NCBI GenBank assembly: GCA_947447265.1
Contig: CANFKC010000035.1
Location: 1-50,467, forward strand
Direction of reading: 5' to 3'
Length of the DNA stretch: 50,467 nt
DNA from: Chitinophagaceae bacterium
Lineage (GTDB): Bacteria > Bacteroidota > Bacteroidia > Chitinophagales > Chitinophagaceae
Below the pieces are notes generated by a model. That model was not told the DNA's origin. It ran no database searches and saw only the letters and a list, made by a program, of their open reading frames with translations. Shown here one piece after another: positions 1-50,467 of the stretch. Both the position numbers and the translations under genes were made by a program. The stretch's first letter is position 1; each line of letters starts with the position of its first letter.

Positions 1-123
1 CACTTTCACAACAAAATATTCAACAGCCTTGATGACGTCGAAAATACTCTGAACAATGCACTCGCTCAATATCACATTAGCGCTTCAGATATCAAGCAAC
101 TGTCTAAAGGATATGCTTTTTAA
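1..123 (+). mobile_element. C-terminal end of a probable IS630-type transposase (partial)
   Basis: An open frame runs in from the window edge for 40 residues and stops at TAA (121-123). It has no start codon inside the window. The segment HNKIFNSLDDVENTLNNAL resembles the extreme C-terminus of IS630-family DDE transposases, where a 'HN..F.SL.EL...L' helix follows the catalytic domain. Only the tail is visible, so the DDE residues and the left end of the element cannot be checked. I see no clear terminal inverted repeat in 124-229. The element sits beside a MoxR gene that lacks its usual DUF58 partner here. Another helical-tail protein remains possible. Confidence 0.5.
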
Positions 124-229
124 TAAAATTGATAGCGGTTTATTATAAATGATTTAAGGAGTTTCGCCTTCCCTTTGCTGGCCGACAGCGCTATTTACGT
201 TACACTACCACCACCAGCAAGCGGTTATA

Positions 230-1264
230 CTAATACAATTTCAGCTTGGCTAATCTGTCTGTTTCTTTGTTAATAATGGCATCAAGCGCTTTCAGCTTAC
301 CATCTTTATTGCGGTAAACCAACCTATGCTCTAATACCGCACGGGCAATATCCTTAACATCGTCTTCAATAACATAAGTTCTGCCCTTAACCAGCGCATA
401 CGCCCTGAGGCACTTTAAAAACGCTATGCCGCTACGTGTTGATGCACCCAGAGAAATATCCTGATGCTCCCGGGTAGCACGGACTATATTACTTACAGCC
501 TTTACAATTTCATCATGCAAAAATATCTCCCCGGCCTGCGCCTGCAGGTTAATTATATCGGCCATGCTCATTACCTGCTCCATATTGGTCAGGTTGCGTG
601 CAATATCGAGGTACTCGCGGTAAATGTTCAGCTCGGTTTGCTCATCAACATAGCCGAAGTATATTTTCATATAAAAACGGTCAAGCTGCGCAGCCGGCAA
701 CGGATAAGTACCTTCCATTTCCACTGGGTTCTGGGTAGCTATGGTAAAGAACAGGCGCTCCAGCATCAATGTGGAATCACCTACTGTAATTTGTTGTTCT
801 GCCATGGCTTCCAGCAATGCGCTCTGCACCTTTGGTGAAGCACGGTTAATCTCATCTGCCAGCAACACATTGCAAAAAAGCGGTCCTTTCTTGAAAACAA
901 ATTCTTTATTGGCATCGTCAAAAATGTGAGTACCAATAAGGTCCATAGGCAACAGGTCGGGCGTAAATTGGATACGCTTAAACAATACGTGCTCCCCTTC
1001 CCTCGCACCGCTTATGCATTGCGCCAGCGTGCGTGCCAATACCGTTTTACCGGTGCCGGGATTATCTTCCATAAGAATATGCCCACCTGCAAGCATAGTG
1101 GTAATAATAAGCTCAATTTGCTTGCGCTTGCCCCTTATTACTTTTTCTACATGCGCTATCAACCGGGCTATTGCCACAGTTGCATCAATATTTACAGGGG
1201 TATCAATAGTATTAGCCTGTTCACTCCACTGCTGTTCTGCCGATTCTGAAAGCGGTATTTCCAT
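230..1264 (-). CDS. MoxR-family AAA+ ATPase
   Basis: This 344-residue protein is a MoxR-type AAA+ ATPase, a cytoplasmic chaperone-like ATPase. Such proteins usually act with von Willebrand factor A or DUF58 partners to mature or insert protein complexes. Walker A (EDNPGTGKT, about residues 66-74) and Walker B (LLADEIN, about 134-140) are intact. The sensor-1 region (ATQNPVEMEGTYPLPAAQLDR) and the C-terminal helical lid are also present, and the length is normal for the family. The usual downstream DUF58 gene is not there: a transposase end lies downstream instead, so the operon may have been cut or the partner may lie beyond the window. A weak -7-like TAATCTTG lies at 1284-1291 on this strand. 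Confidence 0.9.
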   Translation of the reverse strand: MEIPLSESAEQQWSEQANTIDTPVNIDATVAIARLIAHVEKVIRGKRKQIELIITTMLAGGHILMEDNPGTGKTVLARTLAQCISGAREGEHVLFKRIQFTPDLLPMDLIGTHIFDDANKEFVFKKGPLFCNVLLADEINRASPKVQSALLEAMAEQQITVGDSTLMLERLFFTIATQNPVEMEGTYPLPAAQLDRFYMKIYFGYVDEQTELNIYREYLDIARNLTNMEQVMSMADIINLQAQAGEIFLHDEIVKAVSNIVRATREHQDISLGASTRSGIAFLKCLRAYALVKGRTYVIEDDVKDIARAVLEHRLVYRNKDGKLKALDAIINKETDRLAKLKLY

Positions 1265-1351
1265 TGGTTCTTTTTCGTTTACACAAGATTACTGATTAAT
1301 ATGGAAATACGGCAATACGAAAATGTGAAAATTTGAAGTAAGTTGGTCGTA

Positions 1352-1368
1352 AGTCGAGAGTCGTAAGT
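1352..1368. repeat. Left arm of a 17-bp inverted repeat (ACTTACGACT family)
   Basis: The arm is AGTCGAGAGTCGTAAGT. It is exactly inverted at 1622-1638 with 253 nt between. The flanks contain further copies of the GTCGTAAGT unit. Confidence 0.8.
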
Positions 1369-1621
1369 TGTAAGTCCTTCATTGAAATAGAAAAACTCCA
1401 AAAGGTGTTTTTAAAAATCAAAGTGTTTAGAATAGCTATAAGCAGCAACTTATACTAATTGAATATCAAAAATCAGTATAAATCTCGTTGCCTTAGCGCC
1501 TTCATTGCGAATACTCCGCGCTTTTTGCGTTTAAATATTCATGCCGAAATTTGCCGTCTAAATGGCATTATCACCAACGACCCTCTACTTCGAACCAATT
1601 AACAACAGCTTTCGACTTTAT

Positions 1622-1638
1622 ACTTACGACTCTCGACT
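1622..1638. repeat. Right arm of the 17-bp inverted repeat (ACTTACGACT family)
   Basis: The arm is ACTTACGACTCTCGACT, the exact reverse complement of 1352-1368. Further degenerate copies follow up to about 1690, just before mnmE. Confidence 0.8.
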
Positions 1639-1707
1639 GACAACTTACGACTAAACACTTACGATTGCGCCAGCCCACTTACGACTAATTAACACTAATT
1701 TTACCGC

Positions 1708-3114
1708 ATGTTCGTTTTAACCGATACCATTGTGGCGATAGCTACCCCACCGGGGGAAGGCGCTATCGGCATTATAAGGCTGAGTGGCGCAGATGCAATA
1801 GTTATTGCAAATAGCATTTTCCCTGCCAAAGACCTTTCAGCACAGGCTACGCATACGCTGCACTTTGGGAAAATAGTTGCTAACGGACAAATAATAGACG
1901 AAGTTGTAATGAGCCTGTATAAAGGCCCCAAAAGCTATACCGGTGAGAATATTGTGGAGATAAGCTGTCATGGGTCGGGCTACATACTGCAACAGATAGT
2001 AAGCCTGTGTGTACAACAGGGCGCAAGAATGGCCAGGCCAGGTGAATTTACCCTCCGCGCCTTCCTCAACGGAAAGCTGGATCTTGCCCAGGCTGAGGCA
2101 GTTGCTGACCTTATAGCCAGCCAGAGCGCCAGTGCACACAAAGCTGCAATACATACCCTTCGCGGTGGTTTCAGTCACGACCTTGCACGCATGCGCGACG
2201 ACCTGGTTCAGTTCAGCGCTTTGATAGAGCTGGAGCTTGACTTTGCTGAAGAAGATGTAGAATTCGCGGACCGTACCAAATTCTATGCACTTATCAACGA
2301 AATTACCCGGGCAACACAACAATTGGTAAATTCCTTCAGGCTGGGCAATGTTATTAAAAATGGAGTAAGCGTAGCTATTGTAGGCAAACCCAATGCAGGG
2401 AAGAGCACACTACTCAATGCCCTGCTTAATGAAGAACGTGCCATAGTTAGCGACATAGCTGGTACCACCCGCGATACCATTGAAGAAACCCTCAATATAC
2501 AGGGCATATTATTCCGCTTAATTGATACAGCAGGCATAAGGGAGCATAGCGTAGACGTAATAGAACTGAAGGGCATAGAACGCAGCAAAGAAGCCATGAA
2601 TAAGGCTGACGTGGTCGTGTATCTTTTTGATAGTACACAGTTCACAGACGGCAATTCGCAGTCGGCTGCCAACGGTACTCAGTTGATGGAAGATGAAACG
2701 ATGACCCTATTGCAGCAAAGCGGCGTGCAATATATAGCAGTAGGTAATAAAGCAGACGTATTAAGTGCGGATGAAAGGCAAAACCTACAGCAACAAATAC
2801 CTGGCGCACTGCTGATTTCAGCGAAAGACAATGATAATGTGCACCAGCTGAAAGAAGCACTATATAACCTTGTAGCCGAAGGAAGTATACAGCAAGAGGG
2901 CACCATAGTTACCAATGCCCGCCACTTTGCTGCGCTGCAGGAAGTGCTTAATTGCCTGTACGACATAAAAGCTGGCCTGGATAACAATATACCCGGCGAC
3001 CTTATTTCCCTGGATATACGCCGCTGCCTGCACTACCTCGGCGAAATAACCGGGCAGGTTACTACCGAAGATAAACTGGATTACATTTTTAGTAAGTTTT
3101 GTATCGGGAAGTAG
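1708..3114 (+). CDS. mnmE: tRNA uridine-5-carboxymethylaminomethyl modification GTPase MnmE
   Basis: MnmE (TrmE) works with MnmG to add the (carboxymethyl)aminomethyl group at C5 of wobble uridine in certain tRNAs, using GTP and a tetrahydrofolate one-carbon donor. The 468-residue length is typical. The N-terminal folate-binding domain opens with DTIVAIATPPGEGAIGIIRLSG. The inserted G domain shows G1 GKPNAGKS (226-233), G2 GTTRD, G3 DTAG (273-276) and G4 NKAD (347-350). The protein ends in the invariant CIGK motif, whose Cys is catalytically important. The ATG at 1708 is the natural start, because the N-terminal domain begins at once. A TAATTTTA box ends four nucleotides upstream, so the mRNA may be nearly leaderless. 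Confidence 0.97.
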   Translation: MFVLTDTIVAIATPPGEGAIGIIRLSGADAIVIANSIFPAKDLSAQATHTLHFGKIVANGQIIDEVVMSLYKGPKSYTGENIVEISCHGSGYILQQIVSLCVQQGARMARPGEFTLRAFLNGKLDLAQAEAVADLIASQSASAHKAAIHTLRGGFSHDLARMRDDLVQFSALIELELDFAEEDVEFADRTKFYALINEITRATQQLVNSFRLGNVIKNGVSVAIVGKPNAGKSTLLNALLNEERAIVSDIAGTTRDTIEETLNIQGILFRLIDTAGIREHSVDVIELKGIERSKEAMNKADVVVYLFDSTQFTDGNSQSAANGTQLMEDETMTLLQQSGVQYIAVGNKADVLSADERQNLQQQIPGALLISAKDNDNVHQLKEALYNLVAEGSIQQEGTIVTNARHFAALQEVLNCLYDIKAGLDNNIPGDLISLDIRRCLHYLGEITGQVTTEDKLDYIFSKFCIGK

Positions 3115-3131
3115 ATACTCAGTACAGCACC

Positions 3132-3641
3132 CTATTTCACCTTGTACAAATGGACGGTATCACTATAAAATTTGGGGTTCTTCAAATTCTCCGAAATACG
3201 CTGGCGCACTGCAGCTGAACTATTGAGCGACCATAGCGTTGTATCGTCAACGGTGGCAGTAGTGATTTTTGAAAAACCAAAATTCTCATCAATCACTTTC
3301 AGGAAGAAAAACCCTCTGCGCGAGGTTTTCTCATCTAAATAGGGAACATTAATAAACGTTGAGCCACCCACATTCGAAAAGTAAATATTACCCTCATAAG
3401 TTGCATTAGTGCCTCCGTAATTAAAGAACTTGACATGATATTGGTAAGGCACAGATGAGCGAGAAGCAGTTACTTCATAGTAGTTGTTCTTGTCAGTGTC
3501 TTCAGCGAACTTCCATATGCCAATTATGCCATCCTTCATATTTACTTTCAGCGGTGCCTCAATTGGGAAGCGGGCTGGGGTATTACACCCGATTGCGCAT
3601 AATACTAAAGCAGTAAACAACAGTGGCCATATCTTGATCAT
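3132..3641 (-). CDS. Predicted lipoprotein of unknown function
   Basis: This 169-residue protein starts with a lipoprotein signal peptide. A hydrophobic stretch ends in the lipobox AIGC, with Cys19 as the predicted lipidated residue. The mature part is a soluble, probably beta-rich domain with several aromatic and polar patches (for example the KFAEDTDKNNYYEV region). I do not recognise a family. It lies 160 nt beyond the end of the desaturase gene on the same strand, so it could be the distal member of that operon. Its own upstream sequence shows no clear TAnnTTTG box. Its 3' end converges on mnmE, 17 nt away, with no evident terminator. Confidence 0.75.
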   Translation of the reverse strand: MIKIWPLLFTALVLCAIGCNTPARFPIEAPLKVNMKDGIIGIWKFAEDTDKNNYYEVTASRSSVPYQYHVKFFNYGGTNATYEGNIYFSNVGGSTFINVPYLDEKTSRRGFFFLKVIDENFGFSKITTATVDDTTLWSLNSSAAVRQRISENLKNPKFYSDTVHLYKVK

Positions 3642-3801
3642 AAGGTAATCATTTAGCTAAAATTACAAAGTTCTACTGTTTCTTCAAATTCTTGACAATC
3701 CGGACTGCAATAACCAAGGGTCGCTTTATTTGACTAATGCATCTACCAACTTTAAAAATCTTATACAACGGGCATGTAAATAACTACATAGAACCTATCC
3801 G

Positions 3802-4653
3802 TCACTCGCCATAATGCACATGCCGTTTATCCGTAAACAAACCAATCAGCGATTTTACAGGATCTGTATCCCGCTCGCGGGAGAATAACCCCAGCATCAT
3901 GGTGAGCCACGAAAAATGAGGGTATTGATGATGGGCCTCATGGTTGCCTATACCCATCCCCAGCGGGAACCAGAATGTATTGCTTTCTTTACCGGTATCA
4001 GTGCCCATATGCTCGCACCAGTGGCGGAGCACACTCATCAGGTTAAGGACAAAAAGGGTACCAAGAACAAACCCCAATGGTGGCCTGAAAAAAAAGATCA
4101 ACACAGCGGAAATCATAATTGAAGCGGCCATATACGGTACTCTTATACTTGGCTGCTTTACCGCAACCGCAGCTTTGCCGTCTTTGCCCTTCTTGCCACT
4201 CAAAACTAACACCAAAGTGAACATTAGTGGCACACATTCGCACAGTATGTATAGCCATCTCCTTTCAGCATACATTTCCTTTTTGAATCCCGGCCAGAGC
4301 GGATCAACATCCGTATTGGTATTGGCATGGTGAGTGAGGTGATATTTGCGGAATGGCTCTCCATAAAAAGGAATGAGCATAAGCGCAGCACCCAGGTTCA
4401 TGATGACATAGTCAAACTTACCTCGGGTAATACCCTTATGTGCACCATCGTGAACCGTTATAATAAGAAATGCATGGGCAAGTATACCGGCAGGTATTAC
4501 CACAAAATGATAGCCTGCCCTATACCCGAAAAGACACCAACACATACCCGCATATAACAGAGCTGCCGCAAATAGCGTAACAACGGGTATCAGCCAGCGA
4601 TGCTTTCGTAAACGGTTTTCTATCTGTTGTTCGTTCTCAAATAAATTCTCCAT
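3802..4653 (-). CDS. Membrane fatty acid desaturase/hydroxylase-family protein
   Basis: This 283-residue integral membrane di-iron enzyme carries the desaturase/hydroxylase histidine boxes: HDGAH (68-72), HLTHH (105-109), HWCEH (211-215) and HEAHH (238-242). Hydrophobic helices separate them at about 22-45, 50-68, 82-98, 138-152 and 175-208. Family members use O2 and electrons to desaturate or hydroxylate acyl chains, sterols or carotenoids; the substrate cannot be told from the boxes. It is the last gene of the run HMG-CoA reductase fusion, CarS-like, CDP-alcohol transferase, desaturase, with 82 nt to the gene before it. That context favours a lipid substrate made or used by the cluster. A beta-carotene hydroxylase-like role is the main alternative. 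Confidence 0.85.
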   Translation of the reverse strand: MENLFENEQQIENRLRKHRWLIPVVTLFAAALLYAGMCWCLFGYRAGYHFVVIPAGILAHAFLIITVHDGAHKGITRGKFDYVIMNLGAALMLIPFYGEPFRKYHLTHHANTNTDVDPLWPGFKKEMYAERRWLYILCECVPLMFTLVLVLSGKKGKDGKAAVAVKQPSIRVPYMAASIMISAVLIFFFRPPLGFVLGTLFVLNLMSVLRHWCEHMGTDTGKESNTFWFPLGMGIGNHEAHHQYPHFSWLTMMLGLFSRERDTDPVKSLIGLFTDKRHVHYGE

Positions 4654-4735
4654 CGCAATCGTTTATAAAATAAAACCTTGTAGGTAAATACACGGTATCG
4701 ATTTAGTGAATTAGCCCCAAATGCGTGCCAAAAAT

Positions 4736-5308
4736 TCAGTTCCTTTCTTTCAACACCCAATACAGTCCCCTGCAATCAGAACGCAACTCGCGGAGCGAAA
4801 GCAGCACCGCAACCTCTTCAAGATAGGAGGCAATACCCCATACCATTGCCAGCACAAACAGCACAAGATGAAAGCCCCAGAAAAACAGCACAAAGAAGAA
4901 AATACCCTGCACATAGGCCCCGATCTTTACCGAATATAAATGCAGGCTCGGAAATTTTCTAAAACGCACAAACGAAACAACGTAGGTCAACAGGTATGTT
5001 GCTAAAAACAGCCACAGAAAGATGCCCGACGAGCTTATGAACACCCACTTAAAAACAAAAATGCCACATAGCGCAAGTATGTACGTACCCATATCCGCAA
5101 TTGAATCAAGTCGGGCACCAAATTTTGTTTGTAATTTAAATACCCTCGCTATTAACCCATCCAGTATATCGGTCACCAGGTTTATACACAAGAGAATAGA
5201 AAACAGATGTTCGTTCCCGATAACCACCAGGTACAGAATATATGGAAAGGTAAGCAGCCTGTAAAAGCTGAGCAGATTGGGTAAATTAAAAATTCGTTCC
5301 TTCGGCAT
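4736..5308 (-). CDS. CDP-alcohol phosphatidyltransferase family protein
   Basis: This 190-residue polytopic membrane enzyme has the full family signature DxxDGxxARx8GxxxDxxxD at residues 47-72 (D47, D50, G51, A54, R55, G64, D68, D72). The family transfers the phosphatidyl moiety of a CDP-linked lipid to an alcohol such as glycerol phosphate, serine or inositol, using a divalent metal at the Asp cluster. The length fits the small members. The acceptor alcohol is not evident. It lies 28 nt after the CarS-like gene, which would supply the CDP-activated lipid, so the two probably act in sequence. This makes a head-group transferase for a CarS-type product more likely than the housekeeping PgsA or PssA, though those remain alternatives. 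Confidence 0.92.
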   Translation of the reverse strand: MPKERIFNLPNLLSFYRLLTFPYILYLVVIGNEHLFSILLCINLVTDILDGLIARVFKLQTKFGARLDSIADMGTYILALCGIFVFKWVFISSSGIFLWLFLATYLLTYVVSFVRFRKFPSLHLYSVKIGAYVQGIFFFVLFFWGFHLVLFVLAMVWGIASYLEEVAVLLSLRELRSDCRGLYWVLKERN

Positions 5309-5336
5309 AATTAGTTGCTGTAAAAAATAATAGAAG

Positions 5337-5858
5337 CTAAAAGCTCTTCTTAACTCGGATACGGAATAGCAGCCACGAAAAAGTAACGTGAATTAAAAAC
5401 GAAACAAAGAAAAGCAACAATAAATCGCGCACCGAAATAGCCACAAGAAAATAATAAACCAGGCACATCGGCAGCAATGAATCGGTCTTGTCAATTACAT
5501 ACTGTAACCATTTTAACCTGTCATGCGACTGCCCTGCACCAATACCCATATGCCTTTTAACATAAGAGTTCGGCAACTCCCCCAGAAGGTAAACTAAGCC
5601 AAGGATAAAACCCATAGCAAACGACCAACCCAGATTTGCATCATGCAAAACTGCCGTACGGAGCAACAAACATGTGAACCCGCAAACCAAAGGCATAACC
5701 AAAAAGGCCCTGTATGTTTTACCTGCGCCAAATAGCGGTAAAGAAAGTGGCCTTGCGAGCCAGGCAAACGTATTGCGCTTTACCAGCAGCATGTGCAAGA
5801 CATTGCCGACAAAAAGCGGCAAAATAAAGGTGTAGATATGTGTTGCGAAATCTAACAT
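5337..5858 (-). CDS. CarS-like CDP-archaeol synthase homologue (CTP-dependent lipid cytidylyltransferase)
   Basis: This 173-residue membrane protein resembles the CarS/DUF46 family, which in archaea activates unsaturated archaetidic acid with CTP. Visible family-like features are GAGKTYRAF (45-53), GELPNSYVKRHMGIGAG (93-109) and DKTDSLL (123-129), set between hydrophobic helices. They match the G-x-N-K-T-x-R and (S/N)-x-V-K-R...D-x-x-D pattern shared by CarS and CdsA. The frame is open upstream to 6005, but I choose the ATG at 5858 because it overlaps the preceding stop as TAATG, the mark of translational coupling, and the transmembrane domain starts there. The CDP-alcohol transferase follows directly. 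Family assignment is by motif reading only; the lipid substrate is unknown. Confidence 0.75.
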   Translation of the reverse strand: MLDFATHIYTFILPLFVGNVLHMLLVKRNTFAWLARPLSLPLFGAGKTYRAFLVMPLVCGFTCLLLRTAVLHDANLGWSFAMGFILGLVYLLGELPNSYVKRHMGIGAGQSHDRLKWLQYVIDKTDSLLPMCLVYYFLVAISVRDLLLLFFVSFLIHVTFSWLLFRIRVKKSF

Positions 5859-8191
5859 TAGGCCTTTAGTAATTTTATCATCCTCATGGTATTCCTGAAA
5901 ACTCGTTTTGCAAAAGGATAGTCCGCAATTGTGCCACCAGCAAGGTAAAACGAAATGCGCGTAAACAAATATTCGTAAGCCACGGCTATGCAATCTTCCA
6001 CCCAATAGTTAAAAGAAATCTCAGTAACAGTCGCAGCCTCAAATAGGGCATGGTGATACTGAATATATCCCATCAGTTCTTCCCGCTCAAACCCATCTTG
6101 CAAAACAAAAGAGAGCAACTCCATAACATCACGCTGCGGCACATTTAAAGTACTAAGCTCCCAGTCATAAATACATACACGGCCATCATTTCTGATCGCA
6201 ATATTGCGCGGATTATAATCGTTATGGACCAGCGTAAGCGGCGTCCTTTTTACAGCATGATTTGTGAGGAGGTCTGACATCGCCATCTCAATTTCTGCGA
6301 AATCACTATCCATGTTGTTGCCATAGTATTCATCACGGTTTACCCTGTTCATAAACCTGTAAAAAGGCAGTCCGGGCATTGGGTCGAATGCCGCAACATG
6401 TTTCGGCGCTTCTGCATCCGCCAGCAAATAATGAGCATGCACGCGGGTTATACTATCAATTGTATGCTGTATCGCAGTGGGCGACCACAATTCCGGCTTG
6501 TTCTCACTATTGAATAACTGCATGGCACTGCCATCCAGGTACTCCATCATCAGCAGATGTATCTCTCTGTTTTCGTCGTTGTGAGAACCAAAGTAATGGG
6601 GTATATTCTTAAAACCGCTGTTGTACAGATATTCATATACCTCAATTTCCTTGTAGTGACTGTCCATAAATTCGAAGCAGGATTTATACTGCAGCAACTT
6701 ATCGGCCAATTCATTGTTGATGCTCGAGGCCATGTAGTGCAGGCCTTTTATTACTTCTTCATCAACAGGCTTACTCTTAATAACCATAGGCTTTTGCTCG
6801 CCCGCAATGGTTACTTCGAAAGGAATAAACCCAATCACTTTTCGGGATACTTTGCCAGTGAGTTCTGTAAGCACGCCATTATCCATGGTCATGCCTTCTT
6901 TAAATGTCACACCTTGCAATTGTGCACCTTCAATGTTGCTTATATGCTTCGCTATATAGTCGCTGTCTATCTCTGATCTCAGTAACCAGTTCACCGGTTT
7001 ATTTCTGCCTAGTTTCTGGTGGGCTCTTGCGAACTGCCCGCTCACTATGGCTGCAAGGGTTGAAAGTTCCAGCGCGAGAGCAAACCCTGCTATTATTTTA
7101 GCGAAACGTTCTACGCCACCCTGTCCGGCGCACCCCATAAACCGGAGCAGCGTATTTTGTGCAGGTAAGTGCGTACCGCCACCCACTGTACCAATAACCA
7201 GGTTGGGCAGCGAAAGCGATACATACAAGCCTTCGGCCGTCCTTTCTAATTGCAGTATGCCGGTTGAAGATTCATGTATGCAGGCAAGGTCTTGCGCGGT
7301 CGCGGCAAAAAAACCAGCGACGGCATTGGCGACATTAATATTGTAACCTACCATGCCATCCATCCTGCTTATGGCCATGCTGTGCACATACGATTGAAAC
7401 ATATCGTCGGCAGTTGTGCGCAGGTGCTTTACTATGGCTTCGTTAGAAATAAACCCTTCGCAAACCACGTGCACACCCCGACCCGATTGCATAGAATAGT
7501 AAGACACTTTTTTGTCAGAAGCGCCATTCCCATCTATAACATATCTAAGTATGGGATAGTTGTGCTGTTGGTTAAAATGTTCTTCTATCCATAGGCAGGC
7601 ATGCCAGGTGCAGGTAGTGGTCATGTTCTGGCCCGAGGCATCGCCTGTTGTATAAATAAATTTCAGGTGCACAATTTTGCCAATCACATAGGGCTTTATC
7701 TCCAGCAATTCTGCGTAATTGGAATAATCCTTGGTTACCTTCTTTATTTTTTCGAAACTGGCTTGTGCCCATGCCGTAAATTCAATGGCTTGTGCCAGGC
7801 TGGCAAAGGTGAACATGGGCGTGCGCACCATTTTCTGGTACAGCATACTGGCAGCAAACCCACCCGATTCATTTATGGCCTTAGCGCCCCTGCTCATGCT
7901 GGCCACTAATGCACCCTCGGTAGTGCCTATTGCGCCAAACATTTCTTCAAGGGTATTGTCCGGGTGCTTCATGAGCAACGGACCGACAACACCAACTGGT
8001 ATTTCCACCGACCCTATAAACGACTCTATATTATGCTTAACCTGCTCCAGTTTCAATTCAGTATTTACAACCGGTTCAAAGTCAATTTCAAAATTGTGCA
8101 GAAAATCAATACGCTGCTGGTACCCTGCCTGATTCATGAGGCCTCGACCAGGTATGGCAGTTGCCGCTTTCAATATTTTTTGTTCCATCAT
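5858..8191 (-). CDS. Class I HMG-CoA reductase fused to an APH/choline-kinase-like kinase
   Basis: This is a 777-residue two-domain protein. Residues about 15-400 are HMG-CoA reductase, which makes mevalonate from HMG-CoA. The segments are class I-like (eukaryotic/archaeal type): TEGALVAS with Glu93, GDASGQN (183-189, where GDAMGMN is usual), DKK (226-228) with the catalytic Lys, AQDLAC with Asp301, IGTVGGGT (333-340), and AHQKLGR with His391. Residues about 440-777 form a kinase of the APH/choline kinase fold: an N-lobe Lys in MVIKSKP, the Brenner-type HNDYNPRN (656-663), and DWE with Asp676. All key residues of both domains are present. The stop overlaps the CarS-like start (TAATG). A perfect -7 box TACATTTG (8206-8213, this strand) lies 14 nt upstream of the first of two adjacent ATGs. 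The kinase substrate is unknown; mevalonate or a lipid alcohol are candidates. Confidence 0.9.
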   Translation of the reverse strand: MMEQKILKAATAIPGRGLMNQAGYQQRIDFLHNFEIDFEPVVNTELKLEQVKHNIESFIGSVEIPVGVVGPLLMKHPDNTLEEMFGAIGTTEGALVASMSRGAKAINESGGFAASMLYQKMVRTPMFTFASLAQAIEFTAWAQASFEKIKKVTKDYSNYAELLEIKPYVIGKIVHLKFIYTTGDASGQNMTTTCTWHACLWIEEHFNQQHNYPILRYVIDGNGASDKKVSYYSMQSGRGVHVVCEGFISNEAIVKHLRTTADDMFQSYVHSMAISRMDGMVGYNINVANAVAGFFAATAQDLACIHESSTGILQLERTAEGLYVSLSLPNLVIGTVGGGTHLPAQNTLLRFMGCAGQGGVERFAKIIAGFALALELSTLAAIVSGQFARAHQKLGRNKPVNWLLRSEIDSDYIAKHISNIEGAQLQGVTFKEGMTMDNGVLTELTGKVSRKVIGFIPFEVTIAGEQKPMVIKSKPVDEEVIKGLHYMASSINNELADKLLQYKSCFEFMDSHYKEIEVYEYLYNSGFKNIPHYFGSHNDENREIHLLMMEYLDGSAMQLFNSENKPELWSPTAIQHTIDSITRVHAHYLLADAEAPKHVAAFDPMPGLPFYRFMNRVNRDEYYGNNMDSDFAEIEMAMSDLLTNHAVKRTPLTLVHNDYNPRNIAIRNDGRVCIYDWELSTLNVPQRDVMELLSFVLQDGFEREELMGYIQYHHALFEAATVTEISFNYWVEDCIAVAYEYLFTRISFYLAGGTIADYPFAKRVFRNTMRMIKLLKA

Positions 8192-8205
8192 TGCTAATTA
8201 CCCGA

Positions 8206-8213
8206 CAAATGTA
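8206..8213 (-). promoter_or_regulatory. -7 promoter element for the HMG-CoA reductase operon
   Basis: Read on the minus strand this is TACATTTG, an exact match to the Bacteroidota -7 consensus TAnnTTTG, 14 nt before the start codon. A TTTG lies 14 nt further upstream, shorter than the usual -33 spacing, so the -33 part is weak. It suggests that the lipid operon starts here and not at the upstream genes. Confidence 0.5.
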
Positions 8214-8277
8214 GCCGGGCGAAGAAACAAATTACTTGATAAATGTCAAATAATGAGGCTTGACCTCCCTCTCCAAC

Positions 8278-9507
8278 TTAATTAACGGGAATTCCCATCC
8301 AGGTATACTTATAGAACATGCTCTTGCGCCCTATCTTGCTCTTGCTGAAGTATTTCACCAGGAAATCCTTTTGCTCCCCAACATGCACCTGTACGTCGTC
8401 TATCGACTTTCTTAAAGTTATAATCAGAGTTGCGAGCGAAGGCTTCGGTTTCTTAATTGAAGTCAGTTTTGCAATGGCTTTACTAAGGTTGGCATCTGCG
8501 AGGTCTACCATCGCCTGTATGTCAGCATCTTCCCGCATAGGCTTGAACTGGCTGTTGCGGTAGTTCACAAAATCATTAAAGTCATTAATACCCTTGTTAT
8601 AGTCGGCTACCGCGGCATTATACAAATCTATGCCAGCATTTTCCTCATTGTTGGCGGTTAACTGTTTATCATATTCTACCTCTCTTTTCAGGTGCACCAA
8701 CATATCGTATATCATGGAATTTTTCACTCCATTGCCCTCTACCCTGCGCGCTGCTGCGGCAGTTTGTTCCGTTTTGGATTGCCTGTTCCACGCCTGTATA
8801 GAATCTTTATAGTTAAATACTGGCTTTGTTGCATCAGGCTTTATGCTCCCCTGATAAAATTCAGCATTGGTTATGGGGTAGGTAAGGCATTCCCATATCG
8901 GGTCAAATGGCATGTGCGATTTTATTATGGCTGTTGGTTTAGCCATGAAATAGTCATTATTGATGTGCGGTACAAATTTACCATTGCTTATATAGCCCGA
9001 GCCCCAGGTAGGGTCAAACAAAAACCAATCACCCCCTATCATTGCTGCGCACCACGCATGCGGAATATAATCGGTAAAGCCTTGCTGCTTTGTATACCCA
9101 CTCACCACAAACGCCTGAATGCCGCACTTTGTTACGATATCATGAAAAATGTTGGCATAGTCAATGCATATACCCTTTTGCGTTGCAAATGTTTTAGCTA
9201 TACGCTCGTCAGGCTTTTCGTAAAAGTTGATGGAGAACATATTGTCCACATCATACTTTACATTAGTTGCCAGCCATATAAAGGCAGCCCTTGCCTTGTC
9301 TTCATCTCTGGTAAAATTGGCATCAATATACTGTGCAATGGCTGGTGTCGATTGCGCGGTTGAAGGCGAGATAGCCAGCGCCTTTTTATCAACTGCCGCA
9401 TAATTATTGACGGCAGGCTTAGTCGGCGCTTTCGGTATGCTTTTCTGGGCATGAAGCTGAACGTGCAGCAACAGCATTATAACCAGCAGTTTGGGTAATC
9501 TTTTCAT
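8278..9507 (-). CDS. Secreted transglutaminase-fold (cysteine protease-like) protein
   Basis: The chosen start (9507) gives 409 residues and a clean signal peptide, MKRLPKLLVIMLLLHVQLHAQ. The frame is open 18 codons further upstream, but that would bury the signal. A transglutaminase-like core follows, with the catalytic triad in order: Cys114 in KGICIDYA, His150 in PHAWC, and Asp165 in FDPTWGSGY. The pattern is closest to the KY/kyphoscoliosis type of transglutaminase-fold peptidases. The C-terminal half is helical, Lys-rich and without a recognised domain. It lacks a T9SS sorting domain, so a periplasmic location is likely. It follows the TMTC-like glycosyltransferase gene by 61 nt on the same strand, suggesting co-transcription. 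The substrate is unknown. Confidence 0.85.
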   Translation of the reverse strand: MKRLPKLLVIMLLLHVQLHAQKSIPKAPTKPAVNNYAAVDKKALAISPSTAQSTPAIAQYIDANFTRDEDKARAAFIWLATNVKYDVDNMFSINFYEKPDERIAKTFATQKGICIDYANIFHDIVTKCGIQAFVVSGYTKQQGFTDYIPHAWCAAMIGGDWFLFDPTWGSGYISNGKFVPHINNDYFMAKPTAIIKSHMPFDPIWECLTYPITNAEFYQGSIKPDATKPVFNYKDSIQAWNRQSKTEQTAAAARRVEGNGVKNSMIYDMLVHLKREVEYDKQLTANNEENAGIDLYNAAVADYNKGINDFNDFVNYRNSQFKPMREDADIQAMVDLADANLSKAIAKLTSIKKPKPSLATLIITLRKSIDDVQVHVGEQKDFLVKYFSKSKIGRKSMFYKYTWMGIPVN

Positions 9508-9568
9508 AACAATTTCATCAATAAAATTTGTAACTGATGCGCTGTAAAAGTAGCTAATCATCTACAAA

Positions 9569-11590
9569 TCATTTTAGCAGGCTCTCATAAAAATCTTTGT
9601 CAATATTGCCATATCCGTAGTTCGAGGCCATTTCAAGGTCTTGCAAAGCAGCTTGTTTATTGCCCATTTTACCATAGCACTGGGCCCTGGCATAATAGCT
9701 CTCGCCAGAAGTTTGCTTCAGCTCAACGGCCTTGTTGATATCGGCGAATGCCTCGTTTATTTTGCCCAGCCTGTAGTATACCCTACCGCGGTTCAAATAC
9801 GATTCATGGCCATTCGGAGCCAGCGCAATCGATATCCCGTATTCCGTCAGGGCTTCATCAGTATGTTCGGTAAGGTCCAGCAAATTTGCATAGTTAGCAT
9901 GCGCTGGCTGCATATCTGGCTTCAATCTTATCGCTTCCCGCAGATAGTAGGCTGAGGAATCAACATCGCGCAATATAAAGTAGACAATGCCCATACCCAG
10001 GTTACCGGTAGCGGCTTCCCGGCCGTTATCCAGTGTCATCACTTTTCTAAAATCCTGTTTTGCTTCGTCGTATCGTTTTTGTACCCTTGCCATTACACCT
10101 AACGACATGTAGGGATTAACGTAATCAGGGTTGAGCGTTACTGCCTTATTTAAAAAATACTGGGCTGAATCATAACACAATCTTTCTTCCTCAGCACTTG
10201 CTGCCACCTTCCAGCGTTCAAAATAAATTACGCCCTTGCTGTTATAGGCATATTCGTTTTCAGGATGTGCTTCCATTTGTTTGCTCCAGAGTGTGTCGCT
10301 GTCATACCACACTTTACAACGTGCGTTAGCCATATAGCCAAAAGCCAGGCACACGACTGCCACCAGGGTAAACACAACAGTCTTACTCACTTTGGCACTC
10401 CCACTTTCAACATAACGGGCAACACCAAAGCCAACCATAAAAAACAGGCCAATGTAAGCGATGTAGCTATAACGTTCCGCAACAATGGCATTACCCACAG
10501 GCACAAACTGCAAGAGCAAAACTATATTTACAAGGAAAAACAAACTGCCAAACACAACATTTTTATTATTCCGGCCAAATTTCCAGGCCAGAAAAATCAC
10601 TGCCGCCACTGCAAATGGGAATACATAAAAATAAACCGGGAACAGGTTATTAACCTTTGCGGGGTAGGGATAAAAACAGCTCAACCCAAATGGCAATAGT
10701 GCTTTCCATAAGTAGGTGCCCAAAGTATAACTGCCCATGGTAATGGTATCAATTATACTAAAATGGTCATTGAGTTTGCTCACCACGCCTATCTGCTTCT
10801 GATCTTGCACAGATTTAAGTCCGAAACCAATGGCCAGCAGAAAAAATGGCAGTTTATCAAGCCACATACCCAAATCATGCTTCCTGCTCCGGAATAGATC
10901 TATCAACAATAAAACCACTGGCAGCACAACAGCAACGGGTTTGGAAAGTAATGCCAACACAAACAATACCAGCGTTAACAGGTAGAGCATCCACTTTTTC
11001 GCACCCTGAACACCGGCATAATATAGATAAGCTATGAGTGCTGCTATATAAAACGTACCATATAAAACATCTTTCCTGGCCGATACCCACGCTACCGATT
11101 CCACATGCATGGGATGCAGGGCAAAAAGCAGCGCGGTAATTGCTGCGGCAACCGGCTTTTGGGTGAGCAGCACTACCAACCAGTAAACTAGCATGGTAAC
11201 AATAATATGCAGCAACAGGCTATCAAGATGATATAACCAGGGCTCAAGTTGCACATAATGGTATTCCAGCGCCAGGCTTAGTATGGTAAGCGGATGGTAG
11301 TTACCCATAACCGGCATATTAAAAATTTGGAGCAACCCATTGGCGGAAATATCTTTTACCAAAGGATTCTCCGTGATATAACCGGGATCGTCCCAGCTTA
11401 CAAAAAGATTATCTAAACATACCTTGTAGAATATAAAGGTAACCAGCGCTATGGCCATGGCAATAAACACATGACTATATTTATTAAATATACCCGGCCT
11501 ACCCCCTATACTACCAGGGGCTGCTGATGTTTGTCCGGTTACTTTTACCGGGTCGTCAGCAGCAACTATGCCTCCTTTTTTCTTTCCCAT
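9569..11590 (-). CDS. TMTC-like GT-C glycosyltransferase with C-terminal TPR repeats
   Basis: This 673-residue protein has a cytoplasmic N-terminal tail of about 38 residues, then roughly ten hydrophobic segments to about residue 410, then TPR repeats to the end. The first periplasmic loop contains WDDPGYI (Asp67-Asp68), the acidic pair expected in GT-C transferases. The HPMHVESVAWVSARKD segment is typical of bacterial relatives of TMTC O-mannosyltransferases, which move sugars from polyprenyl-phosphate donors to exported proteins. The C-terminal TPRs (about 430-673) probably bind acceptor proteins. A downstream secreted transglutaminase-fold gene sits 61 nt away. Acceptor and sugar cannot be deduced. 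A non-enzymatic TPR membrane protein is the weaker alternative. Confidence 0.8.
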   Translation of the reverse strand: MGKKKGGIVAADDPVKVTGQTSAAPGSIGGRPGIFNKYSHVFIAMAIALVTFIFYKVCLDNLFVSWDDPGYITENPLVKDISANGLLQIFNMPVMGNYHPLTILSLALEYHYVQLEPWLYHLDSLLLHIIVTMLVYWLVVLLTQKPVAAAITALLFALHPMHVESVAWVSARKDVLYGTFYIAALIAYLYYAGVQGAKKWMLYLLTLVLFVLALLSKPVAVVLPVVLLLIDLFRSRKHDLGMWLDKLPFFLLAIGFGLKSVQDQKQIGVVSKLNDHFSIIDTITMGSYTLGTYLWKALLPFGLSCFYPYPAKVNNLFPVYFYVFPFAVAAVIFLAWKFGRNNKNVVFGSLFFLVNIVLLLQFVPVGNAIVAERYSYIAYIGLFFMVGFGVARYVESGSAKVSKTVVFTLVAVVCLAFGYMANARCKVWYDSDTLWSKQMEAHPENEYAYNSKGVIYFERWKVAASAEEERLCYDSAQYFLNKAVTLNPDYVNPYMSLGVMARVQKRYDEAKQDFRKVMTLDNGREAATGNLGMGIVYFILRDVDSSAYYLREAIRLKPDMQPAHANYANLLDLTEHTDEALTEYGISIALAPNGHESYLNRGRVYYRLGKINEAFADINKAVELKQTSGESYYARAQCYGKMGNKQAALQDLEMASNYGYGNIDKDFYESLLK

Positions 11591-11738
11591 GACGTATAAA
11601 TATACTACCAGTTTTTAATTACAGCCAGCCAATTAACTAAATTATTCAAGTCAAAATACAATGCGGTCAGGAAATGCCTGCTAAGCGCAAGCAACCGGCA
11701 AACCCAACACATCTATATAAATTACACTAACTTACACC

Positions 11739-11761
11739 CGACAAAATGTCCCATTTTGACG
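11739..11761. promoter_or_regulatory. Palindrome upstream of the grpE promoter (possible operator)
   Basis: CAAAATG (11742-11748) and CATTTTG (11752-11758) form a perfect 7-bp inverted repeat around TCC, with near-symmetric flanks (CGA/ACG). It abuts the -33 box of the grpE promoter. It is not the CIRCE element of HrcA. A regulator-binding role is inference. Confidence 0.4.
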
Positions 11762-11790
11762 TTTGGCAAAATTATTGACCAATATACTTG
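11762..11790 (+). promoter_or_regulatory. Promoter of grpE-dnaJ
   Basis: TTTG (11762-11765), 17 nt, then TATACTTG (11783-11790) fits the Bacteroidota pattern TTTG-N17-20-TAnnTTTG with one mismatch. The box ends four nucleotides before the ATG at 11795. Confidence 0.55.
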
Positions 11791-11794
11791 CAAT

Positions 11795-12418
11795 ATGTTT
11801 TTTAAAAAAAAGAAGGCTATGAGCGACAATTTAAACGATAATATAAATACAGGCAAGGAAAATTCCGACAACATGGCACAAGAAGCAAATATGGAAGATA
11901 TACTGGCAAACATGCTGAATACAGATGACAGCCATGCAGCAGGAGCCAATTTAAGCGAGGGTGAAGATGATGAGATGGCCAAAGTAAAGGCTGAGGTGGA
12001 CGAAATGAAGGATAAGCATATACGTTTGATAGCTGAATTTGACAATTTCCGCAGGCGTACCGCTAAAGAAAGAATTGAAGAGAAACAACTGGCCGGCAAA
12101 GACCTCATTCAGTCGTTGCTGGTAGTACTTGATGATATGGGCAGGGCAGAAAAACAAATCGACTCTGCAACTGACGTAGCTGCAATTAAGGAAGGTGTTG
12201 CATTGGTTTTTAGCAAATTACGTAATATTTTGCAGCAGAGAGGGTTGAAAGCAATGGATGCCCATAACGAAGAATTTAATGCCGACCTGCATGAAGCTAT
12301 TACCGAAATACCAGCACCAAACGATGCTATGAAAGGTAAAGTTATGGATGTGGTAGAACCAGGTTACTACCTGAACGACAAACTGATCAGGTGCGCTAAG
12401 GTGGTTGTAGGCAACTAA
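11795..12418 (+). CDS. grpE: Nucleotide exchange factor GrpE
   Basis: GrpE is the ADP-release factor of the DnaK chaperone cycle. From 11795 the protein has 207 residues. It has an acidic, low-complexity N-terminal arm, a long coiled coil (about 75-125, including the hallmark LIAEFDNFRRRTAKER), and the C-terminal beta-wing that ends in the conserved GYYLNDKLIRCAKVVVG. The frame is open to an ATG at 11756, but the -7 promoter box at 11783-11790 lies inside that extension, so I prefer 11795 (MFFKKKK). The ATG at 11819 (MSDNLND) is also plausible. dnaJ follows after 120 nt and dnaK lies about 6 kb downstream on the same strand. Confidence 0.95.
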   Translation: MFFKKKKAMSDNLNDNINTGKENSDNMAQEANMEDILANMLNTDDSHAAGANLSEGEDDEMAKVKAEVDEMKDKHIRLIAEFDNFRRRTAKERIEEKQLAGKDLIQSLLVVLDDMGRAEKQIDSATDVAAIKEGVALVFSKLRNILQQRGLKAMDAHNEEFNADLHEAITEIPAPNDAMKGKVMDVVEPGYYLNDKLIRCAKVVVGN

Positions 12419-12538
12419 GGGCAATAAGCAGCTAATAATACCGGATGTACATAAACCTGCTGCCCGGATTGCTGACAATTAGCCCTATATATTTTTTGAA
12501 ATTCCCGGAGCGTTTCGGGGCCAATTTAGAATTGAAAA

Positions 12539-13714
12539 ATGGCAAAAAGAGATTATTACGAAATACTGGGAGTAACCAAAAGCTCAAGTGCCGACGAAAT
12601 AAAAAAGTCGTACAGGAAAATAGCACTCCAGTTTCACCCTGACCGTAACCCGGGTAATAAAGAGGCGGAAGATAAATTTAAGGAAGCGGCGGAAGCTTAT
12701 GATACCCTCAGCAACCCTGACAAACGCGCCCAGTACGACCGTTTCGGTCACGCACCAATGGGTGGCGGCGGAGGCGGTGGCTTCCAGGGCCATGGTGGCA
12801 TGCGCATGGAAGATATTTTCAGCAACTTCGGCGATGTGTTCGGCGAAGATGTGTTCAGTAATTTCTTCGGTGGCGGTGGCGGCGGTCGCCAGGGTGGCCA
12901 ACGCCAGGGCACTCGTGGTGCCAACCTCAGGATCAAGCTTAAAATGGACTTTAGTGAAATAGCTAATGGCGCCAATAAGAAAATAAAAGTAAAGAAACAT
13001 GTAACCTGCACTACCTGCAGCGGCAATGGAGCACGAGATAAAAACTCTATGCAAACCTGCGCAGGTTGCGGAGGCAGCGGCCAGGTGCGCAGGGTGACCA
13101 GCACCTTCCTGGGCCAGATGCAAACGGTAACAACCTGCCCTACCTGTAATGGTGAAGGGTCAACAATTACCCACAAATGTGGCAATTGCAAAGGCGAAGG
13201 CAGGGTATATGGCGAAGAAACATTAAGCCTTGACATACCGGCAGGTGTGGCTGATGGCATGCAACTGAGCATGAGCGGGCGCGGAAATGCCGGCGAACGT
13301 GGTGGCCCTCCGGGAGACCTGCTGATTCTAATAGAAGAAGAGAAACATGAACACCTGCAACGTAGGGAATTAGATGTGGTGTACGTACTGCATGTATCTT
13401 TCCCTGATGCTGTTTTAGGTACCCAGGTAGAAGTACCGACTATTGATGGAAAGGCTAAAATAAAAGTTCCGGCAGGCACCCAAAGTGGTAAGATCTTCCG
13501 CCTGAAAGGCAAGGGCTTCCCTTCCTTCCAGAGTTACGAAAGGGGCGACCAGTTGGTAGAAGTGTGTGTTTGGTCTCCAACCAACCTTACCAATAAAGAA
13601 AGGGAAATGCTCGAAACCTTGAAAGAGTCACCTAATTTTAAACCAGGTGCAGAAGCCAAAACCGCTCATGAGGATAGAAGTTTCTTTGATAAGATGAAAG
13701 ACGTTTTCAGCTAA
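12539..13714 (+). CDS. dnaJ: Chaperone protein DnaJ
   Basis: This 391-residue type I DnaJ stimulates the ATPase of DnaK and delivers substrates to it. The J domain (1-70) has HPD at 33-35. A Gly/Phe-rich linker follows (about 75-125, with poly-Gly runs). The zinc-binding domain holds four CxxCxGxG-type units (CTTCSGNG, CAGCGGSG, CPTCNGEG, CGNCKGEG). The two C-terminal beta domains and dimerisation region complete the protein. Domain order and length are normal. It lies 120 nt after grpE, with no clear TAnnTTTG box of its own, so it is probably transcribed from the grpE promoter. A strong hairpin terminator follows at 13744. Confidence 0.98.
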   Translation: MAKRDYYEILGVTKSSSADEIKKSYRKIALQFHPDRNPGNKEAEDKFKEAAEAYDTLSNPDKRAQYDRFGHAPMGGGGGGGFQGHGGMRMEDIFSNFGDVFGEDVFSNFFGGGGGGRQGGQRQGTRGANLRIKLKMDFSEIANGANKKIKVKKHVTCTTCSGNGARDKNSMQTCAGCGGSGQVRRVTSTFLGQMQTVTTCPTCNGEGSTITHKCGNCKGEGRVYGEETLSLDIPAGVADGMQLSMSGRGNAGERGGPPGDLLILIEEEKHEHLQRRELDVVYVLHVSFPDAVLGTQVEVPTIDGKAKIKVPAGTQSGKIFRLKGKGFPSFQSYERGDQLVEVCVWSPTNLTNKEREMLETLKESPNFKPGAEAKTAHEDRSFFDKMKDVFS

Positions 13715-13743
13715 GCAATAATGTTATTATACATATTTTATAG

Positions 13744-13769
13744 AGGGCTCAAGAAATTGGGCCCTTTTT
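13744..13769 (+). terminator. Rho-independent terminator after dnaJ
   Basis: AGGGCTCAA (13744-13752) and TTGGGCCCT (13757-13765) form a 9-bp stem with one G-U pair around a GAAA tetraloop, followed by a T5 run. Confidence 0.85.
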
Positions 13770-14032
13770 CCTGCCCTTAACTGCCATAAAAACTCACTAA
13801 AAATTACATATGAGCGATGTTGCTGGTAAGTTGTTGTATCATCCACTCGACGCAGCACAAATAATTTCAAGAATGTTTGTGACACATTTTTTCCCAATTC
13901 GTTGCATACCAGGGTAGAGCATATCGAACGAACTACTAATTAGCTTAAAGAGCGGCATTAGCCCGTCTGCCGCCAGGCAAGATTCGTGCGACGCCCGGAA
14001 AATAAAAATAAGCAGCTTTGCTACATTCTACC

Positions 14033-14071
14033 AATTGTCAAATTGTCGAATTGCCAAATTGCCGAATTGTC
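14033..14071. repeat. Tandem 8-bp repeat AATTG(T/C)C(A/G), about five copies
   Basis: The copies are AATTGTCA, AATTGTCG, AATTGCCA, AATTGCCG and a final AATTGTC. The TTG at 14051-14053 inside the array is placed exactly as a -33 element for fabG. Confidence 0.9.
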
Positions 14072-14080
14072 TTACTTTAG
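14051..14080 (+). promoter_or_regulatory. Promoter of fabG
   Basis: TTG (14051-14053), 19 nt, then TACTTTAG (14073-14080) matches the Bacteroidota -33/-7 arrangement with one mismatch in the -7 box. The ATG follows 18 nt later. The gene at 16264 has the same TACTTTAGCCG box at the same distance from its ATG. Confidence 0.55.
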
Positions 14081-14098
14081 CCGCCAAATTATTATCAA

Positions 14099-14845
14099 AT
14101 GAAATTGCTTGAAAATAAAGTTGCCTTAATTACCGGCGCCAGCAGGGGCATCGGCGAAGCTATAGCTGTAAAATTTGCTGAACAGGGTGCGGCTATCGCA
14201 TTCACTTATTTGTCATCAGAAGAACGGGCAAAGGCACTCGAAGAGCGCCTTTCTGCTTTGGGTGTTAAAGCAAAAGGTTATAAATGCGATGCTGGTGACT
14301 ATAAAGCGACAGAACAATTGGCAGCTGAAATAATTAAAGAATTCGGAAATATTGATGTGTGCGTGAACAATGCGGGTATCAGTAAAGATAATTTGCTGCT
14401 GCGCCTTACCCCTGAACAGTGGGACGATGTTATGCAGGCAAACCTGAAAAGCGTATTCAACCTTACCAAGCAGGTTATAAAACCAATGATGAAAGCCCGT
14501 TCGGGAAGCATTATTAACCTGAGTTCGGTAGTAGGCGTTAGGGGTAATGCAGGCCAAAGCGCTTATGCCGCTTCAAAAGCAGGTATCATTGGCTTTACAA
14601 AAAGTATTGCACAAGAAATAGGCAGCCGTAACATCAGGTGCAATGCGATTGCTCCAGGCTTTATTGAAACAGACATGACACACTACTTACAAGATGGTGG
14701 TGCAGAAAAATGGTTTGAAAAAATACCATTGGGCCGTTTCGGTAAAACAGAAGATGTTGCAAATGCAGCCCTCTTTTTAGCGAGTGATATGAGTACTTAT
14801 GTTACCGGCCAGGTATTAAGTGTTTGTGGTGGAATGTCTGTCTAA
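14099..14845 (+). CDS. fabG: 3-oxoacyl-[acyl-carrier-protein] reductase FabG
   Basis: FabG is the NADPH-dependent ketoreductase of type II fatty acid elongation. The 248-residue short-chain dehydrogenase has the Rossmann motif TGASRGIG near the N-terminus, the NAG motif (VNNAGIS), the catalytic Ser in INLSSVVG, and the YAASKAG active-site Tyr/Lys. It ends with the typical TGQVLSVCGGMSV. Length and motif spacing are those of FabG. fabH follows on the same strand after 251 nt of repeat-containing sequence, so the two could be separately transcribed. Other SDR reductases look similar, but the C-terminal signature supports FabG. Confidence 0.93.
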   Translation: MKLLENKVALITGASRGIGEAIAVKFAEQGAAIAFTYLSSEERAKALEERLSALGVKAKGYKCDAGDYKATEQLAAEIIKEFGNIDVCVNNAGISKDNLLLRLTPEQWDDVMQANLKSVFNLTKQVIKPMMKARSGSIINLSSVVGVRGNAGQSAYAASKAGIIGFTKSIAQEIGSRNIRCNAIAPGFIETDMTHYLQDGGAEKWFEKIPLGRFGKTEDVANAALFLASDMSTYVTGQVLSVCGGMSV

Positions 14846-14902
14846 TGGCTCAATTGCGTAATGGCTCAATGGCTCAATTAGAATTTGACAATTTGACAAT
14901 TG
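14845..14902. repeat. Short ATGGCTCAAT / AATTTGACA repeats after fabG
   Basis: ATGGCTCAAT occurs at 14845-14854, 14861-14870 and 14869-14878, followed by two AATTTGACA-like units up to about 14902. The tract overlaps the last base of the fabG stop codon. Confidence 0.75.
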
Positions 14903-14944
14903 CTGGGGTTCGTACAAAGCATTCATTACAAGCTAAAACCAGCT

Positions 14945-15060
14945 TTTGACTTTATACAGAGACGCACGACTCATTATAGCTTTCGACTTTATACTCAAGA
15001 CTTATGACTTAAGACTCACGACTATCTACTAACTACTAACTACTAACTACTCCTTACTAA
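14945..15060. repeat. Degenerate ACTTATGACT/CTAACTA repeats upstream of fabH
   Basis: The tract holds many near-copies of a (T)TATGACTT/CACGACT unit (for example at 15001-15021), then four tandem ACTAACT units (about 15027-15050). It ends about 10 nt before the fabH -7 box. It is related to the tracts upstream of mnmE and ppa. Confidence 0.7.
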
Positions 15061-15069
15061 CTAATTGAT

Positions 15070-15077
15070 TACTTTTG
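15070..15077 (+). promoter_or_regulatory. -7 promoter element for fabH
   Basis: TACTTTTG is an exact TAnnTTTG match, 19 nt before the fabH ATG. No good -33 TTG is seen at the usual spacing. Confidence 0.5.
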
Positions 15078-15096
15078 AAGTTCTAAAACAATACGA

Positions 15097-16101
15097 ATGC
15101 AAAAAATACATGCTGCTATTACTGCTGTTGGTGGTTACGTTCCGGAATACAGGCTTACTAATGCCGAACTGGAAACGATGATGGACACTACCGATGAGTG
15201 GATAATGACCAGGACAGGGATAAAAGAAAGACGCATTTTAAAAGGGGAAGGAAAGGGAAGCAGCGATCTGGCTGTAGGTGCAGTAAACAACTTACTGGAA
15301 AAAAATGGAATAAGCCCCGAAGAAATTGAATTAGTTATTTGTGCTACTACTACCCCAGACATGCAGTTCCCGGCTACCGCAAACGTTATTTGCGATAAAG
15401 TGGGCATGACAAATGCATGGGGTTACGATATTAACGCAGCTTGCAGCGGCTTTATTTATGCGCTTACAATCGGTTCGCAGTTTATTGAAACCGGCAGGCA
15501 TAAAAAGGTACTGGTGATCGGCGTTGACAAAATGAGTTCAATTATGAACTATGAAGACCGCGCTACATCTATCATTTTCGGCGATGGCGCGGGTTGTGTA
15601 TTGCTGGAACCTAATGACGAAGGCAACGGACTGATTGACTCTCTTCTCAAAACCGATGGCCGTGGCCGCGTTTACCTGCACCAGAAAGCAGGTGGCTCGG
15701 TTAAGCCGGCTTCTATTGAAACGGTAATGAACAAAGAGCATTATGTATACCAGGAAGGTCAGCAGGTGTTTAAGTTCGCTGTAAAAAATATGGCGGATGC
15801 TGCAGCGGAAATAATGGAAAGGAACAACCTGACTGCTGACGACGTGGCATGGCTGGTTCCGCACCAGGCTAACAAACGCATTATTACCGCAACCGCTGAA
15901 AGGATGAACCTTCCGGCCGAAAAAGTAATGGTGAATATTGAGCGCTTCGGTAACACTACCAATGGCACGCTACCGTTATGCCTCTGGGAATGGGAAAACC
16001 AATTACACAAAGGCGACAATATAATATTGGCTGCATTTGGTGGCGGTTTCACATGGGGGTCTACTTTCATAAAGTGGGCTTACGATGGCGATAAAAAATA
16101 A
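15097..16101 (+). CDS. fabH: 3-oxoacyl-[acyl-carrier-protein] synthase III FabH
   Basis: FabH (KAS III) starts fatty acid synthesis by condensing an acyl-CoA primer with malonyl-ACP. The 334-residue protein has the catalytic triad Cys116 (NAACSGF), His256 (VPHQANKRI) and Asn286 (GNTTNGTLPL). The FGDGAG motif is at about 161-166 and the C-terminal GGGFTWGS is intact. In Bacteroidota this enzyme often takes branched primers; that is family knowledge and is not visible here. An AT-rich hairpin (16117-16137, CTATTAAT/ATTAATAG) follows but lacks a T run. Confidence 0.96.
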   Translation: MQKIHAAITAVGGYVPEYRLTNAELETMMDTTDEWIMTRTGIKERRILKGEGKGSSDLAVGAVNNLLEKNGISPEEIELVICATTTPDMQFPATANVICDKVGMTNAWGYDINAACSGFIYALTIGSQFIETGRHKKVLVIGVDKMSSIMNYEDRATSIIFGDGAGCVLLEPNDEGNGLIDSLLKTDGRGRVYLHQKAGGSVKPASIETVMNKEHYVYQEGQQVFKFAVKNMADAAAEIMERNNLTADDVAWLVPHQANKRIITATAERMNLPAEKVMVNIERFGNTTNGTLPLCLWEWENQLHKGDNIILAAFGGGFTWGSTFIKWAYDGDKK

Positions 16102-16237
16102 TCGGCCTTCACTGTTCTATTAATTACATATTAATAGGTTATAATAGCGAAGGACATTTTTGGAACAAATTTTTAGTTTTATTGCCCGTTTAGGCATAAA
16201 TTTATTGTTGAAGCTTTATTTTTGAGTAAACTTTTAA

Positions 16238-16245
16238 TACTTTAG
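16238..16245 (+). promoter_or_regulatory. -7 promoter element for the EGF-like lipoprotein
   Basis: TACTTTAG followed by CCG, 18 nt before the ATG, the same arrangement as fabG. The upstream TTTG is too close for a standard -33 box. Confidence 0.4.
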
Positions 16246-16263
16246 CCGTTTCAAATACTATTT

Positions 16264-16764
16264 ATGAAAGCATTGCGCCACATATTGGTTACTACATTAT
16301 TAACTCTGGGCCTGTTTACCGCTATCACTTACATTGCCTGCAATAAAGACCGTTGCCACAATGTAGTATGCTTAAATGGCGGCGCCTGCGATGATGGCAG
16401 TTGCACCTGCCCTACAGGTTTTGAAGGCTCAAGGTGCCAGACTGCTATCAGGGACAGGTTTATTGCCAACTTCAACGGAAACGACAGTTGTACTGTGGTA
16501 GGCTTCCGTGGTTATAATATCCGCTTTATGCTGCCGCCTTCTGCCAATAAGACTCAGATGACCATGAAAGGTATTTTAGGTACAGAAAACGATAGCGCAC
16601 TTTGCAGTATTGTTTCAGCTGACTCTTTCATCTTTAATGGTAATAACAACGCTACCTCTTACAGGGGTTCTGGCATTATCAGGAACGATTCTTTACGCAT
16701 GACATTCCACGTTTTGTCTGATACTACTAACTACGATTGTAAGTTCTACGGTTTAAGATACTAA
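16264..16764 (+). CDS. Lipoprotein with an EGF-like domain
   Basis: This 166-residue protein has an N-terminal signal with a lipobox-like YIAC (Cys26). An EGF-like module of about 30 residues follows, CLNGGACDDGSCTCPTGFEG..C, matching the C-x-NGG-x-C...C-x-C-P-x-G-F-x-G-x-x-C pattern. The rest is a beta-rich domain of about 100 residues with no family I recognise. It is probably anchored to the outer membrane. EGF-like lipoproteins of this kind are seen in Bacteroidota; the role is unknown. It has its own -7 box and a hairpin terminator, so it looks monocistronic. Confidence 0.8.
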   Translation: MKALRHILVTTLLTLGLFTAITYIACNKDRCHNVVCLNGGACDDGSCTCPTGFEGSRCQTAIRDRFIANFNGNDSCTVVGFRGYNIRFMLPPSANKTQMTMKGILGTENDSALCSIVSADSFIFNGNNNATSYRGSGIIRNDSLRMTFHVLSDTTNYDCKFYGLRY

Positions 16765-16786
16765 TTGTTGAAGGAAAACTATTTGG

Positions 16787-16815
16787 AAAGGATACCGCAA
16801 AACGGTGTCCTTTTT
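16787..16815 (+). terminator. Terminator after the EGF-like lipoprotein gene
   Basis: AAAGGATACCG (16787-16797) pairs with CGGTGTCCTTT (16803-16813) around a 5-nt loop, with one mismatch or wobble, and runs into T6. Confidence 0.8.
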
Positions 16816-16915
16816 TAATTATAGCATCTGCTCAACATTCCTGAAATGTTATAAAAAACCTAAAACACTTTTATCACCCAAGTTGTGGAGGCGCTATTAC
16901 GTCTGTGCACATGGG

Positions 16916-16950
16916 TTTGGTTTCGTTATCAACATAAATAACTACTTTTG
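16916..16950 (+). promoter_or_regulatory. Promoter of the lipoprotein gene at 16977
   Basis: TTTG (16916-16919), 23 nt, then an exact -7 box TACTTTTG (16943-16950), 26 nt before the ATG at 16977. Confidence 0.5.
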
Positions 16951-16976
16951 TCAGCCTCTTATATTTAAAATTGTAC

Positions 16977-18074
16977 ATGAAGAAATTATTTTTCCCTTTA
17001 ATGGCGCTTTTGGCCGTTGGCATACTACCATCTTGTTCTGAAAAATTTAAAGTAGCTGCACCCTACAAAAACATATCTGTAGTTTACGGCCTGCTTGACC
17101 AGGCAGATACCGCACATTATGTAAGGATACAAAAGGCTTTTCTTGACGATAATAAGAGTGCCGTTACGATGGCAAAAGAGCCAGATTCTAACTTCTACGC
17201 TAACATTACTGTAGTAATTAAGAAGATAGATATGTATAACCAGCAGGTATTGGGTACTATTCCTTTAACGCGGGTAGATCTTACGAACGAAGGTTACCCT
17301 AAGCCGGCAGGCGTTTTCTTCAATACCCCTAACTATGCTTATAAATTCAAGGAGAACCTGGATTCTATAATGATTTACCGCCTGGTAATCACGAATAACA
17401 TTACAGGTGAAAAAGATTCGGCTGAAGCTCCGGTTATTAATGATATTTCTGCGGCAACATTTACCGCAAAGCTGATTGACGATACCGGTGTTGATTCCCG
17501 TCAGATTAATTTTGCCAGCAGCAGCCAGACTTCGACTGTACCAAATTTATACGGCTCATACACGCCGCCCTATAACTTTAAATTTGAAAATTACACCAGC
17601 CCGGTGGCTATTGTACAGTCGGTGCTTACCTTCAATTGGGTCGATTCTAATACGTCAACCGGTGTAAAAGTTGCACACTCGTACGATTACGATCTTGGTA
17701 CTACCCCTTTCACTTCAGGCACTACTTTTCTTTATAAGCCTAAAAAAGTTGATCTGGTTAACGGTATTTACGGTGGAATGGGCCCAGCCCCGCAATACAT
17801 TGTAAGGCTGATTGACCGTTGCGATCTATCTTTTTACCTGGGCACTTACGATCTTTCAACTTATATGCAGGTACAGGCGCTGCAGGGCATAGGCCTTACC
17901 GGTAACGAAATACAGGCTACTTTCACCAATATTAAAGGCGTAAACAAAGCAATGGGTCTTTTTACGTCAAGAGGCCACCGTACAGGCAAGGTTACAGTTG
18001 ATAACAGCACCATCACCTTCCTGAAAACCAGCTCTATTTCAGTAAATGCGCGAATAGTAGGTACAGTATACTAA
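16977..18074 (+). CDS. Predicted outer-membrane lipoprotein of unknown function
   Basis: From 16977 the protein has 365 residues and a lipoprotein signal, MKKLFFPLMALLAVGILPSC, with Cys20 as the predicted lipid site. An ATG two codons upstream is also open. The mature protein is rich in Thr, Tyr and beta-strand segments. An N-terminal part (ISVVYGLLDQADTAHYVRIQKAF) has the general look of the Bacteroidota DUF4249-type lipoproteins, but the match is too loose to name. No catalytic motif is seen. Its own promoter and a strong terminator (18098) suggest a single-gene unit. Confidence 0.75.
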   Translation: MKKLFFPLMALLAVGILPSCSEKFKVAAPYKNISVVYGLLDQADTAHYVRIQKAFLDDNKSAVTMAKEPDSNFYANITVVIKKIDMYNQQVLGTIPLTRVDLTNEGYPKPAGVFFNTPNYAYKFKENLDSIMIYRLVITNNITGEKDSAEAPVINDISAATFTAKLIDDTGVDSRQINFASSSQTSTVPNLYGSYTPPYNFKFENYTSPVAIVQSVLTFNWVDSNTSTGVKVAHSYDYDLGTTPFTSGTTFLYKPKKVDLVNGIYGGMGPAPQYIVRLIDRCDLSFYLGTYDLSTYMQVQALQGIGLTGNEIQATFTNIKGVNKAMGLFTSRGHRTGKVTVDNSTITFLKTSSISVNARIVGTVY

Positions 18075-18097
18075 TATTGAATAAGAATTTTTTCTTG

Positions 18098-18128
18098 TCC
18101 CCGGCAAACTTGCCGGGGATTTTTTTTG
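18098..18128 (+). terminator. Terminator after the lipoprotein gene
   Basis: TCCCCGGCAA (18098-18107) pairs with TTGCCGGGGA (18110-18119), followed by T8-9. Confidence 0.88.
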
Positions 18129-18216
18129 CCCCGGGCGCGGGTTTATGCATTCGCTGCTTGCCACAGTACCCGCCAACCCTACTGACTAATAGTTCGCCTT
18201 TCAGCCACATCTGCGC

Positions 18217-18245
18217 AAATTATGGCATTAATTCTGCCATAATTT
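18217..18245 (+). promoter_or_regulatory. Perfect 11-bp inverted repeat upstream of dnaK
   Basis: AAATTATGGCA (18217-18227) and TGCCATAATTT (18235-18245) are exact reverse complements around a 7-nt spacer, 74 nt before the dnaK ATG. The same bases carry TGGCA and TGC with the GG-N10-GC spacing of a sigma-54 -24/-12 promoter. It may therefore be an operator or a sigma-54 promoter. Confidence 0.45.
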
Positions 18246-18319
18246 CAGTAAAAATGGCGTGGCACTAAGATTGATGTTAGTAGGGAAAACAGCAAAAACA
18301 AACTATATAATATACTGTT

Positions 18320-20221
18320 ATGGCAAAGATCATCGGAATTGATTTAGGAACCACCAACTCTTGCGTATCTGTAATGGAAGGCAACGAACCAGTGGTAATT
18401 GCAAATGACGAAGGGCGCAGAACGACCCCTTCCGTAGTTGCCTTCCTTAAAAACGGAGAGCGTAAAGTAGGAGACCCTGCTAAGCGTCAGGCAATTACTA
18501 ACCCAACCAACACGATACAATCCATAAAGCGTTTTATGGGTCGTCGTTTTGACGAGGTTACCAACGAAATATCGCACTACAACTACAAACTGAGCAAAGG
18601 CGATAACAACACCCCACGTGTTGATATTGACGGCCGTTTGTACACACCACAGGAATTATCCGCGATGATTCTTCAGAAAATGAAGAAAACTGCTGAAGAT
18701 TTCTTGGGTCATGAAGTGACAGAAGCGGTTATTACCGTTCCTGCTTACTTTAACGATGCGCAGCGCCAGGCTACTAAAGAAGCTGGCGAGATCGCAGGCT
18801 TAACTGTTCGCCGTATCATTAACGAACCTACTGCAGCAGCGCTTGCTTATGGCATGGACAAGCAACACACAGACAGCAAAATAGCGGTGTTTGACCTTGG
18901 TGGTGGTACTTTCGATGTATCAGTACTGGAATTAGGTGATGGTGTTTTTGAAGTAAAATCAACTAACGGTGACACGCACCTAGGTGGTGATGACTTCGAT
19001 AAAGTTATCATGGACTGGTTGGCTGAAGAGTTTAAAAAAGACGAAGCAGTTGAATTACGCAAAGACCCAATGGCATGGCAGAGGCTGAAAGAAGCTTCAG
19101 AAAAAGCTAAGGTTGAATTGTCTTCTTCACAGGAAACTGAAATTAATCTCCCTTACATTACTGCAGTTGATGGTGCTCCAAAACACCTGGTACGCAAATT
19201 GACCAGGGCAAAATTTGAACAACTTTCTGATAGCCTTATTGAGCGCACATTAGAGCCTTGCCGCAAAGCATTGAAAGATGCAGGCATGACCACAAGCGAC
19301 ATTGACGAAGTTATATTGGTAGGTGGTTCTACACGTATCCCTAAAGTACAGGAAATAGTAGAAAAATTCTTCGGTAAAAAACCACATAAAGGTGTTAACC
19401 CAGATGAAGTTGTTGCAATTGGTGCAGCTATTCAGGGTGGCGTACTTACCGGCGAAGTGAAAGATGTATTGTTACTTGACGTTACCCCGCTTTCTTTGGG
19501 TATCGAAACTAACGGCCGCATCATGACCCGCCTGATAGAATCAAATACCACTATCCCTACTAAGAAAAGTGAAGTATTCTCAACCGCTGCTGATAACCAG
19601 CCGAGCGTAGAAATTAACGTTCTGCAAGGTGAGCGCCCAATGGCTGACCAGAATAAGAGCTTAGGCCGCTTCATTCTTGATGGCATACCACCAGCAATGC
19701 GTGGCACTCCACAAATCGAAGTAATATTTGACATTGACGCCAACGGTTTATTGCATGTAACTGCAAGAGACAAAGGCACCGGAAAGCAACAGAACATTCG
19801 TATTGAAGCCGGAAGCGGTTTGAATAAGGAAGAAATTGAGCGCATGAAAAACGAGGCGAAAGCTAACGAAGAAGGCGACAAGCTGGTGCGTGAAAAGGTT
19901 GAAAAACTGAACAAAGCGGACGGTCTTATCTTCAACACTGAAAAACAATTGAAAGATTACGGCGACAAATTACCTGAAGATAAAAAAGCAGTAATTGTTG
20001 CGGCAATGGACAAATTGAAAGCAGCTCATAAAGAAGAAGACATGGACGGCATGGACACTGCAGAAGCTGAATTGAACAATGCATGGACAGCTGCAAGCGA
20101 AGAGTTATACAAAGCAAGCCAGGGCGGTGCCCCTAACGGTAATGGTGGTGCACAACAACATGCACACGCTGGCGCTGATGATGGCGGCGTAGCTGATGCT
20201 GAGTACGAAGAAGTAAAATAA
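18320..20221 (+). CDS. dnaK: Chaperone protein DnaK (Hsp70)
   Basis: DnaK is the ATP-dependent Hsp70 chaperone that works with DnaJ and GrpE. The 633-residue length is normal. The ATPase domain opens with [18 protein letters not shown] and contains [12 protein letters not shown] and [11 protein letters not shown]. The linker motif [15 protein letters not shown] leads into the beta-sandwich substrate-binding domain. A helical lid and a Gly/Ala/His-rich tail end in YEEVK, close to the EEVD-like end of many bacterial DnaKs. It is about 4.6 kb downstream of dnaJ, with fab and lipoprotein genes between, so it is a separate unit. A perfect inverted repeat lies upstream and a strong terminator downstream. 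Confidence 0.98.
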
Positions 20222-20276
20222 GAAAAAGGGAAAGGTGACTAATTAAAGGCACTGCATCCACAACAAACAATAATAG

Positions 20277-20310
20277 AAAAAGGCGGCCGGAGCAATCCAG
20301 CCGCCTTTTT
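20277..20310 (+). terminator. Terminator after dnaK
   Basis: AAAAAGGCGGC (20277-20287) pairs with GCCGCCTTTTT (20300-20310). The 12-nt interior can add a GGA/TCC extension. A-run and T-run flanks make it potentially bidirectional. Confidence 0.9.
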
Positions 20311-20465
20311 CCATTAACATTAACTAAAAGTTACATGATAATAAAACAACAAATATGTATTCTTTTTCCTCACGGCAAGAGCATATAGTTCGTCTATTCT
20401 TATGTCAGGCAAAAAAACTGGCAGAAATTATACCTATTTTTAACCATTCAACTAAAATTAAAGTC

Positions 20466-22373
20466 ATGAAAAAGAACGTTACACTTACCCTATTGGCTAT
20501 GCTATTATCAGCAGCCAGTTTTGCGCTAACCCCTATTACCGGGGTATTAGGATGCTGCAATGGCAGCACCTCACCACTTCGCGATACTACCACGGGCGGC
20601 ACATGGTCCACTAGTAATGCGGCAATAGCATCGATTGATGCATCATCCGGCATGGTCTATGGCATCTCGGCCGGCTCGGCAACAATAACTTATACATTAG
20701 GGTCCTCTTTTGTCACGGCGGGCTTTACGGTAAGCCCATCTCCAGCCGCAATCGGTGGTATCCCTTCAGTTTTATGCGTTGGCTCAACGTCAACTTTAAC
20801 TGACGCATCAAGCGGCGGTACCTGGAGCAGCGCTGCCAGCTGGATAGCTTCCATTAACACCAGTACGGGCGTGGTAACCGGCGTTTCAACCGGCAGCACA
20901 ACAGTAAATTATACACTAGGTACCGGCTGCAGCACATCAGGCACCATCAATGTAAGCGGCGGCGGCTATCTGCCGGACTCTATATCTGGAATGACGCCAA
21001 TATGCGTTGGCTCGTCTTATACATTTACTATAAGTACTACCGGTGGCACATGGAGCAGCTCAAACCCTTCTATCGCCAGCGTTAACAGCACCAGCGGTTT
21101 GGTAACAGGCGTAAGTGCGGGCACGGCTAACATCAGCTACTCTATAACTTCATCATGTGGCACACTCTACACTTTTTCAGCTACGACAATAAGTGCAGGC
21201 ACAAGCGCAGGCACAATCGGCGGCACAACAACTGCTGCGGTGGGTAGCAGCACAACGCTGACAGAAACAGTTACCGGCGGTACCTGGAGCACCAGCAGTG
21301 CGTCAATCGCGTCTGTTAACCCTTCTACGGGCATTGTTACCGGCATAGCTGTCGGCACTGTAACTATCAGTTACACAGTAAGCGGATGCAGCGGTACAGC
21401 GACAGCTACTACAACCGTAACAATTACATCATTTAACGGCATTTCCGGCCATGTATTATTTGGCGGCGGCGCATTCTACGGTAACGTAAAAGTTTGGCTT
21501 ATAACCTACAATACTTCTACTATGATGTTGCAGGCTATTGATTCTGTTTTGGTTACATCAAGTGGCTCAAGCGTATATTACGAATTCCTGAGTGCTGCAA
21601 CAGATTCTTATCGTATTAAAGCAGCAGTGATTGATACTTCGGGCTGGAGCACCGGTTACATACCAACCTACCACACCAGCAGCTACTACTGGCATTCAGC
21701 AACTGTATTGATGCACACTACCGGCACAAGCGACATTAACCAGGATATCAATATGGCTTATGGTTCTACAACCGCAGGACCGGGCTTTATTGGTGGTAAC
21801 GTTACTACCGGCGCAAATAAAGGCACCTCAACCAGCATCCCTGCTGTAAACCTTCGTATGCTGTTAGTCAATACAAGTACCAACACCATGATCGCGCAAA
21901 CTTTAACCGATGCAAGCGGCAACTATTCTTTCAGCAATCTTCCTGTTGGCCAGACCTACATGGTGTTCCCTGAACAGATAAACTATGCAACCACTGCTTA
22001 TATCGGTATTGCATTGACTACTTCATCTGCATCAAGGTCAGCTATTGGCTTTATTCAGCATACAATATCTAAAACTATTACTCCGGTTCCGGAAAGCGTA
22101 ATCAGCCATAACAATGATGTTGTTGCATTGGCTACTTACCCTAACCCGGTAACAGGCAAGCTGAACATTCAGTGGAATGAAGCTGCTGACGAAAAAGGCA
22201 CTGTTGTAATCAGTACCATTACCGGTAACGAAGTTTACAACACAACTATTAACATGACACAGGGCGCAGGCGCTACTTCACTTGACCTGTCTGGCCTGTC
22301 AAACGGTCTTTATATTATAACTATTAAGGCTGGCGCTGTTAGCTATACCAACAAAGTACAGGTACAACACTAA
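20466..22373 (+). CDS. Secreted Big_2-like Ig repeat protein with T9SS sorting domain
   Basis: Starting at 20466 gives 635 residues and a clear signal peptide, MKKNVTLTLLAMLLSAASFA; the frame is open 37 codons upstream, but without a signal. About four repeats of roughly 80-90 residues follow, each with a GGTWS(S/T)S...IASV(N)..(S/T)G.V(T/Y)G(V/I)S.G core, typical of bacterial Ig-like (Big_2) domains. A middle region holds a SdrD/CNA-B-like segment (SIPAVNLRMLLVNTSTNTMIA...SGNYSFSNLPVGQTYMV). The end is a type IX secretion sorting domain: YPNPVTGKLNIQW near the start and GLYIITIKAGAVSYTNKVQV at the end. It is likely exported by T9SS and attached at the cell surface, perhaps for adhesion. A terminator follows at 22400. 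Confidence 0.88.
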   Translation: MKKNVTLTLLAMLLSAASFALTPITGVLGCCNGSTSPLRDTTTGGTWSTSNAAIASIDASSGMVYGISAGSATITYTLGSSFVTAGFTVSPSPAAIGGIPSVLCVGSTSTLTDASSGGTWSSAASWIASINTSTGVVTGVSTGSTTVNYTLGTGCSTSGTINVSGGGYLPDSISGMTPICVGSSYTFTISTTGGTWSSSNPSIASVNSTSGLVTGVSAGTANISYSITSSCGTLYTFSATTISAGTSAGTIGGTTTAAVGSSTTLTETVTGGTWSTSSASIASVNPSTGIVTGIAVGTVTISYTVSGCSGTATATTTVTITSFNGISGHVLFGGGAFYGNVKVWLITYNTSTMMLQAIDSVLVTSSGSSVYYEFLSAATDSYRIKAAVIDTSGWSTGYIPTYHTSSYYWHSATVLMHTTGTSDINQDINMAYGSTTAGPGFIGGNVTTGANKGTSTSIPAVNLRMLLVNTSTNTMIAQTLTDASGNYSFSNLPVGQTYMVFPEQINYATTAYIGIALTTSSASRSAIGFIQHTISKTITPVPESVISHNNDVVALATYPNPVTGKLNIQWNEAADEKGTVVISTITGNEVYNTTINMTQGAGATSLDLSGLSNGLYIITIKAGAVSYTNKVQVQH

Positions 22374-22399
22374 TAGTTTAATAAAAATCAATACCTGTA

Positions 22400-22430
22400 A
22401 AATGGCCGCACCAATAGTGCGGCCATTTTT
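22400..22430 (+). terminator. Terminator after the Big_2/T9SS gene
   Basis: AAATGGCCGCAC (22400-22411), a CAATA loop, then GTGCGGCCATTT (22417-22428) with the T run continuing to 22430. The stem is perfect. Confidence 0.92.
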
Positions 22431-22498
22431 ATGCTCTAAAATGACAATATCACTATAACATAATGCGATTGTCCTATAATAAATCGCCAGCGGAAATT

Positions 22499-22506
22499 TA
22501 TCTTTG
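22499..22506 (+). promoter_or_regulatory. -7 promoter element for pyc
   Basis: TATCTTTG is an exact TAnnTTTG match, 76 nt before the pyc ATG. No -33 TTG lies at standard spacing. Confidence 0.45.
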
Positions 22507-22582
22507 CACCCGGGTCACCATACCAAGTTCACCAGTTTTCTCATAAAAACCATCCTGCGGGTAAGGCAGGTTAAATAAGTCT

Positions 22583-25500
22583 ATGAATATCAAGAAACTA
22601 CTGATTGCCAACAGAGGAGAAATAGCCATACGCATATCGCGTGCCGCAGCAGAGTTGCACATTTCAACAGTAGCTATTTATACTTATGAAGACCGGTACA
22701 GCCTGCACCGCTACAAAGCAGACGAGGCCTACCAGGTCGGTTCAGATAAAGACCCGCTTAAACCATACCTGGATATGGATGAAATTATTGCCGTGGCTCT
22801 AGATTGCGGTGCTGATGCCATCCATCCCGGTTATGGCTTCCTTTCAGAAAATGCAACCTTCGCACAAAAATGTAAAGACAAGGGCATTATATTCATCGGC
22901 CCACGTGCCGAGGCAATGGCGGCATTGGGCGATAAAGTAACCGCAAAAGAGGTTGCACTTAAAGCTGGCATACCATTAATAGAAAGTAATAAAGCACCCC
23001 TGGTAGACGAAGCCACCGCGCTTTGCGAAGGCAAACGCATAGGCTATCCGCTTATGCTGAAAGCAGCCTCGGGTGGCGGCGGCCGTGGCATGAGGGTGGT
23101 TCGTAATGATGAAGAACTCAGCAAATCATTCCATGAAGCCCGCAGTGAAGCAAAGAATGCTTTCGGCGACGATACCGTATTTCTTGAAAAATTTGTTGAT
23201 CGCCCGAAACACATTGAAGTACAGATTGCGGCCGATAGTTTTGGCAATATTGTGCACCTGTACGAAAGGGATTGCTCCGTGCAACGCCGTTTCCAGAAGG
23301 TTGTGGAAATAGCACCGTCGGTAACCCTCAAACAAACCACACTCGACAAACTATATGGCTATGCTGTAAAAATTGCTGCAGCCGTAAATTATAATAACCT
23401 CGGCACAGTCGAGTTTCTGGTAGATGCCGATGAAAATATCTACTTCATAGAAGTAAACCCACGTATACAGGTGGAGCATACCGTTACTGAAATGATAACT
23501 GGTATCGACCTGATTAAAACACAGATATTTATTGCTTCTGGCTTCCGTTTATCCGACCCTGAAATAGGACTTGGCGACCAGGCAGCAATACCTAAAGTTG
23601 GCTTTGCCATGCAATGCCGTATTACTACCGAAGACCCCGTAAACGGCTTCAAGCCTGACTATGGTACGCTCGTTACTTACCGCAATGCCACAGGCTTTGG
23701 CGTAAGACTCGATGAGGGCAGTACCTATCCCGGAATGAAGATCAGCCCGTTCTTTGATTCTATGCTGGTGAAGGTGAGCACATCCGGCAAGAACCTTGCG
23801 GAAGCCACTTCTAAAATGCAAAGGGCGCTTAAGGAATTCAGGATACGGGGAGTAAAGAATAACATTCAATTCCTGGAAAACCTCATCAGCAATCAGGATT
23901 TTATTTCCGGCAAGGCAACTGTAAATTTCATACAGGAACACCCGGAATTTTTCACATTCACGGAGCGTAAAGACAGGGGCACACGTATGCTCAACTACCT
24001 GGCTGACGTAACCGTAAATGGCAACCCTGACGTAAATCCTAAATTAAAGGACGACAATAAGGTATTCGAAAAACCTGTTTTGCCACCTGTTGACCAGCAC
24101 CAACCATATGCTAAAGGCACCAAAGACCTGTTAACAGCGTTAGGTCCGGATAAATTCAGCGAATGGCTGAAAAACGAAAAGAAACTACATTATACTGATA
24201 CTACGCTGCGCGACGCCCACCAAAGTCTTTTGGCAACACGTATGCGCACGCACGATATGCTGAAGGTAGCGAAGAGCTTCGCGCTAGCCTTTCCGCAAAC
24301 TTTCAGTATGGAAGTTTGGGGCGGTGCTACTTTCGATGTATGCATGCGTTTCCTGAATGAGAACCCATGGAAACGCCTGGAAGAAATAAGGGCAGCCGTG
24401 CCTAATGTGCTGTTGCAAATGCTGATACGCGGTTGTAATGGCGTAGGTTATGCCGCATATCCTGATAACCTGATAGAGAAATTTGTAGAAAAAAGCTGGG
24501 AAAAGGGCGTCGATATCTTCAGGATATTCGATTCGCTGAACTGGATGCCGAATATAGCGCCATGTATTGAAATGGTGCGTAAACGCACGGGTGGCCTTGC
24601 TGAAGGCTCATTGTGCTATACCGGCGATATAATGGACCCTAAGCGCACAAAATACACGCTGGAGTATTATTTGCGCATGGCTAAAGATCTGGAAAATGCC
24701 GGCGCACATATACTGGCCATTAAAGACATGTCTGGCCTGCTGAAGCCATACGCTGCCAAAGTATTGATTGAGGGCCTTAAAGACACCGTTAAACTGCCGA
24801 TACACCTGCATACGCACGACACCAGTTCGTTACAACCTGCTACTTACCTTATGGCTGCTGAAGCCGGCGTGAATGTGGTGGATTGTGCACTCGGTGCCCT
24901 CTCAGGGCTTACCTCGCAGCCTAACTTTAACGCGGTGGTAGAAATGATGCGCTTCGCCGAAAGAGATAACCCTTACGATGTGAAGCTGCTCAACCAGTTC
25001 AGCAACTATTGGGAAACAGTGCGGGAGTTCTACTATCCGTTTGAAAGCGGCCTGAAAGCCAGCGCCGCAGAGGTGTTTCAGCACGAAATACCGGGCGGAC
25101 AATACAGCAACCTAAAGCCACAAGCAATAGCCCTGGGCCTGGGTGATAAATTTGAACAGATAAAGGATATGTACGCCACGGTGAACGATATGTTCGGCGA
25201 CATAGTTAAGGTAACCCCAAGTTCAAAAGTTGTTGGTGACATGGCTCAGTTCATGGTAGCCAACGGACTTACAGAAAAAGATGTGATGGAGAAAGGAGAA
25301 AACATCTCTTTCCCAGAATCGGTGCAGCAATTCTTTATGGGCGAAATAGGCCAACCTACCGGCGGCTTCCCAAAACAACTACAGCATATAATACTTAAAG
25401 ACAGAACGCCATTTACTGACCGGCCAAACCTGCACTTACCTGCAATTGACTTCGACAAAGACCTGGCAGCTTTCAAAGAGCAGTTTGGTGAAGACCTCGA

Positions 25501-26029
25501 CATCTGCGACTTCCTGTCGTATAAGTTCTACCCGAAGGTTTACGAATGTTACCTGAAGTTTTACCGCGAGTTTGGCGATGTATCTGCAGTACCTACCAAG
25601 TACTTCCTGTATGGCATGAAGGAGGGACAGGATACCACCATAGAGATTGCAAAAGGTAAAACCTTACTAATTCGCCTGCTGAGCATTGGCAAGGTAGACG
25701 AAAAAGGAAACCGTACTGTCTTCTTCAAACTAAACGGCCAGACCCGTAACGTAGAAGTGCGTGACCGCAAAATAAAAGTAGAGCACAGGGAAAATAAGAA
25801 AATAGATAAAGGCAACGACAAGCAGATAGGCGCACCACTACAAGGTATGCTCTCCAAACTGCTGGTAAAGAAAGGCGATGCCGTAAAGAAAAACCAGCAG
25901 CTCTTCATCATAGAAGCCATGAAAATGGAAACCATCATCACCGCCACCCATGATGGTAGCATCAGCCACATAGAACTGGCCGGTGGCACATTAGTGAATA
26001 CTGGGGATTTGGTGATGGAGGTGGGGTAG
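22583..26029 (+). CDS. pyc: Pyruvate carboxylase
   Basis: This 1148-residue biotin enzyme carboxylates pyruvate to oxaloacetate for anaplerosis and gluconeogenesis. All domains are in one chain. Biotin carboxylase (about 1-450) has the Gly-rich ATP loop LKAASGGGGRGMRVV and the ERDCSVQRR and EVNPRIQVEHTVTE motifs. The pyruvate-type carboxyltransferase (about 525-800) has DTTLRDAHQSLLATRMRT. The conserved carboxylase domain follows, and a biotinyl domain ends with EAMKMET (biotinylated Lys1114). Length and order match single-chain pyruvate carboxylase. An oxaloacetate decarboxylase subunit is ruled out by the fused biotin carboxylase. It appears monocistronic with an upstream -7 box. Confidence 0.97.
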   Translation: MNIKKLLIANRGEIAIRISRAAAELHISTVAIYTYEDRYSLHRYKADEAYQVGSDKDPLKPYLDMDEIIAVALDCGADAIHPGYGFLSENATFAQKCKDKGIIFIGPRAEAMAALGDKVTAKEVALKAGIPLIESNKAPLVDEATALCEGKRIGYPLMLKAASGGGGRGMRVVRNDEELSKSFHEARSEAKNAFGDDTVFLEKFVDRPKHIEVQIAADSFGNIVHLYERDCSVQRRFQKVVEIAPSVTLKQTTLDKLYGYAVKIAAAVNYNNLGTVEFLVDADENIYFIEVNPRIQVEHTVTEMITGIDLIKTQIFIASGFRLSDPEIGLGDQAAIPKVGFAMQCRITTEDPVNGFKPDYGTLVTYRNATGFGVRLDEGSTYPGMKISPFFDSMLVKVSTSGKNLAEATSKMQRALKEFRIRGVKNNIQFLENLISNQDFISGKATVNFIQEHPEFFTFTERKDRGTRMLNYLADVTVNGNPDVNPKLKDDNKVFEKPVLPPVDQHQPYAKGTKDLLTALGPDKFSEWLKNEKKLHYTDTTLRDAHQSLLATRMRTHDMLKVAKSFALAFPQTFSMEVWGGATFDVCMRFLNENPWKRLEEIRAAVPNVLLQMLIRGCNGVGYAAYPDNLIEKFVEKSWEKGVDIFRIFDSLNWMPNIAPCIEMVRKRTGGLAEGSLCYTGDIMDPKRTKYTLEYYLRMAKDLENAGAHILAIKDMSGLLKPYAAKVLIEGLKDTVKLPIHLHTHDTSSLQPATYLMAAEAGVNVVDCALGALSGLTSQPNFNAVVEMMRFAERDNPYDVKLLNQFSNYWETVREFYYPFESGLKASAAEVFQHEIPGGQYSNLKPQAIALGLGDKFEQIKDMYATVNDMFGDIVKVTPSSKVVGDMAQFMVANGLTEKDVMEKGENISFPESVQQFFMGEIGQPTGGFPKQLQHIILKDRTPFTDRPNLHLPAIDFDKDLAAFKEQFGEDLDICDFLSYKFYPKVYECYLKFYREFGDVSAVPTKYFLYGMKEGQDTTIEIAKGKTLLIRLLSIGKVDEKGNRTVFFKLNGQTRNVEVRDRKIKVEHRENKKIDKGNDKQIGAPLQGMLSKLLVKKGDAVKKNQQLFIIEAMKMETIITATHDGSISHIELAGGTLVNTGDLVMEVG

Positions 26030-26200
26030 GATGAATTTGAAACAAAACCAAAGAATTCAAACCCATTAACCGTCAATGCTATATAGACAACTGTATTTGC
26101 CTGCATGATCTTTAGTCGTTGCAAACTTTGTAGATGCACGCTAGGATGATCGACAGAGTGGAAGTGTATTCAATAGAACATGCTCGCTAAATTGCATACA

Positions 26201-27712
26201 ATGAAGCAACTTCTTGTTTTGATCCTGCTATTTCCGCTTGCAGCTATGGCGCAGCACAGGCTGCGTTGTGCCGCTATTGCTGACGGCCAAGCCAGTTGGA
26301 AACTTATCGATACAGCTGGCAACATTATCAGCGACATTAACGAAACATACGAAAGAAATCATCGGGGCTGCGAAGGTTATTCCGAAGGGATGTTTTGCCA
26401 CGAAAAGCTGGAAAAACTGGGATTCAAAAACTGGCTGGGAAAAGTAGTGGTTAAGCCGGTTTTTAGTGAAGGTCGGACATTTACCAACGGTTGTGCTGCT
26501 GTGAAGGCATCGAAGTGGGGAATGGTGAACAGAGCAGGTAAACTTATTGCAGATACTATCTATGACTATATAAGCGATGCGGATAGTTTGGGAACAATTG
26601 TAGTGGAAAAAGACAAGCGGTTGGGCATTATAGACGCATCGGGACATGTAGTGCTACCCTGCAGCTATTACAATGACGATAAGCTCTTCCCGCAACCGGT
26701 ATTCTCGGATGGATTGCTCAGGGTATTGAGTCGGCGGAGTACTATTAATGAACCAGATGCTGTGAGTGTCGATCAAATTGGCAATTATGGTATAAAGATA
26801 GGTTTTGTAGATAGGCATGGAAAGCTTGTTATAGATACCGTATTTGAACTGAAATTTGCTTTATACGACACCTATTATCGGCTAAGTGGGAATATATGCG
26901 GTACCAGCATGCGCGAATTGCAAGAGTCCGGCTATTTTGTGAGGCATCAATGGCATCTAATGGGAGATTTTTACCGTTTTGAAGGAAATCGTTGTGTTGT
27001 GTTTAAGGATCAAAGAGCAACAGTAATTGATAATAAAGGTGACGTTATCTACAGAGTGGCTCACGATTGGAGAGGCCTTAAAAACACAGGGGGATACATC
27101 ATTGCCGGAACATATTCTGGCTACAATATTTCGATAGCAGATAGTAGTTTCGATGGTGAAGGAGTGTACAACCCAGGCGGCAAAGAAATAATTCCTTTTA
27201 AGTATAGAAGTATAGGGGCGCTCGGCAGTGGTTTTTTTAAAGTGCAGGTCGAAGGTGATTCCCCAGACGGACGTGGAAATATCATTTACAGATTGAGCAG
27301 TTATCGTTACGCCGATACTATGGGCCAATTCATGCCATTTAAATTTTGCTTTGCGTATGGTTTTTTTAATGGGCTGGCAGAGGTAGCGCTCTGTCAACAA
27401 ACAGGCTATCACATTGTTAACACTAGAGGTAAACTCCTCGATGAAACGAAAGATGGCGTATGGGTGCGGGGAACTGATAATAATAACTTCTTTATTGCGT
27501 CACAGGACAAAAAATATGGTTTCATGGATAACGACTTCAACTGGACAATAAAGCCTGCCTATGAACTTTGCGAACCCTTCTCGTGCGGCTTAGCTGCGGT
27601 TAAGCTAAATGGCAAATGGGGCTACATCAATACAAAAGGGGAGTTGGTCATTCAACCGCAGTTTCAGGTAGCGCTCCCGTTTTCAGATATAGTCGTCGAC
27701 AAATACAAATGA
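26201..27712 (+). CDS. Secreted WG-repeat protein
   Basis: Starting at 26201 gives 503 residues with the signal peptide MKQLLVLILLFPLAAMAQ; an ATG seven codons upstream lacks a clean signal. The mature part consists of WG-type repeats. Units read like KWGMVNRAGKLIADTIYDYI, RLGIIDASGHVVLP and GFMDNDFNWTIKPAYELCEPFSCGLAAV, and the last pair is KLNGKWGYINTKGELVIQPQF. WG repeats form beta-rich, ligand-binding surfaces in many bacterial exported proteins. No enzymatic motif is seen. A 9-bp hairpin without a T tract follows (27721-27743). Confidence 0.85.
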   Translation: MKQLLVLILLFPLAAMAQHRLRCAAIADGQASWKLIDTAGNIISDINETYERNHRGCEGYSEGMFCHEKLEKLGFKNWLGKVVVKPVFSEGRTFTNGCAAVKASKWGMVNRAGKLIADTIYDYISDADSLGTIVVEKDKRLGIIDASGHVVLPCSYYNDDKLFPQPVFSDGLLRVLSRRSTINEPDAVSVDQIGNYGIKIGFVDRHGKLVIDTVFELKFALYDTYYRLSGNICGTSMRELQESGYFVRHQWHLMGDFYRFEGNRCVVFKDQRATVIDNKGDVIYRVAHDWRGLKNTGGYIIAGTYSGYNISIADSSFDGEGVYNPGGKEIIPFKYRSIGALGSGFFKVQVEGDSPDGRGNIIYRLSSYRYADTMGQFMPFKFCFAYGFFNGLAEVALCQQTGYHIVNTRGKLLDETKDGVWVRGTDNNNFFIASQDKKYGFMDNDFNWTIKPAYELCEPFSCGLAAVKLNGKWGYINTKGELVIQPQFQVALPFSDIVVDKYK

Positions 27713-27720
27713 CCCAATTA

Positions 27721-27743
27721 GCGCAAGTGTTTTCCACTTGCGC
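27721..27743 (+). terminator. Hairpin after the WG-repeat gene (weak terminator)
   Basis: GCGCAAGTG (27721-27729) and CACTTGCGC (27735-27743) form a perfect 9-bp stem with a TTTTC loop, 9 nt after the stop. There is no T run, so factor-independent termination is doubtful. Confidence 0.5.
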
Positions 27744-27795
27744 ATAAAAAACCTTGTGCTTTTGAATTTGCAAAGAATAGATTTATAATGAATAG

Positions 27796-27841
27796 ATTAC
27801 GTCAAGATAGTTGTTGGTGAGAACACCAACAACGGCGTAAT
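27796..27841 (+). other. Two-part hairpin with asymmetric internal loop
   Basis: The inner stem GTTGTTGGTG (27810-27819), an AGAA loop and CACCAACAAC (27824-27833) is perfect. An outer stem ATTACG (27796-27801) with CGTAAT (27836-27841) closes it across an 8-versus-2-nt internal loop. No T run follows. It sits 40 nt before the broken gene at 27882. Confidence 0.6.
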
Positions 27842-27881
27842 GAAATTCTTAAAAAATCCTTAGAACAAGCAAGCGGCAAAA

Positions 27882-28377
27882 ATGGGAAATAAAGTATTGA
27901 TTGTGTTGTTTATTTTATGGCTATATTCTGATTCGGTATTTTCGCAAATACGAAATAATTCATCGGACGGTACATATTATTTGGGATTTAAAAAACCAGA
28001 TAAAAAGTATGGAATAGAATACCACTTCCCAAACAAAGTGTCAAAAATATTAGATATTTTTTTATAACTCAATATTATTTAACGATAAAAAAAATATTTA
28101 TTTTATGGAAATAGATTCAAATAATGGCACGTTTGCGATATATGGTCATTCAGTAAAAAGAAATCGCCAACTGATGAAAAAAAACACTTTTATGTCTTTT
28201 TTAAACGCTACGAATAGGTTTGTAGTAGTAAACAAAGTAAAAATGCCAATTTATACTGACACAGATGAAACGTTAGGGTTTTTAAACATTTTTTTTACCG
28301 ACGGTATATTCTATATAAAATTCTACTACAATAACAGAATTGGCTGCTCAATACTTGAATCAGAATTTTATTATTAA
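27882..28377 (+). pseudogene. Small secreted protein gene broken by a frameshift
   Basis: The first frame (27882-28067) encodes a signal peptide, MGNKVLIVLFILWLYSDSVFSQ, and about 40 more residues before TAA. The second frame (28105-28377) is open upstream to about 28054 and continues with similar composition to a natural TAA. A one-base change in the T7 run at 28057-28063 would fuse them into one protein of about 165 residues, reading ...KVSKILDIFFYNSILFNDK... across the junction. No family is recognised. The gene is AT-richer than its neighbours. It is either a decaying gene or a homopolymer sequencing error. Two separate short genes are less likely, since the second has no signal or promoter. 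Confidence 0.6.
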
Positions 28378-28575
28378 TTTATACTTTAAATATTATTTTA
28401 ATATATATTCTAGAAGCCATATTTATTAAGGCATCGTAATAGCAACTTCATTCGTTGTTACATGTAATAATGCCGCAGGTATTGCAATCGATTACTAAGA
28501 AAATTTTATCCCGCATTGCCGCTTCAGTGGAATGGGACGGTAATAAATTTGCTTCTTAAACTTTATTTAACTGTC

Positions 28576-28583
28576 TACCTTTG
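28576..28583 (+). promoter_or_regulatory. -7 promoter element for the secreted protein at 28611
   Basis: TACCTTTG is an exact TAnnTTTG match, 27 nt before the ATG. A TTTG at 28548-28551 gives a 24-nt spacer, slightly long. Confidence 0.5.
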
Positions 28584-28610
28584 CATTAGCTTAATACTGA
28601 ATAATTGTAA

Positions 28611-29081
28611 ATGAAAAATAAACTCCTGCTGGCAGGCTTGCTCGTTACCCTTTTGAATACTGGCTATTCTCAACCTAAATCCGACACAGCGCATTACCTC
28701 GTACCATCCTTCTACAAACCGACTCCTGAAAAAATGAAAGATACCGTTGTGCGCTTTGAATGCTACGACAAACAATTTAAAGTCATAAATCCGGTTGCCG
28801 ATTTTGACCAGGTGTACTATTTTTCATTACTGAAAACCTATACTGATTCCACCAACTCATACAGAGACGCTGTGGGCAAAAAGCAGTTTTTACCCGTTAC
28901 TAAAATAATTAAACGTTACGACCGCATAGGTGTTGATAAGTGGATGAACATCAGCTATCCCGGCAATAAGTATACTGAACTGCTCGCTGACAAAAATACC
29001 ATCGTTAAAACCGACACTATTTCAGAGCAAACCGCCACACACATTTACCGTTATTACAAAGTAGCACCGTTAAAACGTTGA
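28611..29081 (+). CDS. Small secreted protein of unknown function
   Basis: This 156-residue protein has a signal peptide, MKNKLLLAGLLVTLLNTGYSQ, with no lipobox Cys. A mature domain of about 135 residues is rich in Tyr, Lys and Asp. I recognise no family or catalytic motif. It has its own -7 box and is convergent with the GH16-like gene, whose stop lies about 25 nt downstream. A periplasmic protein is likely, as there is no T9SS sorting domain. Confidence 0.7.
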   Translation: MKNKLLLAGLLVTLLNTGYSQPKSDTAHYLVPSFYKPTPEKMKDTVVRFECYDKQFKVINPVADFDQVYYFSLLKTYTDSTNSYRDAVGKKQFLPVTKIIKRYDRIGVDKWMNISYPGNKYTELLADKNTIVKTDTISEQTATHIYRYYKVAPLKR

Positions 29082-29106
29082 TACTACGCAACCTCCCATT
29101 AAAAAA

Positions 29107-31977
29107 CTATCTTTGCAATATAAAATGGAAATTGTATGACTGATTTTCGGTCTTTACTTTTATAAGATACAAGCCATTTATTATATTTTTATTTATTTCT
29201 ATTTCTTTAGTAAACTCTCCAGAAATCATCTGATAGTCTACAGAGTATATGAGCCTACCAACTACATCGATTACTTCAATAGATAAACATTGTTTGGAAG
29301 CTAATATCCCATTTAGAATAATATTTCCGGCTGTTGGGTTTGGAAACATTCGCATAAGACCACTTTGAGAATTTTGTGAAACTTTACCACCACTTCTTTC
29401 TCCACCGCCTAAGCAAATATCGGTATAAATAGTTATATCTGAGTGATCAACGCAACCGTTTGCATTAATCGCAAAAAGCTGATAAGTACTCGTAGTTAGT
29501 TCACTGCCAGTAGCGGAAAAGCAAGATGGCCCGCACAATAAATTACCTCCGCTGAATTCATAACTTGACGCAGGATCGGGAGACACTACAAATAGATTAA
29601 ACAATTCGTTAGGGCATACATTGGGTTTATCTGACATTATCATACTTGGCGTATGAGAATTCACATTAACCGTACGCGATGTAGAACCTACACATCCATT
29701 GGGATCAGTAGTTGTAAGAGTGTATGTTGTTGCGATGCCAGGAATGTCAGTTGATTGGAGACAAGATTCATCGATGCAAGTGACACCACCTCCCGACCAT
29801 ATATAAGTAGATGCGCAGTCAGGGTTATCCACAGTAAGCAACACGGACTCACCAGAACAAACAGTGTTTCTATCCACATTAAAACTTACCTGCACTGGAA
29901 CATTATTATAAACAGTAATAGACTTTATACTCTTGCATCCAAACAAATTAGTTACGGTAGCAGTGTATCTAACCGAATCAAGAAGAATAGTATCACTTGC
30001 AGAAGTGCAGAAAATATTGGAACAAATAATGTTGCCCCCTGACCATGTATATGTTGAATTCGCGTCCCAGGGAATAGCATTAAGCGAAATAACTGACGCT
30101 TTACATAGTTTGGAGTAATCAGCAGATATTTCCAATAATGGGGTGTCGACATCAACGGTAATAGTTCTCATATTGTGACTTCCATCAAGACTAGTTGCGA
30201 TAGCAGAATATGTTGTTGTTGTGGTGGGTATGTCAGTCGCGACGGCACAACTGGAATTTGCACATAATATGTTGCCGCCAGCCCATGAATAAGTAACTCC
30301 AGGAATAGGATTCTCAACATTAAGTGTAACAGTTTGACCACTACAAACCGTCGAATGATCTGCGATTATAGTAAGTTCTGGCGCAGGCTTGACTATTACA
30401 CCTATTTGTTTTTCAATTCGGCACCCCCCTAAGTTTGTTGCTGTAACAGTATAGGTCATTGACTCGGAAGGTATGTCGTAAATCAACGTACAATCGCTCT
30501 TCAAGCATTGGATATTACCACCATTCCAAGTATAATATAAATTCGAGTCTGGCGATAACACTGATAAATTTAATGTATCTCCACCTGCAATTGTGTCTAC
30601 AGCAACATTAGTACTAATTGTTTGTAGTGTGTCAAAAATTGAAATTTGCGTTGTGTCACTTATGGTCTCTGTTGGAATGCTATCATTGGAGTCTATTGCT
30701 ATGTAAAAAAGTTGCTCTAATGGAGACGGAGTTGGAGATATATAGATTGCATTCGTTGCACCTTCAATTGAATTGAAAGATAAACCATTGTCTAGACTCT
30801 TGTACCATTGAAAACTCATTCCTGGAACTTGATTAAGGTCTGAAATATAGTTTACAGCATTACCGGTACAAATTTTGGAAGGATAAATAACAGGAGGATT
30901 AGCCGTCCGGTACATTCCACAACCTGTTCTTGCAGTAGACGTAGTTGTAGCAGAGGTTCCACATGCATTCGTCGCGTAAACTGAGATAGAAATTGCGCCA
31001 TAATATGGATGCTGAGAAAATGTTACATAATTACCTGTAGTCGTTAGTGAACCATAGGAACTGGTGATATGCCAGTTATATGTGGTCAACGGGGACGCAT
31101 TGTTAATAGAAAAAGTAGTACTGTACATCGTTCCACCTCCTGTACTCGTGTGAGTTGTGTTTCCCTGACAAACAATAGGTTTAGGAGGTGCTCCGAGGCC
31201 GACGTTGATATTTTTAACGATGTCAGGGCAAATTGGATTGTCATCCGTATGCTTTACCCACGCTGCACTAGAGGTAAAGCTTCCCATATTAGCTTTTACA
31301 GTAACAGAGTTCATTGTCGGAGTACCAACTATTACCAAATTGGGACTTACACTCCAGTGCCAATTGACCGTCAATGAATCATATGCAGCACCAGGACCAG
31401 CAACATTGTAAACATGATTAGATGCATCACAGAAAGATGAAGCCCCAGCAATGAACCTATTACAAAGATCGTAATGCTGAGGCGTATCGGGATATTTTTG
31501 CCATACTCTTACCCAATCAACTTTAATTGACCCAATAGTTGAGCCCGTTGTTGTGGAAGCATATGCATCCTTATCAATAAAATCTTCAAAATTAAAATAC
31601 ATTTGGCATTTCAGTGGTGATGGGGCATAAGGCCAATAGGGTTGTTCTGCATAATTGACTCCTGTCGAAGGACTACAACTTGTTAAGGGCCAAAATGGAG
31701 ATGAAAATAAAAAATATCTGTACATTTTTTGCATCTGAACTCCATCTATATACCAAGTTAAAAAGTTTTCATCCCACTCAAATGAATATACGTGAAAATT
31801 ATCATACAATCCCAAAGTCGAACTTTTAGGTGCAAAAAAACCTGATTCCGCGGAACTTCCGCGACCTATTACATACTCTATTTTTTGATTACCTACTCCG
31901 AAACAGCACGGCCAACCACTGGGACCGCCATATGCTTCAGAAACCGAAATGTCTGTTCCTGGTATCCCATAGTTCAA
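29107..31977 (-). CDS. GH16-like / Ig-repeat T9SS protein, C-terminal fragment of a frameshifted gene
   Basis: This frame encodes the second half of a concanavalin-like glucanase (GH16 type) domain, then Ig/PKD-like repeats, then a T9SS sorting domain. The first part (to about residue 160) includes FHVYSFEWDENFLTWYIDG and IKVDWVRVWQKY, which are GH16-like. About five repeats with SGGN(I/L)(I/L)C...TYT cores follow. The end carries FPNPTAGNIILNG and NGLYLIKVKTENQS, a type IX sorting signal. The homologous frame is open upstream to 32073 and reads GIFEARIS from 32046, the missing middle of the GH16 fold. The catalytic ExDxxE motif reads DISVSE: the nucleophile Glu is Asp and the central Asp is Ser, so activity is doubtful. 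As annotated, it has no signal peptide of its own. Confidence 0.75.
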   Translation of the reverse strand: MNYGIPGTDISVSEAYGGPSGWPCCFGVGNQKIEYVIGRGSSAESGFFAPKSSTLGLYDNFHVYSFEWDENFLTWYIDGVQMQKMYRYFLFSSPFWPLTSCSPSTGVNYAEQPYWPYAPSPLKCQMYFNFEDFIDKDAYASTTTGSTIGSIKVDWVRVWQKYPDTPQHYDLCNRFIAGASSFCDASNHVYNVAGPGAAYDSLTVNWHWSVSPNLVIVGTPTMNSVTVKANMGSFTSSAAWVKHTDDNPICPDIVKNINVGLGAPPKPIVCQGNTTHTSTGGGTMYSTTFSINNASPLTTYNWHITSSYGSLTTTGNYVTFSQHPYYGAISISVYATNACGTSATTTSTARTGCGMYRTANPPVIYPSKICTGNAVNYISDLNQVPGMSFQWYKSLDNGLSFNSIEGATNAIYISPTPSPLEQLFYIAIDSNDSIPTETISDTTQISIFDTLQTISTNVAVDTIAGGDTLNLSVLSPDSNLYYTWNGGNIQCLKSDCTLIYDIPSESMTYTVTATNLGGCRIEKQIGVIVKPAPELTIIADHSTVCSGQTVTLNVENPIPGVTYSWAGGNILCANSSCAVATDIPTTTTTYSAIATSLDGSHNMRTITVDVDTPLLEISADYSKLCKASVISLNAIPWDANSTYTWSGGNIICSNIFCTSASDTILLDSVRYTATVTNLFGCKSIKSITVYNNVPVQVSFNVDRNTVCSGESVLLTVDNPDCASTYIWSGGGVTCIDESCLQSTDIPGIATTYTLTTTDPNGCVGSTSRTVNVNSHTPSMIMSDKPNVCPNELFNLFVVSPDPASSYEFSGGNLLCGPSCFSATGSELTTSTYQLFAINANGCVDHSDITIYTDICLGGGERSGGKVSQNSQSGLMRMFPNPTAGNIILNGILASKQCLSIEVIDVVGRLIYSVDYQMISGEFTKEIEINKNIINGLYLIKVKTENQSYNFHFILQR

Positions 31978-31982
31978 TGAGG

Positions 31983-32453
31983 TTAATTCGAAATTAGAAT
32001 GAGAATAGTTAAAGCTCGGGTGAGATATCCTTGCTTCAAAGATGCCTTTATTAAATATCGAAAATATGGTCTGTTATAAATATCAGTCTTTATTTTAGCA
32101 ACAGTATAATTTGAATGGACCAACGTACCATTTGAATCTAAACCACTAGCAGGCGTATGTTTAACCGCCAAAGTGCATATCCCACCAGCAACTGTTATGT
32201 TTGACGAGTCATACACAACAGGAAACCCATAAGGAGCAAGCTCACTATATTTATGCCATATTAATGGATTTAGATCATTATGTAACGTACCTGATCCATC
32301 ACGATATCCGTCAAAATTCTCATACCATACTAACTTGTATGGCGTATAGTCGCACAAATTAGTTCCTGACGGGAAAGTAATTTGACCAAATAAATTTAAG
32401 GGAAGCAAAAAAAGCAAATAAACAACAAAACAACTTAGTGAATATTTTTTCAT
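31983..32453 (-). CDS. N-terminal fragment of the frameshifted GH16-like T9SS protein
   Basis: The preferred start (32453) gives the signal peptide MKKYSLSCFVVYLLFLLPLNLFGQ; the frame is open nine codons further upstream. It then reads LVWYENFDG and NITVAGGICTLAVKH, the opening strands of a GH16 fold, up to AKIKTDIYNRPYFRY. After that the sense is lost and a stop occurs at 31983. The correct continuation (GIFEARIS...) lies in another frame. Removing the eight bases TTAATAAA at 32047-32054 would restore the common YGIFEAR motif, and a single-base indel would also restore the frame. The two pieces are therefore one broken gene, 29107-32453, unless this is a sequencing error. Confidence 0.75.
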   Translation of the reverse strand: MKKYSLSCFVVYLLFLLPLNLFGQITFPSGTNLCDYTPYKLVWYENFDGYRDGSGTLHNDLNPLIWHKYSELAPYGFPVVYDSSNITVAGGICTLAVKHTPASGLDSNGTLVHSNYTVAKIKTDIYNRPYFRYLIKASLKQGYLTRALTILILISN

Positions 32454-32504
32454 AATTAGATATTTTCGTCGAAAATACACAATTTTTACATAATCAACAA
32501 TTAA

Positions 32505-33923
32505 CTATGGTAAAACTACAACTTTGTACCGCTTGTTTACAAGGCTATCCATTAAAATTTTATCTGCGGTTTCGCTGTAACAAGTGCAATTGCTTTTGAA
32601 CATCATTTCAACATAGTGAGGGCAATTAAAAATTATTGTACGTTTTGTGTTTAGATTGCTAAGTGCAAATTTCTCTATATCACTATTCCATAATTCGTTA
32701 CTCTCTGATGTATCAAATAGCTTTATTCTTTCAAATGAATACCTTATAGGAAGCAGAATTAAACAAACGGCAATAACTCTAAGCACTTTAGGGAATGAAG
32801 TTGCCTTTTGAAAAAAATAATAAGCCTCGCCGGTGATAATAAAAATTGCTGGACAAGCAATAAGCGTATACGCAGGCATTTTCGTTGCGGCAACAGAATA
32901 AAAAATGTATGGAATTAAAAACAATGACGATACCGCAATATCATTGATTCGGCGTTTCGTTGCTGCCCTGTATAAGAACCAAACAACAGGCAAGTAAATT
33001 AATTCTCCGTAGATAATCCTTAATGAATTGATATGATATAAAAAATTTCCCGAATGTCCTTCTAGCGGCTCGAAAAAATGTCTTTTATTATATAGATATT
33101 CCCATCGCGCTTCCAACGGGAAATTACAGAAAATGTAAATCTGCCAGGGCAATGCAATCAATGCAGCAATCAAAAAGACAAGAAAAAGATCAATCATAAT
33201 TTTCCGAAGCGAAAAACTCGAATAACTCAATGCAAGCCAAATAGGCAAAATTACAATACCCGGAAGCCACTTTGTAAGAATAGCGGCTCCGATAGAAAAA
33301 CCGATCAAAACTGTGCAATATAAAGAACCTTTTGTCTGCAAATATTTGACACTAAACGATAGTCCTAATAAAACAAAAAAAAGAAAAATAACATCAACGT
33401 GATCCGTATCAGTCCTACCTGCGCCAAGTTCAATTATCAATCCATGTATCGAAAACAAAAACGCCGCAATAAATGCGGTATTCTTATCGTATAAATATTT
33501 AGCAATATCATACATCAATTTAATACCAACAGTCGATAAAATTACTGACGGTATTCTTACAGCCCAAGGGTGAATTCCGAATATCTTAAGACTAATTGCC
33601 ATAAGCCATAAGGCAAGTGGTTGTTTGTGTAACCATATATGATTAAAAGTCCAATTCTTATAATCTAATGATAGCACCGACTCCTCATATAGTGTCGGTC
33701 GTAAGAAATGATGCATTAAATGTTTTGCGACAAGAGCATGATACCGCTCGTCCCAATTGTGCAAGTAAGTATCAGAGGCAGTATAGGCTCTTAATACGAA
33801 TCCACTCAAAACTAGAAAAAAAAGAGCATATCCTGCCTTATCATATTTATGAAACCTAAATGCAGATAAATAGCCTGCAGAACTGAACAAAAGCACAATA
33901 ATCCCGGGCAAAAAATGCATCAT
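32505..33923 (-). CDS. ArnT/PMT-like (GT39-type) membrane glycosyltransferase
   Basis: From 33923 the protein has 472 residues and about ten or more transmembrane segments. The first periplasmic loop has the GT-C signature NWDERYHALVAKHLMHH, with the acidic pair of the PMT_2/ArnT family, which moves sugars from polyprenyl phosphates. A further loop holds LHKQPLALWLMAISLKIFGIHPWAVRIPSVI, typical of the family. The frame is open 12 codons upstream into the ispH coding end, but the ATG at 33923 (second ATG at 33920) starts just before the first membrane helix and avoids the overlap. It lies 20 nt after the ispH stop and about 50 nt before the GH16-like gene. The donor and acceptor are unknown. 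Confidence 0.82.
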   Translation of the reverse strand: MMHFLPGIIVLLFSSAGYLSAFRFHKYDKAGYALFFLVLSGFVLRAYTASDTYLHNWDERYHALVAKHLMHHFLRPTLYEESVLSLDYKNWTFNHIWLHKQPLALWLMAISLKIFGIHPWAVRIPSVILSTVGIKLMYDIAKYLYDKNTAFIAAFLFSIHGLIIELGAGRTDTDHVDVIFLFFVLLGLSFSVKYLQTKGSLYCTVLIGFSIGAAILTKWLPGIVILPIWLALSYSSFSLRKIMIDLFLVFLIAALIALPWQIYIFCNFPLEARWEYLYNKRHFFEPLEGHSGNFLYHINSLRIIYGELIYLPVVWFLYRAATKRRINDIAVSSLFLIPYIFYSVAATKMPAYTLIACPAIFIITGEAYYFFQKATSFPKVLRVIAVCLILLPIRYSFERIKLFDTSESNELWNSDIEKFALSNLNTKRTIIFNCPHYVEMMFKSNCTCYSETADKILMDSLVNKRYKVVVLP

Positions 33924-33943
33924 TATGTAAATATATAAATAAT

Positions 33944-35176
33944 CTAAACACCCTCCCATTTAGCCTGTAACGTGGCAACAGCGCCTGCATTGCCCGTAAG
34001 TGTGGCAAGCCTCGCAATTACACGCTCTACTAACGCATCGGGGCACGAAGCACCGGAAGTTATCATTACCCTGAATGGTTTGAACGGTGGCAGATAACCT
34101 GTTGTTACCAATTCCTTATGCTGGTGCAGATCGTAATGCCTGATTTCATTGGCAGACACTAGGCAATTTTCGTCACTAATAAAGTAGGTAGGTAATTTCA
34201 GTTCGCACAATTCAACAAGGTGCGATGTGTTAGAGCTGTTGTAACCGCCTACCACCAGCGCGAAGTCGGCATCTTCTTCCAGCATACCGGTAACAGCACT
34301 CTGGTTATCATTAGTGGCATAACACAGCGTATCGCGGGTATCAGCAACGCGTTCGCTGCTGCGGTGGGTGGGTATACCATAATGGTCAAGAATAACGTTT
34401 TTCAGATAATCGGCAATGCCTTGTGTTTCGCTGGCAAGCATGGTTGTCTGGTTCACTACACCAATTCGCTCCAGGTCTTTGGTAACATCAAAACCATCAG
34501 AATACTGCCCCTTAAAATCAATGTAAAATTGTTCGTCAGGTAGTTCACGCATTACATACTGACCCAGTAGTTCCGCCTGTGCCATATCTTTTACTACCAC
34601 TGTCGGCGTGTGTGCCTTACTGTGCGAAAAAGTAGCCCTGGTTTCTTCATGGCCGGGTTTGCCATGTACCACAATGGTATACCCCTCGTCGCCAATTTTA
34701 CCGGCACGGTTCCATACCTTTTCTACAAAGGGACAGGTGGTTTCGTAGTGGGTAGGGTTTATGCCTTTATCTTTCAGCAATTGTTCCATTTCCAGCGTAG
34801 TGCCGAAAGCGGGTATAATTACCACATCGTCACTCGTAATATCATCCCAGCTCATAAGCATATTGCCCTTGGTATCCATTACAAACCGGATACCGAGCGC
34901 CTGCAAGTCGGCATTTACACCCGGGTTATGTATCATTTCGCTCAGCAGGAAGATGCGCTTGCCTTTATTCTCCTCCACCGCCCTGAAGGCTATCTCTATT
35001 GCATTTTCCACGCCATAACAAAAACCAAAATGCCGTGCCAATAAAATCTGTAAAGAACCCGCTTCCAATACGGTAGGGGTGTAATCCTTTTTCATTTTAT
35101 CATCAGCCTTTCTTTTTTGCTTAATAGCCGATACCAATGGGCTGCGATAATGTTCAGGAACGTTGAATGACTTCAT
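33944..35176 (-). CDS. ispH: 4-hydroxy-3-methylbut-2-enyl diphosphate reductase IspH
   Basis: IspH is the last enzyme of the MEP pathway: it reduces HMBPP to IPP and DMAPP with an iron-sulfur cluster. The 410-residue protein is the long plant/cyanobacterium-like form. The three cluster Cys are in GFCYGV (Cys53), ETTCPFVEKVWNRA (Cys148) and DTLCYATNDNQ (Cys285). The HNPGVN and VVGGYNSSNTSHL segments are also present. Its presence says that this organism makes isoprenoids by the MEP route, which bears on the HMG-CoA reductase at 5858-8191. A perfect -7 box, TAATTTTG, lies seven nucleotides before the ATG, so the mRNA may be leaderless. Confidence 0.96.
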   Translation of the reverse strand: MKSFNVPEHYRSPLVSAIKQKRKADDKMKKDYTPTVLEAGSLQILLARHFGFCYGVENAIEIAFRAVEENKGKRIFLLSEMIHNPGVNADLQALGIRFVMDTKGNMLMSWDDITSDDVVIIPAFGTTLEMEQLLKDKGINPTHYETTCPFVEKVWNRAGKIGDEGYTIVVHGKPGHEETRATFSHSKAHTPTVVVKDMAQAELLGQYVMRELPDEQFYIDFKGQYSDGFDVTKDLERIGVVNQTTMLASETQGIADYLKNVILDHYGIPTHRSSERVADTRDTLCYATNDNQSAVTGMLEEDADFALVVGGYNSSNTSHLVELCELKLPTYFISDENCLVSANEIRHYDLHQHKELVTTGYLPPFKPFRVMITSGASCPDALVERVIARLATLTGNAGAVATLQAKWEGV

Positions 35177-35183
35177 ATTGCCG

Positions 35184-35191
35184 CAAAATTA
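35184..35191 (-). promoter_or_regulatory. -7 promoter element for ispH
   Basis: On the minus strand this is TAATTTTG, an exact TAnnTTTG match, ending seven nucleotides before the ispH ATG. No good -33 TTG is seen. Confidence 0.5.
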
Positions 35192-35280
35192 ACGAAACCA
35201 TACGTTAGGATAGGTTATTTAGCGTTAAAATTGCAAAACGCCGGACTGGTAGCGTTAGTTGCATAAATATCCCCGCCCAG

Positions 35281-35311
35281 TTGGTAATTCCTGCCTAAAA
35301 TCATACATTAG
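35281..35311 (+). promoter_or_regulatory. Promoter of the TraB/GumN-like gene
   Basis: TTG (35281-35283), 20 nt, then TACATTAG (35304-35311) fits the -33/-7 pattern with one mismatch. The ATG at 35345 is 33 nt further on. Confidence 0.45.
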
Positions 35312-35344
35312 CTTAAGGAGCCTGATCGCATGCGCCAAAAAATT

Positions 35345-36223
35345 ATGAGAAAAACATTTTTTTTAATCTTCATTGCTTTACTGATAACGGTTTTACCTGC
35401 CGGCGCACAAGCCAGTAAAAAAAAGCCTGCAGATCAATCTTTACTCTGGAGCATCAGTGGCAAGGGCATGGCCAAACCGTCTTTTCTGTTTGGTACTATC
35501 CATCTCATTTGCGCTACTGACTACATCTGGACCAGCAAAATGAAAAAAAGCCTTACCGCCAGCGATAAGGTATGTTTTGAAATGGACCTCGATAACCACG
35601 AAGTAATGCTGGCAGCAGCAAATGGATTTATGGATACCAGCGGCAAGCAGCTGAAAGACTATTTTACCCCCGCCCAGTACAAATTGTTGAAGAAATTCGT
35701 GAAAGATTCTATTGGTATGGACGTGGGCATGCTGCAAATGATGAAGCCGGTGGCACTGGAAAGTATCATCAGCATGAAGGTTACCGATTGCGCCAATCCG
35801 ATATCTTACGAAGACAGTATTATGCGCAGTGCCAAAAGCAAGCATAAAGAGATAATGGGTCTGGAAGACCCATCGGAACAGATAGGGGTACTTGCTTCCC
35901 TTCCTGCAGATAGCGTAGTTAAAGAAGTACTTGACGATATCGGCAACTTTAATAAAAGCAAAGAAGATTATCGGGCAATGGTGAAAGCCTATCGCCGCCA
36001 GGAACTCCCTGAGCTGTATCGTATCATAACATCATCTGGCTCGCTGGGCGATGAAATGGATGCCTTCCTCGATGACAGGAATAAAAAATGGATACCCAGG
36101 ATGCAGGAAAAAATGGGCAGATCGTCAGTTTTCTTTGCTGTGGGTGCCGGCCATCTTTTAGGTGACAATGGTGTTATTAATTTATTGCGAAAGGAAGGCT
36201 ACACAGTTGAAGCAGTAAAATAA
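35345..36223 (+). CDS. TraB/GumN-family exported protein
   Basis: Starting at 35345 gives 292 residues with the signal peptide MRKTFFLIFIALLITVLPAGAQA; an ATG five codons upstream is also open. The mature protein shows TraB/GumN features: LLWSISGKGMAKPSFLFGTIHL near the N-terminus, FEMDLD about 50 residues later, and the C-terminal VFFAVGAGHLLGDNGVINLLRKEGYTVE. The two conserved GxxH-like motifs and the Glu/Asp are those of the Tiki-like metalloprotease fold, although activity of the bacterial members is not well established. It lies between oppositely oriented ispH and a T9SS gene and appears to be a single-gene unit. Confidence 0.88.
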   Translation: MRKTFFLIFIALLITVLPAGAQASKKKPADQSLLWSISGKGMAKPSFLFGTIHLICATDYIWTSKMKKSLTASDKVCFEMDLDNHEVMLAAANGFMDTSGKQLKDYFTPAQYKLLKKFVKDSIGMDVGMLQMMKPVALESIISMKVTDCANPISYEDSIMRSAKSKHKEIMGLEDPSEQIGVLASLPADSVVKEVLDDIGNFNKSKEDYRAMVKAYRRQELPELYRIITSSGSLGDEMDAFLDDRNKKWIPRMQEKMGRSSVFFAVGAGHLLGDNGVINLLRKEGYTVEAVK

Positions 36224-36282
36224 ATTACCAATAGCTATACTTCATATTCTATCTTTTGTATCTTTAAAAAAACTGATACACA

Positions 36283-37701
36283 ATGAAAAGAATATTTACA
36301 CTCACATTTATTGGCGCTTTACTCTCAGCGCTCTCAGGCAATGCCCAGATCTTCTGGGTGGAGAATTTTGGAACCTGTAGCACTTCTGGCGCAGTTGGCT
36401 CTTATACCGGCCCAAATGGAACCTGGACTGAAAGTGTAACGACAGGCGGGACATATTCCAACTCATGGTATGTCAGTGGTCTCGAAAGAGGCCATATAAC
36501 AGGAGCCTGTGGAGACGATTGCTCGACAGGAACTGGTGCCGGACTTGAGGCAACTCTACATCTTGGACCCAGCAGTGCATTGGGCGGCGACGCAGGCGCA
36601 ACCTATTATGCCGGTGGAATATCAGCATTTGTCGCAACTACAGACAAGCGTGCAGAATCGCCTGTTATTAACTGTACAGGTAAAACCGGCATTACACTAT
36701 CGTTTTACTACATTGAAAATGGCGATGGAACACTTGATGATGGAACTGTTTACTATTATGATGGCACTACCTGGGCACCACTAACTAATCCGGCCAAGAC
36801 CTCCGTTTGTTCCGGCACCCCTCCTCAAGGCCTATGGGATCATGTTTCCGTTTCCCTACCAGCAAGTGCCAACAATAATCCGAATGTAAAAATTGGTTTT
36901 CGCTGGGTGAATAATGACGATGCAACCGGCACCGACCCTTCTTTCGCTATCGACAGTATGTCATTAAGCTCTTCTTCAACTTCAACCGGCATTACGGCTT
37001 CATTTACAATGAGTGATACCGCTGTTTGCCAGGATAGCTGCATTACCTTCACCAGCACATCTACTGGAACAATTGATAGCATTACCTGGAAAATACCGGG
37101 CATCACTATAGCCACCCCGCACGCTGCTTCTATCACTGCATGCTTCCCGAGCGCCGGCTTCTATACCGTGCATTTGTATGCCTACCATGGCACATCGGCT
37201 GACTCCACAACACATACAATCCATGTGCGCAACTCACCGCATCCTGTGGTGACCCAATCCGGCCATATTCTCACTGTTACTGGAACCTATTTATCGTACC
37301 AATGGTATAAAACGGGGGTTATTATTGCAGGCGCCACAAACAATAGCTACACGTATACCAGTCCCGGCGCTTATACTGTGGTGGTTGATTCCGGTGGTTG
37401 CAAAGGCACCTCTGCGGCAGTTAACTATAACCTTGGTGTTGCTGAAATTTCAGATAGTGGAACAAGGTTTTCCATAGCCCAATCAGGCAGCAATGAATTC
37501 ATCTTATATTCTTCGCTTACATTATCAGCAAACCTTAATGTAAGTGTATTTGATGCTACTGGCCGCCAAATTCTGAATGAGCAATGGCAAGGCGGCAGCG
37601 ACAAAAAACAAATTAGTATAGATGGCTTGAGCATTGGCCTGTACATTATAAGATTAGCCAATGCCACTACGGCAACGGTGTTGAAATTCCAGAAACAGTA
37701 A
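36283..37701 (+). CDS. Secreted PKD/MAM-like domain protein with T9SS sorting domain
   Basis: This 472-residue protein has a signal peptide, MKRIFTLTFIGALLSALSGNAQ. A jelly-roll-like region of about 200 residues follows (WVENFGTCSTSG..., SPVINCTGKTGITLSFYYIENGDG..., IGFRWVNNDDATGTDPSFAIDSMSL), typical of Bacteroidota surface proteins. A PKD-like domain comes next (FTMSDTAVCQDSCITFTSTSTG...), then an Ig-like YQWYKTGVIIAGATNNSYTY segment. It ends with a type IX sorting domain (VSVFDATGRQILNEQ...GLYIIRLANATTATVLKFQKQ). It is probably delivered to the surface; its function is unknown. A perfect 18-bp hairpin follows. Confidence 0.85.
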   Translation: MKRIFTLTFIGALLSALSGNAQIFWVENFGTCSTSGAVGSYTGPNGTWTESVTTGGTYSNSWYVSGLERGHITGACGDDCSTGTGAGLEATLHLGPSSALGGDAGATYYAGGISAFVATTDKRAESPVINCTGKTGITLSFYYIENGDGTLDDGTVYYYDGTTWAPLTNPAKTSVCSGTPPQGLWDHVSVSLPASANNNPNVKIGFRWVNNDDATGTDPSFAIDSMSLSSSSTSTGITASFTMSDTAVCQDSCITFTSTSTGTIDSITWKIPGITIATPHAASITACFPSAGFYTVHLYAYHGTSADSTTHTIHVRNSPHPVVTQSGHILTVTGTYLSYQWYKTGVIIAGATNNSYTYTSPGAYTVVVDSGGCKGTSAAVNYNLGVAEISDSGTRFSIAQSGSNEFILYSSLTLSANLNVSVFDATGRQILNEQWQGGSDKKQISIDGLSIGLYIIRLANATTATVLKFQKQ

Positions 37702-37717
37702 TCAACGTTAATAAGTC

Positions 37718-37761
37718 AAACGCACAACGCCCCAACATATGATTGGGGCGTTGTGCGTTTT
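37718..37761. terminator. Bidirectional terminator between the T9SS gene and the histidine kinase
   Basis: Arms at 37718-37735 and 37743-37760 form a perfect 18-bp stem (core CGCACAACGCCCCAA) with a 7-nt loop. Three As begin the stem and a T run ends it, so it can serve both convergent genes. Confidence 0.92.
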
Positions 37762-37862
37762 AACAAATATGGGATGTACCGATCTGATGTACCGATTAAA
37801 GACGTCCATTGTTATGGTGAGCAAAGACCAATTATGGCAAATGACTGGGTCTTAATAAGACC

Positions 37863-39449
37863 CTAAAGCGTAACAATAAATTCCGTTCCCTCCCCTTCCT
37901 TGCTCTTCACTTTAATGCTGCCGCCAAACGATTCTATCTGCGCCTTGGTAATGAAAAGACCAACACCCTTGCTGTCATAGCCACGGTGGAAAGTCTGGTT
38001 GAGTTTGAAAATTTTATTGCCGTATTTTTCAAGGTTGATGCCAAGGCCGTTATCTTTTACTGATATCATTACCTTATCGTCATGCGTATAGGTGGAAACC
38101 ACGATTTCCGGGCGCCTGTCTTTGGCTGAATACTTGATGGCGTTGCTGATGAGGTTGTAGAAAATGCTCTCTAAAAATACTTTAGGATACTTGATAAACG
38201 CCACCTCAATATTACCCTTAATGGAAGCATTCTTTTCATAAACAATGCTATTCAGCTGGTTTATGGTATCGCACACAATTTTCTTGGCATCACATTCATC
38301 ATACGGAATGGTCTTATTCATGGTGATCTGTACCACTTCCATCAACGTGTTCAGGCTGCCCAGCAGAGAAGTACTGCCTTCATCCAAAAATTCAACAATT
38401 TCGCTTACTTCCAGTTTAAGTGAACTGTCAGTTTGCGGATCATCGTTGGTTTTAAGCATATCAACCAGCAACTTAATATTATTTGCCGGGCCTCTCAGGT
38501 TGTGCGCAATTATGTAGTTAAGCTCTTCCAGCTGGCTTATTTTATTAATCAGGCCCGATTTAATTGCCTCCAGTTCACTGTTTTTCCAGTTTAGTTCATC
38601 GGCCAGTTCTTTCTTCCGGGTAATGTCTATTATCTGCAGAATAAAGAACCGGGGCGTGCCATCCATATTGGCCACCTTCGATACCGTGTGCAGTCCCCAC
38701 TGTATTTTTTTACTCTTCGAGATGTAGCGCTTTTCAATGCTGTAATGGTTAATTACCTTGATCAGCATTTTATGCAGCAGGCTCTGGTCTGTTTTATTAT
38801 CGTCAGGGTGCGTAAGGTCAAGAAAGTTAAGTTTAAGTAGCTCACTTTTACTATAACCTGTAAAATTACAAACTGCATTATTAGCATCCAGTATATTCCC
38901 TTCAGGGCTTATCAGGGCCATGCCAATGCCGGAATAATCGAAGGCACTTCGGAAGGTCTCATTATTCAAACGCAACGATTCTTCCAGCTCTACCCTATCG
39001 GTAATATCCTGTGCAAAGAAAATTACGTAGGGCTGGTTTTCCGCATCGCTGTAAATATTGTTATTGTATAGCAGGTGGCGCTTTTTACCATATTTGGTAA
39101 GCACCTGCAGCACCCCTTTGGAACTGGAATCTTTACGCAGTTCCCGCAAATAGTGCTCGAAGAAATTAACGCGGTTCTTTTCAGGAACGAGCGAAATAAA
39201 ATAAGAGTTAATAAGCTCTTCAGCCGAATAGCCCAGAGCTGTAACAGTATGCGGATTAACAGTTAAGAATTTGCCATTAAAATCATGAGTAAAAACAATA
39301 GCGTCGCAGTGCTCAACAATATTTTGGTATTGGTTAGCAGCATGCACAGGCACTACCGGCTGAAAGGGACGGGTATTACTTTGGTTTATGATCGTATCAC
39401 GCTTCCTTAGTACCTTCCGTTCAGCACTCATAACATCGTTATAACTCAT
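37863..39449 (-). CDS. PAS-domain sensor histidine kinase
   Basis: This 528-residue soluble kinase has no transmembrane segment. It contains two PAS domains (about 40-155 and 165-280, each followed by a DIT(D/R)-type PAC end), a dimerisation helix with the phospho-accepting His316 (NYIIAHNLRGPANNI), and a HATPase domain with N-box NLISNAIKYS, DNGLGI and KGVGLFITKAQIESFGG. The HNLRGP box and PAS arrangement are common in cytosolic Bacteroidota kinases. No response regulator gene is adjacent, so it is an orphan within this window. Its signal is unknown. The ATG six codons in (MSAERKVL) is an alternative start. Confidence 0.92.
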   Translation of the reverse strand: MSYNDVMSAERKVLRKRDTIINQSNTRPFQPVVPVHAANQYQNIVEHCDAIVFTHDFNGKFLTVNPHTVTALGYSAEELINSYFISLVPEKNRVNFFEHYLRELRKDSSSKGVLQVLTKYGKKRHLLYNNNIYSDAENQPYVIFFAQDITDRVELEESLRLNNETFRSAFDYSGIGMALISPEGNILDANNAVCNFTGYSKSELLKLNFLDLTHPDDNKTDQSLLHKMLIKVINHYSIEKRYISKSKKIQWGLHTVSKVANMDGTPRFFILQIIDITRKKELADELNWKNSELEAIKSGLINKISQLEELNYIIAHNLRGPANNIKLLVDMLKTNDDPQTDSSLKLEVSEIVEFLDEGSTSLLGSLNTLMEVVQITMNKTIPYDECDAKKIVCDTINQLNSIVYEKNASIKGNIEVAFIKYPKVFLESIFYNLISNAIKYSAKDRRPEIVVSTYTHDDKVMISVKDNGLGINLEKYGNKIFKLNQTFHRGYDSKGVGLFITKAQIESFGGSIKVKSKEGEGTEFIVTL

Positions 39450-39839
39450 TCCCGGATAAATTTTTTCGTCGCAATAATTTTTGGCATCATCACCATGCTA
39501 AGTCCCTGACTGAATTAATGTTAAACCAATGTTGAGTCGCAAATAATATATACTTTATCAAAAACAAGTTCCATTGCGGGCGTTAATCCAGCTTTAGATA
39601 TCCAAATAGAATACCGTAAAGCTAATAAATACAATTGTATCTATTCTTAACTGAGCCCTGCAAATAATGTTAATCCTGCATAAAAATAAACGCAAAATAA
39701 CATACAACACAAATATAATAATAAATAATGGAGGCAGCCAGTTAAAAGCAGGGGCCACTTGCAAGACATTAAAATATTGTTTTACGCATTACAACGAAGA
39801 GATGTTGGTCCCTAACAACATACTTTTACCAACTTAACT
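39450..39839. other. Intergenic region between histidine kinase and rbfA
   Basis: About 390 nt of AT-rich sequence with no credible ORF and no clear hairpin. It carries the promoter regions of the two divergent genes; only the rbfA -7 box at its right end (39840-39847) is recognisable. Confidence 0.6.
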
Positions 39840-39847
39840 TACCTTTG
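39840..39847 (+). promoter_or_regulatory. -7 promoter element for rbfA
   Basis: TACCTTTG is an exact TAnnTTTG match, ending only seven nucleotides before the rbfA ATG, so the transcript is probably leaderless or nearly so. Confidence 0.55.
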
Positions 39848-39854
39848 ACCAGCT

Positions 39855-40241
39855 ATGGAAGAAAATAAAAGGCAAAAACAAGTAGGGCAGCTGCTGAATG
39901 AAGAAATGAGCGATATCTTTCAAAGGGAAGGTATAAACATAGTGGGTGGCGGTATGGTGTCTATTACCAAAGTAATGGTTACCCCCGATCTGCTGGAGGC
40001 CCGTGTCTATTTAAGCTTTTACCAGATAAAAAATGTACCTGACCTGCTGCACAAAATTAAAGAGCGGACAGGCGAATGGCGCAAACTGCTGGGCCTCAGG
40101 GTAAGGAACCAGCTTCGCCGCATTCCACAACTTACTTTTTATGCTGATGATACGCTTGACCATGTTTCAAAAATGGAGGAGATATTCAAGCAGATAAATG
40201 AAGAACGTAAGTCAAAAGAAGCTTCAGAAGATAACGCATAA
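39855..40241 (+). CDS. rbfA: Ribosome-binding factor A
   Basis: RbfA binds the 30S subunit and assists 16S rRNA maturation, notably in the cold. The 128-residue KH-like protein opens with KRQKQVGQLLNEEMSDIFQ and contains TPDLLEARVYLSFY and LLGLRVRNQLRRIPQLTFYADDTLDHVSKMEEIF, the family core. The acidic tail is usual. The next gene starts on the base after the TAA (40242), which suggests translational coupling to the LolC/E-like permease, a common Bacteroidota pairing. A -7 box lies seven nucleotides upstream. Confidence 0.95.
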   Translation: MEENKRQKQVGQLLNEEMSDIFQREGINIVGGGMVSITKVMVTPDLLEARVYLSFYQIKNVPDLLHKIKERTGEWRKLLGLRVRNQLRRIPQLTFYADDTLDHVSKMEEIFKQINEERKSKEASEDNA

Positions 40242-41504
40242 ATGGAGCGCCGACTCATATGGCAGATAGGTATACGCTATTTACGGGGCAAACGCTCATT
40301 AAATGCCGTACCCGTACTTTCGCGCATAAGTATGGTTGCCATTGGGGTAGTTAGCGCCGCCATGATAATTACTTTTTCAGTTTTTAATGGTTTTGATAGC
40401 GAAGTAAAAAGCCTGTATAAGGCTTTTTACCCTGATATAAGGATAACTCCCGCAAAGGGTAAATTTTTCCCGGAAGCAGCCATTTCACTAGCAGATCTGC
40501 AAAAAATAAAAGGTGTTGAAGGTGTAGCACCTGTAATTGAAGATAATGCGCTGGCGGGCGACCTGGAACTTTCCGGCTCAGCCAACAGGCAAAAAGTGGT
40601 TACGGTAAAGGGTATTCAAAACAACTACTTTAAAGTAAATGACGTTACCAGCTTTATTGATGCAGGGGAAGATTCAGTAAGTGAAACAAAAAGCGACGGC
40701 AAATTAATTACTGCTGTTTCGGGCAGGGGCATTACGCTGGACCTCGGTGCGGATATCAATAATGTATTCAGCGCGATAATGCTCTACTACCCCAACCCTA
40801 CCATAAGCAACCCTGAACTGGACCCGATAAACGCCTACCAATCGTTAAAACTGCATCCTTCGGGTATGTTTACCATAGGCAACGAGTTTGACGACAAATA
40901 TATTCTTGCGCCGCTGGCTAAAGTGCAGCAGCTGTTTCATGCTGAGGGCATGTATTCATCAATCGACCTGAAAACCGAGCCCGCATCGGCAAAAGACATT
41001 CAGCAAGTGCTCCGCCAGAAACTCGGCAGTCAATTTGTTGTAGAAACACGCTTTGAGCAAAATAAAACCGTTTATATGATGGTTGCCGCCGAAAAATGGG
41101 TAACCTATGTAATATTAGTTTTTGTGCTGATGATAGCCTCTTTTAACATGATTGGTGCGCTATCTATGCTCGTAATTGAAAAGAAGAAGGATATAGCCAT
41201 ACTAATGGCTATGGGTGCAGAGCGCACCAGCATACGGAACATTTTTTTACTGGAAGGTGTTTTGTGGGCCTGCATCGGCGGCCTTTCAGGGCTGTTCATC
41301 GGCAGTGTAATTTCTCTTATACAGCAACAATTCGGGATTATTAAGCTGCAAGGGGCATTTGTAGTGGATGCCTACCCGGTAAAAGTAGCGGTTACCGACA
41401 TATTGATGGTATTGGTGACCATAATAGCAGTTGGCCTAATGGCAGGCTGGTATCCTGCACAAAGGGCGGCAAAATCGGCCGGATTAAATTTAAAAAGTAC
41501 ATAG
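40242..41504 (+). CDS. LolC/LolE-like ABC transporter permease (FtsX family)
   Basis: This 420-residue inner-membrane permease has the LolC/E/MacB layout. One N-terminal transmembrane helix (about 28-50, in ISMVAIGVVSAAMIITFSVFNGF) is followed by a periplasmic domain of about 230 residues. Three C-terminal helices belong to the FtsX domain (from about 285), with the EKKKDIAILMAMGAERTSIRNIFLLEG coupling segment. Such permeases release lipoproteins to LolA, or export other lipids or peptides. The ATPase (LolD) is not in this window. It is directly abutted to rbfA. Confidence 0.88.
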   Translation: MERRLIWQIGIRYLRGKRSLNAVPVLSRISMVAIGVVSAAMIITFSVFNGFDSEVKSLYKAFYPDIRITPAKGKFFPEAAISLADLQKIKGVEGVAPVIEDNALAGDLELSGSANRQKVVTVKGIQNNYFKVNDVTSFIDAGEDSVSETKSDGKLITAVSGRGITLDLGADINNVFSAIMLYYPNPTISNPELDPINAYQSLKLHPSGMFTIGNEFDDKYILAPLAKVQQLFHAEGMYSSIDLKTEPASAKDIQQVLRQKLGSQFVVETRFEQNKTVYMMVAAEKWVTYVILVFVLMIASFNMIGALSMLVIEKKKDIAILMAMGAERTSIRNIFLLEGVLWACIGGLSGLFIGSVISLIQQQFGIIKLQGAFVVDAYPVKVAVTDILMVLVTIIAVGLMAGWYPAQRAAKSAGLNLKST

Positions 41505-41591
41505 GGGACCATATTTATCGCCTAGCCCTTCGGGATTATTCATTTCAGTGCATTTGCCTTGCCACCGTCCGGCACTTCGCCCATAATTCTT

Positions 41592-41599
41592 TACTTTTG
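41592..41599 (+). promoter_or_regulatory. -7 promoter element for ligA
   Basis: TACTTTTG is an exact TAnnTTTG match, ending five nucleotides before the ligA ATG; a leaderless transcript is expected. Confidence 0.55.
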
Positions 41600-41604
41600 C
41601 GCCT

Positions 41605-43734
41605 ATGTACACACCACAGGATGAAAAGCGCCTGTATGAGCAGGCTAAAGAGCTGGCAACTATACAGGTTACTGATAATGCAGATACAGTGCTGATGCAA
41701 TTGCGCGAGGTTATTAACTATGCTGACTGGAAATACTATGTGCAAAGCAATCCTGTACTTTCCGACAGCGAATACGATATACTGTTTAAGAAATTACACC
41801 ATACAGAACAAAATTATCCTGAATTAGTTACCGCTGATTCGCCAACACAAAGGGTGGCCAGGGGCTTGAGTGAAAGGTTCCCGACCGTAAGCCACCTTGT
41901 GCCTATGCTGAGCCTGGATAATACCTATAATGCTGATGACCTTAACGACTGGGACCGCAAATGCCGCGAACTGGCAGAAACTGATGCGATTGAATATTGC
42001 GTAGAGCCGAAGTATGATGGTGCCAGCGTATCCATAATATATGATAAGGGCGCGCTTTCGCGCGGCGCTACCCGCGGCGATGGTGTTATGGGTGAAGATG
42101 TGACCATTAATGTAAGGCAGATAAAATCGATACCACTTTCTGCCGCACTTATGCAATATGGCATAGAACAAGTAGAAATAAGAGGAGAGATTGTTATACA
42201 TAAAAACGTTTTCGAAGCATTTAATAAAACCAGGGTGGCCGAAGGGCTTTCGCCATTGGCTAACCCGAGAAATGCGGCATCGGGCACGCTACGTATTTTA
42301 GACCCCACCGAAGTGCGTAAACGCGGACTGAGCGCTATTCTGTACCACATTAGCGATTACACCCTTGCACCGGGCGCGCAACGCCCCGCAGCCCTTGAAA
42401 CCCACTATGGCTCGTTACAATGGCTGTATAGCCTGGGCTTCCCTACCCCGGCGAAAGAAATGAAGGTGTTTAACCATATTGACGAGGTGATCAGTTACTG
42501 CAGTGAATTCGAAGCCCGCCGTGACGATCTGCCTTTTGAAGTGGATGGACTGGTTATTAAAGTGAACAGCTTCAACCTGCAAGATAGAATGGGGATGACC
42601 AGCCACCACCCGCGCTGGGCTGTAGCCTATAAATTTAAAGCAAGGCAGGGCACCAGCAAGCTGGTAAATGTCGAATTTCAGGTAGGCAGGACCGGCGCGA
42701 TTACTCCGGTTGCAAAAATAGAACCGGTATACATAGGCGGCGTTACTATTACCTCCATATCGTTATTCAACGAAGATGTTATACGCGAAAAAGATGTGCG
42801 TATTGGTGATACCGTTTTGGTAGAACGTGCCGGCGATGTAATTCCCTACATTGTTAAGCCGCTTACAGAGTTACGTGATGGCACAGAGGAAGAAATAAAG
42901 TTCCCTACCAATTGCCCGGTATGCGATTCGGTGCTGGAAAAACAACCAGAAGAAGCTGCATGGCGCTGCATTAATATCGGTTGCCCGGTGCAGGTTGCCG
43001 AGCGCATGATACATTTCGTAAGCAAAGATGCTATGGATATACGCAACCTGGGCGGTGCCAATATTCAGAAGTTTTATGAAAAAGGTTTTCTTACTGATAT
43101 CCCTTCCATATACCATATTGATTGGGATAAGGTGCGCACATTGGGTGGCTTTGGCGATAAATCAGTAACCAATATACAGGCCGCGATTGATGGTTCTAAA
43201 CAGCAACCGCTCAACCGCCTGATATATGGCCTCGGCATCCGTTTTGTGGGTGAAACAACGGCCAAAACATTGGCCAATGCAATTAGCCATATCCGCGACC
43301 TGTACGAATGGGATAAAGAGAAACTTTGCACATTAGAAGACGTAGGCCCAAAAGTAGCCACATCAGTTGTCGATTTTTTTGAACGCCCCGAAAACAGGCA
43401 CATGATAGACACGCTGGAAGCAGCAAACGTGAACCTGCTGAACCAAAAGAAGGAACAGATGGTTGGCGATAGCGCATTAGCAGGCAAAACGTTTTTATTC
43501 ACCGGCACCCTCAGCCAGTTTAAACGCAGCGATGCAGAAACAATGGTAGAGGAAAAAGGCGGATCTATTTTAGGCGGTGTTAGCGCAAAACTAAACTACC
43601 TTGTGGTAGGCGAAGATGCCGGTTCTAAACTGGAGAAAGCAAAGAAACTTGGCACTGTGAACATACTCACCGAACAGGAATTTTTGAACTTAATAAATAG
43701 TGAGAGTGCGCAGGAAGTGAATGAAGCTAATTAA
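41605..43734 (+). CDS. ligA: NAD-dependent DNA ligase LigA
   Basis: LigA seals nicks in replication and repair using NAD. The 709-residue protein has the adenylation motif KYDG with Lys136 (CVEPKYDGASVSI), RGDGVMGEDVT, the OB-fold region and the four-Cys zinc site (CPVC...CINIGC). Helix-hairpin-helix repeats follow, and a C-terminal BRCT domain begins near LAGKTFLFTGTLSQFKRSDAE. Length and order are standard. The ATG at 41605 is the natural start because it is only five nucleotides past a perfect -7 box and the Ia domain begins at once. A 23-bp-arm inverted repeat lies just after the stop. Confidence 0.97.
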   Translation: MYTPQDEKRLYEQAKELATIQVTDNADTVLMQLREVINYADWKYYVQSNPVLSDSEYDILFKKLHHTEQNYPELVTADSPTQRVARGLSERFPTVSHLVPMLSLDNTYNADDLNDWDRKCRELAETDAIEYCVEPKYDGASVSIIYDKGALSRGATRGDGVMGEDVTINVRQIKSIPLSAALMQYGIEQVEIRGEIVIHKNVFEAFNKTRVAEGLSPLANPRNAASGTLRILDPTEVRKRGLSAILYHISDYTLAPGAQRPAALETHYGSLQWLYSLGFPTPAKEMKVFNHIDEVISYCSEFEARRDDLPFEVDGLVIKVNSFNLQDRMGMTSHHPRWAVAYKFKARQGTSKLVNVEFQVGRTGAITPVAKIEPVYIGGVTITSISLFNEDVIREKDVRIGDTVLVERAGDVIPYIVKPLTELRDGTEEEIKFPTNCPVCDSVLEKQPEEAAWRCINIGCPVQVAERMIHFVSKDAMDIRNLGGANIQKFYEKGFLTDIPSIYHIDWDKVRTLGGFGDKSVTNIQAAIDGSKQQPLNRLIYGLGIRFVGETTAKTLANAISHIRDLYEWDKEKLCTLEDVGPKVATSVVDFFERPENRHMIDTLEAANVNLLNQKKEQMVGDSALAGKTFLFTGTLSQFKRSDAETMVEEKGGSILGGVSAKLNYLVVGEDAGSKLEKAKKLGTVNILTEQEFLNLINSESAQEVNEAN

Positions 43735-43739
43735 AAAAC

Positions 43740-43816
43740 GGTCTTTGCGAGGTACGAAGCAACCTCACAAAATAACATACAGAGCATTTGAGATTGCTTC
43801 GTACCTCGCAAAGACC
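43740..43816. repeat. Palindromic MITE/REP-like element with 23-bp perfect arms
   Basis: Arms at 43740-43762 and 43794-43816 are exact reverse complements; the left begins GGTCTTTGCGAGGTACGA. The loop is 31 nt. The sequence resembles the dispersed 'TTGCGAGG..CGAAGCAA' palindromes known from many bacterial genomes. It follows ligA by 5 nt and could also act as a hairpin in the 3' UTR. Confidence 0.85.
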
Positions 43817-43837
43817 AGCAGCTATATTTCAAGGAGG

Positions 43838-43927
43838 ACTTACGACTTATGACTCTCGACTTACTACTAAAGGACTTACTACTAAGAAAACTTACAACGA
43901 AAAAACTTACAACGAAAACAAATCAAC
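43838..43927. repeat. ACTTACGACT-type degenerate repeats upstream of ppa
   Basis: Repeated units such as ACTTACGACT (43838-43847), GACTCTCGACT, ACTTACTACTAA and two copies of AAACTTACAACGAAA run right up to the ppa ATG. They are related to the tracts upstream of mnmE and fabH. Confidence 0.8.
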
Positions 43928-44479
43928 ATGAATAATATGAATTTCAATCCGTGGCACTCCGTTAGTTATGGAGATAATGTACCAGAAACAGTAAATGCAA
44001 TTATAGAGATACCACGTAATTCCCGGGCAAAATATGAATTAGATAAAGAAACCGGCCTGCTGAAATTAGACCGCGTGCTGTATTCCTCAGTTTACTATCC
44101 GGCTAACTATGGTTTTATTCCACAGACTTATTGCGATGACAATGACCCGTTGGATATACTTGTTCTGTCACAGATAGATATGCAACCGCTTTGCCTTGTA
44201 GAAGCCAAGATAATAGGGGTTATGCGCATGTTGGATCAGGGCGAGGCAGATGATAAACTGATTGCGGTTTGTGCCAACGATATGAGTGTGGCCCACATTA
44301 ACGACATCAGCGAACTGCCACCGTATTTTGTTGGAGAGATCCGCCACTTCTTTGAGGAGTATAAAAAACTGGAAAACAAGGTGGTGAAAATTGAAGACTT
44401 TCAGAATGCGCGCCTGGCCAAGAAAATATTGATGCACAGCATTAATGACTATAAACTGAAGTTTGGCAAGAAGGGTTAA
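43928..44479 (+). CDS. ppa: Inorganic pyrophosphatase (family I)
   Basis: This soluble family I enzyme hydrolyses pyrophosphate to orthophosphate and so drives biosynthetic reactions. The 183-residue length fits. The motifs [19 protein letters not shown] and [24 protein letters not shown] (with the Asp cluster DxDPxD that binds metal) are intact, as is the later DDKLIAVC. The C-terminus is standard. The first ATG (43928) and a second five bases after it are both possible; the first is chosen. The gene follows repeat-rich DNA, with no TAnnTTTG box seen at the usual place. Confidence 0.96.
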
Positions 44480-44486
44480 AATTCCA

Positions 44487-44546
44487 TTTTTGAAATTTTA
44501 AATTTTAAATTCCAAATTCCAAATCAAATCAAACCCCGAAGGGGTT
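44487..44546. repeat. Low-complexity AAATTTTA/AAATTCC tract with small hairpin
   Basis: Tandem AAATTTT and AAATTCC units (about 44500-44522) lead into AATCAAATC and a 6-bp hairpin, AACCCC-GAA-GGGGTT (44532-44546). It separates ppa from fdhD. A weak terminator role is possible. Confidence 0.55.
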
Positions 44547-44628
44547 ATATAATTACAGCATAAAAAATACAACATCCGTAACGTAAAGACCCAGGCTTTT
44601 GCGTCTCTACAAAAAACAGAATCATTAG

Positions 44629-45459
44629 ATGCCACAGGCCATAACACATACCACCATCAAACGCATCAACAACAGCACAATTGTTGATGCGCAAGATGTA
44701 TTGGCAGTGGAGGAGCCGCTGGAAATAAGGCTGGCGTATGGTAACAACGACAGCAGGCACATCAAAAGCATATCGGTTACCATGCGCACACCAGGCCATG
44801 ACACTGAGCTTGCGGTTGGCTTTTTGTTTACTGAAGGAATTTTAAAATCGCCCACTGACACAGGCAATATCACCACCATTAGTGAAAACATTGTACAGGT
44901 TGCACTGCAACCCGGCGTGGCATTTGATATGCAAAAACTGGAACGTAATTTCTATACAACTTCCAGTTGCGGGGTTTGTGGCAAGGCGTCTATTGATGCG
45001 GTAAAAACAACTTGCGAATTGCCTGATGCCTATCCATATGACAACCTGTCTTGCAGCGCCGATACCATTTGCAGCCTACCGGATATTTTACGTACACAGC
45101 AATCGGTATTTGAGCAGACTGGTGGCATACACGGTTGTGCCTTGTTCGATATAAATGGTGCATTGGTTTTAATGCGCGAAGATGTTGGCAGGCACAATGC
45201 ACTGGATAAACTTGTTGGGACAGCATTTAGCGGTGGCTTACTGCAGCTTGATAAACATATACTACTGCTGAGCGGCAGGGCCAGTTTTGAACTGGTACAG
45301 AAAGCGGCCATGGCAGGTATAAAAATAATAGCCGCCGTAGGTGCACCATCCAGCCTTGCCGTACAAATGGCCGAAGACTGGAACATGACGCTCATCGGCT
45401 TTCTCAGGGGCGAGCGGTTCAATATTTATTCCGGCGCGCAAAGAATAAAAGTGTCTTAA
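44629..45459 (+). CDS. fdhD: Formate dehydrogenase accessory sulfurtransferase FdhD
   Basis: FdhD passes sulfur from IscS to the molybdenum cofactor of formate dehydrogenase. The 276-residue protein has the two reactive Cys in SSCGVCG (Cys114, Cys117), the conserved HTELAVGF-like region (DTELAVGFLFTEGI), and DVGRHNALDKLVG. No formate dehydrogenase gene is in the window. The stop codon overlaps a perfect -7 box for the next gene. FdhD homologues may also serve other molybdoenzymes. Confidence 0.95.
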   Translation: MPQAITHTTIKRINNSTIVDAQDVLAVEEPLEIRLAYGNNDSRHIKSISVTMRTPGHDTELAVGFLFTEGILKSPTDTGNITTISENIVQVALQPGVAFDMQKLERNFYTTSSCGVCGKASIDAVKTTCELPDAYPYDNLSCSADTICSLPDILRTQQSVFEQTGGIHGCALFDINGALVLMREDVGRHNALDKLVGTAFSGGLLQLDKHILLLSGRASFELVQKAAMAGIKIIAAVGAPSSLAVQMAEDWNMTLIGFLRGERFNIYSGAQRIKVS

Positions 45460-45464
45460 TTTTG
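45457..45464 (+). promoter_or_regulatory. -7 promoter element for the DUF7009-like gene
   Basis: TAATTTTG is an exact TAnnTTTG match that overlaps the fdhD stop codon and ends five nucleotides before the next ATG. Confidence 0.5.
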
Positions 45465-45469
45465 CAACT

Positions 45470-45844
45470 ATGAAAATCAGGATAAAAGGTAATTCTCTCA
45501 GGATCCGAATAAGCAAAACGGAAGTTGACGATTTCTGCACCAATGGGCACATCGAGGAAAAAACCGATTTTGGCACTACGTCCTTCGCCTATAAATTATT
45601 GCTAGGTGGCAATACTGATAACCTTGACGCCGATTTCAGAGATGGAGTTGTAACCATGTATGTGCCTGCCGAATTGGTCAAAGACTGGAACACTAATGAA
45701 ACCGTGGGCTTCAGCTACAATAAACCGCTGGCCGATGGCGAGCAACTTTTCCTGCTACTGGAAAAAGACTTCAAATGTATAGATAACACCATGATGGAAG
45801 ACCAAAGCGACAACTTTGATAACCCACTCCATACCTGCTCTTAA
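45470..45844 (+). CDS. DUF7009-like small cytoplasmic protein
   Basis: This 124-residue protein has no signal or membrane segment. It opens with MKIRIKGNSLRIRISKTEVD and ends with EDQSDNFDNPLHTC, both of which I associate with a small Bacteroidota family (DUF7009). The middle is beta-rich, with LLGGNTDNLDADFRDGVVTMYVP. It lies 10 nt after fdhD. The tail has two Cys (one in DFKCID, one near the end) that could bind metal, but this is inference. The pairing with fdhD hints at a molybdenum-enzyme or metal-related role. The family name is from memory and unverified. Confidence 0.75.
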   Translation: MKIRIKGNSLRIRISKTEVDDFCTNGHIEEKTDFGTTSFAYKLLLGGNTDNLDADFRDGVVTMYVPAELVKDWNTNETVGFSYNKPLADGEQLFLLLEKDFKCIDNTMMEDQSDNFDNPLHTCS

Positions 45845-45857
45845 AACAGTATTGCGC

Positions 45858-45892
45858 TAAAAAAATTGGCAACCTTTTGAAGAGTTGCCAAT
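45858..45892 (-). terminator. Terminator for the minus-strand T9SS gene
   Basis: ATTGGCAAC (45865-45873) and GTTGCCAAT (45884-45892) form a perfect 9-bp stem with a 10-nt loop. On the minus strand it is followed by a T run (the A run at 45859-45865). The stem may also end the upstream plus-strand unit. Confidence 0.85.
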
Positions 45893-45919
45893 GCGAAACT
45901 GCACAATAAACTGAATATC

Positions 45920-47599
45920 TTACAGCTTTTCAAAGCGGACCGCCTGCTGCGTTGCCCCATTTCTGTAAAGCAAATAGTATATACCGACCGGGAAGTTTGC
46001 TATGCTTATTTCCCTGCTATTGCCACTGCCGGTAATAGGCACATGCATAGCCTGCCCAACTGCATTATATACTGATAGCTGAGTATCGTCGCCTTCATCC
46101 ATCGTTATATGCAGTATATCATGAGCCGGATTCGGGGAAACAGCAAAGCCAGCGCCCGCCGCAGTATTTTCAACAGACAATGGGGCCGGAGGATTGCAGT
46201 ATGCCCGCCATGCCGTGTCAGCTAAAGCCCTGATATGCGGAAAACTCGGATGGAGACACCCACCACCTGCGGCAACACCTGTATCGGTAACAAGAAGGGC
46301 AATTACCATTTTTTGAGTCTGTCCTGCTGACAGGCTAAAATCATTACTGGTTAATAAAAATTTTCTGTCTCCGGGTGGGTTTCCTGAAGCCAATTCTGAC
46401 CATTGAGTAGTGTCTGCCAGGTCACCGGTAAAAACGTAATTCACCGGTGCACCGGAACCGAAACCTTTACTTGAAATCCCTGGGCCTGCAAAATCATTAG
46501 TAAAGTGGCTGCCGTTCCTCAGCTTAGCCCGCATATAGTTGTTATACTGGGTGTCGGTCGTAGGGTTACCTACAATACCGTTATCATTATTAAAATAGTC
46601 AAAGCACCCGGCAGGGGTGTAGCTGCCACAAACATCGCCAGGCTGCTCCACAATAGTCACGCCTACAACTGGCTGCCCCATTCCATAAGAGTTAACCGGG
46701 AAACCGGCATCTGCACCGTCCGCGCAGCTACCATTGTACATAATTCCTAGCCGCCTGGCGGAATCAAACCCTATAAAATCATCGTGATAATAGCCCAGGT
46801 CAAGGTCCGCGAATTGGCTGATTCTGAAATCGTGGTAATTGTTAGCCGACCTGTTCTTCACTTTGTATTCGTAGTAAATGACATTATCAATGGCCGTGCC
46901 GCGGTTGTAGCCATAGGCCATCATCTGCACTTCTACTTTTAAAGGCGCACCATTCGTTTCATTGTGAGAAGGTCCGTTGTCGCTGAAAACATACCAAAGC
47001 GTCTGGTCGCCTTTAACATCAGGATATTCGCCGGAAAGTGGCTCGTAGATGCCGTTGCCGTTAAGGTCAACAAAAGGAGCAAGGTCAATTCCCGCAGGTA
47101 TGGTAAGGGCTGCACCGGCATTGCCGGCAGCATAGGTGTTGCCGCTTGCTGGCCATGTAAGTATTGCTGCCGGAGTTGATGCTGTGGTATGAGATGTCAT
47201 TGCGCGGAAAGCCTGTATATCGGCACGGGTCACTTTCCATATTTTAGCCCAGTTCAAAGATGTAGCATAACTCAGATTACCAGCGGCATCTAACGGGCCA
47301 GGCCAATAGTCATTACCGGTTTGCCTATACATCTGGGCAGAAACGTGTAATTGGTTAGCTGCATCATAGCCACTCATCCAGACTGCACTGGCAAAGCCTA
47401 TATACTTTCCGGAGTGCTTGGGAAACTCTACTCCCGGTCCGTACGGCGATGGCACCCACCACATATCGCCGTGCACGGCCAACTGCGCGTTAAGTTTATT
47501 GATATCCACCGAATCTCTTGTAGAGAAAGGTATTTGGGCAAAAGATATTGTATTGAGGCAGGTGAGTATTGCTGCTGCAACTAATAGTTTCTTTTTCAT
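45920..47599 (-). CDS. Secreted T9SS-sorted protein (intact paralogue)
   Basis: This 559-residue protein has the signal peptide MKKKLLVAAAILTCLNTISFAQ. A large beta-rich ectodomain follows. It includes a Ca-binding-like loop, DLNGNGIYEPLSGEYPD, next to DQTLWYVFSDNGPSHNETNGAPLKVEVQMMAYGYNRG, then YYEYKVKNRS. The end is a type IX sorting domain with SPNPAHDILHI, VYNAVGQAMHV and FPVGIYYLLYRNGATQQAVRFEKL. A terminator follows. The neighbouring gene (47863-49368) is a close paralogue, so this is a tandem duplication. The ectodomain family is common in Bacteroidota but I know no assigned function. Confidence 0.85.
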   Translation of the reverse strand: MKKKLLVAAAILTCLNTISFAQIPFSTRDSVDINKLNAQLAVHGDMWWVPSPYGPGVEFPKHSGKYIGFASAVWMSGYDAANQLHVSAQMYRQTGNDYWPGPLDAAGNLSYATSLNWAKIWKVTRADIQAFRAMTSHTTASTPAAILTWPASGNTYAAGNAGAALTIPAGIDLAPFVDLNGNGIYEPLSGEYPDVKGDQTLWYVFSDNGPSHNETNGAPLKVEVQMMAYGYNRGTAIDNVIYYEYKVKNRSANNYHDFRISQFADLDLGYYHDDFIGFDSARRLGIMYNGSCADGADAGFPVNSYGMGQPVVGVTIVEQPGDVCGSYTPAGCFDYFNNDNGIVGNPTTDTQYNNYMRAKLRNGSHFTNDFAGPGISSKGFGSGAPVNYVFTGDLADTTQWSELASGNPPGDRKFLLTSNDFSLSAGQTQKMVIALLVTDTGVAAGGGCLHPSFPHIRALADTAWRAYCNPPAPLSVENTAAGAGFAVSPNPAHDILHITMDEGDDTQLSVYNAVGQAMHVPITGSGNSREISIANFPVGIYYLLYRNGATQQAVRFEKL

Positions 47600-47730
47600 T
47601 TGGGTGTGTTTTACTGAGTTATAAAAATATACATTCTGCTAACCAAACACAATAGCACTTGTGTACTGAGAAAAAAAGCCCGTATCCTGGAAAGAAAACA
47701 GGCTAAACTTTCAAAACTATATCTAAAAAA

Positions 47731-47862
47731 TCAAAGCTTTTCGAAACGCACTGCCTGTTGCATTGTCCCGCTCCTGTAAAGTAAGTAGTAAATACCGGAC
47801 GGGAACCCGACTAAACTAACCTCCTTCTTTTTACTGGCACCTGTAAGGGACACATTTATCAC
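47731..47862 (-). pseudogene. Detached end of the T9SS sorting domain of the truncated paralogue
   Basis: Directly after the in-frame TAG of the upstream gene, the same frame continues for 43 codons (VINVSLTG...GFPSGIYYLLYRSG...QQAVRFEKL) to TGA at 47731-47733. It aligns residue by residue with the C-terminus of the paralogue at 45920-47599. The TAG replaces the Gln (CAG) codon found there. Confidence 0.85.
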
Positions 47863-49368
47863 CTATCCAATTGCGTTGAAGATGGTTATATGCTCGTCAG
47901 CTTGCGCTGTTGTTTCAATAAATAATCGGTCGTGGATGGGGTTAGGGTAAATTCTTATTTGGCCATTTTCTATTTCATGCAATTCTAGTGGTGATGGAGG
48001 ATTCTGGTAAACATGCCATGCAGTATCAGCAACGATTTTTATGTCGTCGAAGTTTACGCTAGGGCAACCACCCTGACCTGTATCCGTTGTGACCAGTGCC
48101 ATCACTATCTTTTGTGTCTGTCCCGGGGCTAATGAAAAATCATTCGTAGAAAGAATGAATAACCTTTCACCGGGTGCATTGCCATTGCCACATTCTGACC
48201 ACCTGCCGGTGTCCGATGGATCGCCCGGATAAACAAACCGAACAGAGCCATAACCCAGGAAATAGCTCATTATTGAACTCCCATCTTTTAGTCTCGAGCG
48301 CATAAGATGATTATACTCTGTATCAATTGTCGGGTGAGCAATGCTACTGACATCCACGTTGTACGATACAAAACTGCAATCGGGTATAATACTGCCTGCC
48401 ATATCGCCCGGTTGCACTACCATAGTTAAACCAACAACCGGTGTTTTCGCTCCGTAGCTTCCAGGCGGAAAGCCAAAGGTGACACCGTCGTCATTGACAC
48501 CATTATAGATAATTCCCATTCTGTGGCTTGAATCAAATCCCAGATAATCATCAAGCCGGCATCCTAAGTTCATATCAGTATACTGGCCCATCCGGAAATC
48601 GTGATAAGTATTTGTGGATTTATTGGCAATAGTGTACTCGTAATAAATAACATTATCTATAAGAGTGCCCCTATTGTATGCGTAAGCCATTATACTCACC
48701 TCCACTCCCAGGGGCCTTGCATTTGTTTCTGTATGCGACGGGCCGTTATCAGATAAAATATACCATAGTGCCTGATCTCCTTTAATAGCAGGGTAATCTC
48801 CCGAGAGCGGCTCATAAATTCCATTTCCATTCAAGTCAATGAACGGAGCCATTTGTCTGCCGGCAGCGATAGTAAGTGCCGCACCTGAATTGCCCGCCGC
48901 ATAGGTATTACCGCTTGCCGGCCATGTAAGTATTGATACAGGGGTGTTTGCAATTGTATGCGTAGTCAAGGCCATAAACGCCTGTATATCTGTCCGATTA
49001 ACTTTCCAGATTTTTGCCCAATCTTGCGAAGTGGCATAAGTTAACGTATCACTGGTATCCAACGGGCCCGGCCAAAAGTCATTGCCGCGCTGCCTGTACG
49101 TTTGCGCTGCAACATGCAATCGATTAGCAGCATCATACCCGCTCATCCAAAGTGCGGAAGCAAAGCTTATGTGCCTGCCAAAACCTTTGGGGAATTCACA
49201 TTTTGCCTGAGTAGTAACAGGGTCCCACCACATATCGCCATGCACCAGAACCTGTGCATTAATACGGTTAATATTGACGGAATCTTTTGTGCTGAACGGC
49301 GTTTGTGCGTGTACGTGCTGCGCCGTCAAAATTACAACACTACTTAGTAAAAGGATAAATTGCTTCAT
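47863..49368 (-). CDS. Secreted protein paralogue truncated inside its T9SS sorting domain
   Basis: This 501-residue product is a paralogue of the gene at 45920-47599, with the same signal-peptide layout (MKQFILLLSSVVILTAQHVHAQ), the same DLNGNGIYEPLSGDYPAIKGDQALWYILSDNGPSHTET segment and the same order of conserved blocks. It stops at a TAG right after ITIFNAIG, where the paralogue continues with GQAMHV. The lost 43 residues are encoded downstream in the same frame. Loss of the end of the sorting domain should block type IX secretion or anchoring, so the product may stay in the periplasm. Recent inactivation, nonsense suppression or a sequencing error are the choices; the intact remaining frame favours a recent change. 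Confidence 0.82.
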   Translation of the reverse strand: MKQFILLLSSVVILTAQHVHAQTPFSTKDSVNINRINAQVLVHGDMWWDPVTTQAKCEFPKGFGRHISFASALWMSGYDAANRLHVAAQTYRQRGNDFWPGPLDTSDTLTYATSQDWAKIWKVNRTDIQAFMALTTHTIANTPVSILTWPASGNTYAAGNSGAALTIAAGRQMAPFIDLNGNGIYEPLSGDYPAIKGDQALWYILSDNGPSHTETNARPLGVEVSIMAYAYNRGTLIDNVIYYEYTIANKSTNTYHDFRMGQYTDMNLGCRLDDYLGFDSSHRMGIIYNGVNDDGVTFGFPPGSYGAKTPVVGLTMVVQPGDMAGSIIPDCSFVSYNVDVSSIAHPTIDTEYNHLMRSRLKDGSSIMSYFLGYGSVRFVYPGDPSDTGRWSECGNGNAPGERLFILSTNDFSLAPGQTQKIVMALVTTDTGQGGCPSVNFDDIKIVADTAWHVYQNPPSPLELHEIENGQIRIYPNPIHDRLFIETTAQADEHITIFNAIG

Positions 49369-49516
49369 AGTTGGTTGGTTTCATGTTGTTATTGCCTCCA
49401 CTTAAACCCACTCACACTTAAAAAGACGTAAAAAAAGGGTGACATCTTGGGTGAGGCGTTAAAAAACTACATCTGCCCGACCTATACTGCCATCTACCGC
49501 CGGTTAAGGTGCGGTG

Positions 49517-49534
49517 CCCGAAAACAACTTCGGG
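49517..49534. promoter_or_regulatory. Palindrome CCCGAA-N6-TTCGGG before a promoter
   Basis: A perfect 6-bp inverted repeat with a 6-nt spacer, 17 nt upstream of the -7 box of the gene at 49575, where the -33 box is expected. An operator role is inference only. Confidence 0.3.
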
Positions 49535-49551
49535 TGGCACTCCTCCTGGTC

Positions 49552-49559
49552 TACCTTTG
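49552..49559 (+). promoter_or_regulatory. -7 promoter element for the small membrane protein
   Basis: TACCTTTG is an exact TAnnTTTG match, 15 nt before the ATG at 49575. Confidence 0.5.
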
Positions 49560-49574
49560 AAAAAAAATACTTTT

Positions 49575-49904
49575 ATGAAAAAGAAATGGTTGAAAAAAGT
49601 TCCTTTTGTTATGGGAGCAATTGCGTTGGGTGCAGTCGCATTCAGTGGTGTGGTTATGTTGTTATGGAACGCTACGATAACGCCTATATTCCATATAAGC
49701 GCCATCACTTTGTGGCAGGCGGCAGGTTTATTATTGTTGTCAAAAATCCTCTTTAGCGGGTTCAAGGGAAGGAACCGTATGGGGTGGCACCACAAAAGGC
49801 AAATGATGTTTGCACATTGCCAAAACCTTACTGAAGAACAAAAAGAAGCCTTCCGTAATAATATGCATGGTTGCAGGGTTTACGGGCCAATGACTGAAGC
49901 ATAA
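49575..49904 (+). CDS. Small membrane protein of unknown function
   Basis: The chosen start gives 109 residues: MKKKWLKKV, a hydrophobic helix (about 10-32), a second one (about 42-62), and a basic cytoplasmic tail of about 45 residues with NLTEEQKEAFRNNMHGCR. The frame is open 22 codons upstream, but the -7 promoter box at 49552-49559 lies inside that extension. The tail has a His/Cys/Met-rich stretch (WHHKRQMMFAHCQ) that might bind metal. No family is recognised with confidence. Confidence 0.7.
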   Translation: MKKKWLKKVPFVMGAIALGAVAFSGVVMLLWNATITPIFHISAITLWQAAGLLLLSKILFSGFKGRNRMGWHHKRQMMFAHCQNLTEEQKEAFRNNMHGCRVYGPMTEA

Positions 49905-49999
49905 TAGAAAGTTACTGCGTGCCCTAACAATAGCGTAATCAAAGCAGCATATACTTGCAATAGCAATTTTTATTAAATTTCGCCCCTGATCAACTCCTT

Positions 50000-50467
50000 A
50001 TGGCGAAATATTTAATCATCGTTGCTATTGCTTTGCTTTGTTGCGGGTTCAACATCTGCGAAAGGAAGGTAGTAACGGATGGTAAAATTTCGAGGGTATA
50101 TATCTATCCTGACTGTAACGATACCGGCACCTACCTTAAGCAGCGTTACCAGGCTAATCATGTGGTTGAATACCTGTATATACACAGCAGGCTGCAATAT
50201 AAACGCATACTGGATAAAGCCGGCAACTGGATTGTCAATGAATTTAATTACGGACAGCATAAAGAAGCCCAGCGCACCGATACATTTGCGGGACCAATTC
50301 CTGATAAGTGCTTCGACATCAATGATTCCTGCGCACTGAATATCGAATATTTTGCTGATGGCGGGTACCGCGTCTGTACCTATGGCTATAACCGCCATTT
50401 TGAATGCAGCCACCAGGAAACACTGGCAACTACAATTGTCTATGATAGCCTTTACAAAAGCAAAACA
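50000..50467 (+). CDS. Secreted or lipidated protein of unknown function (3' end outside window)
   Basis: The frame opens at ATG 50000 and runs to the window end without a stop (156 codons). It starts with a short hydrophobic signal, MAKYLIIVAIALLCCGFNIC, that could be a lipoprotein signal with Cys14, Cys15 or Cys20. The mature part is rich in Tyr and Cys (PDCND, DKCFDINDSC, RVCTYGYNRHFEC), which suggests disulfides. No family is recognised. No clear -7 box lies upstream. Confidence 0.65.
   Translation, partial: MAKYLIIVAIALLCCGFNICERKVVTDGKISRVYIYPDCNDTGTYLKQRYQANHVVEYLYIHSRLQYKRILDKAGNWIVNEFNYGQHKEAQRTDTFAGPIPDKCFDINDSCALNIEYFADGGYRVCTYGYNRHFECSHQETLATTIVYDSLYKSKT

Follow-up and report, generated by a model that had tools for sequence, protein, structure and literature searches.

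A kinase-fused HMG-CoA reductase homologue encoded with CarS-like and CDP-alcohol phosphotransferase proteins in a Chitinophagaceae bacterium: an operon that may make a glycerol-free polar lipid

What would a bacterium with enzymes of the MEP pathway make with a homologue of HMG-CoA reductase (HMGR) that is encoded next to a relative of the archaeal CDP-archaeol synthase CarS? The question is raised by four genes in a 50,467-nucleotide stretch of a Chitinophagaceae genome (contig CANFKC010000035.1; here, the window), which a first-pass annotation had read as an operon that may make a special isoprenoid-based or mevalonate-derived phospholipid. All four open reading frames lie on the minus strand, start with ATG and are intact, with zero internal stops (Table 1). 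The tight spacing that had been described is real: the first two genes overlap by 1 nt in a TAATG, followed by gaps of 28 nt between the CarS-like and CDP-alcohol phosphotransferase (CDP-OH) genes and 82 nt between the latter and the desaturase gene. Pfam bears out the family assigned to each, with matches to PF01864 for the CarS-like protein (E = 1e-5; 26 bits, cut-off 22), PF01066 (CDP-OH_P_transf, 1.3e-19) and PF00487 (FA_desaturase, 8.1e-17). The gene annotated as HMG-CoA reductase does belong to that family (HMG-CoA_red, PF00368, 7.5e-100, residues 25-396), and additionally encodes an APH-type kinase (PF01636, 9.7e-13, residues 514-714) within the same protein, which we term RK. IspH is indeed encoded at 33944-35176 (LYTB match, 1.8e-65).

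Table 1. Positions of the operon genes and of the two RK domains within the window.
Feature	Position	Strand	Length	Remarks
RK (HMGR-like + APH-type kinase fusion)	5858..8191	-	777 aa	
HMGR-like domain of RK	7004..8119	-		
APH-type kinase domain of RK	6050..6652	-		HND-x4-N ... DWE motifs
CarS-like CTP:lipid-phosphate cytidylyltransferase	5337..5858	-	173 aa	predicted activity
CDP-alcohol phosphotransferase (CDP-OH)	4736..5308	-	190 aa	
Membrane fatty-acid desaturase/hydroxylase-type protein	3802..4653	-	283 aa	

Fold comparison of an AF2 model of RK (pLDDT 87.1, pTM 0.57) returned HMG-CoA reductases for all 50 matches listed, and none of these therefore covers the kinase half. The catalytic residues E559, K691, D767 and H866 (human numbering; E92, K227, D301 and H391 in the window) are present in 47/47 full fused HMGR domains, as are R590, D690 and K692, which also line the HMG pocket (pocket residues follow PMC3875450). 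Other positions of the pocket are altered: where the human enzyme has S684, K735 and H752, the window has D220, S271 and N286. The S684 position is aspartate in 10 fused domains and glutamate in 37, but serine in the four solved HMGRs listed and in an HMGR from a mevalonate cluster (L134), while the H752 position is asparagine or aspartate in all 47. At the K735 column S271 is aligned to the lysine of all four solved enzymes and no fusion row has lysine; this column is gap-dependent, as 13 of the 47 contain a lysine that is offset by a few residues, and the L134 control shows N in one alignment and K in another. Nine further RKs have an identical residue pattern at these sites, although one (L182) apparently duplicates the L083 contig. 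The 47 domains form a single tree group (support 100/100), and the window's protein scores 264.5 bits against the HMGR equivalog TIGR00533, below its cut-off of 441.8. At four other loci (L089, L126, L127, L129) the same kinase carries a fatty-acyl/thioester reductase domain (NAD_binding_4) in place of HMGR, in one case with an acyl-carrier domain ahead of the reductase.

The first-pass proposal that the reductase supplies mevalonate or an isoprenoid is not supported; the altered pocket and this exchange of reductases speak against it. In its most developed form, a genuine HMGR would make mevalonate, the fused kinase would convert it to mevalonate 5-phosphate, and a mevalonate-derived or isoprenoid phospholipid would incorporate this unit. 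Strong overall similarity to HMGR in sequence and fold and the retained residues of the active site agree with such a scheme, and a kinase attached to an alcohol-making enzyme is how a fusion of HMGR and mevalonate kinase would be expected to look. Against it stand the acidic residue at S684, the non-lysine at the gap-dependent K735 position, the reductase exchange and the gene content of the genome, and we consider it unlikely. IspE and IspH, the two MEP enzymes looked at, are both encoded. Three GHMP kinases were scored, one being IspE, over its cut-off; the heptose-kinase-like second reaches 78 bits and the third 29 bits against the mevalonate-kinase model TIGR00549 (cut-off 163), so that none of the three is at mevalonate-kinase level. 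A full mevalonate pathway elsewhere in the genome was not seen, in a search that left out HMG-CoA synthase. Because IspE and IspH are present and a GHMP kinase at mevalonate-kinase level is absent, we rejected mevalonate supply for bulk isoprenoids as the leading idea. Despite its annotation as HMG-CoA reductase, the reductase of RK probably has no part in the mevalonate pathway.

The kinase half has the HxDxxxxN and DWE catalytic motifs of APH-type kinases, invariant (H656, D658, N663, D676) in a 23-row alignment; against the ecdysteroid-kinase-like family PF02958 it scores above the cut-off in L126 and L107 and below it in the window and L112. Without a reductase, this kinase adjoins BtaA-like genes in L107, L190 and L191. 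A search of genome contigs with the whole fusion gave nothing, and the kinase half as query found relatives at 52 loci in several phyla (RK relatives are L081-L133 and L181-L189). In L188 the RK frame of 1523 aa extends into Ns and does not contain a third domain. The genes co-occur in other genomes: L181, from another family of Bacteroidia, has RK, CarS and CDP-OH in the same order as the window, with identities of 72% (HMGR part), 50% (kinase part), 54% (CarS) and 60% (CDP-OH). By this shared gene order, the operon is more than a chance association. The relatives that carry the cluster belong exclusively to further families of Bacteroidia or to more distant groups; in the order itself, 24 HMGR-gene regions of Bacteroidota, some of them just 6-9 kb long, were rejected as cluster relatives, none having the kinase, CarS, CDP-OH or desaturase. 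A CarS gene lies near RK in 10/18 non-actinobacterial loci versus 0/36 actinobacterial ones, so the fusion as such has no fixed link to phospholipids. In the class sample, CarS accompanies 6/9 reductase-bearing RK loci (L182 included). Four of the five gammaproteobacterial loci (L085, L096, L100 and L118; not L127) share a set consisting of a UbiA-like protein, RK, a PEP-synthase-type protein, protein c10, an AMP ligase, CDP-OH and CarS; the sole PDB match of the UbiA-like profile is DGGGP synthase (8e-7). A PF01553 acyltransferase is present in L185 and L187. Our literature search found no paper connecting these genes.

Many actinobacterial relatives adjoin GH3, TMK-like and DUF6182 genes, a Gordonia relative lies beside ketosynthase and condensation-domain proteins, export systems occur near some relatives, and the PEP-synthase-type partner resembles prodigiosin ligases, under their cut-offs. 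Such surroundings would suit a secreted specialised metabolite, a phosphodiester-bearing natural product instead of a membrane lipid. We regard this as rather unlikely for the window, where the four nearest neighbours scanned (transglutaminase-like, TPR, MnmE and one small protein) include no export, NRPS or PKS gene, and where CarS and CDP-OH constitute a membrane-lipid pair.

The assignment of the second gene's product to the CarS type, not to CdsA, is upheld by profile, fold and tree. The protein matches NCBIfam PRK04032 (1.9e-11, 44 bits), far below the equivalog cut-off of 148, and some relatives fall under the PF01864 cut-off (L096, 20.3 bits; L183, 18.4 bits). Its AF2 model (pLDDT 89.9) has as top fold match the CDP-archaeol synthase 5guf (probability 1.00, TM 0.56/0.60, E 0.085), with no match at E <= 0.001. 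In the tree, 15 cluster CarS proteins and 5guf are split from 22 longer proteins with support 99/99. A CdsA sequence pattern matched just one of these 22, and therefore ten of them were scanned with Pfam; all ten are CTP_transf_1 (188-220 bits). As a group of their own, the cluster CarS proteins have lower support (89/92), and archaeal CarS is represented by a single fragmentary row with a long branch. The CarS-like query had no match among plasmids, and of 395 Bacteroidota genomes the window alone gave a match covering almost the entire CarS model.

This grouping with archaeal CarS invites a second isoprenoid scheme, in which GGGP synthase and a DGGGP synthase-like UbiA would make DGGGP, CarS would give CDP-archaeol and CDP-OH would add the head group, with RK supplying just a side product. 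The search of the genome that had been suggested did find a GGGP synthase (L002), over NCBIfam cut-offs, and two UbiA proteins (L143, L144) that match DGGGP synthase models below their cut-offs; archaeal-like lipid genes have also been reported from FCB-superphylum bacteria (PMC7852524). GGGP synthase, however, lies on a different contig from the operon and occurs in 92/99 genomes of the order, and is therefore no marker of the cluster, in contrast to the near-whole CarS match confined to the window; an archaeal-type ether lipid is thus improbable, and the isoprenoid reading of the operon as a whole is weak.

The CDP-OH protein has the motif D-x2-DG-x2-AR-x8-G-x3-D-x3-D, read from its sequence, which we take to be the catalytic motif of CDP-alcohol phosphotransferases. 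Its gene follows CarS immediately in the window, L181 and L183. Relatives of 60% and 49% identity flank RK-CarS on either side in L181, others occur in L183 (55%) and L189 (47%), and a 36% relative in L162 adjoins an ordinary CdsA-type gene. Desaturase relatives are found near RK in L084 (45%), L181 (53%) and L184 (48%).

A special phospholipid thus remains the natural reading of the operon, the unsupported part of the first-pass annotation being the supply of mevalonate or isoprenoid by HMGR. We tentatively propose, giving it a little less than an even chance, that the operon makes a polar lipid and that an acyl thioester, not glycerol phosphate or mevalonate, is the source of its phosphate-bearing backbone; the product is possibly glycerol-free. 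We infer the substrate, reaction order, head group and product as follows. The HMGR-like domain would form a primary alcohol by reducing an acyl-CoA other than HMG-CoA (perhaps a 3-hydroxyacyl-CoA), and the fused kinase would add phosphate to this alcohol; the CarS-like enzyme and CTP would activate this lipid phosphate to a CDP-alcohol, CDP-OH would replace CMP with a polar head group, and the desaturase would alter the chain. In relatives, the leftover hydroxyl may be prenylated by the UbiA-like partner or acylated by the PF01553 acyltransferase. A single query of the window's own genome with the PEP-synthase-type partner found nothing, a search with the profile of that partner yielded a single match limited to positions 51-156 of the 840 in the model (28 bits, E 1.2e-6; inside a 661-aa frame), and the best match of the UbiA-like profile reached just E 0.06. 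Judged by these searches, the genome lacks a clear orthologue of either partner, which leaves the second chain unexplained there.

A more specific version, which we hold doubtful, is a new phospholipid class with an alkanediol-phosphate backbone, in which the HMGR homologue carries the substrate's carboxylate itself: the D/E at 684 would face K692, a 3-hydroxyacyl-CoA would be reduced and then phosphorylated by the fused kinase, the other hydroxyl would be prenylated or acylated, and the archaeal-type CarS and CDP-OH would complete the lipid. If so, such lipids would mirror the archaeal ones but lack glycerol, with a patchy distribution over several phyla. Should the broader acyl-thioester proposal be true, many "HMG-CoA reductase" genes in MEP-pathway bacteria would be acyl-thioester reductases, not isoprenoid enzymes, those of this branch would feed a kinase, and pathway predictions would need correction; there would also be a phospholipid route with an archaeal-type CarS but without archaeal lipids, which is relevant to how clear-cut the "lipid divide" can be considered.

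Thermomicrobium roseum, whose membrane contains lipids based on long-chain 1,2-diols (PMC2615216), offers a precedent for a non-glycerol backbone in bacterial membranes. With the class I HMGRs of the mevalonate pathway (6hr7, 1dq8), RK shares the fold, the catalytic E/K/D/H and, assumed from the family, the use of NADPH; it differs in the residues at S684, H752 and, in a gap-dependent column, K735, in its fused kinase, in its separate tree group and in a host with MEP enzymes. The CarS-like protein resembles archaeal CarS (5guf) in family, size, fold and the GxxKT and KRxxxIxxG motifs, but is 20% identical to it in the fold alignment, attains 44 of the 148 bits needed for the equivalog and has RK, not GGGP synthase, as its neighbour. 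The CDP-choline-type route consists of choline kinase, a cytidylyltransferase and a CDP-alcohol transferase, and the operon follows the same logic of an APH-fold kinase, CTP transfer and a CDP-OH transferase. Here, however, the alcohol would be made by the fused reductase and the CTP step carried out by a membrane CarS, which suggests that its substrate is a lipid phosphate.

The four open reading frames of the operon and the gaps between them, re-read from the window, match the description in the first-pass annotation exactly. The first gene encodes a fusion protein, here termed RK, in which Pfam places an HMG-CoA reductase (HMGR) domain at residues 25-396 and an APH-type kinase at residues 514-714; a CarS-like cytidylyltransferase (CarS being CDP-archaeol synthase), a CDP-alcohol (CDP-OH) transferase and a desaturase follow. 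Coordinates of these and related features are collected in the table.

Positions of features in the window and in relative loci
Feature	Locus	Positions	Strand	Remark
Four-gene operon	window	3802-8191	minus	
RK	window	5858-8191	minus	operon gene 1
Transglutaminase-like gene	window	8278-9561	minus	86 nt upstream of RK
HMGR homologue	L136	7402-12141		within a carboxylase operon, Sinorhizobium plasmid
RK	L189	9467-11835		genome G746; broken into several frames, damage or assembly error
AMP ligase, DUF3419, stand-alone APH kinase	L190	5542-13545		facing an operon of UbiA-like, PEP-synthase-type and c10 genes
Same gene set	L191	7001-14840		same arrangement
Same gene set	L107	7294-15573		same arrangement

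HMGR matches, listed in full, were found in 25 of the 248 genomes of an order sample, the window genome being counted and the only one from its family, and the regions around the 24 others, some of them short, contained neither the kinase nor the partner genes. Of 395 genomes sampled from the phylum, 32 gave a match, and no match other than the window's own extended beyond query residue 409. A plasmid search returned a single full-length fusion, from Streptomyces (98% covered, 35.5%), and a kinase-half query against genome contigs gave 52 loci (L082-L133); together with the plasmid locus (L081) and the window these form a comparison set of 54. HMGR is the reductase in 48 of them (partial in L120) and a fatty-acyl/thioester reductase in four, while the kinase stands alone in L107 and L132 is interrupted by the end of its contig. 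The kinase occurs in 11 of 395 genomes of a class sample, including the window genome; nine of the other ten carry a reductase-bearing RK and two carry kinase-alone loci, G746 holding both. One class-sample locus, L182, seems to be the L083 contig, with an identical length of 78,638 bases.

Numbering residues by alignment to human HMGR, we found E559, R590, D690, K691, K692, N755, D767 and H866 to be invariant across 47 fused domains, whereas position 684 carries E (37 domains) or D (10 domains) and position 752 carries N (37) or D (10). We take S684, K692 and K735 of HMGR to hold the HMG carboxylate, and R590 and D690 to contact its 3-hydroxyl. The K735 column is non-lysine in the fused domains, yet a lysine lies a few residues off in 13 of the 47, and the control L134, from a plasmid mevalonate cluster, reads N or K there depending on the alignment, so that we regard this change as softer evidence than that at S684, where L134 has S. 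PMC3875450 includes S684 and K692 among the pocket residues and describes hydrogen bonds between K735 and inhibitors. Among 51 standalone Bacteroidota homologues, position 684 is E in 46 and A in five, with H752 kept; since S684 is present in none, many 'HMG-CoA reductase' labels in Bacteroidota may be wrong. In the three plasmid rows L135-L137 this position holds D, a gap and A. The 47 fused domains form a single group (100/100) in which the window adjoins L082/L083 (100/94) and then L084 (100/100), in a tree whose long branches, including those of L084 and L134, are flagged by the program.

In L089, L126, L127 and L129 the place of HMGR is taken by an NAD_binding_4 domain (fatty-acyl/thioester reductase) on the same kinase subfamily, preceded in L126 by an acyl-carrier domain; the kinase half of L129, which Pfam does not report, was assigned from the kinase-half scan and the locus comparison. 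That two unrelated reductases are joined to one kinase argues for a shared job, from which we infer reduction of a thioester to an alcohol followed by phosphorylation, and the thioester need not be HMG-CoA. From the sequences, the operon most likely encodes a route in which RK would convert an acyl-CoA to an alcohol and then to an alcohol phosphate, CarS would form the CDP-alcohol, and the CDP-OH transferase would yield a polar lipid, its chain being desaturated as well. The acidic residue at 684 could pair with K692, standing in for the substrate carboxylate. Because R590 and D690 are kept, our guess is that the product is an alkanediol phosphate made from a 3-hydroxyacyl substrate.

Conserved gene neighbourhoods, which the first-pass annotation named as support for its reading, were found. 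L181 repeats the window as CDP-OH transferase, RK, CarS and CDP-OH transferase, with a desaturase close by on the opposite strand (identities to the window of 72% for the HMGR part, 50% for the kinase part, 54% for CarS and 60% for the CDP-OH transferase). L183 has RK, CarS and CDP-OH transferase with a UbiA-like/PEP-synthase-type pair on the opposite strand, and L189 has UbiA-like, PEP-synthase-type, RK and CarS genes, then CDP-OH transferase past one opposite-strand frame. The order in L082, L083, L185 and L187 is RK, CarS, PEP-synthase-type, UbiA-like, methyltransferase and desaturase; L185 and L187 additionally carry PF01553 acyltransferases, which would fit acylation of the leftover hydroxyl. 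L085, L096, L100 and L118 contain UbiA-like, RK, PEP-synthase-type, c10 (an unassigned protein), AMP ligase, CDP-OH transferase and CarS genes, AMP ligase and CDP-OH transferase being one protein in L085. A fifth gammaproteobacterial locus, L127, combines its fatty-acyl reductase–kinase with CarS, PEP-synthase-type, UbiA-like, methyltransferase and desaturase genes. With the loci sorted by record title, CarS lies near the kinase in 10 of 18 non-actinobacterial loci and in none of the 36 actinobacterial loci. Because several contigs among the 18 reach their end after a few kilobases, a missing CarS is weak evidence in that group.

Actinobacterial loci show a conserved set of their own, comprising c2 (unassigned), DUF6182, a GH3 ligase, the RK fusion and a TMK-like kinase (L081, L086-L088, L091, L092, L094, L095, L097, L099, L104-L106, L109, L115-L117, L119, L122, L123, L125, L128, L130, L131, L133). 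GH3 is present in 25 of the 36, and no mention of DUF6182 was found in the literature searched. The gene set of L190, L191 and L107, whose DUF3419 protein is presumably BtaA-like, perhaps serves a betaine-type lipid.

The UbiA-like label is based on a D-rich motif recognised by visual inspection, two Pfam UbiA scores (47.8 bits in L189, above the cut-off; 33.9 in L183, marginally below the cut-off of 34.2) and a profile whose sole PDB match is DGGGP synthase (8e-7), few UbiA structures being known; Pfam UbiA did not match the five other members scanned (L085, L190, L118, L182, L185). The PEP-synthase-type partner of L085 passes NCBIfam model NF004883, with sub-cut-off resemblance to prodigiosin ligases and rifamycin phosphotransferases as well. 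Pfam scans of the c10 proteins of L085, L118 and L190 found no match.

The CarS-like protein of the window passes the Pfam cut-off (26 bits against 22) and reaches 44 bits where the NCBIfam CDP-archaeol synthase model requires 148; by sequence it is a member of the CarS family and not the archaeal equivalog. Its AlphaFold model (pLDDT 89.9) has archaeal CarS (5guf) as its sole credible fold match (probability 1.00, TM 0.56/0.60, Foldseek E 0.085), no Foldseek match reaching E 0.001. PF01864 matched in 23 of 395 Bacteroidota genomes, and the window's match alone spans almost all of the model (11-172 of 175). The other 22 are partial and lie in frames of 266-332 aa; all ten of these scanned with Pfam are CTP_transf_1 proteins, the ordinary CdsA family (188-220 bits). 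The possibility that the CarS-like protein groups with CdsA is countered by a tree in which 15 cluster CarS proteins and 5guf stand apart from these 22 (99/99); taken alone, the cluster proteins group at 89/92, the one archaeal row being a fragment on a long branch.

The window genome bears out only in part the proposal of an isoprenoid or mevalonate-derived phospholipid in a MEP-pathway bacterium. IspH is present as stated, and IspE passes its cut-off. A mevalonate kinase was not recovered: the genome has three GHMP kinases, and the two besides IspE, a heptose-kinase-like protein (78 bits) and an unassigned protein (29 bits), fall short of the mevalonate-kinase cut-off of 163. GGGP synthase is present, passing three NCBIfam cut-offs, the equivalog model TIGR01769 included, but on another contig and in 92 of 99 order genomes. 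As for DGGGP synthase, two of four UbiA proteins match its models, both below the cut-off, the others being a haem O synthase and a UbiA/MqnP-type protein. The UbiA-like and PEP-synthase-type cluster partners have no clear match in this genome.

A literature search, with most subscription journals outside its reach, returned no paper joining these genes. Archaeal-like lipid genes are known from FCB bacteria (PMC7852524), and Thermomicrobium roseum provides a known case of non-glycerol bacterial membranes (PMC2615216). Each enzyme family is already known, while the gene combination, the fusion and the apparent shift in the use of HMGR seem to be new.
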